Positions 1 through 64,000 of a stretch of 64,000 nucleotides of DNA are shown piece after piece. Source of the DNA: Sulfurisphaera javensis. Lineage in GTDB: Archaea > Thermoproteota > Thermoprotei_A > Sulfolobales > Sulfolobaceae. Positions within the stretch are counted from its first letter, which is position 1, and each line of letters starts with the position of its first letter. Under the pieces are notes generated by a model. That model saw only the letters and a program-made list of their open reading frames with translations, searched no databases and was not told the origin of the DNA. Made by a program: the position numbers and the translations under genes. Where the stretch lies: positions 2,169,812-2,233,811 of the forward strand of contig NZ_AP031322.1 of NCBI RefSeq assembly GCF_041154675.1, given 5' to 3'.

Positions 1-634
1 TTTCTGCATTAATAACTGGTGGTAAACTTAGAATTTGTCCATCAGATTGCATTATTGCTGGCATTTTTCCATTATATAAAGATATTGTACCATATTCCTT
101 TCCTTGCTCAGTCTCTTCCAGTACTTCTTTCACTATCATTTCCTTGCTAGAATTTAATGGTACAAACTTGTAATTGAGGTCAACTGTTGTATATAGAATA
201 TGCTTAGAATCAATTTTATCCAAATCGTGTAAACCTATAGCTATCTTTTTTCTTTTTCTACCAACTGTTACGTGAAGTTTTTCTTGGAATTGAATAAGTT
301 CTTTTAATAATTCATCATCTAACTTTATGTTCTCCACGATTGCCGATAAAGCATAAGGTCTACTCTTCACTTCCTTAACTTCAAACAAGTAATCAGTGTC
401 TTTAACTTGATATTTTGCTTCTCCTAATTCTCTCTTCAATAACCCTTTTATAGCTCTTATAATTCCGTAAACAAATAGTAAGTCCGGTCTATCATTATTT
501 ATCTCGATTTCAATATGGTCTTGGTCAATAGGTTTCATTTCAGACTTAAGATTAAAAAGCAAATCTTCTAACTTACTTTCATTAATTTTTAGTTCATTTA
601 AGATCCTCCATTTGTAGACATTAATAGTAGGCAT
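1..634 (-). CDS. pheT: Phenylalanyl-tRNA synthetase beta subunit (3' part outside window)
   Basis: Reading the minus strand from ATG at 634 gives about 211 codons open to the window edge. The start (MPTINVYKWRIL) and the following segment ending near NDRPDLLFVYGIIRAIKGLL match the N-terminal region of the archaeal PheRS beta chain. This chain pairs with PheS to charge tRNA-Phe in the cytoplasm. The start codon lies 14 nt inside the end of pheS, so the two are co-transcribed and probably translationally coupled. The catalytic-like core and tRNA-binding parts lie beyond the window, so completeness cannot be judged. Family assignment rests on both the sequence and the pheS neighbour. Confidence 0.93.
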   Translation of the reverse strand, partial: MPTINVYKWRILNELKINESKLEDLLFNLKSEMKPIDQDHIEIEINNDRPDLLFVYGIIRAIKGLLKRELGEAKYQVKDTDYLFEVKEVKSRPYALSAIVENIKLDDELLKELIQFQEKLHVTVGRKRKKIAIGLHDLDKIDSKHILYTTVDLNYKFVPLNSSKEMIVKEVLEETEQGKEYGTISLYNGKMPAIMQSDGQILSLPPVINAE

Positions 635-2030
635 TAATATCTACCTTTCTATTTCTTAGATATTCAACATCAGAGGCGTATAATAATCTTATATCTTTAA
701 GTCCAAACAATAACATTGCTAATCTATCTATTCCAATTCCCCACGCACCTGCAGAAGAGCTTATATTAACAGCCTCAAGTATTTCTGGTCTTAGTAATCC
801 TGCTCCAGACATTTCTACCCAACCTAATCCTTCTATTTTTCCGTATACCTCCACACTTGGTTCGGTAAATGGGAAATAAGCTGGTTTAAACTTTATTTCC
901 TTAATCCCAATTCCATTAAATATTTCCTTAAGCGTTCCTAGTAAATCTCTAAAGTTATAGCCATCTTCAATAACTAAACCATCTAACTGATGAAATTCAA
1001 TTAAGTGTGTGGCATCGATGGAATCTGGTCTGAAAACTTTACCTATAGTGAATACTTTTATTGGTGGCTTAGGTCTTGAAGCTAATACTCTTGCTGTTGT
1101 TGCTGTAGTTTGACTCCTTAACATAAGTCTCATAGCTATGTTAACATCCCAAGTGTATTTCCACCCTTTTTCATGTATTTGTCTAACTTTCTCAATTAAC
1201 TTTTCGTCAGCGATTTTACCCTTTCCAGTTATAGCAAAACTATCATGGATCTCTCTGGCAGGATGGTCTTGAGCTTGAAATAACAAGTCAAAATTATAAA
1301 ATTCCATTTCTATGTAATCTGAATAAACTTCTTTAAATCCTAATTCCTTCATTAAATCTCTTAACTTTTCAAGGAATTCTTTAAAGAAATGCTTTTTCCC
1401 TAAAGAATAAAAAGGAGGAAAAGCTTCAACATTATATTCCCTTAAAGTGTATTTTCTCCATTCACCAGAGACTAACAACTCTGAAGTTAAGAAAGTAATT
1501 GAAGGTTTGGTTTCAACAGTTTCTTTAATTAATCTGAGATATAGCTCCTTTTCTGTTTTTTTAATCAGCATTTTTCTATATAATAATTGTTGAATAATCT
1601 CTTCTTTTGCATCTTCTGGTTTTTTAAGTGCTTCTTTTTCTTCTTTTGCTTCGTAAACTTGAACAAGAGGGATTATATTATCGTCTTCTATTTTAATAAG
1701 GCCTTTTCTTTTAGCCCAACCTATAGCTATATCGAAATCTTTCCCTATTTTTTCCTTCAAATCTTTAATTTTACCTTCTTTGCCAGCTAAAGTGTTCAAG
1801 AGTTTTTCCTCTGGAAAACCTTCATTTAGTCTTCGTTTTCCTTCCTCAGTAAGCTCATATTTTATATGTTCTTTTTCTTCTAGTTCTATGTACCCTTTCT
1901 CTTTTAGTAGTCTTGAAATGCTAAATACAGTATCTAATGGAATGTTAAGTTGCTTACTGATATTTTCTGCTGATGCTTCCTTTACTTTAGCTAAATATTC
2001 TAAGATTTTAATTTCATTTTCACTTAACAT
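621..2030 (-). CDS. pheS: Phenylalanyl-tRNA synthetase alpha subunit
   Basis: A 469-residue class II aminoacyl-tRNA synthetase catalytic chain. Residues 1 to about 140 look like winged-helix repeats, typical of archaeal and eukaryotic PheRS alpha. The catalytic domain follows, with a motif-2 region around VFTIGKVFRPDSIDATH and a motif 3 near the C-terminus (GIGIDRLAMLLFGL). It activates phenylalanine and forms an (alpha-beta)2 enzyme with PheT. The ATG at 2030 directly abuts the stop of the upstream hydrolase (2031), and its 3' end overlaps pheT, so the three form a tight operon. Length is normal for the archaeal family. Confidence 0.97.
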   Translation of the reverse strand: MLSENEIKILEYLAKVKEASAENISKQLNIPLDTVFSISRLLKEKGYIELEEKEHIKYELTEEGKRRLNEGFPEEKLLNTLAGKEGKIKDLKEKIGKDFDIAIGWAKRKGLIKIEDDNIIPLVQVYEAKEEKEALKKPEDAKEEIIQQLLYRKMLIKKTEKELYLRLIKETVETKPSITFLTSELLVSGEWRKYTLREYNVEAFPPFYSLGKKHFFKEFLEKLRDLMKELGFKEVYSDYIEMEFYNFDLLFQAQDHPAREIHDSFAITGKGKIADEKLIEKVRQIHEKGWKYTWDVNIAMRLMLRSQTTATTARVLASRPKPPIKVFTIGKVFRPDSIDATHLIEFHQLDGLVIEDGYNFRDLLGTLKEIFNGIGIKEIKFKPAYFPFTEPSVEVYGKIEGLGWVEMSGAGLLRPEILEAVNISSSAGAWGIGIDRLAMLLFGLKDIRLLYASDVEYLRNRKVDINAYY

Positions 2031-2714
2031 TTATAATTCCACGCTCTGTCCTGGCTGAAGTACAAGAGCTTTATAGCCTCTTTTAGATACTTCTTTTGCG
2101 AAATCATCAGGATTAACTTTTATTAAATCCCAAGTATTATAATGGATAGGTATCGCATATTTTCTAGGTTTCAGCATCTCGACAGCTATAGCTGCCTGAT
2201 AAGGATCCATTGTAAATCTTCCACCTATAGGTAGTAGAACATAATCAGGTTTGAAGATCTCTCCGATTAGCTTCATATCTTCGAATAATCCAGTATCTCC
2301 TGCATGGTAAATTGTAACACCATCTCCGTTAACAATAACTCCAGTTGGATCACTATGCTCACTTGAATGAACAGCCTTAGTTAAAGCTAATTTTATGCCG
2401 TTAAAATCAACATAACCACCTACATTGGCTGGTATTATTCTATCCCATGAAATGTTAAATTGCGTTGCTAGATAATTCTCAAGATCATATGTAGCAAATA
2501 AGTGGGCTTTAGGATTTATTTTCATTAGTTCAACCGTATCTCCTAAATGATCATAATGATCATGAGTCACTATTATTAAGTCTAGGTTATTCTCAAAATA
2601 GTTTAACTTTACTGGAGATAAAGGATTGTCCTTTATCATTGGATCTATTACAATATGTTTTCCCGATAAGTTGAGTTCAACTGCTGCATGACCTAACCAT
2701 CTTAGCTGTGCCAT
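2031..2714 (-). CDS. Metal-dependent hydrolase, metallo-beta-lactamase fold (UPF0173-like)
   Basis: A 227-residue protein starting [14 protein letters not shown], the usual N-terminus of the UPF0173 metal-dependent hydrolases. The metal-binding motif HxHxDH is present ([10 protein letters not shown], His51, His53, Asp55, His56), with later conserved segments GDTGLF and [10 protein letters not shown]. The frame stays open upstream to 2825, but the conserved fold begins at ATG 2714, so the longer start is rejected. It is the first gene of the pheS-pheT transcript and is divergent from map, with only 53 bp between them. The substrate of this family is not established; a broad hydrolase role is all that can be said. 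Confidence 0.88.
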
Positions 2715-2767
2715 ATACAAAGATAATTTAAAGGAAAAAATTAAAGTTTCTATTCCTTTGTTAATCT

Positions 2768-3661
2768 GTGGAAGAATCTGCATTAGAACTATTAAAAAAG
2801 GCTGGAAAGATAGCAGCAAAGGCAAGGGATATTGGTGCTAAAGCAATTAAGCCAGGCGCGAAAGTATATGATATTTGCGAAGAAGTTGAAAAAATTATTG
2901 TAGAAGAAGGAGCAAAACCAGCATTTCCTTGCAATTTATCTATAAATGCAGAGGCAGCACATTATAGTCCTAAAATAGACGATGAAAAAACAATTCCAGA
3001 AGGTGCAGTTGTTAAGTTAGACGTAGGTGCCCATATTGACGGTTACATTACTGACACAGCCGTTACTGTAGTTTTAGATGATAAATATCAAAAATTAGCT
3101 GAAGCTGCTAAAGATGCTCTTCAAGCAGCAATAGCCAATATGAGACCTGGAGTAGATTTAGGAGAAATAGGCAAAAACATAGAAAAAATAATTAAAATGT
3201 ATGGGTTTAAACCTATTAAAAATTTAGGTGGTCACTTAATTAAAAGATACGAACTTCATGCTGGGGTTTTTGTTCCAAACATTTATGAAAGAGGTCTTGG
3301 AAGAGTAATAGAAGGAAATACTTATGCCATAGAGCCTTTTGCTACGACTGGGGAAGGAGAAGTTATTGAAGGAAAAGAGGTTACAATATATTCTATTAAG
3401 TCTTTAAATGCTAGAAATCTTACTGATGAAGAGAAAAAATTTCTTGATGAAATTTATCAAAGGGCTAACATGCTGCCTTTTAGTGAAAGATGGCTAAAAG
3501 ATCTTGGAGAACCAGAGTACATAAGGCAAATGTTAAAAATCCTTGTAAGAAGAGGGGCTTTGAGAGCCTATCCGATATTGATTGAAATTAGAAAAGGTCT
3601 TGTTTCGCAATTCGAGCATACAGTTTTAGTGTCTAAAGATGGAGCTGAGATAATAACATGA
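2768..3661 (+). CDS. map: Methionine aminopeptidase, type II
   Basis: A 297-residue MetAP2-type enzyme that removes the initiator methionine from new proteins. The five metal ligands expected for the family are visible: Asp85 and Asp96 in [16 protein letters not shown], His156 in [13 protein letters not shown], Glu189 in TYAIEPFAT, and Glu near residue 283 in [10 protein letters not shown]. The 60-70 residue insert typical of type II enzymes lies between the last two. The start is GTG at 2768, a short distance from the divergent hydrolase. Length matches other archaeal MetAP2 proteins. No regulatory site beyond an AT-rich divergent promoter region is apparent. Confidence 0.96.
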
Positions 3662-3734
3662 ACAGAATTAAAGTTGTCCATTAACTTTTAATAAAGTTTA
3701 ATTAGGTGGTGTGTAGTATTAATCTTTGAGAAGT

Positions 3735-4868
3735 ATGTTTGAATTATTAGCATATGCTCAAACAAGCTCAAGCCAAATTAATGCTACATATACTATAATA
3801 GGTTACTTTGTGTTTTTCCTAATTATAATATTGCTATCACTACCTGGTTTTCAGCAAAAAATGTATGTGTATTTCGTAGCTAGGGACATTGAAAGCGGAT
3901 TAGCAAAATTAGAAAACTTTAGTAAAAATGCAAAGAAAAAAACAACTGAGTTACTTAAGAAAAACGGTGCGATGAATGCTGATGAACTAACAGAAAAATT
4001 TGCTGAGTGGTTTACTATTGACCCAGTAAGTGTTGAACCTACTGATATAATCAGTAGAATGCGACTCTTAATGAGAACTAGTGAAGATAAAATAAAACAA
4101 CTAATAGCATTATCTTTACCTAACTTAGATCCAGTTACAAGAAGCAAAATAGAAGTTTCAGCTGAAATAGTTAATGCTTTAAATATGTTATATAAAGTAA
4201 TTAGGCATTATCTATTACTTGGTAAAAAACTTCAAAGTTACTTTATACTTGTTCAGTTACAATCAGTAGTCCCAATGTTAGTAAAAATGGCTGAGGCTTA
4301 TGAGAAAGCACAAGACGTATTTTTAAAGGGAATTCCTGTTGGAGATGGATTAGGAACATTAGTAGCATCTAGATTCTTAGTAAATATATCCGAGAAATGG
4401 TCTCCTAGCAGAGAAATGATAGCTGGGGAAACAGAATTTGAAGGAAGAAAATTAGTAGTGTTAAAAGCTGAGGGACCAATGGCCACTGTTGGTACGCCTG
4501 GAGAAGCTGTAGAGAATGTAGTAAATAGATTAGGAGGAAAAGTAAGTAGAATAATTACTGTTGATGCAGCAGCTAAATTAGAAGGAGAACAAACTGGAAG
4601 TATAGCCGAAGGTACTGGTGTTGCTATGGGTGATCCGGGTCCTGAAAAAATAGCTATTGAAAGAGTTGCTGTAAAATACAATATTCCTATAGACGCTATA
4701 ATAGTAAAAATGAGTATGGAAGAAGCTATTACGGAGATGCCTAAAGAAGTATATGAGGCTGCTGACAAAGTGGTAGAGATGGTAAAACAATTAATTAGAC
4801 AGAGAACCCAACCAGGAGATACTGTGATATTAATAGGTGTTGGTAACACTGCGGGTGTGGCCCAATGA
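3735..4868 (+). CDS. DUF1512-like membrane-anchored protein
   Basis: About 377 residues from ATG 3735; TTG at 3726 would add three residues. A hydrophobic segment of about 20 residues near positions 20-40 ([17 protein letters not shown]) looks like a single membrane anchor, and the rest is predicted cytoplasmic and mostly helical. The C-terminal half carries a glycine-rich stretch ([16 protein letters not shown]) and [17 protein letters not shown] at the end. It resembles the archaeal DUF1512 family; I know no assigned function. It overlaps the next small gene by 4 nt (ATGA), which implies coupled translation. A GGTGGTG stretch at 3705-3711 may act as part of the ribosome-binding region. Confidence 0.75.
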
Positions 4869-5059
4869 GCCAAATGAATCAAAGTCAACAACCTAAAACA
4901 ATAATAACTGTACTTAAGTGCTTAAAATGCTCATACATGGTTGAAAGGCCATTTAAAGAAGGAGACTTTGTATTAAAAATAGATGGTACTTGCCCTAATG
5001 ATGGTTCTCCATTGTATATTTGGGGAATTTATGCAAAGTCTTTAGTGGAAAAGAAATAA
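4865..5059 (+). CDS. Small zinc-ribbon-like protein
   Basis: A 64-residue protein with CLKC followed about 22 residues later by TCPNDGSP, giving three cysteines that could form part of a metal site; a fourth cysteine is not present. It begins inside the stop codon of the DUF1512-like gene (ATGA overlap), which suggests that the two proteins are made together. I do not recognise a named family. The gene ends 48 bp before the 5S rRNA gene. Its shortness, coupling and cysteine pattern support a real gene of unknown function. Confidence 0.7.
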
Positions 5060-5075
5060 CGTATTATGTAAGATA

Positions 5076-5085
5076 GTTTTTTAAG
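5076..5085 (+). promoter_or_regulatory. TATA box of the 5S rRNA gene
   Basis: GTTTTTTAAG is centred about 27 bp before the first base of the 5S rRNA, the normal distance for a Sulfolobales TATA box. The purine-rich GTAAGATA just upstream could serve as the BRE. Confidence 0.55.
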
Positions 5086-5107
5086 GAAGCAATGATTACT
5101 TATTATT

Positions 5108-5230
5108 GCCCACTCGGCCATAGTGGGCGGGTAACACCCGGACTCGTCTCGAACCCGGAAGTTAAGCCGCCCACGTTAGAAGGGCCGTGGGATCCGCGAG
5201 GACCCGCAGCCCTTCTAAGCCGAGATGGGC
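5108..5230 (+). rRNA. rrf: 5S ribosomal RNA
   Basis: A 123-nt GC-rich block in AT-rich surroundings. The two ends pair (GCCCACTCGGC with GCCGAGATGGGC, one bulge), forming helix I. The internal GGGTAACACCCGGACTC and CGAACCCGGAAGTTAAGCCG segments are hallmarks of Sulfolobus 5S rRNA. It stands alone, without 16S or 23S genes in the window, as is usual in Crenarchaeota. A T-rich stretch (5231-5246) follows and may terminate transcription. End positions are accurate to one or two bases. Confidence 0.96.
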
Positions 5231-5239
5231 TTTCCTATA

Positions 5240-5250
5240 ATTTTTAATAA
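5240..5250 (+). promoter_or_regulatory. TATA box for the HD-domain gene
   Basis: ATTTTTAATAA is centred about 27 bp before ATG 5272, which suggests a leaderless transcript. The same T-rich tract may terminate the 5S rRNA transcript. Confidence 0.45.
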
Positions 5251-5271
5251 TAATACTTCTTTATAATAGAT

Positions 5272-6459
5272 ATGAAAAAGATATTTGACGAAATTCATGG
5301 TTATATAACTCTTAATGATGTTGAAACTAAGCTTGTTGATACTTCAGTTTTTCAAAGATTAAGGAGAATTAAACAAACTAGTTTAGCTTATATTGTTTAC
5401 CCTGGTGCAATGCATTCAAGATTTAGTCACTCTCTAGGAAATATTTTTTTAGCAAATAAACTTGCACAAAGACTTTATTCTGAAGGTGTTATAACACAAG
5501 AGGAAATTCAGTATTTAAGGCTCTCGGCTTTGCTTAAAGATTTGGGTCAGTTTCCTTTTAGCCATTCAATAGAGCCAATTTTTCTAAATAAAAATATAAG
5601 CAACACATATCTTAGGGATTTAATTTTAAGTAAAAATCAAGAAATAAATGAAATTTTTGATGAGTTTTCAATCTCGTTGAAGAAAATATTAGACATTTAT
5701 CATGGGAACTCCTTTATTTCAGCTATAATAGATAGTGACGTAGATGTAGATAGAATGGATTATTTAGTTAGGGATTCAATGCATACTGGTGTTCAATTAG
5801 GAAGTTTAGATTTGGATAGGCTAATAGATACAATAAATTACGGAGAAAACAAGACAATAATAATATTAGATAAAGGACTGAATTCTTTAGAGAATTTTTA
5901 CATTTCAAGGCTTCATATGTATCAATCAGTTTATTATCATAAAACTATATTAGGGTACGAGATCCAACTAAGAGATATTTTCTTTCACCTTGCAGACTAT
6001 TGTTGTCCCGGAATTTTTGATGAATCTTTCTTGAAAGAAATTATATCCTCAAATTACTTTGCATATTGGGATGATGAATGGATATATTCAAAACTATATG
6101 AGAGTCTAGTTGATTCCTCAGTACCTGAAAATTTAAAGATGAAAATAAAGAATTTTCTTGATAGAAATGGACCTAAAGTCATTTATGAAGAAATTTCTTT
6201 TCAAAATCAAGGGTCGAGGATAGAAGAGAATGTTTTAAAGTTAAATAAATATGGTATTCCAGAATCAGCTATCTATCCATTTGAAGAAGCAATTAAAATT
6301 ATAGATAAAAACAGAATCAAAGTAAGGATTAAAAATAAAGAAAAAGATCTAAGGGAGTATTCAAGTACATTGCTGAATGTAATTCCATCCACAATTTATA
6401 TTAGAAGAATTTATGTTGAAAACATGTATGCTAAAAAAGCGAGGGATATACTAAGTTGA
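5272..6459 (+). CDS. HD-domain phosphohydrolase-like protein with altered HD motif
   Basis: A 395-residue relative of the dGTPase/SAMHD1-type HD phosphohydrolases. Family landmarks are VFQRLRRIKQTSLA near residue 27, RFSHSLG with His53, then LLKDLGQFPFSHSIE, and DVDRMDYLVRDSMHTG near 158-173. In active family members the third block reads HD(I/L)GH; here it is Lys89-Asp90 and Gly-Gln93, so the histidine of the HD pair is missing. His53, Asp90 and the later aspartates remain. The protein may therefore be inactive, use fewer metals, or act as a nucleotide sensor. The start ATG fits a leaderless promoter. The stop overlaps the phosphatase gene by 4 nt, so the two are an operon with gltX downstream. 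Confidence 0.85.
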   Translation: MKKIFDEIHGYITLNDVETKLVDTSVFQRLRRIKQTSLAYIVYPGAMHSRFSHSLGNIFLANKLAQRLYSEGVITQEEIQYLRLSALLKDLGQFPFSHSIEPIFLNKNISNTYLRDLILSKNQEINEIFDEFSISLKKILDIYHGNSFISAIIDSDVDVDRMDYLVRDSMHTGVQLGSLDLDRLIDTINYGENKTIIILDKGLNSLENFYISRLHMYQSVYYHKTILGYEIQLRDIFFHLADYCCPGIFDESFLKEIISSNYFAYWDDEWIYSKLYESLVDSSVPENLKMKIKNFLDRNGPKVIYEEISFQNQGSRIEENVLKLNKYGIPESAIYPFEEAIKIIDKNRIKVRIKNKEKDLREYSSTLLNVIPSTIYIRRIYVENMYAKKARDILS

Positions 6460-7139
6460 TTAAATTAGTTTTAACAGACGTTGATGGAACACTTACAACA
6501 GACAGAGATACTTATGAGATTGATTTAGATGCAATAGAAATACTACGTTTATTAGAAAAACGTGGAGTAAAAGTAGGTTTAGTTAGTGGGAATTCTTATC
6601 CAGTACTCAGAGGTTTATATACTTACTTTAATTTTCATGGTGGGTTAGTAGCTGAGAATGGTTGTGTAGTTTATTATAATAATAATATGGTTAAAGTGTG
6701 TGAAGAAATAGACAAAAATCTAGCACTAGAATTTGAGAGAGAGTTTAAGGTCAGAAATAGTTGGCAAAATGAATTTAAGTATTGTGATTTATCTTTTACA
6801 CCTCCTCTCTTGCCAGAAAATATGATTAGTTGGGCGAAAGAACGAAATTTATATATTAAAACGAGTGGTTATGCTATACACATTTCAAGGTCATTAAGTG
6901 GTAAAGGTATAGGTGTTAGAAAGCTAATTGAATTACATGGATTAGATAAGTCAGAAGTATTAGGTATAGGAGATTCTAACACGGATATAGAATTTTTACA
7001 AGAGGTAGGTTTTAAAGTGGTAGTCGGTAATGGTGATAAAGAAGTTAAAAAAATAGCCGATTATATAACATTTAATAAGAGTGGTAAAGGAGTAGTTGAA
7101 ATAATAACTAAATTACTTAGAGGCGAAATAAATGGATGA
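6456..7139 (+). CDS. Phosphoglycolate phosphatase, HAD superfamily
   Basis: A 227-residue HAD hydrolase. Motif I is DVDGTLT (Asp8 nucleophile and Asp10), motif II is the SGN around residue 46, the conserved lysine lies in [10 protein letters not shown], and motif III/IV is [10 protein letters not shown]. The layout, with a small C2-type cap between motifs II and III, matches archaeal phosphoglycolate phosphatases of the SPP-like group, which salvage 2-phosphoglycolate. The start is TTG at 6456, overlapping the previous stop (TTGA). Its 3' end overlaps gltX by 8 nt. Substrate is inferred from the family; other small phosphosugars are possible. Confidence 0.85.
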
Positions 7140-8832
7140 AATAGAAGAATTAATATACAAATACACATTACAAAATGCATATAAGCATGGTGGTAAGGCA
7201 CAAGAAAAAGCAGTAGTTAGTAAAATCTTTACAGAAAGGCCAGATTTAAGAAATAAAGCAAGGGAAATCGCTGAGTTAACAAAAAAGATTGTAGAAAAAG
7301 TAAACTCAATGAGTATTGAAGAACAAGAAAAAGAGCTTAAAGATAAATATCCTGAACTATTGGAAGAGAAAAAGAAAGAAGAATCTAGTAAAAAGGCATT
7401 ACCGTCAATAAAAGTCGAAGGTAGCTTTATAACTAGATTTGCCCCTAACCCTGATGGACCTTTGCATTTAGGCAACGCTAGGGCAGCTATAATTTCTTAT
7501 GAATATACTGAGATGTACAAGGGTAGCTTTATACTTAGATTTGACGATACAGATCCGAAAGTGAAAAAACCTATTAAGGAGGCTTACGATTGGATTAGAC
7601 AAGATTTACAATGGTTAGGAATTAAATGGAATAAAGAAGTTAAGGCTTCAGAAAGGCTAGATTTCTATTACTCAGTAGCTAAGGAATTAATCAGTAAAGG
7701 ATTTGCATATGTAGATACTTGTAGTGAAGAAGAATTTAAGAAAATGAGAGATGCTGGAAAACCTTGTCCTAATAGACTGAAATCACCAGAAGATAACTTA
7801 GCCTTATTTGAAAAAATGCTTATTGGTGAATTTAAAGAAGGAGAGGCAGTAGTAAGAATTAAGACCGATTTAACATTACCTGACCCCTCTCAGAGGGATT
7901 GGGTTTTACTCAGAATAGTTGATGTAAAGAAAAATCCTCATCCAATAACTGGTGATAAGTATTGGATTTGGCCAACTTATAATTTTGCTAGTGCAGTAGA
8001 CGATCATGATTTGGGGATAACTCATATTTTCAGAGGTAAAGAGCATGAAGTTAATGCAGAAAAACAAAAATGGATCTATAATTATATGGGCTGGAAGTAT
8101 CCTTTTGTTGAAGAGTTTGGAAGACTAAAGCTTGAAGGCTTCATGATGAGCAAATCTAAGATAAGGACTGTGTTAGAGAAAGGAGTAACTATTGATGATC
8201 CTAGATTACCAACCTTAGCTGGATTAAGAAGAAGAGGAATTTTACCAGAAACTATAAAGGAAATCATAATAACTGTTGGGCTTAAGATAACAGATGCCAC
8301 AATAAGTTTCGATAATTTAGCTGCATTAAATAGAAAAAAACTTGATCCAATTGCAAAGAGGCTTATGTTTGTTCCTCAACCAAAGGAGTTCTTAATTGAT
8401 TTGCCAGAGCCTATGACAGCAAAAATACCTTATAATCCAAGTAAGCCATCAGAGTTTAGAGAAATTACTGTTAATCCTGGTGATGTTATTTATCTTGATA
8501 AGAGAGATGCTGAAGAAGGTGCAATAATAAGACTAATGGAATTATGCAATGTAAAAGTAATTGGCAATAAGCTTGAATTTCACAGTAGAGGAATTGAAGA
8601 TGCAAAAAAGATTGGAGCTAAAATAATACAATGGGTTAAGAAAAGTGAAGCTGTAAATGTCGAAGTTATTGTTCCAGATCCTAATGAGGAAAAACCTCCA
8701 GTTGTGGGTTATGGAGAGAAGGAGATTGGTAATCTTAAAGTAGATGAAATAGTGCAGTTTGTTAGATTTGGTTTTGTCAGAGTTGATAATAAGAATGAAA
8801 ATAAGATTAGTGTAATATTCTCACATGAGTAA
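7132..8832 (+). CDS. gltX: Glutamyl-tRNA synthetase
   Basis: A 566-residue class I synthetase of the archaeal/eukaryotic GluRS type. An N-terminal charged extension of about 90 residues precedes the Rossmann fold. The HIGH-type motif is [11 protein letters not shown] (residues 108-117) and the KMSKS-type motif is MMSKSK near 338-342. The C-terminal domain is beta-barrel type, as in GlnRS, rather than the helical cage of bacterial GluRS. In most archaea this enzyme also mischarges tRNA-Gln for the amidotransferase route. The ATG at 7132 lies within the end of the phosphatase gene, so it is the last gene of that operon. Confidence 0.96.
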
Positions 8833-8862
8833 CTTTATTAATCTACTAAGCTATATCTTTTT

Positions 8863-8893
8863 TGCGTGACGAAATAAGAGGAGGATGAACGCA
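8863..8893 (+). promoter_or_regulatory. Candidate kink-turn/k-loop in the L7Ae mRNA leader
   Basis: TGCGT (8863-8867) can pair with ACGCA (8889-8893, reaching the A of the ATG). Inside the stem a GA (8868-8869) faces a GA (8887-8888), the tandem sheared G-A arrangement of a kink-turn. Between them lies the purine-rich ribosome-binding site (GAGGAGG, 8878-8884 region). The second (C) stem is weak or absent, so it would be a k-loop rather than a full k-turn. L7Ae binds such motifs and is reported to control its own mRNA in archaea; the match here is read from the sequence and not tested. Confidence 0.55.
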
Positions 8894-9273
8894 TGTCTAA
8901 GCCCTCATATGTAAAATTTGATGTACCAGAAGATTTAGCTAATAAAGTATTAGATGCGGTAAGAAAAGCTAAAGAGACTGGAAAAATTAAGAAAGGAACA
9001 AATGAGACTACAAAAGCAGTAGAAAGAGGTCAAGCAAAACTAGTTGTAATAGCGATGGACGTTCAACCAGAAGAGATAGTAATGCATTTACCAATACTTT
9101 GTGATGAGAAGAAAATACCATATGTTTATGTACCTTCTAAGAAAGCATTAGGAGAAGCGTGTGGATTACAAGTAGCTGCTGCCTCAGCTGCAATTATTGA
9201 TCCCGGAGAAGCAAAAGATTTAGTAGACGAGATTGTAAAAAGAGTTGAAGAGTTAAAAGGCAAATCAAGTTAA
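8893..9273 (+). CDS. rpl7ae: Ribosomal protein L7Ae (k-turn binding protein)
   Basis: A 126-residue L7Ae/L30e/Gadd45 family protein with the RNA-binding core [20 protein letters not shown] and [11 protein letters not shown]. It is a large-subunit ribosomal protein, and also the k-turn-binding core of C/D and H/ACA guide RNPs and of RNase P in archaea. The start ATG is preceded by a strong purine-rich site and by a leader of roughly 30 nt, unusual in a genome where many mRNAs appear leaderless. A TATA-like CTTTATTAATC lies near 8833-8843. The leader can form a k-turn-like hairpin that would hide the ribosome-binding site. Confidence 0.97.
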
Positions 9274-9283
9274 ATTTTTTACA

Positions 9284-10519
9284 ATGAATATTTTAGCAAT
9301 TGGGAACGTTTTTAATCCTTCAGGCGTTTCTACTCATATAATAAATGTTCTTAAATCCCTTGTAAAATTAGGGGATAATGTAATCTTATATGTACCATAT
9401 TTTCTTGTGGATAATAAAGTAGAAATCTTAGAAGATCTAGAAAGAGCTGGAGTTAATATATATCCTACAGTTTATGATGCTATAGAAAAATATAGTTCTA
9501 AAATAAGAACTTTTAGTTATTTTATTGAGTCACATACTGTCTCTCTCAGATGGAATAATATAGGAGAAGATAAAGAATTATTAAAAGGAATCGAAGAAGT
9601 AAAACCTGATATAATATACGATATGCATGAAGATTCAATAACCTTAAGACTTTCTTATTATATAGGTAAAAAAGTTAATAAACCAGTTATCAAGCTTCTT
9701 CATGATGAGCCTTTTAGATATTCCTTTGGAAGAGGATATAGAAAATTTTTAGGACTCAAAGGGCTTGCGTATGATATGATAATGTCAATTTTCTACAAAT
9801 TTGACAAGAAAGCGTATGAAATAGCAATGAAAGATGGAATCTTGAAAGGTATTGCTGCTGTTTCAGAATCTTCAATTTATTATTCAAAATTAGATGAGAT
9901 AGCTAAGAATTATGGGACCAGAATAAGAGTATACAAGATAGGTAATGCATTCGATAAAGAAAAAGTCTATAAATTTAGGAAATTAAAAAACAAAGAAAGT
10001 TATGCGGTATTCTTCGCTAGATTGGTTCCACAGAAAGGATTAACAGAGTTACCTAAAATAGCAGAAAGATTATCAGCGAAAATTATAGTCTTCGGTAAAT
10101 TATTCTCGGAAAGTGATAAGAAATACCTTAAATCAAAGAACATAGATTATAGAGGATTTAGGCCAATTGAGGAAGTTTATGAAACAGTAAGTAAAGCGAA
10201 AGTTCTTATTTACCCATCTCACCAAGACGGATATTCGTTAGTTGTTTTAGATACTTTAGCATTAGGTACTTCTATCGTAGCCTATAATATACCAGCAATC
10301 AAGTTTGTCTATGGTGATCTAAAACCAGTAAAATTAGTTAATGAATACGACTACATTTCCCTTTCCAGGGAAGCCAACAGAGTTTTGCAAATGGATGAAA
10401 ACGAATACATAAAAGAGCATGAGGAAGAAAAAGTAAAAGAATTTCTAGATTTGCATTCTGACTGGATGAATGTGGCAAAAGAAACAAGAGAATTTCTGAA
10501 GGAATTTGTTAATAAGTAA
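9284..10519 (+). CDS. Glycosyltransferase, GT4 family
   Basis: A 411-residue GT-B glycosyltransferase. The N-terminus (NILAIGNVFNPSGVSTHI) has the glycine/serine loop of the acceptor domain. The C-terminal donor domain shows VFFARLVPQKGLTELPKIAERL and PSHQDGYSLVVLDTLALG, where the usual Glu-x7-Glu pair is Asp-x7-Asp. It likely transfers a sugar from a nucleotide sugar to a glycolipid, glycan or small molecule; donor and acceptor cannot be read. It starts 10 bp after rpl7ae and probably shares its transcript. No membrane segment is evident. Confidence 0.82.
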   Translation: MNILAIGNVFNPSGVSTHIINVLKSLVKLGDNVILYVPYFLVDNKVEILEDLERAGVNIYPTVYDAIEKYSSKIRTFSYFIESHTVSLRWNNIGEDKELLKGIEEVKPDIIYDMHEDSITLRLSYYIGKKVNKPVIKLLHDEPFRYSFGRGYRKFLGLKGLAYDMIMSIFYKFDKKAYEIAMKDGILKGIAAVSESSIYYSKLDEIAKNYGTRIRVYKIGNAFDKEKVYKFRKLKNKESYAVFFARLVPQKGLTELPKIAERLSAKIIVFGKLFSESDKKYLKSKNIDYRGFRPIEEVYETVSKAKVLIYPSHQDGYSLVVLDTLALGTSIVAYNIPAIKFVYGDLKPVKLVNEYDYISLSREANRVLQMDENEYIKEHEEEKVKEFLDLHSDWMNVAKETREFLKEFVNK

Positions 10520-10638
10520 AAAGAGAATAGAATTGCAATATCATTTAATTACTATCGGATAATTTTTATTTGAAATATAAAATATTTTAATTTATTGAAA
10601 TAGAAATAATAAAAACTAGATAGTTGACAACTTTAAAC

Positions 10639-10712
10639 GGGCCCGCCGGGATTTGAACCCGGGATCTTGGGTTCCGGAGACCCACGCTTTATCCTGGCTA
10701 AGCTACGGGCCC
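10639..10712 (-). tRNA. tRNA-Arg (anticodon CCG)
   Basis: The minus strand folds into a complete 74-nt cloverleaf: acceptor GGGCCCG/CGGGCCC, D stem GCTT/AAGC, anticodon stem TGGGT/ACCCA around loop CTCCGGA (anticodon CCG, decoding CGG), and T stem CCGGG/CCCGG around TTCAAAT. No intron and no encoded CCA. It is divergent from polB1, with promoters in the 45 bp between them. The 119 bp between the glycosyltransferase and this tRNA are very AT-rich and hold no gene that I can support; they probably contain terminators for both. Confidence 0.96.
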
Positions 10713-10717
10713 TTTAA

Positions 10718-10726
10718 GTTTATATC
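10718..10726 (+). promoter_or_regulatory. TATA box for polB1
   Basis: GTTTATATC lies about 36 bp before the ATG at 10758, which would give a leader of roughly 9 nt. It sits next to the 5' end of the divergent tRNA gene, so both promoters are crowded into the same short region. Confidence 0.4.
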
Positions 10727-10757
10727 GTATTTCAGAATAATAATAATTTGTAGTGAA

Positions 10758-13385
10758 ATGGCTAAGCAGATTACACTTTTTGACTTTACGTTGAAGAAAG
10801 AGGAGAAAGAGGCTAAGGAGCCTAGAAAAGAAGAAATTCCTCAGATCATTTCTAATGAAGAGAGAAAAAAGCCTAAAGATTGGATAAGAGAAGCTGAGGA
10901 GGGGAAAACTTACTTTCTATTGCAAGTTGATTATGACGGAAAAAAATCTAAGGCTGTTTGTAAACTTTACGATAAAGAGACTCAAAAAATTTACATTCTT
11001 TATGATAGTACTAATCATAAGCCTTATTTTCTGACGGATATTGAACCAGAAAAAGTAAACAAAATTTCCAAAATAGTTAGAGATCCTTCCTTTGATCACT
11101 TAGAAACAGTAACCAAGATTGACCCTTACACTGGAAATAAAATTAAATTGACAAAAATTGTTGTTAAAGATCCTTTAGCTGTTAGGCGAATGAGAAATGC
11201 GGTTCCAAAAGCTTATGAGGCCCACATAAAATACTTTAATAATTACATTTACGATCTAGGTCTTATCCCTGGTTTACCTTATGTTGTAAAGAAGGGAAAG
11301 TTAGAACAAGTTAACCCAGAATTAAAAGGAGAAGAAGTGGATGAAATAAAGAAAGCCTTTGCTGATTCAGATGAAATGACAAAAGAAGCTGTTAACGATT
11401 GGATTCCAATATTCGAGTCAGAGGTTCCAGATGTTAAGAGAGTAGCAATAGATATTGAAGTCTATACTCCAGTTAAGGGTAGAGTTCCAGATCCAGAAAA
11501 GGCAGAATTTCCAATTATAAGTATCTCGTTAGCAAGTAATGACGGATCAAAGAGAGTTTTAGTTCTAACAAGAGAGGATGTCAATTCTCAAATATCAAAA
11601 CATGACGTAACAGTAGAAGTATTTAAGACAGAGAAAGAATTACTTCAGAGATTCTTTGAGATAATTGTTGATTATCCTTTAGTTCTTACATTTAATGGTG
11701 ATGATTTTGATATTCCATATATATACTTTAGATCTTTGAAACTCAATTTTAAACCAGAAGATATTCCTTTTGATGTAGTAAACGATGAAGGTAAATACTT
11801 AGCCGGAATACATATAGATTTATATAAATTTTTCTTCAATAGAGCAGTAAGAAATTATGCATTTGAAGGTAAATATAGTGAATATAATCTAGATGCTGTA
11901 GCTACAGCTTTACTTGGAATGTCGAAAGTAAAACTTGATACTTTAATTAGTTTCTTAGATCTAGATAAATTAATCGAATATAATGCCAGAGACGCTGAAA
12001 TTACATTAAAATTAACTACTTTTAATAATAACTTAGTATGGAAATTAATTATATTATTAGCTAGAATATCAAAGATGGGTTTGGAAGAGTTAACGAGAAC
12101 TGAAGTTTCTACATGGATAAAGAATTTGTATTATTGGGAGCATAGGAGAAGAAACTGGTTGATCCCATTAAAGGAGGAAATTTTAGCTAGATCTAGTCAG
12201 ATAAAGACTGCTGCTGTAATAAAAGGGAAAAGATATAAGGGTGCTGTAGTAATAGATCCTCCTGCTGGAATATTCTTTAATGTTGTTGTTCTAGATTTTG
12301 CTTCTCTGTATCCTTCAATTATAAGAAATTGGAACATAAGTTATGAGACAGTAGACGTTGAAAGCTGTAAAAATAAAGAGTATGTAAGGGATGAAACTGG
12401 CGAAGTTCTTCATTATATATGTAAAGATAAACCGGGAATAACAGCTGTGATTACTGGTTTACTAAGGGATTTCAGAGTAAAAGTGTATAAGAAAAAAGCA
12501 AAATCCCCTAATGTCTCTGAGGAGCAAAGATCAGTATACGATGTTGTTCAAAGAGCTATGAAAGTGTTTATAAATGCAACATATGGAGTATTTGGTGCTG
12601 AGAACTTCCCATTGTACGCTCCGGCTGTAGCTGAAAGTGTAACTGCACTAGGTAGATTTGTAATTACCACCACTGTTGGATATTGTAGATCCTTGGGATT
12701 ACAAGTACTTTATGGAGATACTGACTCAATGTTTTTGTGGAATCCTTCTAAAGAAAAACTTGAAGATATAATAAAATTTGTAAAAAGCAAATTTGGGCTA
12801 GATCTAGAAGTAGACAAGGTATATAAATTCGTCGCATTTTCTGGTTTAAAGAAGAATTATTTAGGTGTCTATCCTGATGGTAAAACAGATATTAAAGGCA
12901 TGCTAGCAAAGAAAAGAAATACACCAGAATTTATTAAGAAAGAATTTAATGAAATAAAGCAATTAGTTACTACAATAAATTCCCCAAATGATATTCCAAA
13001 AATTAAAGATGAATTAGAGGCTAAGATTAAGGATATCTATGAAAAATTAAGGCATAAGGGTTATAATCTTGACGAATTAGCATTTAGGGTCATGTTATCT
13101 AAACCTTTAGAAAGTTACACTAAAAACACTCCACAGCATGTGAAAGCTGCCTTACAGCTAAAGTCTTATGGAGTAATGGTTTTACCAAGAGATATCATAA
13201 TGTTCGTCAAAGTAAAAAGTAAAGATGGAGTTAAACCAGTTCAGCTTGCAAAACTAAGTGAAATAGACGTAGACAAGTATGTAGAAGCTGTGAGAACAAC
13301 TTTTGAACAGTTATTGAAAGCATTCGGAATAAATTGGAGTCAATTCAGTACTACATCTATTGACTCATTCTTTAATAAAAAGTAA
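10758..13385 (+). CDS. polB1: DNA polymerase B1 (family B replicase)
   Basis: An 875-residue replicative polymerase. The 3'-5' exonuclease has Exo I AIDIEVY (Asp232, Glu234), Exo [13 protein letters not shown] and Exo [13 protein letters not shown]. Polymerase motif A is DFASLYPSI (Asp513), motif B is [13 protein letters not shown] and motif C is YGDTDSM (Asp654, Asp656), with KKNYLG following. The frame is open back to 10653, through the tRNA gene, but the conserved start is ATG 10758 ([10 protein letters not shown]). PCNA-binding-like sequences occur at both ends: QITLFDF near the N-terminus and TTSIDSFF at the C-terminus. It abuts the convergent acidic-tailed gene with no spacer. Confidence 0.97.
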
Positions 13386-13811
13386 TTATTCTTCTTCTTC
13401 CTCTTCTTCAACTTCTTGAACTGGCGAAGTTACTTGTTTTGCATATTCTGTTATTTCTTTTTCGCTGTTTTCATCGATATAAGGAGAAACTACATATACT
13501 CTTTTATCTTTGAAATCTGACTCTACCCATTCATTATCGAAACTTATTACAAATACTGGAATTTCAGCAATAGCTTCTGTCTTAGTTCTTGATTTCAAAA
13601 AATTCTTTAAAGCTTCATAAGTTTGCGGTTTAAGTGGTAATGGAATGTGTACCTCATGCATGTCTTTCATGATTATAAAATCTGAAGCATTCTCATTCCA
13701 CTCAGCTAGTGCTTCTGTAGCTGCTTTTCTTAAAACACTGCCCAAGTCTCCTTCAATAATGTCTTTCTTTGAAACGTTCCCATTCTCACTTTTTATAATT
13801 ATTACCTTCAC
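13386..13811 (-). CDS. Acidic-tailed protein, candidate PolB1 accessory subunit (PBP1-like)
   Basis: A 141-residue protein of mixed alpha/beta composition ending in a run of glutamates (EVEEEEEEE). It resembles the Sulfolobales family annotated DUF2286. The PolB1 holoenzyme of Saccharolobus solfataricus has a small subunit, PBP1, with an acidic C-terminal tail. The acidic tail here and the position tail-to-tail with polB1 make that identity plausible, but I infer it from features and location and cannot confirm it. The GTG start at 13811 overlaps the methyltransferase stop (GTGA), so the two are translated together. Confidence 0.6.
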   Translation of the reverse strand: MKVIIIKSENGNVSKKDIIEGDLGSVLRKAATEALAEWNENASDFIIMKDMHEVHIPLPLKPQTYEALKNFLKSRTKTEAIAEIPVFVISFDNEWVESDFKDKRVYVVSPYIDENSEKEITEYAKQVTSPVQEVEEEEEEE

Positions 13812-14293
13812 TTGTGTTCACCAATAACGTATAAATAGACTTGGTGAGTCATTCCTTTATCTTCAACTTTTATAACTTCTTTTGGAATCCATCCTCTCAT
13901 TTCAAATTCATGAGACACTACTCTAGTTCCAGGCTTAAGTTCTTTCTCTAATTTTGGTTTAAGCATCTCATTAACATTAGTTAATAAGAACATTGTCACA
14001 ATTGTAGCTTCTGAAAGGTCGACTTCGAAGAAGTTTCCTTTTATTACCAAAGCCTTATTTTCTACTCCATTATTCTTAATGTTCTCAAGTGCTTCTTTTA
14101 TTCTTTCATCATTAATTTCTATTCCTACTGCTTTTTTAACGTTAAACTCTTTAGCAGCTGTTATTATTATTCTCCCATCACCACAACCTAAATCATAAAC
14201 AATGTCCTCTGGTCCAGCCTTAGCAATTTCTAACATTTTTCTTACAACTTTTTCTGGTGTTGGTACATATGGTACATGAGGTATGTAGCTCAC
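13808..14293 (-). CDS. Protein lysine methyltransferase, aKMT type
   Basis: About 161 residues from GTG 14293 (MSYIPHVPYVPTPEKVV). This start is favoured over GTG 14302 because a GTGAG site lies 4 nt upstream and because it matches the N-terminus I recall for the crenarchaeal aKMT enzyme. The S-adenosylmethionine site is VYDLGCGDGRIIITAAKEF, followed by GIEINDERI. aKMT methylates lysines on many Sulfolobus proteins, including chromatin protein Cren7 and replication proteins. Being co-transcribed with the acidic polB1 neighbour fits that link. Substrates in this organism are inferred. Confidence 0.88.
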   Translation of the reverse strand: MSYIPHVPYVPTPEKVVRKMLEIAKAGPEDIVYDLGCGDGRIIITAAKEFNVKKAVGIEINDERIKEALENIKNNGVENKALVIKGNFFEVDLSEATIVTMFLLTNVNEMLKPKLEKELKPGTRVVSHEFEMRGWIPKEVIKVEDKGMTHQVYLYVIGEHK

Positions 14294-14311
14294 ATTACTC
14301 ACTAAACTAAT

Positions 14312-14632
14312 TTATTGGGACAAGATATTTTTAATTTTTTCAAGTGCTTGTTTTTTGCCTTCCTCTGGATCTGGTTCTAATTTTTGTGGATTGAAAGGCA
14401 TTTGAGTTAATATCGGCGTAATTTTTCCATCATCAGTCTCTAGGAACAGCTGAGGCAAAAAAGTTGTGCCAAATTCGTCTTTTTCTCCGTAATCAGCTAA
14501 AAACGCATAATCTTCCATTTTTATCTCTTTTTCTATATTAAGTTCTTTACTTAAATCTTCTATAACTTTCATAAATGGCTTATGAGATGGATGACTTTCG
14601 GATGTTACCAGAATCAGTTTTTTAGCCTTCAT
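14312..14632 (-). CDS. Conserved small protein, thioredoxin-fold-like without cysteines
   Basis: A 106-residue protein with no cysteine. The pattern LILVTSESHPSHKPFMKVIEDL, then FLPQLFLETDDGKI, resembles a thioredoxin fold: first strand, active-site position at SHPSH, and a cis-proline-like LPQ before the strand pair. No CxxC is present, so redox activity is not expected. It lies 18 bp upstream of the lysine methyltransferase start in the same direction and is likely the first gene of that transcript. No named family is recognised, and the fold suggestion is tentative. Confidence 0.65.
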   Translation of the reverse strand: MKAKKLILVTSESHPSHKPFMKVIEDLSKELNIEKEIKMEDYAFLADYGEKDEFGTTFLPQLFLETDDGKITPILTQMPFNPQKLEPDPEEGKKQALEKIKNILSQ

Positions 14633-14667
14633 ATTCCCATTAAAAGTAAAAGCAATGGTTTAAAACG

Positions 14668-15252
14668 GTGTTGGTTTTGCTTACAAGGATTAGAAAGCAA
14701 TCTAAAAAGATATTAAAGCCAGTAGCTAAGGCATTTATAAAGCTTCATATATCCGCAAATGTTGCAACAATTATAGGCCTTATCTTGTCTTTCATATATT
14801 TAGCTATAATCATTTTATTGAAGGATGTCATTTTAGGGATTGTTTTGCTTGGATTATCTGCGTTTATGGATGCTGTTGACGGAGAAATAGCTAGGCTTAG
14901 TAATAAGGCAGGAGCTAAAGGCAGTTTTCTTGATAGTAGTCTTGATAGAATAGAAGATATAAATTATATTTCTAGTCTCTTTTCCTTAGGTTTTACGCCT
15001 ATACTTGTAGGCTTTCTTATTGGTTCGTCTTTAGTTATTTCTTATTTAAGAGCAAAAGCAGAGTCTTTAGGCCTAAAAATGGAGGGAAGGGGAATAATAG
15101 AAAGGGGAGAGAGAATTATCTTCCTATTTGTGTTGCTAATACTTTATCTCTTTTCACAAACAATCTCCTTTTACTTTTTCTTAGTTTTTCTTATCCTCTC
15201 AATAGTTACCGTTATACAGAGGTTTATTGCAGTTTATTCCAATCTTCCATAA
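14668..15252 (+). CDS. CDP-alcohol phosphatidyltransferase (likely archaetidylinositol phosphate synthase)
   Basis: A 194-residue integral membrane enzyme with the full family signature D-x2-DG-x2-AR-x8-G-x3-D-x3-D ([20 protein letters not shown], then DSSLD). Several hydrophobic helices flank it. It would join a CDP-archaeol to an alcohol phosphate, most likely inositol 1-phosphate, to make a membrane lipid head group. The start is GTG at 14668, with TTG alternatives a few codons on. The 3' end overlaps convergent priL by 19 nt. The exact alcohol is inferred from crenarchaeal lipids. Confidence 0.82.
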
Positions 15253-16160
15253 TATAACTGTAACGGATTTATAACGTTACAGGAAGCCACACAATAACCG
15301 AGATCTTTCATTTTTTTACAAGAATAAACGATGTATTTCGTCTTCTTATCTCCCTTTAATCTTTTAATAGCATTTTCATCTTTAACTAGGTTTAATGCGC
15401 TTCTTTCATCTCCAATATCTATATAGTAAGTAGTAAGTATCTTTAGATCTTCCTCATTAAAGTTTCCTTTCTTTAAAAGTTCTGATATACATGGAGGAGT
15501 TTTCCGACCTCTCATTTCATCAGCGAATTTTTTAATTTGCTCTGGAAGTGTCACATCGGTAATGTTCATCATTTCATAAAGTCTGTCTTTAATTTGAAAC
15601 ACTAAAATTTTTACTATTTCTTCTTTGTTCAAGTACACTTTACCGCTTTTTAGTATATGGGTTGATAACGAGAAATTATTATCTTTTTTTCTAAGTTCTT
15701 TAGAATATTTTAGATAATTGAGGAAATCAACAGAAAAATTAAGATATTTAGTTAGTGTTTTTTTATTTTCTTTATATTTTAATTCTAATTTATCTTTTTC
15801 AATTTTAAGTCCAATTAACTTAGAAATTTCTAATAAAGTATCTTCGTCTTCGTCTAATAAATTTTTTTCTATTATTTCAGTCTCTTTATCTAAGAATTTT
15901 CTTTTTAAAATTTCACTATCTAAAGCAGCGACTAGAAATAATGTCGTGTAAAAAACTAATACGGAATCTTTTAGTTTATCATAAGGTTCTAGGTCTTGAT
16001 CCTTTAAAATCTTATCGATTCTTTGTTTAGCTTGTTCTAGGTAATAATTTTCAGATGATAATAAATCATTAAGTGTAACTCCTCCAGCATATTTTTTTAA
16101 TTCGTCTTCTAAAGGTTTCAAAAACGGATATTTTCTAAAGTCTAATATGGGCAATTCCAT
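15234..16160 (-). CDS. priL: DNA primase large subunit
   Basis: A 308-residue PriL. The N-terminal part starts [18 protein letters not shown], as in Sulfolobus PriL. The C-terminal domain has four cysteines (Cys224 in TPPCISELL, Cys281, Cys290 and Cys294 in GYCVASC) that would bind the 4Fe-4S cluster of the large subunit. It works with the catalytic PriS subunit to make primers for PolB1. The ATG at 16160 is 60 bp from divergent metG, and the tail overlaps the lipid synthase gene. The catalytic small subunit is not in this window. Confidence 0.93.
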
Positions 16161-16220
16161 TAATAATTTGTAACAAAGTTTTTATAAGCTTATTACCTTT
16201 ACGAAGGAATTAAGAGCAAT

Positions 16221-17936
16221 ATGAAGATATTTGTTGCTTCAGCTTGGCCTTATGTTAATGCAGTACCACACTTAGGAAATCTAATAGGCTCTATACTTTC
16301 TGCTGATGTATTTGCAAGATATGCTAGGTTAAAATATGGAAACGAAAACGTTGTTTTTGTAAGTGGTAGTGATGAACATGGTACTCCAATTGAGGTAGAA
16401 GCTAAAAAGAGAAAAGTTAATCCTAAAGAATTAACAGATCAGGCACACGAATATGATAGTAAGTTATTTTTAAAAACATGGGAGATCAGTTTTAATAATT
16501 ACACAAGAACTGAATCTGAAATTCATAAAGAATTTGTTAGAGAATTTATGTTAAAACTTCAAAAGTATATTAAAGTTGAAGAGGATGAGATTCCTTATTG
16601 TGAGTATGATAAAATATACTTGCCAGATAGATTTATTAAAGGAACTTGCCCTTATTGTGGCTTTGAAGATGCTAGAGGCGATCAATGTGACAATTGTGGT
16701 AGATTGTTAACACCTAAAATGTTAATTAATCCTAAGTGTGTATTATGTGGAAGGCCACCTATATTTAAGAAAACTAAGCACTGGTTTTTCGATCTATCTG
16801 TCTTTAATGATAAAATAGAAGAATGGATTAAAAACTCGCCAACAATGCCAGATAATGTTAAAGCTGTTGCCTTAAGCTGGGTAAAAGAAGGATTAAAACC
16901 AAGGAGTATTACTAGAGATAATTCATGGGGTATTCCAGCTCCTTTTGAGGGGGCTGATGGTAAAACAATATATGTTTGGTTTGAAGCATTATTGGGTTAT
17001 ATTTCAGCTACAATAGAGTATTTTAAGAAAATAGGAAAAGAAGAAGAATGGAAAAAATTCTGGTTTGGTAATGAAGTAAAAAGTTATTACTTTATTGGGA
17101 AGGATAATATTCCGTTCCATGCAGTTATTCTTCCAGCAATGTTAATGGCATCTGGAGAAAATTATGTCTTACCTACAGTTATCGCTGCAACAGAATACTT
17201 ACTTTACGAGGGCCAAAAATTCAGTAAAAGCAGAAAAATAGGTGTTTGGATTGATGAAGCACCAGAACTATTAGATGTAGAATACTGGAGATTTATCCTT
17301 ATCAGATTAAGACCAGAAGAAAGAGATACTAATTTCACGTGGAGAGAAGCCCTAAGGATAGTAAACACAGAGTTAAACGATGATATTGGTAATTATGCTA
17401 ACAGAGTATTAAGTATGGTAAAAAGGTACTTTAATACTGAAGTTCCTCCGTTAATTACGGAGAAAATTAAGGATGAAGATAAGAAAATGATAGAGGAAAT
17501 TATGTCTTCTCCAAAAAGAATGGGTGAACTTTTTGAATTAGGAAAATTAAAAGCAGGGAGTGAGGAAATATTAAAACTAGCTAGAGAGGGGAATGCTTAC
17601 TTGAATTCAAGAGCTCCATGGAATTTAATAAAAGTTGATAGAGAGGAAGCAGGGAATGTGCTTAATATTGCAGTAAATTCACTAAGAACAATTTCGATAA
17701 TGCTCTATCCTATAATGCCTTTATATGCTGAAAAGTTGTATGAGATGTTAGGGTTATCCAATATAGAAAATGAAAGCTGGGATAGTGCTAGCGAAATGAA
17801 AATTAAAGGTGGTCATAAATTAGGAGAAATTAGTATATTGTTCAAAAAAGTAGAAATTACTCCAGAGGAAATAAATAAAAAACTTGATGAAATAAGAAAG
17901 AACTTAGAAAAAATAAGGCCTACCTTATTGCGTTAA
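16221..17936 (+). CDS. metG: Methionyl-tRNA synthetase
   Basis: A 571-residue class I synthetase. The HIGH-type motif is PHLGN (residues 16-20) and the KMSKS-type motif is KFSKS (about 333-337). The connective peptide carries paired cysteine knuckles ([24 protein letters not shown]) for zinc. There is no C-terminal EMAP-like domain in this chain; in many archaea that part is a separate protein. The 3' end overlaps the convergent ATP synthase subunit I gene by 12 nt. Start and length are typical. Confidence 0.96.
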
Positions 17937-20027
17937 TTCTATGTAACTCATAACTGGTTCAAATTTTCTTCCTCTTCCTTCGTAGAATTTACTGAACATT
18001 TCGTAGAAGTGTAATCTCATATCTTGTATAAATACAATTAGTCCTTCTAATGCAATTGCTAGTAAGTTTCCTATAATAAGTATCACTATACCAGCAGGAT
18101 TAATGAATACTGAAAGTAATGAAGTTGGATTTCCCGCTGCTAAATATGCCATGTAAGAAAATGCATAAAGGATATAGTAGTGAGCTATAGCAAATACTAA
18201 TACACGTATGAATGATATTGTGTTTGAAAGTAATAATAATGCTGCTTCAAATCCTCCTTCTATAAACCCAAATACTATAGCTGAACCTATAGAGGCATGC
18301 TCATGTTTCTTTAATAAATATGCTTTAGCTGCCCAGTTATATATTAAACCAATTTCTACCCATACTACTAGGATATCAGCTAATATTTGCACATTTAGAG
18401 GTGCAGGTGAGCCAGAATGGAATAAGAAATAAGATATTCCTCCTAGTAATGTGGCTTCTTGTCCTTGATAGTTACTAATATTTGTAAAACCATATGTGAA
18501 TACGATTAATGGAACTATGTAAATAATGAATAATGGTAATCTATCTAACAGCAGATATTCTTTATCCTTTTTCTTTATTGCGTTGATTACTCCTAGTAAT
18601 GTACTAACAAATAACAATACTGAACCTAATAGTAACGACAAAAGTATAGTGTTAATTATTGCATTTGCACCAGTAGGAATTATGTCACTTATTTGTTGAT
18701 AGACTGATTCAGGAATGGGCCAAATATAATATAAAGGTCCTACTGGAGCTGATGGATTGTTAAGCAGTTCTCGTAATCCTCCTACTGGTAAAGGACCGAA
18801 AAATTCCCTAGCTAAAAGACCAGTAACCATGGCTACAATACTAGAATAAACTAAGACTAGTGAAAGTTTTATAGTATTCTCACTACCTCTCTTCTTACCA
18901 TAATTATAAAACCATATAGAGAAAAGTAGAAGTATTAATGCGTTCCCGAAATCAGGGAACATAAGACCAAAAAGGAATGGAAATGTTATTATTAAGAAAA
19001 CTGTAGGAGAAATCTCCCAATATGATGGTGTTCCATAAAACTCAATAACTGATTCTAGTGGTGCAATTGATTTAGGGAGTTTCACATATGTCGGTGGTTC
19101 CTCTTCTTCACCATATCTCTTTGGATACTCGTATGTTAGAAAGGCAATATTATCTAAACTTTTTGACAGTTTTTTAAGGGATTTTTCTGGTACATATCCT
19201 TCAACTTGTACATAATAATCTGAGCTTCTAGCTTTAGATAGTATATTCATTGCATCTCTTATAGTTAGTAACTTTCCATAGATTTCCTTTATATTTTTCT
19301 CGTCTTCTTTAATTTTCTTAGATAGTTCTTCTCTTTTTTGCGTTAATATAACTAGAATCTCATCAATTCTCTGCTTTAAATTATTATAATAAATCTGTGG
19401 TGCAATTAGATCTGGCGTTTCAAATTTCCTTATTCCTAATTCTTTCATTAATTCATCTAATTTGCTGTTTTTCTTACCAATAAGTAGACAAGCATATTTA
19501 TTATTTTCTAGAGGTTCAGAAACTACTAATATTTCTTTATTTTCAATTTCCTTTTTCTGATTTGAATCTAAAATAGCTAACGCTACTTCAAAAGTGGAAG
19601 AACTGTAAAGTATCTTCAAATCTATGCCAATATCTTTAAATGGTTCAACTTCCTTAATCTGTGAGTTTAAAGTATCGAGTTCCCCTCTTAATTTTCCTAT
19701 CTCCTCTAAAAGATCCTTGTATTTATTTTCAATCGTAGAAGACTCTTCAAACACTAGATTTGATGCATCAAACCAGTCATTTATTTTCATTTTGCCTTGA
19801 GGTTCTATAATTAATCCTCCTAACTCCATAAGAATTTTCAGTTTATTAATATGTTCATTTACTTCTCCCAGATTTCTTCTTGCATCTTCAAACCTGATAT
19901 TTGATATTGGCATTCTTGGCTCTTCTGGTTCAAACTCTTTAAATAATAAAATCTTTGTAATTAGTTCATTAATTTTTTGTTTAGGCGATAGTATCTCAAC
20001 TCTTGCCATGGTCTCAGGAAGAATCAC
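17925..20027 (-). CDS. atpI: A-type ATP synthase subunit I (a)
   Basis: A 700-residue membrane subunit. The N-terminal half is a long soluble coiled-coil arm (strong heptads around 60-100 and 230-260), and the C-terminal half has about seven to eight membrane helices. The segment near [16 protein letters not shown] contains the essential arginine of the proton half-channels. It forms the ion path with the c ring and anchors the peripheral stalks. GTG 20027 or ATG 20009 could be the start; the sequence does not decide. Unlike the other subunits it is transcribed divergently, from the 69-bp region shared with atpF. Confidence 0.94.
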
Positions 20028-20096
20028 TGTGATTCATTATGTTAAATTACGCATAGGTTAAAAATATTTAATCTTAATTTAAAATGATAGTTCAAG

Positions 20097-20399
20097 ATGG
20101 GGAAAGTATTAGTTATTGGAGATAAATACACAGTAGATCTTTTTAGATTAATAGGGGTAGAAAGTGTAATTCTTAATGATCCACTACAATTGGAAGATAC
20201 AATACAAAAGCTAAAAAAGCGTGAAGATATAGATCTTATACTTATATCTAATGACTTGTACGCTCCAGTAAAAGAAAAAATAGATTCTTTATTACTTGAG
20301 CAGAAAAAACCACTTATAACAATTATTCCTTCACCATTTAGTGAATCTAAACCTATTGATGTAAAAGGTTTAATACTTAAAGCATTAGGATTTGGGTGA
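20097..20399 (+). CDS. atpF: A-type ATP synthase subunit F
   Basis: A 100-residue subunit F with the CheY-like start KVLVIGDKYTVDLFRLIGV and the terminal segment PITIIPSPFSESKPIDVKG-like region. It sits in the central stalk with subunit D and regulates the A3B3 head. It is the first gene of the main ATP synthase operon and overlaps subunit E by 4 nt (GTGA). Several TATA-like AT tracts lie in the short region between it and divergent atpI. Confidence 0.9.
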   Translation: MGKVLVIGDKYTVDLFRLIGVESVILNDPLQLEDTIQKLKKREDIDLILISNDLYAPVKEKIDSLLLEQKKPLITIIPSPFSESKPIDVKGLILKALGFG

Positions 20400-20980
20400 T
20401 AAAGTTGGTTTCGTTTGAGGATTTATTGAATTATTCTTTAAATGAAGAAAAAAACAAAATATCGAATGAATTCAAGAAAATCTTAGATGAGATGAATCAA
20501 ATAGTAGAGGAATCATATACAGAAGTTTTAAGAGAGTATACAGCTAAAATAGATAATTTAGTAAACAAAAGTAATGATAGGATTAGAGGCGAAATTGCGA
20601 AAATGGAGATAGAAAATAAAAGGATTATTAGCAGGGAAATGGATTATTGGATTGAGAATGTTAAAGAAAATGCTAAGAAAATGCTATATGAATTTGTGAA
20701 GACTGAACAGTATAGAAAAGGATTAGAATCAATAATATCTAGAGAAATATCAGAAGGTTCAGTTGTATATTGCTCTTCGGCTGACCAAAAAATTATCAGT
20801 GATATAACCAAAAAGAGAAAAATTAGTTGCAAAATTGTTATAGATGAAAAAATAGTGGGTGGTATTAAAATTTACTATCCAGATAAAAGTTTATTAAAAG
20901 ATTTTACTCTTGAAACAATTTTAAACCAAGTTTTTGATGATATAAGGGATAAAGTAGCAGAAATTTTGTTTGGTGAGTAA
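20396..20980 (+). CDS. atpE: A-type ATP synthase subunit E
   Basis: A 194-residue peripheral-stalk subunit, corresponding to the delta subunit of early Sulfolobus work. The first 110 residues are a charged helical coiled coil and the C-terminal part ([31 protein letters not shown]) is the globular head-binding domain. The start is GTG at 20396, overlapping the atpF stop. It binds the top of the A3B3 head and resists rotation. The stop lies just before the atpA start. Confidence 0.9.
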
Positions 20981-20981
20981 A

Positions 20982-22760
20982 ATGGTGTCAGAGGGTAGGG
21001 TTGTTAGAGTAAATGGTCCACTAGTTATAGCTGATGGAATGAGAGAAGCACAAATGTTTGAAGTTGTCTATGTTAGTGATTTAAGGTTAGTAGGAGAAAT
21101 AACTAGAATTGAAGGTGATAGAGCATTTATTCAAGTTTATGAAAGCACTGATGGAGTCAAACCCGGAGATAAGGTATACAGATCTGGTGCACCACTATCA
21201 GTAGAATTAGGTCCGGGATTACTAGGAAGAATTTATGATGGTCTGCAAAGGCCTCTAGATGCTATTGCTAAAATAACTTCTTCTCCTTTTGTTGCCAGAG
21301 GCATTTCTGTGCCAGCATTAGATAGACAGAAGAAATGGCATTTTGTTCCTAAAGTTAAACCTGGAGATAAGGTAGGTCCTGGTGACGTTTTAGGTGTAGT
21401 TCAGGAAACAGATCTGATAGAGCATAGGATTTTAGTTCCACCTACGGTCCATGGAACTTTAAAGGAAATAGCAAGAGAAGGAGATTACACAGTTGAAGAG
21501 AATATTGCTACAGTTGATATGAATGGGGATGAAGTACCAGTAAAAATGTATCAAAAATGGCCTGTGAGAGTACCAAGACCCTATAAAGAAAAACTTGAAC
21601 CAGTTGAACCATTACTAACTGGTATTAGGGTGTTAGATACTGTATTCCCTATAGCAAAAGGAGGAACAGCAGCTATTCCAGGTCCGTTTGGAAGTGGTAA
21701 AACAGTAACTTTGCAAAGCTTAGCAAAATGGTCAGCGGCTAGAGTAGTTATATATGTAGGTTGTGGAGAAAGAGGAAATGAAATGACAGACGAGTTACGA
21801 GCATTTCCAAAATTGAAAGATCCATGGACTGGAAAACCGTTACTATTAAGAACAATTTTAGTAGCAAATACAAGTAACATGCCAGTTGCTGCTAGGGAAT
21901 CAAGCATTTATGTGGGTGTCACAATGGCTGAATATTTCAGAGATCAAGGGTATGATGTATTGCTAGTTGCCGACTCTACAAGCAGATGGGCTGAAGCCTT
22001 AAGAGACTTAGGAGGTAGAATGGAGGAAATGCCAGCTGAAGAAGGATTTCCGAGTTATCTTCCTTCAAGATTAGCTGAATATTATGAAAGGGCTGGAAGA
22101 GTTATAGCATTAGGTAATCCAGAGAGATATGGTTCAGTTACAATTGCTTCAGCTGTTTCTCCACCAGGTGGTGATTTTACAGAACCAGTTACTAGTAATA
22201 CTTTAAGATTCGTGAGAGTTTTTTGGCCTTTAGATGTCTCTTTAGCTCAAGCTAGACATTACCCTGCAATAAATTGGATTCAAGGGTTCTCTGCTTACGT
22301 TGATCTAGTAGCTCAATGGTGGCATAAAAATGTTGATCCTAATTGGAAAGAAATGCGTGATACTATGATGAGAGTTCTCATTAGAGAGGATGAGTTAAGG
22401 CAAATAGTTAGATTAGTTGGTCCAGAGTCATTGGCAGAAAAGGATAAGTTGGTTTTAGAGACAGCTAAATTAATAAAAGATGCGTTCTTAAAACAAAACG
22501 CTTATGACGATATTGATGCATTCTCTTCCCCACAAAAACAAGTAAGAATTATGAGGTTGATTTATATATTCTATAATCAGTCTCAAGATCTAATAAGTAA
22601 AGGCTTACCACTGAAGAAAATTTTGGAAAAAGTGGGTCCAATAGAGCCAGAAATTATAAGGATTAAGTATACCATAAAAAATGATGAACTTAATAAGATT
22701 GACGAAATAGAGAATAAGTTAAAAGGAGCATTCGACTCATTATTAAAAGAGGTGAGTTAA
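20982..22760 (+). CDS. atpA: A-type ATP synthase catalytic subunit A
   Basis: A 592-residue catalytic subunit. The Walker A loop is [14 protein letters not shown], the SSIYVG and [12 protein letters not shown] stretches follow, and the family-specific non-homologous insert lies at about 110-200. The ATG at 20982 is chosen over in-frame TTG 20970 because GGTGA sits 5 nt before it. It hydrolyses or makes ATP at the interface with subunit B. It is followed directly by atpB, whose SD (GAGGTGA) overlaps its end. Sequence is complete and ordinary. Confidence 0.97.
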
Positions 22761-24158
22761 ATGAGCTTGCTCAATGTTAGGGAATATTCAAACATTTCAA
22801 TGATTAAAGGTCCTTTAATTGCTGTACAAGGAGTTACTGATGCTTCCTATAACGAGTTAGTGGAAATAGAGATGCCAGATGGAAGTAAAAGAAGAGGTCT
22901 AGTTGTAGATTCTCAGCTTGGAGTTACATTTGTTCAAATATTTGAAGGAACAACTGGTATATCTCCTACTGGTTCAAAAGTTAGATTTCTAGGCAGAGGT
23001 CTAGAAGTAAAGATTTCTGAAGAAATGCTAGGAAGGATCTTTAATCCTTTAGGAGAACCGTTAGATAATGGACCACCAGTTATCAGTGGAGAAAAGAGAA
23101 ACATCAATGGTGACCCAATAAATCCGGCTACTAGGGAATATCCTGAGGAATTTATACAAACTGGTATTTCTGCAATTGACGGGTTAAATTCTCTATTGAG
23201 AGGTCAAAAATTGCCAATATTTAGTGGAAGCGGACTTCCTGCAAATACTCTAGCAGCACAAATAGCTAAACAAGCTACAGTTAGAGGTGAAGAAAGTAAC
23301 TTTGCTGTTGTTTTCGCTGCAATTGGTGTAAGATATGATGAAGCATTATTCTTTAGAAAATTCTTTGAGGAAACAGGAGCAATAAATAGAGTGGCTATGT
23401 TTGTAACATTAGCCAATGATCCTCCATCTTTAAAGATTTTAACACCTAGGACGGCTTTAACTTTAGCTGAGTATCTTGCTTTTGAAAAAGATATGCATGT
23501 ATTGGCAATATTAATTGATATGACAAACTACTGTGAAGCTTTAAGAGAATTAAGTGCATCAAGAGAAGAAGTTCCAGGAAGAGGAGGATATCCAGGTTAC
23601 ATGTATACAGATTTGGCTACTATTTATGAAAGAGCTGGGAAAGTTATAGGTAAGAAAGGATCGATAACACAAATGCCAATTCTTACCATGCCTAATGATG
23701 ATATGACTCATCCTATTCCAGATTTAACGGGATATATAACTGAAGGGCAAATAGTATTAGATAGATCACTATTCAATAAGGGTATTTATCCACCAATTAA
23801 CGTTTTAATGAGCCTTTCAAGGCTTATGAAAGATGGTATTGGAGAGGGCAAAACTAGAGATGATCATAAAGACTTATCAAACCAATTGTTTGCCGCTTAT
23901 GCTAGAGCACAAGATATAAGAGGTTTAGCTGCTATTATTGGTGAGGATAGTTTATCTGAGGTAGATAGAAAATATTTACTCTTTGCTGAAGCTTTTGAGA
24001 GAAGATTTGTTGCTCAAGGTGTTAATGAAAACAGAAGTATAGAAACAACTTTAGACATTGGTTGGGAGATTTTATCAATATTGCCTGAATCTGAACTTTC
24101 ATTAATAAGGTCAGAATATATAAAGAAGTATCATCCTAACTATCGTGGTAAGAAATGA
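22761..24158 (+). CDS. atpB: A-type ATP synthase regulatory subunit B
   Basis: A 465-residue nucleotide-binding-fold subunit lacking a Walker A lysine loop (the equivalent region is [16 protein letters not shown]), as expected for the non-catalytic B chain. Conserved segments [17 protein letters not shown] and [16 protein letters not shown] are present. It alternates with subunit A in the hexameric head. It begins directly after the atpA stop with a GAGGTGA site upstream, and overlaps atpD by 4 nt. Confidence 0.97.
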
Positions 24159-24805
24159 GCTCACGCAAAATTTTACCTACTAAACTCAATCTTATAAACT
24201 TAAGAAAGCAGATTAGGTTAACTAGAAATATTAAAAGACTATTAGAGAATAAAAGAGAAGTTCTCTTAATATATCTTAGAGAATATGCAGCAGAATATGA
24301 AAGATTATATGCTGAGGTTAGTCAAGTTCTAAAGGATACTTATACCACCTATTTAATGGGTGTAAGTGCTGAGGGAATTTCTACAATAGATACTTACGCT
24401 AATTCTATTCCTACATCTTTACAAGTTAAAAGTGATTTAAAAGTTCTTTTTGGTGTTAGAATACCTATAGTCAAATTGGATGAAAACTCTATTCAACCAC
24501 AACCTTTTGGAGATGTTGAAGTTTCTCCATATATAATAAAATCCAGAGAACAAATAGCAGAAGCCTTTAAGAAAATTTTAGAGCTTGTTGAAATGGAGTC
24601 AGCAATAAGATCATTATCAGCTGAGTTAAGAAAGACTCAGAGATTAATTAACTCCATTGATTCTTATATTTTACCTTATTATACTTCTTCTGCTAAATAT
24701 ATTAAAGGAGTTTTAGATGATAGAACAAGAGAAGAGTTTGTTAGGCTTAAGATGATTAGAAAAGTACTACAAAGAAAGAGGGGAGAAGATGTCAGAGGCA
24801 GATAA
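24155..24805 (+). CDS. atpD: A-type ATP synthase subunit D
   Basis: A 216-residue central-stalk subunit. The N-terminal helix ([18 protein letters not shown]) and the C-terminal helix ([19 protein letters not shown]-like) form the long antiparallel coiled coil that rotates inside the head. It corresponds to the gamma subunit of older Sulfolobus papers. The start overlaps the atpB stop (ATGA) and its end overlaps the small epsilon gene by 17 nt, so all are in one transcript. Confidence 0.93.
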
Positions 24806-24953
24806 ATATAAAAATATTTTAAAAGCTAAACTTGATCAAAAGAAAAGTGAAATATTATCAAAAATAAATCAAGAATACGAAAAAACTCTTAAACAAAGGC
24901 TTGATGAGGTAGAGAAACTTAAAGGAAATATTTTAAAGGAAGTTCAGAAATAA
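24789..24953 (+). CDS. ATP synthase small epsilon subunit (54 residues)
   Basis: A short gene easily missed by length filters: ATG 24789, 54 codons, TAA at 24951-24953. The product is almost all charged helix (for example [20 protein letters not shown]). The Sulfolobus acidocaldarius ATPase operon is known to encode a protein of about 7 kDa, called epsilon, at this same place between gamma (D) and the proteolipid. It could be a peripheral-stalk partner of subunit E, like subunit H or G of other A/V ATPases; that is my inference. It overlaps atpD and lies 17 bp before the c-subunit gene. Confidence 0.82.
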
Positions 24954-24970
24954 TATCACGGTGTCTTGAT

Positions 24971-25276
24971 ATGAAGAAAGTGTGGCTAGCACTTCTCTTA
25001 TTGCCGGTTCTAGCTTCTACAGCTATTTTTTCGGCCCAAGCACCTGCTGATACAGCCCAAGGTTTTGAAGGACTTAATATAGGTGCCGGATTAGCAATAG
25101 GATTAGCAGCTATTGGTGCTGGTGTTGCCGTAGGTATGGCTGCTGCTGCTGGTATTGGTGTATTGACTGAAAGAAGAGATATGTTTGGTACTATATTAAT
25201 TTTCGTAGCTATTGGTGAAGGAATAGCCGTATATGGTATATTATTTGCGGTATTAATGTTGTTCGGTAAGTTCTAA
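24971..25276 (+). CDS. atpK: A-type ATP synthase proteolipid subunit c (K)
   Basis: A 101-residue proteolipid. Residues 1 to about 22 look like a signal peptide ([19 protein letters not shown], then SAQA). Two glycine- and alanine-rich membrane helices follow, with the ion-carrying Glu83 in the second (IGEGIAVYG). The loop TERRDMFG joins them and faces the central stalk. Multiple copies make the rotor ring next to subunit I. It is the last gene of the operon; a T-rich stretch downstream (25288-25320) may end transcription. Confidence 0.94.
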
Positions 25277-25321
25277 AAGGCAAAAATATTTTTTATCTTC
25301 TTCTTATTTTCCTTTTCCTAA

Positions 25322-26773
25322 ATGAAGCTTTCAAGAGAAAAGTGGGAGAAGAACTTCAGTGAATGGTTAGATTGGGTACTAAAGGAAGCTGAAATTTATG
25401 ATTATGGAAGATATCCGGTAAAGGGTATGGGAGTATGGATGCCATATGGATTTAAAATAAGGCAAAACATGCTAGAACTTATAAGAAAATTATTAGATTC
25501 TACTGGCCATGAGGAAGTTTTATTTCCTTTACTTATACCAGAAGATTTGCTAAAGAGAGAAAGTGAGCATATTAGAGGATTTGAAAATGAAGTATATTGG
25601 GTTACTAAGGGTGGCTCTGAAGATCTAGACGTAAAATTAGCTTTAAGACCTACTAGTGAAACCTCTATAACATTTATGGAAAGTTTATGGATAAAAAGTT
25701 ATAAACAACTACCTAAAAAATACTATCAAGTTGTTAGTGTATTTAGATACGAAACTAAAGCCACAAGACCCTTAATTAGATTAAGAGAAGTCACTTCATT
25801 TAAGGAGGCTCATACTCTTCATGAAACCTATGAGGATGCTGCAAAACAAGTTGAAGAAGCAATAGGAATATATAAGAAATTCTTTGATGAATTAGGAATA
25901 CCGTACATGTTATCTAAAAGGCCAGATTGGGACAAGTTCGCCGGTGCTGAATACACTATAGCGTTTGATACTATTATGCCAGATTCAAGAGTATTACAAA
26001 TAGGTACTGTTCATCATCTAGGTCAGCATTTTACAAAAGCTTTTGATTTTAAAATACAACGGAAAGATGGAAGTTTAGACTATCCTCATCAAACTAGCTA
26101 TGGTATCTCGGATAGGGTTGTTGCTGTTTTGATTGCAATTAATGGTGATGATCATGGTCCAATTATTCATCCTTCTATTGCTCCAATAAAAGTAGTAATT
26201 ATACCTATTCCTGCAAAGGACGAGCAAATTGCACAAAAAGTTATTAATTATGCTAGAGAAATTGCTGAGTTATTAAAGAGCCATGATATTACAGTAATTA
26301 TTGATGACGATATGGAGACAACTCCGGGTGAGAAGTTTTACATATGGGAATTGAAAGGGGTTCCATTAAGAATTGAAATAGGACCAAGGGAGATGAATAA
26401 TAACACTGTATTTATAAAAAGAAGGGATACTTTAGAAGGAAAATCAGTACCTAAGGAAAAAGTAGTTGAAGAAGTTAGGAACTTATTAGACATCATGAAG
26501 AAGGATCTCAGAGAGAGAGCTTATCAATTTATGAGAGAGAGAATTAGGTATACTGAGGATCTGAATGAGGCAAAGAAGATATTAGATGAAAAAGCTGGTG
26601 TGGTTGAAGTTCCTTGGTGTGGAGAAAATAGTTGTGGGTTAAGACTCGAAGAAGTAACTAATGCTAGAGTGTTAGGTATACCATTAGATGAAAATAAAGA
26701 TATTAGTAATAGCAAATGTATTGTATGTAAAAAACCAGCAATGTCAATGCTTAGGCTAGCAAAAACTTATTAA
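25322..26773 (+). CDS. proS: Prolyl-tRNA synthetase
   Basis: A 483-residue class II synthetase of the archaeal/eukaryotic type, which lacks the bacterial editing insert. Motif 2 lies at [20 protein letters not shown], then the [10 protein letters not shown] block. The anticodon-binding domain follows, and the C-terminal zinc-like domain has [10 protein letters not shown] and [10 protein letters not shown]. It charges tRNA-Pro. The ATG at 25322 is just after an AT-rich tract, fitting a short or absent leader. Length matches archaeal ProRS. Confidence 0.96.
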
Positions 26774-26806
26774 TAATGTTAGAAAGGAATTTAATAGGGT
26801 GCTAAT

Positions 26807-27094
26807 TTGCCAAAGAAAAGAGAAAACAGAGGAAGAAGAAAAGGAGATAAAGGTCATGTAGGTTACATTTATTGTGATCAATGCGGTGCGAGAGTACCTG
26901 AAGATAAGGCGATATGTGTAACTAAAATGTATAGTCCCGTTGATCCAGCTTTAGCTTCAGAGTTAGAAAAGAAAGGTGCAATAATTATGAGATATCCAGT
27001 TACTAAGTGTTATTGTATAAATTGTGCCGTATTCTTAGGTATAGTTAAGATCAGGCCAGAAGATGAAAGAAAACAAAAAGCAAAATTGTATTAG
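26807..27094 (+). CDS. rps26e: Ribosomal protein S26e
   Basis: A 95-residue small-subunit protein. The basic start KKRENRGRRKGDKGHVGYI and the four zinc ligands YCDQCG and CYCINC match S26e, which is found in eukaryotes and some archaea, including Sulfolobales. The start is TTG at 26807, with GGGTG upstream. It follows proS closely and may be co-transcribed. Its TAG stop (27092-27094) begins the left arm of an inverted repeat. Confidence 0.95.
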   Translation: MPKKRENRGRRKGDKGHVGYIYCDQCGARVPEDKAICVTKMYSPVDPALASELEKKGAIIMRYPVTKCYCINCAVFLGIVKIRPEDERKQKAKLY

Positions 27095-27204
27095 TTATCT
27101 TTTTTATAATATGATGTAATACTTCTTTGATTAGAATTTAACGCATTAAAGGCTAATATTTTATTCAAAGTTGATTTATATATAAATCATACAAAAAAGA
27201 TAAC
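27094..27204. repeat. 12-bp inverted repeat spanning the rps26e-pdxS gap
   Basis: GTTATCTTTTTT (27094-27105) and its exact complement AAAAAAGATAAC (27193-27204) are separated by 87 bp. The left arm starts at the last base of the rps26e stop codon, and the right arm ends just before the pdxS TATA box. It could be a terminator, a regulatory site or chance in AT-rich DNA. Confidence 0.45.
27172..27189. promoter_or_regulatory. 18-bp palindrome upstream of pdxST, candidate operator
   Basis: TGATTTATATATAAATCA is a perfect 18-bp palindrome, 20 bp before the pdxS TATA box and about 50-68 bp before the inferred transcription start. Its size and symmetry suit a dimeric regulator acting from upstream. 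No regulator is known to me for archaeal pdxST. Confidence 0.4.
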
Positions 27205-27208
27205 AAAC

Positions 27209-27218
27209 CTTTATATTT
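27209..27218 (+). promoter_or_regulatory. TATA box of pdxST
   Basis: CTTTATATTT is centred 26 bp before ATG 27240. This supports a leaderless mRNA and decides the pdxS start against TTG 27222. Confidence 0.65.
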
Positions 27219-27239
27219 AGTTTGATCTATTCTTATCTG

Positions 27240-28246
<1,007 letters not shown>

Positions 28247-28250
<4 letters not shown>

Positions 28251-28849
28251 GAATAGGTATAATTGCTTATCAAGGAAGTTTTGAAGAACATGCACTACAA
28301 ACCAAAAGAGCTCTTGATAATCTTAAGATTCAGGGTGAAATAGTAGCTGTGAAGAAGCCTAAAGATTTACAAGATGTCGATGGCATTATCATACCAGGCG
28401 GAGAAAGTACAACTATTGGAATTGTCGCACAAAAATTAGGGTTACTTGATGAACTTAAGGAGAAAATTAATTCTGGTTTGCCAACTTTAGGTACTTGTGC
28501 TGGAGCAATAATGTTAGCAAAAGATGTTTCGGACGCAAAAGTTGGTAAAAAATCTCAACCGTTAATAGGCTTAATGGATATCTCTGTTATAAGGAACTAT
28601 TATGGTAGGCAAAGAGAAAGCTTTGAGGCAACTGTAGATTTGAGCGAAATAGGAGGAGGGAAAGCAAGAGTTGTTTTCATAAGAGCACCTGCAATTATAA
28701 AAACTTGGGGAGATACAAAAGCTATAACTAAACTTAATGATGTTATTACTATGGCAGTAGAGAATAACATGATTGCTACTACTTTTCATCCTGAATTATC
28801 ATCTACTACGGCTGTCCATGAGTTCTTCCTTAAGATAGTAAAGAAATAG
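28247..28849 (+). CDS. pdxT: Pyridoxal 5'-phosphate synthase, glutaminase subunit PdxT
   Basis: A 200-residue class I glutamine amidotransferase. GGESTTIG is the PdxT signature, the nucleophile cysteine is in GTCAGAIML, and the His-Glu pair is in TTFHPELSS. It hydrolyses glutamine and passes ammonia to PdxS. The ATG overlaps the pdxS stop. Length and motifs are normal for the family. Confidence 0.95.
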
Positions 28850-28894
28850 GTTTATTAGTTTTTATATTAGATTAATTTTTAAGGGTTCAAACTA

Positions 28895-30427
28895 TTGCCT
28901 CCGAAAGATCTTTTGATAGATAAATCAGCCCTAATACATGGTGTATCTAAGTATTTAGAACGTAAGATTATATACGGAAATATTTTAATTCATAAACAGT
29001 TATTGAGTGAAATTGAAAAGGATGCAAGAGATGGTTTAGTTACAGCCGAAATAGCATTAGATGAGATTAAGAAGTTAAGAGACATTTCTGAAACCTTGCT
29101 GGTTAGTTTTGAGATCGTAGGAGAGCTAAGCAGTAAACAAGAAATAAATGATGAGTTGAGAGAATATTGTCTAAAAAGAGGATGCACGATAGTTACGGCT
29201 GATGAGATTCAGAAACAAATAGCAGAAAACTTAGGAATAGACGTATTTTATTTAAGTCCTTTAGAAAACCAACTTGAAATCGAAAAATACTTTGATGAAA
29301 ACACGATGAGCGTGCATCTAAAAGAAGGAACAACTCCAAAAGCAAAGAAAGGTAAACCTGGTTATTGGCAATTTATTGAATTATCTCCAGAAGTGTCTTC
29401 AAGTTTTGAAATTAAAAAGATCGTTAGCGAGATATTAGCCTCGGTAAAATATGTAAAGGATTCATTTATAGAGATAGAAAGAAAAGGTTCTACTATTGTT
29501 CAACTAGGCAATTATAGAGTGGTAATAACTCATCCACCCTTAAGTGATGGTTGGGAAGTCACTATAACTAGGCCAGTTACTAGAAAGAAATTAGAAGATT
29601 ACAATTTGCCAGATAAACTTATGAGCAGATTAAAGGAGCATGCTGAAGGGATATTAATTGCTGGTTCTCCAGGAATGGGGAAAACCACATTTGCTCAAGC
29701 TTTAGCAGAATTTTATAATAGGATGGGTAAGGTAGTGAAAACAATTGAGTCTCCTAGAGATATGCATTTACCTCCGGAAATAACACAATATTCAAAGAAT
29801 TATGCTGAAGTGGGAGAACTTCATGATATATTGTTACTTAGTAGGCCAGATTATACAGTTTATGACGAAATGAGAAATGATGAAGACTTCAAATTGTATA
29901 TTGATTTGCGTCTAGCTGGAATCGGAATGATTGGAGTTGTTCATGCTACTTCTCCTATAGATGCGATTCATAGGTTTATCAATAGAGTAGATATTGGTAC
30001 AATTCCAAACATTTTAGATACTGTTATTTTTATTCATGCTGGCAACGTTGCGAAGGTTTATAGTCTAGATATGACCGTTAAAGTTCCTACTGGTTTAAGG
30101 GAAGCTGATTTAGCGAGGCCGGTTGTTGAAGTAAAAGATCTATTAGAAGATAAAGTTGAGTATGAAATCTATGTATTTGGAGAGCAAACAATGTTAGTCC
30201 CAGTAAGTAAAATAACCGGTGCAAAACAAAACTCGATGCAAAGCAGATTAGAAAGAGTTATATTAAATATTATACCTAATGCTTCTGTAACTTATGAGAA
30301 CGGGGAATATGTAATAACTATACCTAAAGAAGAAATAGGGAAATTTAATAAGAAATTAGTTAGCAAATTAAAGAAATATGAAAAGAAGCACAATATAAGG
30401 ATAAGAGTTAAGTTTGATACTTCATAA
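28895..30427 (+). CDS. PIN-ATPase-KH protein, PINA-type Holliday-junction branch-migration ATPase
   Basis: A 510-residue protein with three parts: an N-terminal PIN-like domain (about 1-150, starting PPKDLLIDKSALIHG), a VirB11/PilT-like ATPase core (Walker A GSPGMGKTTFA near 256-266), and a C-terminal KH-like domain (about 435-505, with GEYVITIPKEEIGKFNK). This layout matches PINA of Sulfolobus islandicus, reported to bind Hjc, migrate Holliday junctions and be essential. The neighbouring convergent gene here is hjc, which fits that partnership. The start is TTG 28895 with a TATA-like tract about 27 bp upstream. The ends of the two genes overlap by 6 nt. Confidence 0.87.
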   Translation: MPPKDLLIDKSALIHGVSKYLERKIIYGNILIHKQLLSEIEKDARDGLVTAEIALDEIKKLRDISETLLVSFEIVGELSSKQEINDELREYCLKRGCTIVTADEIQKQIAENLGIDVFYLSPLENQLEIEKYFDENTMSVHLKEGTTPKAKKGKPGYWQFIELSPEVSSSFEIKKIVSEILASVKYVKDSFIEIERKGSTIVQLGNYRVVITHPPLSDGWEVTITRPVTRKKLEDYNLPDKLMSRLKEHAEGILIAGSPGMGKTTFAQALAEFYNRMGKVVKTIESPRDMHLPPEITQYSKNYAEVGELHDILLLSRPDYTVYDEMRNDEDFKLYIDLRLAGIGMIGVVHATSPIDAIHRFINRVDIGTIPNILDTVIFIHAGNVAKVYSLDMTVKVPTGLREADLARPVVEVKDLLEDKVEYEIYVFGEQTMLVPVSKITGAKQNSMQSRLERVILNIIPNASVTYENGEYVITIPKEEIGKFNKKLVSKLKKYEKKHNIRIRVKFDTS

Positions 30428-30856
30428 GAAAGAATCTAAAGTTTTGCTTATTTTACTTTCAACATAACGTACAAGATCATCTAAATCCATTCCTTTTTCT
30501 GCTATTTCTAAATCAATTGCATAATTTCCTCCTTCTGTCTGTCTTAGCATTTCAAACTTAACAAATCTGAGCATTTTTGATAATTTGATGCCAAGAAAAA
30601 GCTCTCCTCCACTTTTCTTTGCAAAATCCTTTATTCCTTCTGCTTGTTCTTTTTCAATATAAATTTTGGAACCATTTTTCCTACTTTTTACTTCTATTAG
30701 AATAATAACTCCAGCTTTTAATGCAACAATATCTGGTACGTGATCTTTTCTCTTTGAACCACTTGCTGGAGCTCTTATTACTGCAAAACCTTTATCTCTC
30801 AATCTAGAAACTATATATCTTTCAACTGATGAGCCTCTAGCTTTATTACTATTCAC
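30422..30856 (-). CDS. hjc: Holliday junction resolvase Hjc
   Basis: A 144-residue archaeal resolvase of the PD-(D/E)xK nuclease fold. Catalytic residues are Glu12 (SSVERYIV), Asp42 (HVPDIVAL), Glu55 and Lys57 (LIEVKSRK), the same numbering as in Saccharolobus Hjc. It cuts four-way junctions in recombination and fork repair as a dimer. It faces the PINA gene tail-to-tail and lies 17 bp upstream of ilvC, so it may also be the head of that transcript or have its own promoter within the TATATAAAAAATT-like region after ilvC in the reverse sense. Confidence 0.95.
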   Translation of the reverse strand: MNSNKARGSSVERYIVSRLRDKGFAVIRAPASGSKRKDHVPDIVALKAGVIILIEVKSRKNGSKIYIEKEQAEGIKDFAKKSGGELFLGIKLSKMLRFVKFEMLRQTEGGNYAIDLEIAEKGMDLDDLVRYVESKISKTLDSFL

Positions 30857-30873
30857 ATGATATATATAAAAAA

Positions 30874-32225
<1,352 letters not shown>

Positions 32226-32248
<23 letters not shown>

Positions 32249-33944
32249 GTACAATCACCTGTTTTAATCTTCCTCCTGGTGGTAAAGTTGGTAAAGCTAA
32301 TTCTTCCTTGTCTACTGGTATTCTTATAACAGCTGGAATATTTTCCTTCATTGCAGTTTTTAGAGATTTTTCGATTTCTTCATAGGAAGTTGCATTAAAG
32401 CCTAATGCACCAAACGCTTCAGCTAGTTTAACGAAGTCTGGTGAAGGTCCGTAATCTACTCCAACTATTCTATTCCCGAAGAATAGGTCTTGTACTTGTC
32501 TAACTAGTCCTAACGTTCTATTATCAAATACTACTGAAATTATTGGGATATGTTCATCAACAGCTGTTGCCAGATTATTACCAGTCATAAGGAACGAACC
32601 ATCACCATCTAAATCTACTACAACTTTATCTGGCTTAGCAAGTTTAGCTCCCATAGCAGCTGGCAAACCAAATCCCATAGTTCCCATTCCGGTTGAGGAT
32701 AGGAATGTTCTAGGTTCTAATACTTCCCAGAAAACTTCAGCCCACATTTGATGTTGTCCTACACCAGTTGTTACAATAGCGTCTCTAGGAATAGTATTTC
32801 TTATAGTCTTTAATATCTTCCATGGCTTTAATTTATTTGGTTCATCATAGTAATAGAACTGAGAATAATATTCTTTATATTCTTTTACTCTCTTTATCCA
32901 AGCACTATGATCATTCTTTTTACCAACTTCGTATATTGCTTTCATTAATTCTCTTAATAGTATTTTAGCGTTACCAATTAGGTTAACATCAACTTTAATT
33001 GCTCTTTCTCCATCTGAGGGGTCTATATTAATCATTATGAATTTCTTTCTTGTTTCAATCATTTCATCATATGATGTAAATGTTCTGTCACTAAATCTTG
33101 CTCCTATTACTAACATCGCATCGGATTCTAAAGCTGCCATGGAGGCTTCTGCTCTACCATAGTATCCCATAGGTCCGAAATATAGTGGATGATCATGTGG
33201 TATTGCTGACTTACCTGGGAATGTTGATATAATTGGGACGTGTAGATATTCAGCTAATTCTAATACTTCTTGGGTTGCATTTGACCATACTACTCCTGTA
33301 CCTACTAAAATTATTGGTCTTTCAGCGTTTACTAATATTTCAGCCGCTTTCTTTAGCTTTTGTCTATCAATTATTGTGGGAAGTTCTTTATAGCCTTTGA
33401 CCATTGGTTTCTCGGGCCATTTAACTTCTTCTACTTTTTCATAGAATATATCTCTAGGAATATCAACTACTACTGGCCCAGGTCTTCCAGTTGTCGCTAT
33501 ATAGAACGCATTTTTTATCCATATAGGTATTTCTTCTAGTTTCTTTATCTCTACAACATATTTAGTTATATGTTCAAACACTCCCATTGCATCTGCTTCT
33601 TGGAATGCCATTTTTCCTATAGATCCTCTAGGCACTTGTCCAGTGATTGCAATAACTGGTGAGGAGTCCCAATATGCCGTAATTAATCCGGTTACTAAGT
33701 TAGTTGCTCCAGGCCCAGAGGTGGCTGTACATACTCCAGGCACACCAGATGCTCTAGCATAACCATCAGCTGCATGAGCTGCAGCTTGTTCATGTCTCAT
33801 TAGTACATGTCTTAATTCTCCGTTTTGCAAATCTTCAAGGAACGCATCGTATAATTGCATATTCGATAATCTTGGTATACCAAAGATAACTTTTACTCCT
33901 TCTCTTTTTAGAGCATCAATAGTTATTCTAGCCCCAGTCGGCAT
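32226..33944 (-). CDS. ilvB: Acetolactate synthase large subunit
   Basis: A 572-residue thiamine diphosphate enzyme. The N-terminal domain has the catalytic glutamate in MRHEQAAAHAADGYARASG, the FAD-like middle domain follows, and the ThDP/magnesium motif is DLDGDGSFLMTGNNLATAV. It condenses pyruvate to acetolactate, or pyruvate with 2-oxobutyrate. The ATG at 33944 has GAGGTG 8 nt upstream. It is the first structural gene of ilvB-ilvN-ilvC and has an unusually long upstream region with small reading frames. Confidence 0.96.
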
Positions 33945-34096
33945 TACGGCACCACCTCTTTAGAAGTAGTATTTGAATTTGTATTACCTTTTTCTTCAAA
34001 GTTATACTTATTTTTGGGAAAAGAATTAGACTTGGAGGGTACAGTCACCTATCATCTTTTTCACAGACTCTACATAAGAAGTTAAACTTTTTAAAC
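33945..34096 (-). promoter_or_regulatory. ilvB promoter and long leader with short reading frames
   Basis: A TATA-like CTTTTTAAAC (34087-34096) predicts a start near 34065, leaving a leader of about 120 nt. Within it are a 12-codon frame (GTG 34064 to TAA 34026) and a 34-codon frame (GTG 34048 to TAA 33944, ending TAATG over the ilvB start). Whether either is translated is unknown. Confidence 0.4.
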
Positions 34097-34133
34097 ATTA
34101 CTATTTTTCTTTTCACAAAGTTAATTGAGGAAT

Positions 34134-34625
34134 TTAAAAACTTTTTATTTTTTCAAGTATCTGTTTATGATGAAATATATCTGACCAGATCTCTACGCAT
34201 TTCACGTTTCCTAAGTATAACCAAGTATTTCCAAAATGCACTCTTCTATCATCTATAAACATTATTTCATCTGGTTTTATTGATATTCCTTTTTCTCTTA
34301 TTTTATTTATAATTTCTATTAGAAAAATAAACTTGAAAGGAAAATCTTTTGAAACGATTATATCAAAATACTCCTTTAATCCAAGTAACGAAAGGATCTC
34401 ATCAGTTTTCTCTGGCAAATTCCATGTGGCTAAACCTAAGAGTAATCCCATGTCCTTAATGTTTTTTAATGTTTCTCTAACTTCCGGAAATAGAGTTAGT
34501 TTATTTCCTTCTGAATCTTCAATTGAATTTTCATTTATTAATTTATATGGTTTTTTAAAGATAGAAATATTATAGTGATCCCATAGAGTTTTATCAGCAT
34601 CAAAGACTACTATTTTTATCATCAA
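34134..34625 (-). CDS. HAD phosphatase, MDP-1-like
   Basis: A 163-residue small HAD protein without a cap domain. Motif I is [12 protein letters not shown] (Asp-Ala-Asp), motif II is a Thr in [11 protein letters not shown], and motif III is [11 protein letters not shown]. The pattern DxDxTLW with no cap matches magnesium-dependent phosphatase-1-like proteins, which act on proteins or glycated/small phosphates. Start is ATG 34625 or 34622. It overlaps the upstream GTPase gene by 26 nt and is the second gene of that pair. Substrate unknown. Confidence 0.78.
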
Positions 34626-35397
34626 TCATAGATAAAGGAGGGACATAATAAATAATTTTGCCCTTATGGTAATCTCTTATAAACGCTTTTGCAGCCTCAT
34701 CTATATTAGGCTCTTTAGTAGATTTATAAATCCATCCTCTTCTTAAGGCTAATTTTTCAAAGAACTCATAAGGTGTGTTGAATTCTATACCATATGTCTC
34801 CGAAATAGCATTAGGATTATATTTCCTTATCCTTTCAAAAAGCATTATTGCTGCTTTTACTGAATCTTCTAGTTTATCTACGTTTACTCCTCTAATGACT
34901 TTTTCAAGTTCATTTCCATCTGGTGGTATTATGCCAGGGGAATCCCAAGCATAAATTTTAGAATCAATTTTGAATTTCTGAATAGCTTTTGTATACCCAT
35001 GTGCCATAGGTATTTTAGATGTTGAAGCTGAATGACTTCCTTTTAATGCGTTGATAATTGAAGATTTTCCAGTTTTTGGGTAGCCTACAAAAATTACTGT
35101 TCCTTCATTTCCTCTAAGTACTTCTTTTATCTTATCACGTAATATCTTAGTTCCTAAATGCATAGTTGCTGAAATGTAAACGGTTGGAAATCCTTCTCTT
35201 TCAAATATTTTTTTCCATCCTTCTAATATGTCTCTTGGAACTAAATCGGCTTTATTTAATACAATTAATACCTTTTTATTTCTGTTTAAAGCAAATTTTT
35301 CTATCATTTTTGATCTAGTTAAATCTGGTTCCCTTGCATCAATTACCTCAATTACTAAGTTCGATTTTATGATAAATCTGAGTACTTCCCTAATCAT
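34600..35397 (-). CDS. Circularly permuted GTPase (YlqF/Nog2-like ribosome assembly factor)
   Basis: A 265-residue GTPase with motifs in permuted order: G4 NKADLV (near residue 47) and G5 SAT come first, then G1 [14 protein letters not shown] (near 105), G2-like T, and G3 DSPGI. This order marks the YawG/YlqF family, whose members help assemble the large ribosomal subunit. There is no extra C-terminal RNA-binding domain of note. The ATG at 35397 is 33 bp from the divergent 316-residue gene. It heads a two-gene unit with the HAD phosphatase. Confidence 0.9.
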
Positions 35398-35430
35398 TCA
35401 CTTTATTTTTTTAATAGCTGAATTATATAT

Positions 35431-36381
35431 ATGCCAATTGGAAGTATTGCGGTCTTTGACGAGGGTTCTTTCAAGGGTACGATTGAGTATGACACTATGG
35501 CAGAAGGAATAAAATTAACGTCAACAAGCAGAGAAATGGAATACAATTTTAGCATAGAACAACAACCTACAAAAGTATATGTAATTTTAAACATAGAGAG
35601 GAAAAAAGGATTGGAACCTAAATGGAGGTTATGGTTAAATGAATTTTCATTAACAAAAGAATTTAGACCAAATATAGAAGTTGACTCTGGAACGACTATA
35701 ATATCGTCCATTATATATGATATAACCCCAATAGTAAGACAAGGAAAGAATATTTTTTCTATAATATACAAGGGATTAGAAAGTATTACTGTTGATAGTG
35801 TAGGTCACATAATATTTTACCCAGCAGAGGAATTTGAGACAAAATATGAATTATATGCGGGTGCTTTATTATTAAAACCTAAAGAAAAGTACGAATTCAG
35901 TTGTTCTGGCGAGTGTTATATTATAGCAAAAAATCCGAGTAAAGAGACAAAACTAGAAATAGGGAATAATGTAATAAATGGCGATAATGAAATAGTTGAT
36001 TTAAAAATAGAAAAAGAAGGGAAGATTAATGTGTATTTTGATGCTATAGATAATTTTAAGAGTTTCGGTAGAATTTATTCCCTCTATTCTTTTAAGTATA
36101 AAGTTCCTAATATCAACATAGAAGTAGAAGGTTTACAAAGAGATGGTTACGTAGAGATAAAGTTAATTAACAAAAGTGAAGTTGGCCTTGATAAGATTTT
36201 AGCTAATTTGTTTCTTAACAGTTTATCTATTAATTTTAAGGTTTTTAATGATGTAAAAGTAGGACAAGTTATCGAGTATAAAGTACCAATCAGCAATCAA
36301 AAGGGGAACGTTTCGTTGAGAGTAGTAGGAGTAAAAGCCGGTTATAGGAAAATTTTCGATAAATCTTTTTCAAATGTGTAG
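35431..36381 (+). CDS. Unrecognised beta-rich protein
   Basis: A 316-residue protein I do not recognise. The composition and alternating hydrophobic pattern predict mostly beta strands, perhaps two or three beta-sandwich domains (for example the last third, NINIEVEGLQRDGYVEIKL). No signal peptide, membrane segment or enzymatic motif is seen. Two cysteines four residues apart (SCSGECY, near 152-156) could form a disulfide, which Sulfolobales proteins often have. It is divergent from the GTPase gene and its tail overlaps the prenyltransferase gene by 12 nt. Confidence 0.7.
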   Translation: MPIGSIAVFDEGSFKGTIEYDTMAEGIKLTSTSREMEYNFSIEQQPTKVYVILNIERKKGLEPKWRLWLNEFSLTKEFRPNIEVDSGTTIISSIIYDITPIVRQGKNIFSIIYKGLESITVDSVGHIIFYPAEEFETKYELYAGALLLKPKEKYEFSCSGECYIIAKNPSKETKLEIGNNVINGDNEIVDLKIEKEGKINVYFDAIDNFKSFGRIYSLYSFKYKVPNINIEVEGLQRDGYVEIKLINKSEVGLDKILANLFLNSLSINFKVFNDVKVGQVIEYKVPISNQKGNVSLRVVGVKAGYRKIFDKSFSNV

Positions 36382-37206
36382 AGAGCCAATTGCAAACAGT
36401 ATTAGTGTGCCTAGAGCATATACCTTCATGTAAGCTCTAGCTTTTGATGCACTCTCTATTGTATGTTTTTGCAACAGAACTAAAATTATTATAATATCTA
36501 ATATAAGAATTCCAATCAGATAAATTAAATTAAATCCAAAGAAATAAGGCAAAGGAGAGGTTATAAATAACGCTAATAAAATGGCCTTAGAAATATTCCA
36601 GGTTTTATCCACACCTATTCTTACAGCAAGAGTCTTTACACCATTAGCCATATCACCCTTCACATCTTCTATTCCTTTAATAAACTCTCTAGAAAGAGTA
36701 AAAAACAAAATATACAAAGTAGGAATTAAAGTTCTAACGAGCCAATTTCCTTCAAAATAAGCTAAACCTCCATAAAAAGCTGACAAAGCTGACGTTATTG
36801 CTACGATAAAGTTACCCAACAAGCCTTCCTTCTTTAAGTTTTTAGCATAATAGTAAAGAGCCATAATAGTTAGAAAAGCTACGATAACTGCATATATGTT
36901 AAGTAGGAGAGATAAGATTACGCCTAAAGCGAAAAACACGATAGTTAAACTCTTTGCTGTTGAAATTTTTACTCTTCCAGAAGGCAAGGGTCTATAAGGT
37001 TTATTTATTTTGTCAATGTTAACATCATAAACATCATTTATTACGTACCCGCCAGCTGCTATTATTGCAACAACTATCATTGCTATAAACATTTTTAATG
37101 GTAAAATTTTCCATTCAGATGCTACTACAAATCCCATAAATGCTGATATAGCAGAGCCTATAACGTTATGTATCCTAACAAGTTCAAAATAAGCTTTTAC
37201 TGACAT
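36370..37206 (-). CDS. UbiA prenyltransferase, digeranylgeranylglyceryl phosphate synthase
   Basis: A 278-residue integral membrane prenyltransferase with eight or nine helices. The first Asp-rich motif is NDVYDVNIDKINKPYRPLP and the second is DVKGD in KGIEDVKGDMANGVKT. In archaea this member adds the second geranylgeranyl chain to make the ether-lipid core. ATG 37206 has a TATA-like tract about 27 bp upstream; GTG 37212 would add two residues. It is divergent from the small 65-residue gene. Confidence 0.88.
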   Translation of the reverse strand: MSVKAYFELVRIHNVIGSAISAFMGFVVASEWKILPLKMFIAMIVVAIIAAGGYVINDVYDVNIDKINKPYRPLPSGRVKISTAKSLTIVFFALGVILSLLLNIYAVIVAFLTIMALYYYAKNLKKEGLLGNFIVAITSALSAFYGGLAYFEGNWLVRTLIPTLYILFFTLSREFIKGIEDVKGDMANGVKTLAVRIGVDKTWNISKAILLALFITSPLPYFFGFNLIYLIGILILDIIIILVLLQKHTIESASKARAYMKVYALGTLILFAIGSLHI

Positions 37207-37247
37207 TCTCACATAATAATTTAAAAAGAAATTAAAAAGGTGATTTT

Positions 37248-37445
37248 ATGGCATCACAAGAAGAGCTTGAAAAAGCAGAAAAGTACTTTAAGAATGTAAT
37301 ATCAGTAGGAGAGATTATAGCACTGAGAGAATTAAAGGCTTTAGGTATTAAAGATCCGGAAGAAGTTATAAGCAAGTTAATCGAGATGGGAATAATAGAG
37401 AAGGGAGAGGGATGTTATAACCTAGTACGAAAAAGAAGTGAATGA
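37248..37445 (+). CDS. Small winged-helix-like protein
   Basis: A 65-residue, highly charged helical protein. The pattern [41 protein letters not shown] resembles a compact winged helix in which the last strand pair is short. A DNA- or protein-binding role is possible. Start ATG 37248 has GGTGAT 6 nt upstream. The tail overlaps the convergent reductase by 31 nt. No named family is recognised. Confidence 0.65.
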
Positions 37446-38335
37446 AAATCAAACTCTTCATTAATATTTATAGTTTTATCCTTTAATATTCTGAAAGCAA
37501 TAGGTAAAATTATTCCCCACGATTTCTCTAATACAGTAGTTATAATATTTTGCTTATTAATTTCTCTTTTAAGTTTTTCAAATTTGATTTTATGTAAAGT
37601 TAAATCATTCTCATAAATTACTTTAGGTATCGTATCCAGCATTTCACCTATTGAAAATATTCCTCCTCCGGTAAACGTTTTAATTAACCCGAGAGAATCT
37701 CCAATACCAATTTTATAAACTGGTTTAGTTCTTGGTATAGCTCCACCATGAATCTCTAAAATTTTCTTGTCAATTTTAGGAATAAATGGCTTAGGATCAG
37801 TATAAGATAAAGCTCCTACTAGAGTTCCATAATCTAGTGGAACTATCCAACTAAATCCTGCTGGGTTTTTGATATCAAAAAATACATGAATTTTATCACA
37901 ATTTATAGGTTCGGTTAAATACTCAATAGCCTTAACCCATTTAGCTTTTCCTTTCCATCCGGAAGCGTCTATCACTCTCCCTTCGTATTTTTCTACTCCT
38001 ACTACCACTTTATTTTCTATAGCTTTTACATTAACACTCTTTTTTACATTAAGGTTTTCTCCAAGGTATTTTTCCAATTTAACTCTATTTAATCGTAATA
38101 CATTAGTTTTAACTTCGAAAGAGAACTTAGAAAAATGAAAAACAATATACTTGAATTCGGAATCTACAAACTCCTTTGAAATTCCCAACTTTGAAAAAGT
38201 ATTATGGCTTATTATGCCAGTGCATCTTTTCCCTAGTTCTCTTTTTCTATCAAAAACTAAAACACTCTCGTTTTTTAATTTCCATGCTGTTAATAATCCA
38301 GCTATTCCTCCTCCTATAATTAAAATTCTGATGAT
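37415..38335 (-). CDS. FAD-dependent geranylgeranyl-reductase-like oxidoreductase, non-canonical start
   Basis: About 306 residues if translation begins at ATC 38335. The dinucleotide-binding start [18 protein letters not shown], the [12 protein letters not shown] block, [13 protein letters not shown] and the [17 protein letters not shown] site place it with FAD-dependent geranylgeranyl reductases, which saturate isoprenoid lipid chains. There is an in-frame TAG at 38338-38336, and the first ATG/GTG/TTG afterwards is TTG 38188, past the whole FAD motif. GAGG sits 7 nt before ATC 38335. It is shorter than well-known archaeal reductases (about 400-450), so another substrate is possible. It overlaps the speH end. 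Confidence 0.7.
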
Positions 38336-38703
38336 CTATCAGCCTCGTTTATAGTATACCTTTTAGCTTTTAATTCATTAACTATGTACATGAAGGCTTT
38401 ATAAGGATCAGTATGAGCGCCACAAGAGTAAACATCAACAGTTGCAAAACTGTACTCTGGCCAAGTGTGAATCGTAATGTGGCTCTCTAACACTATAGCT
38501 ACTACGCTGACTCCTTCTCCTATTTTCCATGATTTAATATCAAGCAAAGTCATATTGCCTATTTTTGCTGCCTCTCTTGCAATTTCTTCTAATTTTTCTC
38601 TGTCCTTTAAAATTTCGTTGTCGCATTCGTATAAGCTACCGTATACTTGCCTTCCGACAACCTTTGGTGTGCTCATAACCCCCATCATACCCCAACCCCC
38701 CAC
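38320..38703 (-). CDS. speH: S-adenosylmethionine decarboxylase proenzyme
   Basis: A 127-residue proenzyme of the bacterial/archaeal short type. The self-cleavage site is [12 protein letters not shown]; Ser74 would become the pyruvoyl group, and His79 and Cys94 (VYSCG) are the usual processing and catalytic residues. In Sulfolobales this family supplies aminopropyl groups for polyamines, and some paralogues act on arginine; I call it SAM-specific from general similarity only. GTG 38703 fits a leaderless promoter. The first codons are extremely G-rich. Its 3' end overlaps the reductase gene. Confidence 0.88.
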
Positions 38704-38724
38704 TCTATATGCGTGATATCTTCA

Positions 38725-38736
38725 TTTTTAAATTTT
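38725..38736 (-). promoter_or_regulatory. TATA box of speH
   Basis: AAAATTTAAAAA on the minus strand is centred about 28 bp before GTG 38703, so the mRNA probably starts at or near that codon. A run of five G (38739-38743, minus strand) lies just upstream. Confidence 0.5.
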
Positions 38737-38814
38737 AACCCCCTGTTTTCCCTTTCTATCTCAAGTAATTTTTTATTGATGTTTTGAAAATAGTATTGTA
38801 AACAGTGAGTTGCT

Positions 38815-39096
38815 TTGCCTATTAGAAGGCTTGTCTTAGATGTTTTAAAACCTATAAGAGGTACTTCAATAGTAGACTTAGCTGAGAAAATCTCAGCTCT
38901 AGAAGGGGTTGACGGAGTTAATATAAGTGTGACTGATATGGATGTAGAAACAATGGGGTTAATGATAGTTATTGAAGGAAGTAATTTAAACTTCGAGGAA
39001 ATTAAGAAACTATTGGAAGAAGAGGGATGTGCAATTCACAGTATTGATGAGGTAGCAAGCGGAAACAAAATAGTGGAGGGTAGAAGAGAGTCATGA
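38815..39096 (+). CDS. DUF211 family protein
   Basis: A 93-residue protein matching the archaeal DUF211 family: [20 protein letters not shown], then [15 protein letters not shown] and ITIEG-type strands, and the C-terminal [13 protein letters not shown]. It probably folds like a ferredoxin domain and may be a small regulator; function is unknown. The start is TTG 38815 with GTGAG upstream. It overlaps the PP-loop gene by 4 nt (ATGA), so the two are coupled. Confidence 0.85.
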
Positions 39097-40061
39097 TATG
39101 TGATGTTTGTAAAATTAGAGAAGCTGAAATTTATCAACCGCATTCTGGTAGAAAACTTTGCAGGAATTGCTTCATTGAAGATATTAGAAAAAGAGTTGAA
39201 AAAGAAGCAGATAAAATAGGTTTGAAAAATGCTAGCAAAATCCTCTTAGCAGTTTCTGGGGGGAAAGACAGTTTCGTGCTAGCAGATACTTTGGCTTCGT
39301 TTATTGATAGTAAAAGATTAGTAGCATATAACATTACTGAAGGAATTCATGGCTATAACAGAAAGGAACAGGTAGAACAGTTAAGGAAATTTTTAACAGA
39401 ATTGGGAATTGATTTAATAGAAGATAGTTTCAAGGAAAGTGTAGGCTTTACATTAGATGAAATGGTTAAGTCGTCTAGGGAAAAAGGGCTAAATGTATCA
39501 GCCTGTACTTTTTGTGGTGGGTTTAGGAGAAAACTCATTAACAATGCTGGTAGATTAGTTAATGCAGATTATGTTGCTACTGGGCATAATCTCGACGACG
39601 AGGTACAAGCAATAGTTATAAATTTGATCAGAGGTGATTTACTAAGGCTAATTAGGTTTGGAGATAAACCACTAAAATTAAGCTCAAAATTTGTTCTTAG
39701 AGTAAAGCCATTAAGGAAAATATATGAATGGGAAACTACTATGTATGCTTATTACAAAGGGTATAACTTCCAAGAAGTTGAATGTCCTTACATTATTTCT
39801 AGGCCAACTTTAAGGGCTAAAGTTAGGGAACTACTCTACATACTTGAGGAAAATAAGCCTGGTGCATTGTTAAACATAATTGAGGAATTTGATAGAATTT
39901 CAGAAAATGTTAGAAAAGAATATTCTACTAAAGAGGAGTTGAAAGAACTACCGAGATGTAAAATATGTGGCGAGCCTACTAGTTATGGAAGAGAAATATG
40001 TAAAAATTGTGAACTTTTAATAAAGTCTGGTTTGCTTCACCAGAATTTATCAATATCATAA
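39093..40061 (+). CDS. PP-loop tRNA thiolation enzyme, TtuA/Ncs6 type
   Basis: A 322-residue adenylating enzyme. An N-terminal zinc knuckle (Cys3, Cys6, Cys23, Cys26), the P-loop-like SGGKDS (55-60), the central [13 protein letters not shown] cysteines and a C-terminal zinc knuckle (CKICGE, CKNCE) give the TtuA/TtcA/Ncs6 pattern. These enzymes 2-thiolate tRNA uridines, often with a ubiquitin-like sulphur carrier and an iron-sulphur cluster. The exact position (U34 or U54) cannot be told. It is co-transcribed with DUF211 and overlaps the convergent adenosyltransferase by 25 nt. Confidence 0.88.
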
Positions 40062-40570
40062 ATTTTCTCATTAATGTTTTTTCTTTTATTTGCTACTAAA
40101 GCCATTGCAAACAAAAGTGAAGAAAGCCTATTAAGGTATACAATAATCATTCTGTTTATTTCTGGGAGTTCTTTAATGTATTTTACTGCATTTCTTTCAA
40201 CTCTTCTAGCCACTGCTCTTGTTATATGTAATACTGAAGCTTCTTCAGAACCACCTGGTATTACAAAAAGTTTTACTGGCCCACTTTCTTTACGATAGGC
40301 AACAGTCCTTTCTTCTATCCATTTAACATAACTTTCATCAATCTTTCTTTTTGTTCCATTAGTTGAAAGATCTTCTCCTATTTGAAACAGTTCTATCTGA
40401 ACTCTTTCCAAATCTTTTTTCATATCTTCCCACGGAATTTTAGATATAGCATATCCAATGAAAGAGTTTAATTCGTCAAGATCTCCAAGAAAATTAACTA
40501 ATGGTGAATCTTTTCCGACTCTTTTATTTACTACATTAGTATTTCCATCATCTCCAGATTTTGTAAACAC
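40037..40570 (-). CDS. Cob(I)alamin adenosyltransferase, PduO type
   Basis: A 177-residue helical-bundle enzyme. [19 protein letters not shown] is the ATP-binding N-terminus, followed by [10 protein letters not shown] and, later, [12 protein letters not shown]. It transfers the adenosyl group of ATP to cob(I)alamin, making coenzyme B12. It is convergent with the PP-loop gene and divergent from leuS. A B12-type radical SAM gene lies elsewhere in the window, but no B12-dependent mutase is present here. Confidence 0.92.
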
Positions 40571-40600
40571 AACATAATTTAAATATTCGAGGATATAAAG

Positions 40601-43477
40601 GTGTTTTGGTGGTTAGGGATTTCAGCTAAGGAATTCGTTGACTTCTTAGTATCAATAGCTGAAAAATGGCAAAAAGAGTGGGAAAAAGCTAAAATCTTTG
40701 AAGCTAACCCAGATAAAAATAGAAAAAAATTCTTTACTACAGTAGCTTTTCCTTATCCTAATTCCCCTTTCCATTTAGGGCACGGAAGAACGTATGTGAC
40801 ATGTGATATTTATGCTAGATACATGAGAATGAAAGGGTATAATGTTCTTTTCCCTATGGGTTTTCATTATACTGGAACACCAATTATTGCTATGGCGGAT
40901 GATGTTGCAAAAGGTGATAAAGAATTAATAGATATTTTCAAGAATATTTATGAAATACCAGATAATGTGATTTCTAAATTAGCTGATCCATTATTCATGG
41001 CAAACTACTTTAAGGATGAAATTAAAAAAGCAATGAAGGAGATAGGATTAAGTATTGATTGGAGAAGGGAATTTACCACAATAGACCCAGAATTTTCGTC
41101 ATTTATTGTATGGCAATTCTCAAAATTACAAGAGAAAGGTTTCATAGTGAGAGACACTCATCCAGTTGGATGGTGTCCAGTTCATCATATTCCAGTAGGA
41201 ATGCATGATACAAAAGGAGATATGGAACCAGAAATCGGAGAATTTGTTTTGATATACTTTACTACTGATCTTGGAATTTTACCAGCTGCCACATTAAGAC
41301 CAGAAACCGTTTTTGGAGCTGTAGCTGTTTGGGTAAATCCAGATGTCACTTATTCCATTATTGAGATTGATGGAAAGAAAATGATAGTAAGTGAAAGATC
41401 AGCATTCAAATTAACATTTCAAATTGATAATATAAAAAATATTGGAAATATAAAGGGTTCGGAACTGACTAAATACAAAGCTATAAATCCAATAACTGGA
41501 AAAGAAATTCCTATATTACCGGCCGACTTCGTAGATCCTAATGTAGCTACTGGAGTTGTTATGAGTGTTCCAGCTCATGCCCCATTTGACTATTTCTATC
41601 TAAAGAAAATTAAGCAAGATATTCCTATAGTATCAGTTATTCAAGTTGAAGGCCAAGGTGACACTTTAGCTAGGGATTTCGTAGAGAAAAATAATCCAAA
41701 AAACAAGGATGATTTGCAAAAACTTACAGAACAAGTTTACAGAATAGAATATAATAGAGGAAAGATGAAAGATGTGAGTCAGCTAGTGAAACCGGATTAT
41801 GTAGTGTTTTTTAAATCTTTCACAGGCTTATCTGTGCCAGAGGCTAGACAGAAAATTACAGAGTTCTTAATAAATAATGGCTTAGGAAGAAAAATATTTG
41901 AAATAATGAATAGGCCAGTTTATTGCAGATGTGGTAACGAGGTAGTTGTAAAAATTTTAAAAGATCAATGGTTCCTTGATTATGGAAACCCAGAGTGGAA
42001 AGCTTTAGCAAAGAAGTTAATTGCAAATATGAAGTTTATTCCACCGGAGGTAAGGAAAGATTTTGAGTTTGTAGCCGATTGGTTACAGAAAAGAGCTTGT
42101 GCAAGAACAAGAGGATTAGGTACTCCTTTACCATGGGATAAGAAGTGGATAATTGAGAGTTTAAGCGATTCCACAATTTACATGGCTTATTATACAATAG
42201 CTCATAAGATTAAACAATATCAACTAAGACCTTCTCAGTTAACCTATGATTTTTGGAACTATGTAATGCTTGGAATAGGTAACATTGACGAGATTTCTAG
42301 TAAAACTGGAATATCAAAAGAAATAATTAAAGAAATTAGAGACGAATTCCTATACTGGTATCCATTAGATATTAGACATAGCGGTAAAGATTTAATTCCT
42401 AATCATCTATCCTTCTTTATATTTAATCATGCTGCTATATTCCCAGAGGAGTTATGGCCAAAAGCTATTGCTGTTAATGGTTTCGTTCTTTACGAAGGAA
42501 AGAAAATGAGTAAATCGTTAAGAAACATAATACCTTTAAGAAAGGCTTTAAGAATTTATAGTCCAGACGTTGTCAGAATTACTTTAACTTCAACTGCTGA
42601 TATGGGTTCTGATGTTAACTTTAGTGACTCTTATGCAAAATCTGTTGGTGAAATATTAAGGAAATATTATGAGTTCATTAAAGACTTACCAAAATATAAT
42701 GGCGAAGGGACAGACTTTGCTGATAGATGGTTAAGAGCTCAAGTGAATAGAATGGTTTTAGAGTCAACTAAATATATGGACAATATTGATTTTAGAAGCA
42801 CTGTAAATGACATACTATATAATTTCGATTCTTACTTAAAGGAATATATGGAAATGTGTAAAGCTGAAGGTAAAGAACCTAATGGTAAGTTGATGAGAGA
42901 TATTATTGAAATTTGGATCAAACTATTAGCACCATTTGCTCCTCACTTTGCTGAAGAAATTTGGCATGAGCTTGGCCATAATACATATATTTCATTAGAA
43001 AAATGGCCTACTGCTGAGGAATCTTCAGAGGACTTATACTTTATTTTAATTCATGAATATCATAAAAGAATAATAGAAGATGCTAGTAAGATAATCAATT
43101 ATTATTTTAAGAATACACCAAAAGTTGTTAAGATTTATGTTGCTGAAGAAGAGTTAATGAAAGTACTCAAAGATGCTGTACAAATTTTATCTTCTGGTGG
43201 TACCTTAAAACAACTTATGGAAAAAGAGAAACCCTCTGATAAGAGAATGGCTAATCTATATAAGAAAATCTATGAGCTAGCCGTAGAGTTAGACGATACA
43301 ATGAAGAAGTTAATTTTAGGTTACGATGTAAATGAGTTAGAGGTCTTAAAACAAGGTGCTAAATACATTTCATACAAACTCAATGTACCAGTAGAGGTTC
43401 ACAATATATCAGAATTAGATAGGAGTAAGTATAATAAAGAAGCATTACCTATGAAGCCTGCTATAATTGTTGAGTAA
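40601..43477 (+). CDS. leuS: Leucyl-tRNA synthetase
   Basis: A 958-residue class I synthetase. The HIGH-type motif is [12 protein letters not shown] (58-61 HLGH), the editing domain holds [17 protein letters not shown] and [11 protein letters not shown], and the KMSKS motif is intact (KKMSKSLRN, about 634-639). The start is GTG 40601, the only possible start before the HIGH motif, with an AATTTAAATA box about 25 bp upstream. Sulfolobales commonly have two LeuRS genes, one of which lacks charging activity; this copy keeps its motifs, but I cannot say which paralogue it is. It overlaps the convergent gene by 33 nt. Confidence 0.93.
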
Positions 43478-44041
43478 CACTTTCCCTTCTTTTATTTGAA
43501 TTATTCCTAAATCTTTTAGGAAATATATTTCTTTTCTTATATTATCTCTACTATTTCTTGTTTTATGAGATAATATATCAATTATTTCCTTTAGTGACAA
43601 CTCTCCATACTCCTTAAGTAATTGTATTATTTCTTCGCTTAATCCTTTGATTTTTTCTTCTATTATTTTACCTTCTATTATTCTAAATAAATAAATTTTA
43701 TCACTTATGTTCATCTTGTAAAGATTTTGATCTATTTTCTCGATCTCTATAACTGGTATTCCTAGGTTTAATCTTTTAATTGAAGTGACTATTAAGAAAT
43801 TTGGAGGTATTTCTGATTCATCATCTGCTTCAAAAACAATATTTTCTGATTTTTCATTACATTTCATGGTAAAGTTAATGTCATAAGGATAAAATTCCCA
43901 TTTAATTTTGTCAAAATTAAATATACATATATCTTTGCCTTTTTTAAAAAGGTAATCTGCAATGTTTAACACTAAGACCAACTTTGGAAGATAATAATAA
44001 CTTTTTATTAATCGTTTCGCAGTTGTAAGCTCCTCAAACAC
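43445..44041 (-). CDS. Unrecognised protein with C-terminal winged-helix-like region
   Basis: A 198-residue protein. The last 70 residues ([22 protein letters not shown], then [20 protein letters not shown]) have the helix-turn-helix and wing pattern of a small DNA-binding domain. The N-terminal 120 residues are of mixed alpha/beta type with a hydrophobic first helix region ([14 protein letters not shown]) and no motif I know. It starts at GTG 44041, 60 bp from hisC, divergently, so it could be a local regulator of the his operon; that is inference from position. Confidence 0.65.
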
Positions 44042-44062
44042 TCATTATAATTTGACAGTAAA

Positions 44063-44071
44063 GTTTATTTA
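44063..44071 (+). promoter_or_regulatory. TATA box of the his operon
   Basis: GTTTATTTA lies about 35 bp before the proposed ATT start of hisC (44102), predicting transcription from around 44094 and a leader of only several bases. Confidence 0.5.
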
Positions 44072-44101
44072 CTTTTCCTCATCAAATAAGTAGGGTTTCT
44101 T

Positions 44102-45175
44102 ATTGCACCAACCGCTGATGTCAAAAGCCTCATATATCCATGGTTAATTGAAGCAGAAGAGTATAGTTTTGATGATATAAATGAAGGTATAAGACTTCAT
44201 TTAAATGAATCTCCTTATCCACCACCAGATTTTATAATTGAGGAAGTTAAGAAATATCTTCACTTAGGTAATAGATATCAACATCCTTCTTTAACTGAAA
44301 GACTAAGAGAATTAATGGCAGAATATAATAAAGTAGAGCCTAAGAACGTATATCCTACACCAGGTGGGGATGGGGCACTAAGGGCTATTTTTTATAATCT
44401 TGCACAAGTAGGAGATAAGGTTGTGTTGAATAATCCTTCGTATAGTATGTATAAAGTCTATACTTCAGTTAGAGGTTTAAAGGCTATAAAAGTGAATCTC
44501 AAAGAGGATGGAAACTGGTGGAAAATGGATTTTGATAAATTTTTGGAAGAAGCAAAAGATGCTAGGCTAGTAGTTATAGATGATCCTAACAACCCTACTG
44601 GATCACCAATGTTAAAAGCCGAAGAAGAAAAGATAAAGGCATTAGCTGAGACTGTTAAGGGGTTTGTCCTTATAGATGAAGCTTATTATGAATTTTCTGG
44701 TTATTCCGCAGTCAAACTTATTGAAAAATATCCTAACCTTATGATAGTTAGGACTTTAAGTAAGGCTTTCTCTTTAGCTTCCTTTAGAGTAGGATATTTA
44801 ATTGCGAATGAAGAAATAGTAAAAAATCTTATGAAAGGTTCAACACCATTTGATATTTCTTTACCTGGATTAATTGCTGGAATAACTGCCTTAGAAAATC
44901 CCTCATATGTAAAGGATGTAGTAAAAGAAATTACTAAGAATCGTGAATATTTATTCAAAGGATTAACTAAACTAGGTCTTAAAGTTTATAATTCCCTTAC
45001 GAATTTCCTATTTGTTAAAGATGAAAGGGAGTTATTGACTCCATTACTAAATAAAGGTATAGCAATTAGGAAGCCATTATCTGGATATTATAGAATAAGT
45101 GTTGGAACAAAGGAACAGATAGATACCCTATTAAACTATTTGGGTGAGATTATTGAAAATCGCAATTCCAAATAA
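44102..45175 (+). CDS. hisC: Histidinol-phosphate aminotransferase, start codon ATT
   Basis: About 357 residues if read from ATT 44102. The N-terminal region ([36 protein letters not shown]) is conserved in family members and clearly coding, yet the frame between the TAA at 44087 and ATG 44315 has no ATG, GTG or TTG. The PLP lysine is in [16 protein letters not shown]. It transaminates imidazoleacetol phosphate to histidinol phosphate. It heads the nine-gene operon. Beginning at ATG 44315 would remove 71 conserved residues. A mutated or unusual start codon is the simplest reading. Confidence 0.85.
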
Positions 45176-46010
45176 AGGTAGACTAAAAGATCCAGTATTA
45201 CAGTTTTTATACTCAGTTGGTGTAAAAGGCAACTTCTCAGATGATAGAGCACTAATCATTCCTACAAATTGGGAAGGAGTTCAATTAGTTATGGTGAGGA
45301 CAGAAGATATCCCTAGCATTGTAGAATCTGGTGCTTCAGAAATCGGAATTACGGGACACGATTATGTTTTAGAATCAAATGCCGATGTTGAAGAATTAAT
45401 CAAATTAGACTTTGGCAAATCTAAGATAGTTCTGGCAGTTCCAGTAAGCTGGAATATTGATAGAGTTGAAGAAATAAAACATGAAATTAGAATAGCTACA
45501 AAATATTATAACATTGCGAAACAATACCTAGAAAAGAAAAACCTCAAGGCTAAAATTGTGAAAATAAGCGGTGCTGCTGAAGTAATGCCATCGTTAGGTG
45601 CTGCCGATGCAATTATTGATGTGATGAGTACTGGAACAACGCTAAAGTTACATGGATTAAAACCTATTGATGTTATTCTCGAAAGCAGTGCAGTTGTAAT
45701 AGCAAATAGAAACTGGGTTAAGAGTGAAGAGGCAGACAAAATTAATCTTCTGTTAACAATGATGAAAGGCGCACTAATGGCAAGAAACAAGAAAATGGTG
45801 TTTATGAACGTACCAGATGACAAACTAGATAAAGTGATTTCTTCCTTACCAGCTATGCTTTCTCCTACGCTTTCGAAATTAGCTAGAAGTGATGCATGGG
45901 AAGTTATAACTGTGGTAGATGAAGATTTATTACCAGAAGTTATTGCTAAAGTTAAGGCTAATGGAGCTATGGATATTGTTGTTGTTGATATTGAAAAAGT
46001 GGTGAAGTGA
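45153..46010 (+). CDS. hisG: ATP phosphoribosyltransferase (long form)
   Basis: A 285-residue long-form HisG, including the C-terminal regulatory ACT-like domain (about 210-285), so no HisZ is needed. The start [15 protein letters not shown] and the PRPP site [17 protein letters not shown] are typical. TTG 45153 is favoured over GTG 45144 because GGTGAG lies 4 nt before it. It catalyses the first, feedback-controlled step of histidine synthesis. It begins inside the end of hisC. Confidence 0.94.
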
Positions 46011-46702
46011 TGATAAAAATTATTCCGAGTATAGATATTAGTGAAGGGAAGGCAGTAAAAAGAATTAAAGGAATAAGAGGAACTGGTTTGATATTGGGAA
46101 ACCCTATCCAAATAGCTTACAAAATCTATGAAGAGGGATATAATTATTTACACGTTGTGGATTTAGATTCTGCTGAAGAATTAGGAAATAATGAGGAGAT
46201 AATAAAAGAAATTTGTAATATAGGGTTTAGATGGGTCCAAGTTGGCGGTGGCATAAGAGACGTTAATAAAGCTGAAAGGCTAATTAGTTATGATTGCTCA
46301 GCTTTAGTAATTTCAACTCTTCCAGTTAAAAAACCAAAGGAATACAAAAATCTGGAGGAAAAGATTGGCAAAGATAAAATCTTACTTTCAGTTGATTACA
46401 ATTCTTCTGGATATATTTTAATTAGAGGATGGAGAGAGAAATCTATTAGAGTAATTGATTTTATACTCTCTTTTGATGCATTAGGTTATATTTTCACTTA
46501 CGTAGAGAATGAAGGTACTAGAAGAGGAATTGACCCTAATGTAAAAAATTATATTCTAAAAATCAATAATATCAAAGAGTATGCTGGGGGAATTGGTTCA
46601 ATAGAGGATTTATATAAGTTAAAAGAGTATGGTTTTAACTATGCAATAATTGGTATGAGCTTTTATAAAGGTCCTCTAAGGGGAGTTAAATATGTCTACT
46701 AG
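46010..46702 (+). CDS. hisA: Phosphoribosylformimino-5-aminoimidazole carboxamide ribotide isomerase
   Basis: A 230-residue TIM barrel. [18 protein letters not shown] carries the catalytic aspartate of the first strand, VQVGGGIRD forms a phosphate loop, and [11 protein letters not shown] holds the region of the second catalytic acid. ATG 46010 is preferred over GTG 46007; GGTGA lies 4 nt upstream. It opens the ribose ring in the fourth step of the pathway. The start overlaps the hisG stop by one base. The sequence is fairly diverged, as in other Sulfolobales. Confidence 0.9.
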
Positions 46703-47276
46703 AAGTGTGAGAAAAATAAGAGAAACCAAAGAAACTAAGGTTGAACTTCATCTTGATATAGATAAAAAAGGAGAGGTCAAAGTGTCAACTCCCGTTAATT
46801 TCTTTAATCACATGCTTTCAACACTTTTCTATTACATGAACTCCACTGCAATGCTATTGGCTGAGGACAAACAAGGATATGATGATCATCATATAGTAGA
46901 AGATGTTGCAATAACTTTGGGAGAGGCTTTTAAAGAAGTTTTAGGAGATAAGAAAGGGATTAGACGTTTCTCCCATCAAATAATTCCAATGGATGAAGCT
47001 TTAGTCTTAGTTGCTGTTGATATCTCCGGAAGAGGTGTAAGTAATATTGAATTAAACTTAAACAGAGAAGATATAGGAGGATTAGCTACTGAAAATATAT
47101 TTCACTTCTTCCAGTCATTTTCATACAACTCTGGTGTAAATCTTCACATTCTTCAACTTAGAGGTTATAATACTCATCACATTATTGAAGCTTCTTTCAA
47201 AGGTTTAGGTTTTGCGTTATATGAGGCTACTAGAATAGTTTATGAAGAGACGTTTAGTTTGAAGGGATCTTTATGA
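46692..47276 (+). CDS. hisB: Imidazoleglycerol-phosphate dehydratase
   Basis: A 194-residue monofunctional dehydratase. Metal ligands occur in the repeats [22 protein letters not shown] and, in the second half, [15 protein letters not shown]. No histidinol-phosphatase domain is fused, unlike enterobacterial HisB. It overlaps hisA by 11 nt and hisF by 4 nt. It dehydrates imidazoleglycerol phosphate to the acetol form used by HisC. Confidence 0.95.
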
Positions 47277-48022
47277 CTACAAAGAGAATTATAGCTTGTT
47301 TGGATGTAAAGAACGGAAGGGTAGTAAAGGGAGTCAATTTTCTTAATCTTAAGGATAAAGGAGATCCTGTAGAATTAGCCTCAAGATATGAAGACGAAGG
47401 GGCAGATGAAATAGTATTTTTAGATATCGCTGCAACAGTTGAGGGTAGAAGAACATTATTAGAAGTGATTAAAAATACAGCAAGCGTATTGTCAATACCC
47501 TTAACTGTTGGTGGTGGTATAAGGACAATAGATGATGTCTCAAGGATTTTAGGAAATGGTGCTGATAAAGTTAGCATAAATACTGCCGCGGTGGAAAACA
47601 AAAGAATAATTTCAGAAGCTTCAGAGCAGTTCGGTGCTCAAGCTGTAGTTGTTGCTATTGATGCTAAAAGAGTAAATAATGACTTCATTGTATTCACAAG
47701 ATCTGGAACTTATAATACTGGACTAAATGCGATAAGTTGGGCTAAGGAAGTTGAACAGTTGGGTGCTGGAGAAATTCTATTAACTAGTATTGACAAAGAT
47801 GGAACAAGGGAAGGATATGATATTGAATTAACAGAAAAAGTAAGCAAATCCGTTAATATACCAGTAATAGCAAGTGGCGGAGCTGGAAAGATGGAGCATT
47901 TTTATGAGGTTTTAAAAGTAGCAGATGCAGCTTTAGCTGCTGGAATTTTTCATGATGGTATAATTCGTATACCCGATTTAAAGAAATATTTGTTAAGTAA
48001 GGGTGTTGAGGTGAGAATATGA
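47273..48022 (+). CDS. hisF: Imidazole glycerol phosphate synthase, cyclase subunit
   Basis: A 249-residue TIM barrel with [16 protein letters not shown] (catalytic first aspartate), [10 protein letters not shown] and [15 protein letters not shown] (second aspartate). It joins ammonia from HisH to the pathway intermediate, forming imidazole glycerol phosphate and the purine precursor AICAR. ATG 47273 overlaps the hisB stop. Sequence and length are typical. Confidence 0.96.
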
Positions 48023-49203
48023 TAAAGAGAGAATTACCCAAAGATAGACCTAATGATTTTTCAAAAATTATTCCAGACGTAGAAAAAATAATAAATTATG
48101 TTAAGACAAAAGGAGATGAAGCAATCTTTGAATTGGAAGAGAAATTTGACAAAGTTAAGCTTACTTCATTAAAATTAAACAATATAGAAGAATTAGCTTC
48201 TCAAGTTTCTGAAGATTTGAAAAAGTCCATAGATATAATTTATTCTCAAATTTATGAATTTAATAATACAATTAAACCTCCAAACATGATTGGAGGCAGT
48301 TTTAATGGTGTAGAATATGGGGTACTATGGAGAAGTATTGAAAAGGTTGGCATTTACGTACCTGGCGGAGATAAAGCTTATCCATCAACATTGTTAATGG
48401 CTGGTGTTCCAGCTATAGTTGCTGGAGTCAAAGAAATATACGTTTCATCTCCTCCTAATAAGATAAACCCAGTTATTGCTTATATTTCTCTTAAATTAAA
48501 CGTAAAAGAGGTTTATACTATTGGTGGTGCACAAGCGATAGCTGCAATGGCGTATGGAACTCAAACAGTAAAAAAAGTTGATAAAATAGTTGGTCCAGGT
48601 AATATATACGTTCAAGCGGCAAAGTACTTAGTTAGTAGTGATGTTGGAATTGATGGAATTGAAGGTCCTACAGAACTAGTAATTATAGCAGATGAATCAG
48701 CAAATCCGAACAATATAATTCTAGATTTAAGAGCACAAGCAGAACATGGCAGATTAACATTCTTAGTTTTATTAACAACTTCAGATAAGTTAATTGAAAT
48801 AGTAACAAGAGAACTTGATAAAGATGAAAATACTTACTTTGTATTGAAAGTTAATAGTATTGATGAAGCGATTGATATTGCTAATGAAGTTGCACCAGAG
48901 CATCTTTCACTTCAAGTTGAAAATGCTAATGAATATTTAATGAAAGTTAAAAATGCTGGTGCAATAACTTTAGGAAGTACTCCACCAGCATTAATTGATT
49001 ATTCTGCTGGTCCAAATCATATTTTACCAACAAATTCATGGGCAAAAATAAGAGGTGGAGTATCTGTTTATGATTATTTAAAGATGATTATGTACGCTTC
49101 AGCTAAAACTCCAGATAAAAAAGTTATTGAAGCGTCTAAAATACTAGCTAAATATGAAGGTTTTAATTATCACGCAGATAGCATAGGTGTTAGGTATGAG
49201 TAG
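48019..49203 (+). CDS. hisD: Histidinol dehydrogenase
   Basis: A 394-residue zinc enzyme that oxidises histidinol to histidine in two NAD-dependent steps. Visible blocks are [18 protein letters not shown], the [15 protein letters not shown] nucleotide region, [15 protein letters not shown], and the catalytic/zinc segment [16 protein letters not shown] with [10 protein letters not shown]. It overlaps both hisF (4 nt) and hisE (8 nt). It is somewhat shorter than bacterial HisD (about 430). Confidence 0.96.
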
Positions 49204-49480
49204 TGATGTTCTTGATACTTTATATTCAATAATTATGGATAGAATAAATACTAGAAAAGAAGGTAGTTATACTGTTAAATTATTAGAAAAAGGAAAACCG
49301 TATGTAGCTAGAAAAGTAGGGGAAGAAGCAACAGAAGTAATAGTAGCTTCCTTAAGTGAAGGGAGAGAAAGATTTATAAGCGAAGTTGCAGATTTGATTT
49401 ATCATCTTTTTGTACTAATGGCTATAGAAGGAGTAAAACCAGAGGAAGTTTACGAAGAATTAAAGAGGAGGATGAAGTAA
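49196..49480 (+). CDS. hisE: Phosphoribosyl-ATP pyrophosphatase
   Basis: A 94-residue all-helical MazG-like enzyme with KVGEEATEVIVASLSEG and SEVADLIYHLFVLMAIEG holding the metal-binding acids. It makes phosphoribosyl-AMP in the second step. ATG 49196 is selected because AGGTG lies 6 nt upstream; GTG 49187 would add three residues. HisE and HisI are separate genes here, rather than fused as in many bacteria. Confidence 0.94.
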   Translation: MSSDVLDTLYSIIMDRINTRKEGSYTVKLLEKGKPYVARKVGEEATEVIVASLSEGRERFISEVADLIYHLFVLMAIEGVKPEEVYEELKRRMK

Positions 49481-50066
49481 TGAAAGCGACTGTCATAAAT
49501 TATGGCGTGGGGAATTTATTTAGTATAAAAGCAGGATTAGAAAGAGAAGGATTCAATGTTATTATATCCTTCTTTCCTCAAGGAGATGAAGATGTAATAG
49601 TCTTACCTGGAGTAGGAGCATTCTCTGCAGTTGCTTCTTATTTAAACTCTTTGAAAGGCAAGTTTGAAGAGTTAAGAGAAAGAGGAACAAAGTTTCTTGG
49701 GGTATGTTTAGGTATGCAAGTCATGTTTGAGGAAGGCACAGAAGGAGGAATAAGTAAAGGATTAGGATGGTTTAAAGGAAAAGTTGATAGAATAAATGCA
49801 AATGTTAAACTACCTCATATAGGTTGGGATAAAATATATGTTAAAAATGACCCTTGTGGATTAACTGAAGGAATTGATGGAAAATATGTTTATTATGTTC
49901 ATAGTTACGTTGCTTATACAGATAATTATATTGCCTACAGTGATTATGGCGTTAGATATCCAGCAATAGTTTGTAATGATTTCGCTGTAGGAACACAATT
50001 TCACCCAGAGAAAAGTAGTAATACTGGAAAAATATTTTTAAGGAATTTCTATCAGTGGGTTAAAAG

Positions 50067-50070
<4 letters not shown>
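49480..50070 (+). CDS. hisH: Imidazole glycerol phosphate synthase, glutaminase subunit
   Basis: A 196-residue class I glutamine amidotransferase. The nucleophile cysteine is in FLGVCLGMQVMFE and the His-Glu pair in GTQFHPEKSS. It feeds ammonia through the HisF barrel. The start has the strong site GAGGAGG 7 nt upstream, inside the end of hisE. It overlaps hisI by 4 nt. Confidence 0.95.
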
Positions 50071-50429
<359 letters not shown>

Positions 50430-50430
50430 A

Positions 50431-50440
50431 GAGTTTAAAA
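50431..50440 (+). promoter_or_regulatory. TATA box of the DUF59 gene
   Basis: GAGTTTAAAA starts right after the hisI stop and is centred 26 bp before ATG 50462, fitting a leaderless transcript. Confidence 0.55.
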
Positions 50441-50461
50441 TGTATGAAGTAGTAATTAAAT

Positions 50462-50878
50462 ATGGTTAAAATGTCAACCCAGCAAAATATCAATAAGGAG
50501 GAATGGAAAAAGAAAATAATGGAAGCTCTAACTCAAGTTTATGATCCTGAGATTCCGGTAGATATAGTAAATTTGGGTTTAATTTATGAATTGAAAATTA
50601 GTGATGAAGGAGACGTATATGTTCGTATGGGGTTAACTGCACCTGGTTGCCCAGTTGTTGATGATTTAATTTATACTGTAGAACAAGTCATTAGAGAAAC
50701 TGTGCCAGCCAAGTCTGTTGATGTGGATATTGATTTAGATACTCCGTGGAATCCGTTAAAAATGACACCAGAAGGAAGGGAAAAGTTCAAGCAACTTTAT
50801 GGTTATGATATTGTGGAAATGTGGATTCAAACTTATGGGTTACCAGAAGAGCAGAGCCAACAAGATCAGAAGGCATAA
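50462..50878 (+). CDS. DUF59/MIP18-family protein (SufT/PaaD-like iron-sulphur assembly factor)
   Basis: A 138-residue protein with the complete DUF59 signature: VYDPEIPVDIVNLGLIYEL near residues 25-43 and MGLTAPGCPVVDDLI with the conserved cysteine near 65. Family members help mature iron-sulphur proteins. A C-terminal extension of about 40 residues with TPWNPLKMTPEGREKF is common in archaeal forms. ATG 50462 matches the TATA spacing; ATG 50471 is an alternative. It directly precedes serS. Confidence 0.88.
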   Translation: MVKMSTQQNINKEEWKKKIMEALTQVYDPEIPVDIVNLGLIYELKISDEGDVYVRMGLTAPGCPVVDDLIYTVEQVIRETVPAKSVDVDIDLDTPWNPLKMTPEGREKFKQLYGYDIVEMWIQTYGLPEEQSQQDQKA

Positions 50879-50902
50879 ATTCTTTTGCGTTTTTTGATTA
50901 TT

Positions 50903-52264
<1,362 letters not shown>

Positions 52265-52267
52265 AAA

Positions 52268-53782
<1,515 letters not shown>

Positions 53783-53828
53783 ACAATCACCTCTCTTTAT
53801 ATGGTATATTTATATTTATAAAGACAAT

Positions 53829-54071
53829 TTATAAACTCCTTAAAACATTTCTTAATAGCTTTCTAAGATTCTCGGGTAGATCCTCTCTTTTTTCAATAGT
53901 CTTAGCATTTGTTAAATCTTCATTCCATTCTTCTCCGTTTGGGAGCTTGGCGTTAGTTAAAATGTAAAAAGAGACTATCTTTTCACCTTTCTCATTCCTA
54001 GCCTCTTCTATAACTAATTTCTTGTTGTTTACGTTTACAACATACTTTGATTCAACGTTTGATATTTTCAT
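53829..54071 (-). CDS. Unrecognised small protein
   Basis: An 80-residue protein from ATG 54071 (MKISNVESKYVVNVNNKKL); ATG 54098 would add nine residues. A TATAAATA box on the minus strand at 54113-54120 predicts a start near 54090, which favours the shorter form. It is lysine- and glutamate-rich, with strands followed by a helical end (REDLPENLRKLLRNVLRSL). I recognise no family. It is divergent from the HIT gene, with overlapping promoter DNA. Confidence 0.6.
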   Translation of the reverse strand: MKISNVESKYVVNVNNKKLVIEEARNEKGEKIVSFYILTNAKLPNGEEWNEDLTNAKTIEKREDLPENLRKLLRNVLRSL

Positions 54072-54124
54072 CAGCTTATACTTAATGTAGTAAAACATTA
54101 AAGTTTTTACTCTATTTATATTCG

Positions 54125-54550
54125 ATGCAAGTAGATAATTGTATATTTTGTAAAATTGTTAAAGGTGAAATAAAATCACAAAAAGTTTATGAAGATCAAG
54201 ATATCGTAGCATTTTTAGACATAAATCCAGTTAATAAAGGTCATGTTTTAGTTATTCCTAAAGATCATTTCGAAAATATTTTTGATATTCCAAAGGATAA
54301 ATTATCAAAAGTAATGGAGGTAGTTCAAAAAGTAGCGATTGCATTAAAAAAGATGGGTGCTGACGGAGTTAATATAGTATCTAACAATGGAAAAGCTGCT
54401 GAACAACATGTATTTCATTTACATATTCATGTTATACCAAGATATTATAATGATGGCAAAGAATTAGATTCTATGGAAAAGAGAACTAAATACGAAAATG
54501 ATAAGGAGATGAATGAGTATGCAGAAAGGATCAGATTATTCCTCATCTGA
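54125..54550 (+). CDS. HIT family nucleotide hydrolase
   Basis: A 141-residue Hint-branch HIT protein. It begins [19 protein letters not shown] and has the histidine triad [11 protein letters not shown] (His98, His100, His102). A cysteine pair CIFC at the start may bind zinc, as in Hint-like proteins. It probably hydrolyses nucleoside phosphoramidates or adenylated by-products. It is convergent with the zinc-ribbon gene, overlapping 15 nt. Confidence 0.93.
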
Positions 54551-54841
54551 TTCTGATTCTTCACTCAACTCTTCTCTTAGTAATTCTAATCCTACTTCTT
54601 TGTAATATTCTTCTCTTTCTTGCTCTAGTTGTTCTTCTTCCAACTTTCTCTCTCCTTTATCACTTACCAATGAAGTAGTTAATACTCTACTATTCTTATC
54701 TTTTTGCTCTTTTACGCTATATTCTTTTTTAGCCTTAGCAGTAAGTTCCATCTCATAGCCACACTTTGTACACTTTAGGATCTCTTTACCATCCTTCTTT
54801 GTTGGTATCATTACGCCTCCACATTTTGGACAGAACTTCAT
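54536..54841 (-). CDS. TFS/Rpb9-like single zinc-ribbon protein with acidic tail
   Basis: A 101-residue protein. The N-terminal zinc ribbon (Cys4, Cys7, Cys24, Cys27 in MKFCPKCGG and [12 protein letters not shown]) is like that of transcription factor S and RNA polymerase subunit Rpb9. The second, catalytic zinc ribbon of TFS is absent. The last 50 residues are a charged helix ending in an acidic stretch ([12 protein letters not shown]). It may bind RNA polymerase without stimulating cleavage. Start ATG 54841. Confidence 0.8.
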
Positions 54842-54912
54842 AATTTCACCATATAAAAGAGTAAAGCCATAATACTATATTTAAGGCTTTTGGTAATGAT
54901 TAACATTAAAAA

Positions 54913-55389
54913 TCATATAACTCTGATTCTCGGATCCTCTTTGACTACGTTTAGCACTATGCTCGTATGAGTTCTTTCAACTTTAGGATTTTTCAAAAGA
55001 TTTTTCAAAAAAGTATCTAAATCTTCAACACTTCTAAACTTAGCTACTATTGCAACATCATATTCTCCAACAATATCGTACACTGCAATTACATTATCAT
55101 AATTTGATATTTCTTTTTCAAATTCAACTAAATGTTTTCCATCAACTTTTGCCATAATTATGCTAGTTAAAGAATAACCTAATTTAGTATAATCTAATAG
55201 TGTTATAAATCCTTTAATTACACCTTCTTGCATTAATCTTAAAAGTCTATTATGAAGTGTTGCAGGGGATACATTCATTTCTTCTGCTAATCTTCTCAAA
55301 CTAACTCTAGAATCTCTTAAAAGTTCCATAAGTAGTCTCTTATCTACTGTATCTATCTCAACCCTTTTTTTATCAGACATAAACTTCAT
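54913..55389 (-). CDS. Lrp/AsnC family transcription regulator
   Basis: A 158-residue regulator. The N-terminal helix-turn-helix ([31 protein letters not shown]) and the C-terminal RAM ligand-binding domain ([37 protein letters not shown]) are both complete. Such proteins bind DNA as dimers or octamers and sense amino acids or other small molecules. ATG 55389 lies about 24 bp from an AATTTTTTAATC box; ATG 55380 is also possible. Target genes cannot be read from the sequence. Confidence 0.92.
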
Positions 55390-55439
55390 AATATGATTCT
55401 CAATCAGATTAAAAAATTTTCATCTTAAATAGGTATTTA

Positions 55440-56036
55440 TCATGCAAACTTTAGTTGAGATATACCCTCTAGTATTAGTTGAACTCCAAAGGCCGCTATG
55501 ATTATAGCTGTAAATCTTCCTGCTGCAACAGTACCAGTTTCTCCTAAGGCTTTAACAATTAAAGGACCACTTAATAGAGACAAGTATACTAAAAGGCTAA
55601 CCACTAAACTACTAATTATTAAAATCAAAGGATTATAGGTTACTGATAAAGTGATAAGTGCTGTCATTGTTCCTGGACCTACTAAAAGTGGTGTGGCTAT
55701 TGGTGTAATTATTGCTTCTTCAAGTTTTCTTACGAATCTTAATTGTTGAAATCCACCCATTGTATCTACTCCAAGATATACTAATAAAATGCCTCCAGCT
55801 ATTTCAAGTGCTTGCGGCGAAATTCCTAGGAAATCGAGTAAAGGTCTTCCCAATATAGAAAAAATTATTAATAAAATAATTATTGCAATAGTTATTTTAT
55901 TTACTATAAAGTTCCAACTTATTTTTTCTTCTTTTGCAGCTTCTTCATAAACAGCTAATAGGTATGGAAGTACTGAAAAAGGGTCAATTATAGCAAATAA
56001 CTTTACTGTTATAACTAATATTGCTTCTAAGTTCAT
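55440..56036 (-). CDS. MarC family integral membrane protein
   Basis: A 198-residue protein with six predicted membrane helices and the family motif [20 protein letters not shown] near the N-terminus; [17 protein letters not shown] marks the second half. MarC proteins have unclear function; amino acid export has been suggested for some. The ATG overlaps the stop of the histidine-rich gene by 4 nt, so it is the last gene of the long pyr transcript. Its placement there is unexplained. Confidence 0.9.
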
Positions 56037-56344
56037 TCTAGTAGGCTTATAATCTCTTTAAGATTTTTAATTCTCTCATCTTTGTTTTCACTCATTGTTA
56101 CAATAACTAGTTTACTTAATATCTTATATAATCTAGAGATTTCTTTCTTACAATCGTCATTACTCTTTTCCAGTTCTGTAACTCTTCCCTCTAGCCCTTG
56201 GAGTGACATATATAGTTCTGTAAGAATTTCTTCTTCATTATGTTCATGATGATGGTGATGTTCATGCTCTTCCTCTTCTACTTCTCTTTGAATTTCATTA
56301 AGATCTTCCTCATTTTTAGGTATCTTGTCTATCCTGAATTTCAT
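56033..56344 (-). CDS. Histidine-rich coiled-coil protein
   Basis: About 103 residues from ATG 56344 (ATG 56350 adds two). Near residues 25-36 there is an acidic-histidine cluster, [10 protein letters not shown], which would bind divalent metals. It is followed by a predicted coiled coil ([20 protein letters not shown]) and a helical end. No family is recognised. It overlaps the upstream 103-residue gene and marC, and belongs to the pyrBIKCD transcript. A metal-sensing or scaffold role would be speculation. Confidence 0.68.
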
Positions 56345-56627
56345 TCTCATCTACCTCTGTATCCACATTTTTAACATTACTCATATCTGTATTCTGAATA
56401 ATTAGTTTGTCTACACCCATTCTTAAATAATGCTTTACCACCACTGATATTTTACCAGCTGCCCTAGTTGCTATACATTCTGTTTCTACTGTGTCCCCAT
56501 CAATAGTTTCTACTATAACTTTTGCCGTCTTTTTACTTTCATCGCAATATTCAACGTTAACTGATTTTATTTTTCCCATGAATAGAAGCGATTCTATATC
56601 TCTCCCTTTCATTACTATTCTTGTCAT
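56316..56627 (-). CDS. Unrecognised protein of the pyr operon
   Basis: A 103-residue protein. The first 75 residues alternate in strand-like fashion ([44 protein letters not shown]), suggesting a small beta-rich domain; the tail is polar and acidic ([16 protein letters not shown]). No motif or family is recognised. It overlaps pyrD by 4 nt and the histidine-rich gene by 29 nt, which places it firmly in the pyr transcript. Confidence 0.7.
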
Positions 56628-57490
56628 CTTTTCACTGCTAAACCTATTATATCTGAATATTTTAATCCTTTTTCATTTAAATATTCCTCTAATTCTTTTC
56701 TAATTCTTAATATACTATTATATCCTTCATCAATAATAACACTCCCTAAGCCAACAAGCTTAGCACCTACAGACATTAATTCTATTACATCTCTCCCATC
56801 AAAAACGCCACCCATTCCAATTATATCGACATTATATTCTCTATATATGTCATGAATTATTCTAACTGCTAAAGGATGTATACATTTTCCAGAAATTCCA
56901 CCAGTACCATAATGTAATATCTTCTCGAAGTTTTCAGTGTCTATAATCATTCCTTTAATAGTATTAATTAGCGTTAATCCATCTGCTCCAGCTGATAACG
57001 CTTTTCCAGCTAGTTCTAATACGTTGTCCCAAGGACCTAATTTTACAAAGACTGGTTTATCAGTTACACCCTTTACATTTTTAACTATCTCGTGTACATA
57101 ATTGGATAGACTTTCCCCGTAACCTTTTCTATTTGGACTACTTACGTTCAATTCTAAAATTATTCCTCTATCAACTTTCCTAGCAGATTCGACTATTTCA
57201 TCTAGATTATTTCCACCTATACTAACAATTAATGGACAATTAATTTCTTCTAGTTTTTTTAATTCTTGAATTCCTGGATTACCTAGACCAATTGCGTTAA
57301 GATAGCATTTATCATGAAACTTCACAAGAGTTGGAGGATTATGTGGTGAAAGAGGATAAAGGGTTAATGTTTTTGTGGTTATTCCGGAAGGATTATATTT
57401 CTCGCATACTTCTTTAATTTTATTTAAAGGGACTATTCCAGATGCAATAATTAATGGATCTTTAAAATTAATATTTGCCAGTTTTATCAA
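56624..57490 (-). CDS. pyrD: Dihydroorotate dehydrogenase, serine-type (1S)
   Basis: A 288-residue FMN enzyme of class 1. The active-site loop reads [11 protein letters not shown], so Ser118 stands where class 1A/1B enzymes have cysteine (NxSCPN). A serine-type enzyme, called 1S, has been described in Saccharolobus solfataricus. FMN-binding blocks [17 protein letters not shown] and [10 protein letters not shown] are present. It oxidises dihydroorotate to orotate. The gene overlaps pyrC by 23 nt. The electron acceptor is probably reached through the PyrK-like partner. Confidence 0.94.
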
Positions 57491-58631
57491 AGGGATTCAC
57501 ACCTCTTATTGGTAATACGTTTTCTCCATCAAAAGCTGGTTTACCTTGTATAATAGTGAAATCAACTTTTACTTCAAGAGGATAATAATCAAGGGGAGTT
57601 TCAGTAACCTTAGAGAATTTAGTCTTATATTTCCATTGTTTTTTGCTTATAACAGTGAAATTAGCAACGTTACCAATTTTTATTTCACCGTAGGGTATAT
57701 TAAGAATTTTTGCGGGATTTTTAGAAAGAAGATTTACGGCTCTTTCTAAGCTAATTAAATCTTTAAAAGCTAAAGAATAAATGAAAGGAGTTGTAAATGA
57801 AACTGCTGCTATACCGGGTGGGCATAATTCATATTCAAGGTTTTTCTCTTCTCTCGTGTGAGGGGCGTGGTCACTAACTATCGTATCCGCTTCATATAAA
57901 GCTCTCAATAGTTGTAATCTTATAATGTATTCCCTAATAGGCGGATTTACTTTACTCAAGCAATCTCTTTCGCCATTGACTAAAAGATGATGAGGTGTAA
58001 TATCGGTTGTAAAACCTAATTCTTTAGCTAATTTTAAGGTTTCATAATTTGTTATATGTGTAATATGAACATTACCATAAACTAAATATAATGAAGCTAC
58101 TTCCATCCAAAGTTCTCTTAATTTTCTAGGTACTCTTAAGGCTAAAGGTATTTCAGGGTGAAGGACCTTTAGTTTCTTACTTTTCATGAGCACTTCTTTA
58201 GTTTCTTCTTTCTCTAAATCTTCGGGGTAAATCTTGTATCCTGCTATAGGCAAAGAATCAACTTTTTCTATTTCTTTTGATACACCAGAATATATTCCGA
58301 AATCAGACCTAGAATAATTTTCAAATTCTCTAATTCTTTCTATCACTCTCTGATAAGTGTTAACTGGTGGAACCGTATTAGGCATATCTACTATAAGTCC
58401 TACGCCTCCATACACAGCTTCGCTAGTAGCTGTAGCAACAGTTTCTTTATATGAAAGTTGTGCACCCCTAACGTGAACATGCATATCTATTGAAGCCGGG
58501 AAAATTATCTGGTGGCTTTCAAACTGGATATCTGGCTTACATTCCTTCTTTATATTTTTAATAAATCTATCAATTTGTATGCAAACTTCTTCTATATTAT
58601 TATTTACCCAAGCTTTGCCTCTGATCCACAA
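57468..58631 (-). CDS. pyrC: Dihydroorotase
   Basis: A 387-residue metal-dependent amidohydrolase. Metal ligands are MHVHVRG (HxH near residue 50), a lysine-region residue before HPEIPLALR, His in NVHITHI, and the catalytic Asp in [11 protein letters not shown]. It closes carbamoyl aspartate to dihydroorotate. TTG 58631 is preferred over GTG 58637 because AAGGTGA lies 6 nt before it. The gene overlaps the PyrK-like gene by 32 nt. Confidence 0.93.
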
Positions 58632-59207
58632 GATCACTCACCTTAATTAAGGGTCCATCTATACATACAAGTTTGCTTCCTATTTCGCAAACTCCACAAA
58701 CTCCTAACATACAATTCATTTTAATCCATCTTACATAAACGTAAGCATCTTTAGGTAATGAATTAATAAAATTCTGAGGAACAGAGGCTATAATTAAATC
58801 GAATTTCTCAGTCTCATTCCCTATTTGAAATTCATTAGTTTCGCATTCAATGCACTTTACCTTAACTTTTATACCATTCCTTTTAGCTTCCCTAAGGATA
58901 TAAAGAATATCAAAGAAGAGATCTTGATAAGCTATGCCTAGGACAGAAGAGACAGATAAATCAACGGGCCTTCCAATTGGTCCTTTTAAAAGAATCCTTT
59001 CTTTACCTTTTAGTGTATCATATATTTTTTCTGACAAGTGCAAGAATAATATTCCATTATAATAATCTGATATGCTGAGTGGGATTTCTCTCTTTCCAGA
59101 GTCTATTAGACTAACAAATTGCCCTGGTTTAGGTTTAATTGGAAAAAGTACGGCTACTTCATACATATTTTCTTTTAATTTTTTCTCATATAGAATTTTA
59201 GAGTAAA

Positions 59208-59211
<4 letters not shown>
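58600..59211 (-). CDS. pyrK: PyrK-like iron-sulphur flavoprotein subunit
   Basis: A 203-residue protein. The N-terminal barrel has the FAD-type segment REIPLSIS, and the C-terminal end binds a 2Fe-2S cluster through Cys167, Cys172, Cys175 and Cys183 ([17 protein letters not shown]), the PyrK pattern. The usual glycine-rich NAD loop is not visible (the place reads SVLGIAYQ), and the chain is shorter than bacterial PyrK (about 260). It probably passes electrons from PyrD to a non-NAD acceptor. TTG 59211 overlaps the pyrI stop. Confidence 0.83.
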
Positions 59212-59690
<479 letters not shown>

Positions 59691-59691
59691 T

Positions 59692-60585
59692 TTACTCACC
59701 TATAACCTTATGAAAGATTGCCATTCTTATTGGAACAGCATAAGAAGCTTGTTCAAAATATTTAGCTTGAGGAGTTTTATCAACTTCTCTACTTATCTCA
59801 TTCACTCTTGGTAACGCATGTAAAACTATTGAATCCTTTTTCATTTTCGATACCAAAGTAGAGTCAACAATGTAGCTTTCTTTCACTTTTTCATATTCAC
59901 TTTCATCTGGAAATCTTTCTTTTTGAATTCTAGTTACATAAAGTACATCTACTTCTTCTATGACTTCATTATAGTCATTGACCTCTTTATATGGGTAGTT
60001 TAACTCCTCGAGTATTTCTTTTCTTGCTGAAAGTTGAGGAGGAGAGATTAAGTACACTAATTTAGGTTTAAATCTTGTTAATCCTCTTAAAAGGCTGTTA
60101 ACTACTCTTGCATATCTTAAGTCCCCCATAATGCCAAAAGTTAAGTTGTCTATATCACCAAAGTTCTTATAAACTGTATATAAATCAATTACAGTTTGTG
60201 TTGGATGTTCATGTTTTCCATCTCCTGCATTTATTATTGGTTTTTCAGATACTTCTGAGGCAAATTTAGCTGCTCCATCAAACTTATGCCTTATAACTAT
60301 AATATCCGCATAATTATTTAACATTCTTATTGTATCGGCTAAGTTTTCTCCTTTAGCGACTGAAATTCCTTCTTCTCCGGAAAATCCAATAACTGATGCT
60401 CCTAAGTTTATAGAAGCTTTATTGAAACTTAAGTATGTCCTTGTGCTAGGTTCAAAAAATGCTAACGCTACTGTCTTTTCTTTTAATATTTTAGGGGGCG
60501 AAATATTTCTAAACTTATCTGCTAGTTCAAAAATTTCTTCAAAATCACTCTTTGAAAAATCATATGAGGAAATTATATCTCTCAC
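59692..60585 (-). CDS. pyrB: Aspartate carbamoyltransferase catalytic chain
   Basis: A 297-residue catalytic chain. Carbamoyl phosphate is bound by [10 protein letters not shown] (45-54), with [12 protein letters not shown] and [17 protein letters not shown] following, and the aspartate site near [10 protein letters not shown]. It makes carbamoyl aspartate, the first committed step. The start is GTG 60585. It heads the minus-strand pyr operon and shares a 62-bp divergent promoter region with pyrE. Confidence 0.96.
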
Positions 60586-60615
60586 AAATGCCCTTCATTT
60601 ATCTTCGTTCAATGA

Positions 60616-60625
60616 TTATTTAAAC
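60616..60625. promoter_or_regulatory. Shared near-palindromic TATA box between pyrB and pyrE
   Basis: TTATTTAAAC, with the palindromic core TTTAAA at 60619-60624, is centred 26-27 bp before pyrE ATG 60648 and about 37 bp from pyrB GTG 60585. One box could serve leaderless pyrEF and, in the other direction, pyrB with a leader of about 8-10 nt. Confidence 0.5.
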
Positions 60626-60647
60626 TCTTTCTTTCATAAACTAATTA

Positions 60648-61235
60648 ATGGATTTCGTTAAAGCTCTAATCGACAATAAGCTTCTATTAACTGGAAGCTT
60701 TGTACTGACATCAGGCAAAATAAGTCCTTATTATCTTGACTTAAGAAGACTTTCTAATTATTATGATGTTTTTTCAGACACAGTTAATAAAGCAATAGAT
60801 AAGATAAAAAAGATAGAATTTGATATGGTAATAGGTATTGCAACTGGTGGAGTTCCTTTTGCTTCCTTTATTGCTTGCCGAATAGGAAAGCCCTTAGGAT
60901 ATATAAGGATGGAAAGGAAAGGATATGGGACCGATAAAATATTAGAAGCTGATGTAAAAGGTAAAAGGATAGTTTTAGTTGATGATGTAGCGACTACTGG
61001 AGGATCATTAAGTAAAGCAGTTGAAGCAATTACATCCGAAGGTGGAAGAGTAGTAGCAAGTTTAGTTATTGTAGATAGAGAAGAGGGGGCTGAAAAGAAA
61101 TTAGCTGAACAAGGAGTTCAATTAATCTCTGTTTATAAAATTAGAGAAATTCTAGAGTATTTATTAAATTCCAACTTAATATCTGAAAATGATAAAAATA
61201 ATATCAGAGAGTACTTGGTGAAAAATATTGGGTAA
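60648..61235 (+). CDS. pyrE: Orotate phosphoribosyltransferase
   Basis: A 195-residue type I phosphoribosyltransferase. The PRPP-binding motif is IVLVDDVATTGGSL near 107-120, and the N-terminal segment SGKISPYYLDLRRL and GVPFASFIAC are typical. It makes OMP from orotate. ATG 60648 fits a leaderless mRNA. The end overlaps pyrF by 8 nt. This gene is widely used as a selectable marker in Sulfolobus relatives. Confidence 0.95.
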   Translation: MDFVKALIDNKLLLTGSFVLTSGKISPYYLDLRRLSNYYDVFSDTVNKAIDKIKKIEFDMVIGIATGGVPFASFIACRIGKPLGYIRMERKGYGTDKILEADVKGKRIVLVDDVATTGGSLSKAVEAITSEGGRVVASLVIVDREEGAEKKLAEQGVQLISVYKIREILEYLLNSNLISENDKNNIREYLVKNIG

Positions 61236-61878
61236 CTTAATTTTAGCCTTAGATAAACAATTATCTCTATCAACTTTATCTGAGTTAAGCAAATACATAT
61301 CTAAAATAAAGATAGGTTATCCGTTAATCCTTGAAAATCCCTCATATTTAGATAATATAACTAAGATTCAATGGGATGAAGTTATTTTTGATTTAAAATT
61401 AGCTGACATTGATAACACGATGATGCTTATTGCATCTAAATTGCTAAATTATGCTGACTCATTTATTGCTCATTCCTTTATAGGGGTAGAAGGAGCCTTA
61501 GACAATCTTTCCTCCTATCTTAAAAAGCATGAAAAATCATTATATTTAGTTTTATCTATGTCTCATAAAGGATGGAATGACGGTTTTTACTCATATCTAA
61601 AAGAGGTAGCGATAAAGGTTAATCCAGACGGATTTGTAGTAGGGGCTACTAAGCCAAACATGATAAGAACTGTTAGGAATGACTTTAAAGATAAAGTAAT
61701 TATTTCACCTGGTGTTGGGGTACAAGGGGCTAACATTGGTGATGCTATCTGTAATGGTGCCGATTACGAGATAGTTGGCAGAAGTATATATGAAGCTAAA
61801 GATCCCGTAACTGAAGCAAAAAGAATCTTAGAAATCCAAGAGGGAAGAATACGTGAGTGTAAAGGATCAGAAAATTGA
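61228..61878 (+). CDS. pyrF: Orotidine 5'-phosphate decarboxylase
   Basis: A 216-residue TIM barrel. The catalytic DxKxxD is FDLKLADID (Asp55, Lys57, Asp60), after LILALD at the start. The phosphate loops ISPGVGVQGA and YEIVGRSIY are present. It decarboxylates OMP to UMP. It starts at TTG 61228 inside the end of pyrE. The following gene begins 26 nt before its stop. Confidence 0.94.
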   Translation: MGNLILALDKQLSLSTLSELSKYISKIKIGYPLILENPSYLDNITKIQWDEVIFDLKLADIDNTMMLIASKLLNYADSFIAHSFIGVEGALDNLSSYLKKHEKSLYLVLSMSHKGWNDGFYSYLKEVAIKVNPDGFVVGATKPNMIRTVRNDFKDKVIISPGVGVQGANIGDAICNGADYEIVGRSIYEAKDPVTEAKRILEIQEGRIRECKGSEN

Positions 61879-62503
61879 TAAAAGCAAAGAGAGTGAGAAA
61901 TTAGCTGAAATTGCTAAATTAATTTTTAAGGCTGAGGAAATACATGAAGAGTATGATGAAATAGCAACTACTGATTTAGAGAAATTATATACTGTCAATG
62001 GTATAAATGATACAGAAAAAGGTAAGGCAAAATACACGTACTTTCAATTGTATGATTATTTTGCTGAGTTGTATTCAAGATTTATTTTGTCTACAATGGC
62101 TAATTATTCAACGAGAACACAAGAATCAGAAATAGAATATATTAATATTTTATTAGAAGACGGTTCCTTTATTATCTTAGAGGGAGAAGAAGATAGAGTA
62201 GTCATCCCTCATCCGAAAGCTTTAGCATCAACTCACACTCATCCTAACATTTGCTTGTTTTCTCATAAAGATTTAGAGACAGCTGATCAACTATTTATAA
62301 AAGACTACATAGCTGTAGGCGTTTTAACTACTAAATGTTTACTTTTATTATATAGGAGAGGTGTCTATACTTTGGAAGATAGAGAAATCTTACTGAAGCT
62401 TGTTAAAAATATCAAAAAGAGTAAGACTGCAGAAGAAGTTATAAAATCTTATAACGAGACTAAATTTGCTCAGTTGAGTTTTCGTCTTGTTCAGTTTGCT
62501 TAG
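61853..62503 (+). CDS. JAMM-like protein of unknown function
   Basis: A 216-residue protein. The central stretch STHTHPNICLFSHKDLETAD has His128, His130, Ser137 and Asp140, close to the HxHx7SxxD zinc signature of JAMM/MPN+ peptidases but with six rather than seven residues in the gap. Glutamates upstream (LLEDGSFIILEGEED) could supply the fourth acid. The N-terminal 90 residues are a charged helical extension. It might be a metallopeptidase or isopeptidase; this is inference. It overlaps pyrF by 26 nt and the convergent PhoU gene by 44 nt. Confidence 0.65.
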   Translation: MSVKDQKIDKSKESEKLAEIAKLIFKAEEIHEEYDEIATTDLEKLYTVNGINDTEKGKAKYTYFQLYDYFAELYSRFILSTMANYSTRTQESEIEYINILLEDGSFIILEGEEDRVVIPHPKALASTHTHPNICLFSHKDLETADQLFIKDYIAVGVLTTKCLLLLYRRGVYTLEDREILLKLVKNIKKSKTAEEVIKSYNETKFAQLSFRLVQFA

Positions 62504-63497
62504 CTAAAAGATCTATTGTTGCTTCGGCTATATCAATTGAGTATCTTATCACTCTCCTTACCGAGTCTAAAACTATTAACATTGAACTAATTTTCTTGGA
62601 ATCGTAATTAAAATTAATAACTTTTTCAGCTAAAGATCTATTTTTATATAATAACTCAAACTCTTTGTTAATAATCTGATGAGAGATATCCTTATCTTTT
62701 GCATTAAAAGCATTCATCGAACTTTTATAGAACTCAGCCACTTCGTATCCATGATCATGTAACTCTTTTTCATTAAGTTTTTCTATTATGGGTAATTGAT
62801 CCACTATTCTTATACTATGGTCAGATACTCTCTCAATAGATTTTGCAACTGAATAAAGATTTACTAATTGTGTTAAATTGTATTTTTCATCTTCTATGAT
62901 TTCAGGATATTCTACTGATAAGGATAATTGCCTAACTATATAGAAATAGAATCTATCTACATCATCATCTCTGCTCATTATTTCTTTTGATAAATCTAAG
63001 TTTCCATCATAAAGAGCCTTAAATGAATCTTTTAGCATATTATAAGAAATATTTGCCGCTCTCATTATCGATTTAGTGAGAGAAAGTTCTTTTTCACTTA
63101 CAAGAAATTGAATAGTCAATGAGTTTGAATCTTCATCTATTATTTCTGCACCCAAAAGTCTATTTCTTATTGTCTCCTTTATCCTTTCTCTATCATCTGA
63201 TGAAAATTTACTACATGATACTGTTAGAAGAGTGTAGCCAGCCATATAATATGCAATTATTTCTCTAATTACGAAGCTGATATCCGGTTTATCACAGTTT
63301 AATGCTATTCTTTTCTCTTTTCTTTCACTATCTTCACTTTTCTTAGGAACTAGTATTAGTCTAGCTTGTTTATCTTGGATTATTTCTACTTCGTCGCCAG
63401 GCCTAAGAAAATGTTCTTTTACCCATGTCTTTGGCAAAGATATAATGTATGTTGACCCTCCCGTAAGTTGTATTTTTCTCACTATAGGTTTTGACAT
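62460..63497 (-). CDS. AbrB-PhoU fusion protein (phosphate-signalling-type regulator)
   Basis: A 345-residue protein. Residues 1-50 (VRKIQLTGGSTYIISLPKTW, LRPGDEVEII) are a SpoVT/AbrB DNA-binding domain. The remainder is a PhoU-like helical bundle (SREIMSRDDDVDRFYFYIVRQL, SIERVSDHSIRI). Such fusions are common in archaea and are thought to regulate phosphate or related transport; no phosphate transporter gene is adjacent here. ATG 63497. It lies 21 bp after the cdvB-family gene in the same direction. Confidence 0.88.
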   Translation of the reverse strand: MSKPIVRKIQLTGGSTYIISLPKTWVKEHFLRPGDEVEIIQDKQARLILVPKKSEDSERKEKRIALNCDKPDISFVIREIIAYYMAGYTLLTVSCSKFSSDDRERIKETIRNRLLGAEIIDEDSNSLTIQFLVSEKELSLTKSIMRAANISYNMLKDSFKALYDGNLDLSKEIMSRDDDVDRFYFYIVRQLSLSVEYPEIIEDEKYNLTQLVNLYSVAKSIERVSDHSIRIVDQLPIIEKLNEKELHDHGYEVAEFYKSSMNAFNAKDKDISHQIINKEFELLYKNRSLAEKVINFNYDSKKISSMLIVLDSVRRVIRYSIDIAEATIDLLAKQTEQDENSTEQI

Positions 63498-63518
63498 AAC
63501 TATATTCGCTATATATTT

Positions 63519-64000
63519 CTAAGTGGGAACTTTATATTTTTCTCTTAACTCCTCAGTGGCTACCTTTTCAGCTTCTTCAATTATTTTTCTTACTTCTTCA
63601 CTCTCGTTTAATATAGGCTTTGCATCGGAAGTTACTATGGGTTTTAAATTAAGTAGAATGTCATCAATAAGTGGTCCAAACTCTATAGAGTTACCTAAAT
63701 TCCCCTTTATACTCTCTAAAGCTTTAACAACTGGGTAAATATATTCTCTCAACGAATTTAACATCATAAGAGTTTCAAGTCTAATTTCTAAGATCTCTAG
63801 AATAATTTTGACCCTAAGTAGATTAATCATTAAATTTTTATTAATTTCTATTTCTTTGTAATATGCTTTTGATAAATAATTGAATCTACCAATATTATAA
63901 AGAGATAAATCTTCAAGGGTTTTAATTCTATTATCAATTCTAGCTAAGAACATATCTATACGATAAATAGTAAGCTTGATATCAGCAATAATCTCTGGTA
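63519..64000 (-). CDS. cdvB3: ESCRT-III-like cell division protein, CdvB paralogue (5' end outside window)
   Basis: The minus-strand frame runs through ATG 63953 to the edge with no stop, and residues such as IIADIKLTIYRIDMFLARID precede that ATG, so the gene is cut. The helices match the Snf7 fold: an N-terminal hairpin, then RVKIILEILEIRLETLMML and a C-terminal helix near EVRKIIEEAEKVATEELREK. In Sulfolobus acidocaldarius a cdvB paralogue lies in this same neighbourhood close to pyrEF, which supports cdvB3. It would act at the membrane in cytokinesis. Paralogue number is inferred from synteny. Confidence 0.72.
   Translation of the reverse strand, partial: PEIIADIKLTIYRIDMFLARIDNRIKTLEDLSLYNIGRFNYLSKAYYKEIEINKNLMINLLRVKIILEILEIRLETLMMLNSLREYIYPVVKALESIKGNLGNSIEFGPLIDDILLNLKPIVTSDAKPILNESEEVRKIIEEAEKVATEELREKYKVPT

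Follow-up and report, generated by a model that had tools for sequence, protein, structure and literature searches.

The head of the histidine operon of Sulfurisphaera javensis raises a simple question: how is the first gene, hisC, translated if its frame has no standard start codon where the protein begins? In the window (the whole stretch of DNA analysed, 64,000 nucleotides of the forward strand of NZ_AP031322.1, a single-contig genome of 2.57 Mb), the hisC frame opens after a TAA at 44087-44089, and its first ATG, GTG or TTG is ATG 44315, from which the open reading frame listing counts 286 amino acids. An earlier note on this DNA had drawn attention to the gap and had placed the beginning of conserved coding at about 44102. 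Both statements are borne out: reading of the window confirms that no standard start precedes 44315, and relatives align with the protein from residue 1 at 44102, so the frame is coding far upstream of that ATG. Read from 44102, the protein matches NCBIfam TIGR01141 (hisC) from residue 24 on with 311.9 bits (cut-off 276.55 bits), and by this match its product is a histidinol-phosphate transaminase. The features at the centre of the question are as follows.

44102..45175, + strand: hisC coding frame, -1 relative to the leader described below (open reading frame, alignment, TIGR01141)
44102..44104, + strand: ATT, the first codon of the hisC frame and the -1 codon of the leader start, in 41/41 loci; proposed landing site of the initiator tRNA, or a non-canonical start
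45143..45148, + strand: GGTGAG at the end of hisC, probable Shine-Dalgarno sequence of hisG (Gly351 in a single codon; role inferred)
45153..46010, + strand: hisG, TTG start, overlapping hisC (TIGR00070, 212.8 bits)
46007..50429, + strand: rest of the operon, hisA, hisB, hisF, hisD, hisE, hisH and hisI (open reading frames, reading, order in relatives)

The operon order is thus hisC-G-A-B-F-D-E-H-I; hisC and hisG were named by profile search, and the other genes by reading and from the same gene order in relatives. The comparison covers 41 loci with hisC and hisG: 30 from Sulfolobaceae, one from a Sulfolobaceae-like contig (L035) and ten from genus g13 of the sister family f3. L036 and L037 are the same sequences as the loci of genomes G018 and G004 and were counted once only. 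A hisC match was found in all 31 family genomes, with ATT at the same place in 30, the window genome included. The exception is G008, which has a lone hisC with an ordinary ATG; hisD was not found in that genome (91% complete). The L035 contig (NZ_BBDM01000001.1) is labelled Vulcanisaeta sp. JCM 14467 and carries an operon of Sulfolobaceae type; it groups with Sulfolobaceae in the HisC tree and is probably mislabelled or mixed.

The earlier note had suggested looking at the codon at 44102 in relatives, and the result is uniform: all 41 loci have ATT there. This codon opens a conserved block.

44102..44113, + strand: conserved block ATTGCACCAACC, with ATTGCA(C/T) invariant (comparison of 41 loci)

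The full 12-mer is present in 27 of the 41 loci. Its first six positions, ATTGCA, are identical in all 41, and position 7 is C in 31 and T in ten. In the 27 sequences with the full 12-mer, hisC codons 2-4 each use a single codon throughout, while 26 of the other 27 invariant HisC residues with four-fold degenerate codons use three or four; the sole such residue outside the block with a single codon is Gly351 (GGT), which falls in the probable hisG Shine-Dalgarno sequence. A usable canonical start at most 9 nt upstream of ATT occurs in one locus (L129, with an ATG two codons before); the other 40 have no standard start at ATT or within 9 nt upstream of it. From 9 nt upstream to codon 31, no canonical start is present in 24 of the 41 loci, or in 25 counting L133, where a GTG in this stretch is cut off from hisC by a stop; in the remaining loci, downstream canonical starts are scattered in position. 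Six loci (L034, L127, L128, L130, L135 and L136) have a stop in the hisC frame directly before ATT. Canonical in-frame starts at least 15 nt further upstream occur in 12 of the 30 Sulfolobaceae loci, and are expected to precede the transcript start predicted below.

Among the loci examined, the block is present only where hisC is followed by hisG, as far as these sequences go. hisG lies directly behind hisC in all 41 block loci. In f3, 14 of 18 genomes had a hisC match, and the four outside g13 gave five more distant hisC-like loci without the block (L137-L141). No hisG was found in the examined stretch around these five. A canonical start lies close to the conserved region in four of them; L137, the remaining one, is truncated by a contig end. 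Thirteen loci from other families or from G008 (L142-L148, L150-L155) have no same-strand hisG behind hisC, and all have canonical starts. Among 80 hisC loci from the database, only in L035 and L050 is the stretch from the upstream stop to residue 31 free of canonical start codons. This is a crude test: the block-bearing L036 and L037 pass it, L050 is cut by a contig end, and L035 is already counted above.

Read one base on, the block has a different meaning. In all 41 loci it forms a mini-ORF of TTG, a histidine codon (CAY) and then an in-frame stop, with hisC in the -1 frame relative to it.

44103..44147, + strand: leader mini-ORF TTG CAC CAA CCG ... TAA, 14 codons with His at codon 2 (TTG CAY and stop in 41/41)
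44106..44108, + strand: leader histidine codon CAC, the proposed sensor (hungry codon)

The histidine codon is CAC in 31 loci and CAT in ten, and no other codon occurs; at least four changes between the two are placed on the HisC tree (a quick tree with some unsure branches). HisC residue 3, which shares its bases with this codon, is P in 28 loci, S in six, Y in four, and Q, H and L in one each, with at least seven changes on the same tree, some of whose branches are unsure. The leader is 3-6 codons long in 31 loci, 7-14 in eight, 17 in L129 and 24 in L133, and encodes peptides such as MHQPM*, MHQPT*, MHQP*, MHPQET*, MHH*, MHL* and MHI*. In the genus of the window it runs for 14 codons, unlike most relatives. 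The window leader also has a second histidine codon, CAT 44139-44141, two codons before its stop. Taken together, these patterns argue that the head of the his operon very probably carries a translated mini-ORF with a codon for the operon's own amino acid. Reinitiation after the leader was rejected as a general route into hisC: the position of the leader stop varies (3 to 24 codons) and no conserved hisC start lies beside it.

The signals upstream place the block close to the predicted 5' end of the mRNA.

44060..44070, + strand: BRE/TATA-like promoter element AAAGTTTATTT (scan for AAAnYTTWWWW-like sites)
44092..44095, + strand: AGGG, a possible weak Shine-Dalgarno sequence of the leader or the 5' end of the transcript (GGG conserved)

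The centre of AAAGTTTATTT lies 35 nt before ATT, in agreement with the earlier claim that ATT 44102 sits just after the probable transcript start. All 31 loci of Sulfolobaceae type have a TATA-like site whose centre lies 35-39 nt ahead of ATT (in a crude scan in which ties favour about 36), and in the ten f3 loci one is found 33-57 nt before it. The distance from TATA to transcript start is 26-27 nt, which, applied to the position of the TATA-like site, predicts a transcript start 9-10 nt before ATT. The distance from the end of the GGG to ATT is 6-8 nt in 39 of the 41 loci, including f3 loci whose TATA-like site is some 50 nt away, so the GGG may be a weak Shine-Dalgarno sequence. Predicted pairing with the 16S tail (GGATCACCTCA) was compared with that of 500 shuffles per sequence. 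For the his leader, 114 shuffles paired as well in the window (not significant), 3 in L012 and 19 in L130; the corresponding numbers are 34 for the hisG GGTGAG, 52 for a trp leader (L158), 171 for a shikimate-operon leader (L208) and 0 for ilvB. We detected no folding signal from -10 to +90 (mean z-score -0.19 for the 41 his loci against mononucleotide shuffles), and an RNA hairpin or pseudoknot was accordingly set aside as a candidate. Rfam covariance models, covering the T-box and other known RNA elements, found nothing in window positions 43900-44500 at E values up to 1.

A second design is seen in G057, of family f9, the sole one of eight f9 genomes with a hisC match at E 1e-40. Here hisC heads a hisCGABFD operon (7 kb read), and the leader reads GGTG-CGCTCC-ATG CGC CAA CAC GCC TGA (L149, 2227-2244). 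This hisC again lies in the -1 frame of the leader. Behind its upstream stop, the frame stays free of standard starts until 49 codons in, and ATT is absent from its head. The design rests on one genome. Set against the trp leader of L167 (TTG CGC CAA TGG AGT TAA), the G057 leader is, to judge from the two sequences, built on the same scaffold with the cognate codon exchanged.

The trp leaders themselves were read in 18 of 20 loci taken (L158-L167, L171-L177 and L180). The first of the trp genes is trpB; these genes were named by reading, except trpC, which was identified by PF00218. All 18 leaders consist of GGTG (AGGG in L166), a start codon, NNC, CAA and TGG, and most encode M-x-Q-W-stop. 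The start is TTG in 12 and ATG in four, and the two with ATA have an ATG one codon earlier; the stop follows TGG directly in 14, one codon later in three and five codons later in L162. The ATG of trpB overlaps the leader TGG in the -1 frame. GTG as the leader start was discarded in favour of GGTG as the Shine-Dalgarno sequence with a TTG or ATG start, because the f3 copy, L166, has retained ATG at that place.

The shikimate operon is headed by a transketolase gene (tkt), and its members, identified by Pfam in the own genome, are chorismate mutase, DAHP synthase, dehydroquinate synthase, shikimate dehydrogenase, chorismate synthase, GHMP kinase, EPSP synthase and dehydroquinase. C-CAA-TGG stands behind a start codon in 30 of 30 tkt loci (L198-L227), and also in L229 near position 1107; the leader mostly continues for 10-13 codons. 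Its frame tends to hold a Phe or Leu codon and a Tyr codon further on, which follow from the tkt frame. Across trp and tkt, all 48 loci have their start codon three or four codons ahead of TGG, with TTG, ATG and (once) GTG exchanged. The ilv operon was considered as a fourth case, with a negative outcome.

32226..33944, - strand: ilvB, negative control, with an ordinary ATG, GGTG upstream and no +1-frame start within 30 nt

In a set of 18 ilvB genes (17 genomes and the window), GGTG lies within 20 nt in 17, and 15 lack a +1-frame start within 30 nt; the three that have one show nothing in common.

We consider it reasonably likely, from the arrangement of these sequences, that the his operon opens with a recoding switch that senses histidine, in which the ribosome slips by -1 when His-tRNA is short. 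Ribosomes would start the leader at UUG. With ample His-tRNA the histidine codon would be read at once, and the ribosome would run to the nearby stop and leave, so that hisC would stay untranslated. With scarce His-tRNA the ribosome would wait at codon 2, its A site empty and the initiator tRNA still on UUG. Because UUG and the overlapping AUU would each offer this tRNA (anticodon CAU) two of three pairs, it could slip back by one base. The next codon would then be GCA, HisC would be made as M-A-P-T..., and hisG and the remaining genes would follow through the gene overlap. On an AUG start the initiator would be held too tightly for a slip; this would account for the invariant TTG preceded by A in 41/41 loci. 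In trp, shikimate and the G057 his operon, the slip is proposed to occur at C-CAA, just before the cognate codon, by Gln-tRNA: re-pairing from CAA to CCA would again keep two of three pairs (the bases are invariant, the pairing is argued). The exchange of TTG, ATG and GTG in trp and tkt would fit a slip by Gln-tRNA instead of by the initiator. By position and identity, the leader's cognate codon is in each case the candidate slow A-site codon: His in his, and Trp in trp and shikimate.

In favour of the switch are the invariant A-TTG-CA and the restriction to C or T at the histidine wobble position, while hisC residue 3 varies. Also in its favour are the single-codon use at hisC codons 2-4, the joint occurrence of block and hisG, the startless hisC of G057, the cognate codon exchanged for Trp in the trp and shikimate leaders, and the lack of such a leader at ilvB. 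Several observations count against it. The trp and tkt genes have an ATG of their own overlapping TGG, so CCAATGG could partly be start-codon context, where a single additional G suffices for TGG. In Sulfolobaceae the his block resembles the trp block (TTGCACCAA), and the reason could be a shared motif and not the reading of codons. Pairing of AGGG, GGTG or GGGG with 16S is weak, and no shift-stimulating structure was found. Some leaders are long (14 codons in the window's genus, and those of L129 and L133), L129 has its upstream ATG, and the G057 design comes from a single genome. The wider proposition is that Sulfolobales run at least three amino-acid operons (his, trp and shikimate) by starvation-driven recoding, each with a cognate mini-ORF and the first gene in the -1 frame, shortage of charged tRNA pushing the ribosome (in hisC, the initiator tRNA) into the gene. 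To this we give an even chance.

An unlikely but substantial alternative is that AUU itself starts HisC at low efficiency, the overlapping UUG mini-ORF merely competing and the block being tuned for weak initiation. This is close to the earlier suggestion of an ATT start on a nearly leaderless mRNA. The constancy of ATT, its place directly behind a stop in six loci and the absence of any other start nearby speak for it, and the position that the suggestion gave to ATT stands. What it overlooked is that the conserved unit is ATTGCAY, whose +1 frame holds a TTG start and a histidine codon; initiation on ATT by itself therefore probably does not account for everything. An AUU start leaves GCA and the following pyrimidine unexplained, and likewise the histidine codon. 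Under starvation, moreover, access to AUU would be obstructed by a ribosome halted at UUG, which is the wrong sign. In addition, the G057 hisC is startless without an ATT, so plain AUU initiation cannot be the general answer.

A smaller chance is given to the block as a nucleic-acid motif, either an operator near the transcript start or an RNA-binding site, for an aromatic/histidine regulator, with the codons coincidental. The likeness of the his, trp and tkt blocks in Sulfolobaceae and the location of the block at the expected transcript start would agree with this, but it is precisely the cognate codon that sets the invariant cores apart (ATTGCAY versus CCAATGG), CCAA is lost in distant his blocks, the wobble changes are synonymous, and hisC would still need some start. 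Pattern searches also argue against a regulon motif, which was rejected. In the own genome the 12-mer has one perfect place, at hisC, and eight places with one mismatch (five in total for the reversed control). Across 31 genomes, a 21-base pattern with up to three mismatches gave 167 matches against 110 for the reversed control, an excess made up largely of the hisC matches and of a repeat in G020, G028 and G016. With at most one mismatch, this longer his pattern occurs, among the matches listed (28 genomes, without G001-G003), exactly once and at hisC in 24 genomes, and not in the other four. The repeat consists of scattered copies of AGGGTTTTCATTTCACCAACC or close sequences, and is probably a mobile-element end or other repeat. 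A GGUG-CACC pairing, an idea taken from trp, does not fit the his block by eye.

Translation from ATG 44315 or another internal codon is very improbable: this ATG is the first standard start of the hisC frame, but beginning there would remove 71 conserved residues, including IYPWL and an 11-residue stretch, and the internal canonical codons of relatives are scattered in position; ATG 44315 was ruled out on the upstream conservation. A mutated start weakening histidine synthesis or a base error in this strain, both raised in the earlier note, are refuted by the 41 loci that carry the same ATT, this genome included, and with nothing found in their favour retain virtually no chance.

If the proposed switch is real, gene finders that insist on a standard start will have annotated hisC wrongly, and the prediction for three operons can be tested with a simple reporter; the family has culturable, genetically tractable members. 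To our knowledge, translational amino-acid sensing in archaea is poorly known. At the level of titles and abstract openings, the literature yielded no recognised work on AUU or hisC starts, leader peptides or ribosome-mediated attenuation in Sulfolobus, and no archaeal precedent; so far as that literature shows, the switch would have no predecessor, either as a natural hungry-codon frameshift or as archaeal control of an amino-acid operon by a leader peptide.

Several known systems share parts of this logic. In enteric his, trp and phe attenuation, a short leader ORF with cognate codons senses charged tRNA, and the likeness to the hisL type lies in a short leader ORF with the codon of the product (TTG CAY in 41/41). 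The differences are one histidine codon and not a run, a leader that overlaps the first gene, no hairpins found, and an archaeal host; the hisL-type arrangement, a leader ending before the first gene with alternative hairpins and a terminator, is not what these loci present. infC and other genes start with AUU, and here too AUU is the apparent first codon kept by selection (41/41); the his loci differ in the cognate mini-ORF in the +1 frame, and in G057, which lacks AUU. Programmed -1 frameshifting has reportedly been found for a Sulfolobus fucosidase, in the same direction and the same archaeal group, though it is said to be neither regulated by an amino acid nor placed at a start codon. Excerpts of a 2016 review remark that frameshifting possibilities in Sulfolobus merit investigation (PMC5009743).

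The hungry-codon frameshifting of Gallant and others, whose starvation effect was studied in E. coli, likewise involves a shift at a codon with a scarce aminoacyl-tRNA. In the excerpts of that review, trans-frame proteins specific for starvation are held to be possible but "no examples are known" (PMC5009743); here a whole biosynthetic pathway seems to depend on such a shift. Closest in logic is the autoregulatory frameshift of RF2 (prfB), described in the same excerpts, in which a short zero-frame ORF is followed by the remainder in another frame, and a slow A-site codon senses shortage of the product (PMC5009743). RF2 senses a stop codon and shifts +1 (at codon 26 in E. coli), whereas the his leader is proposed to sense a sense codon for the operon's own amino acid and to shift -1, with the initiator tRNA itself making the slip.
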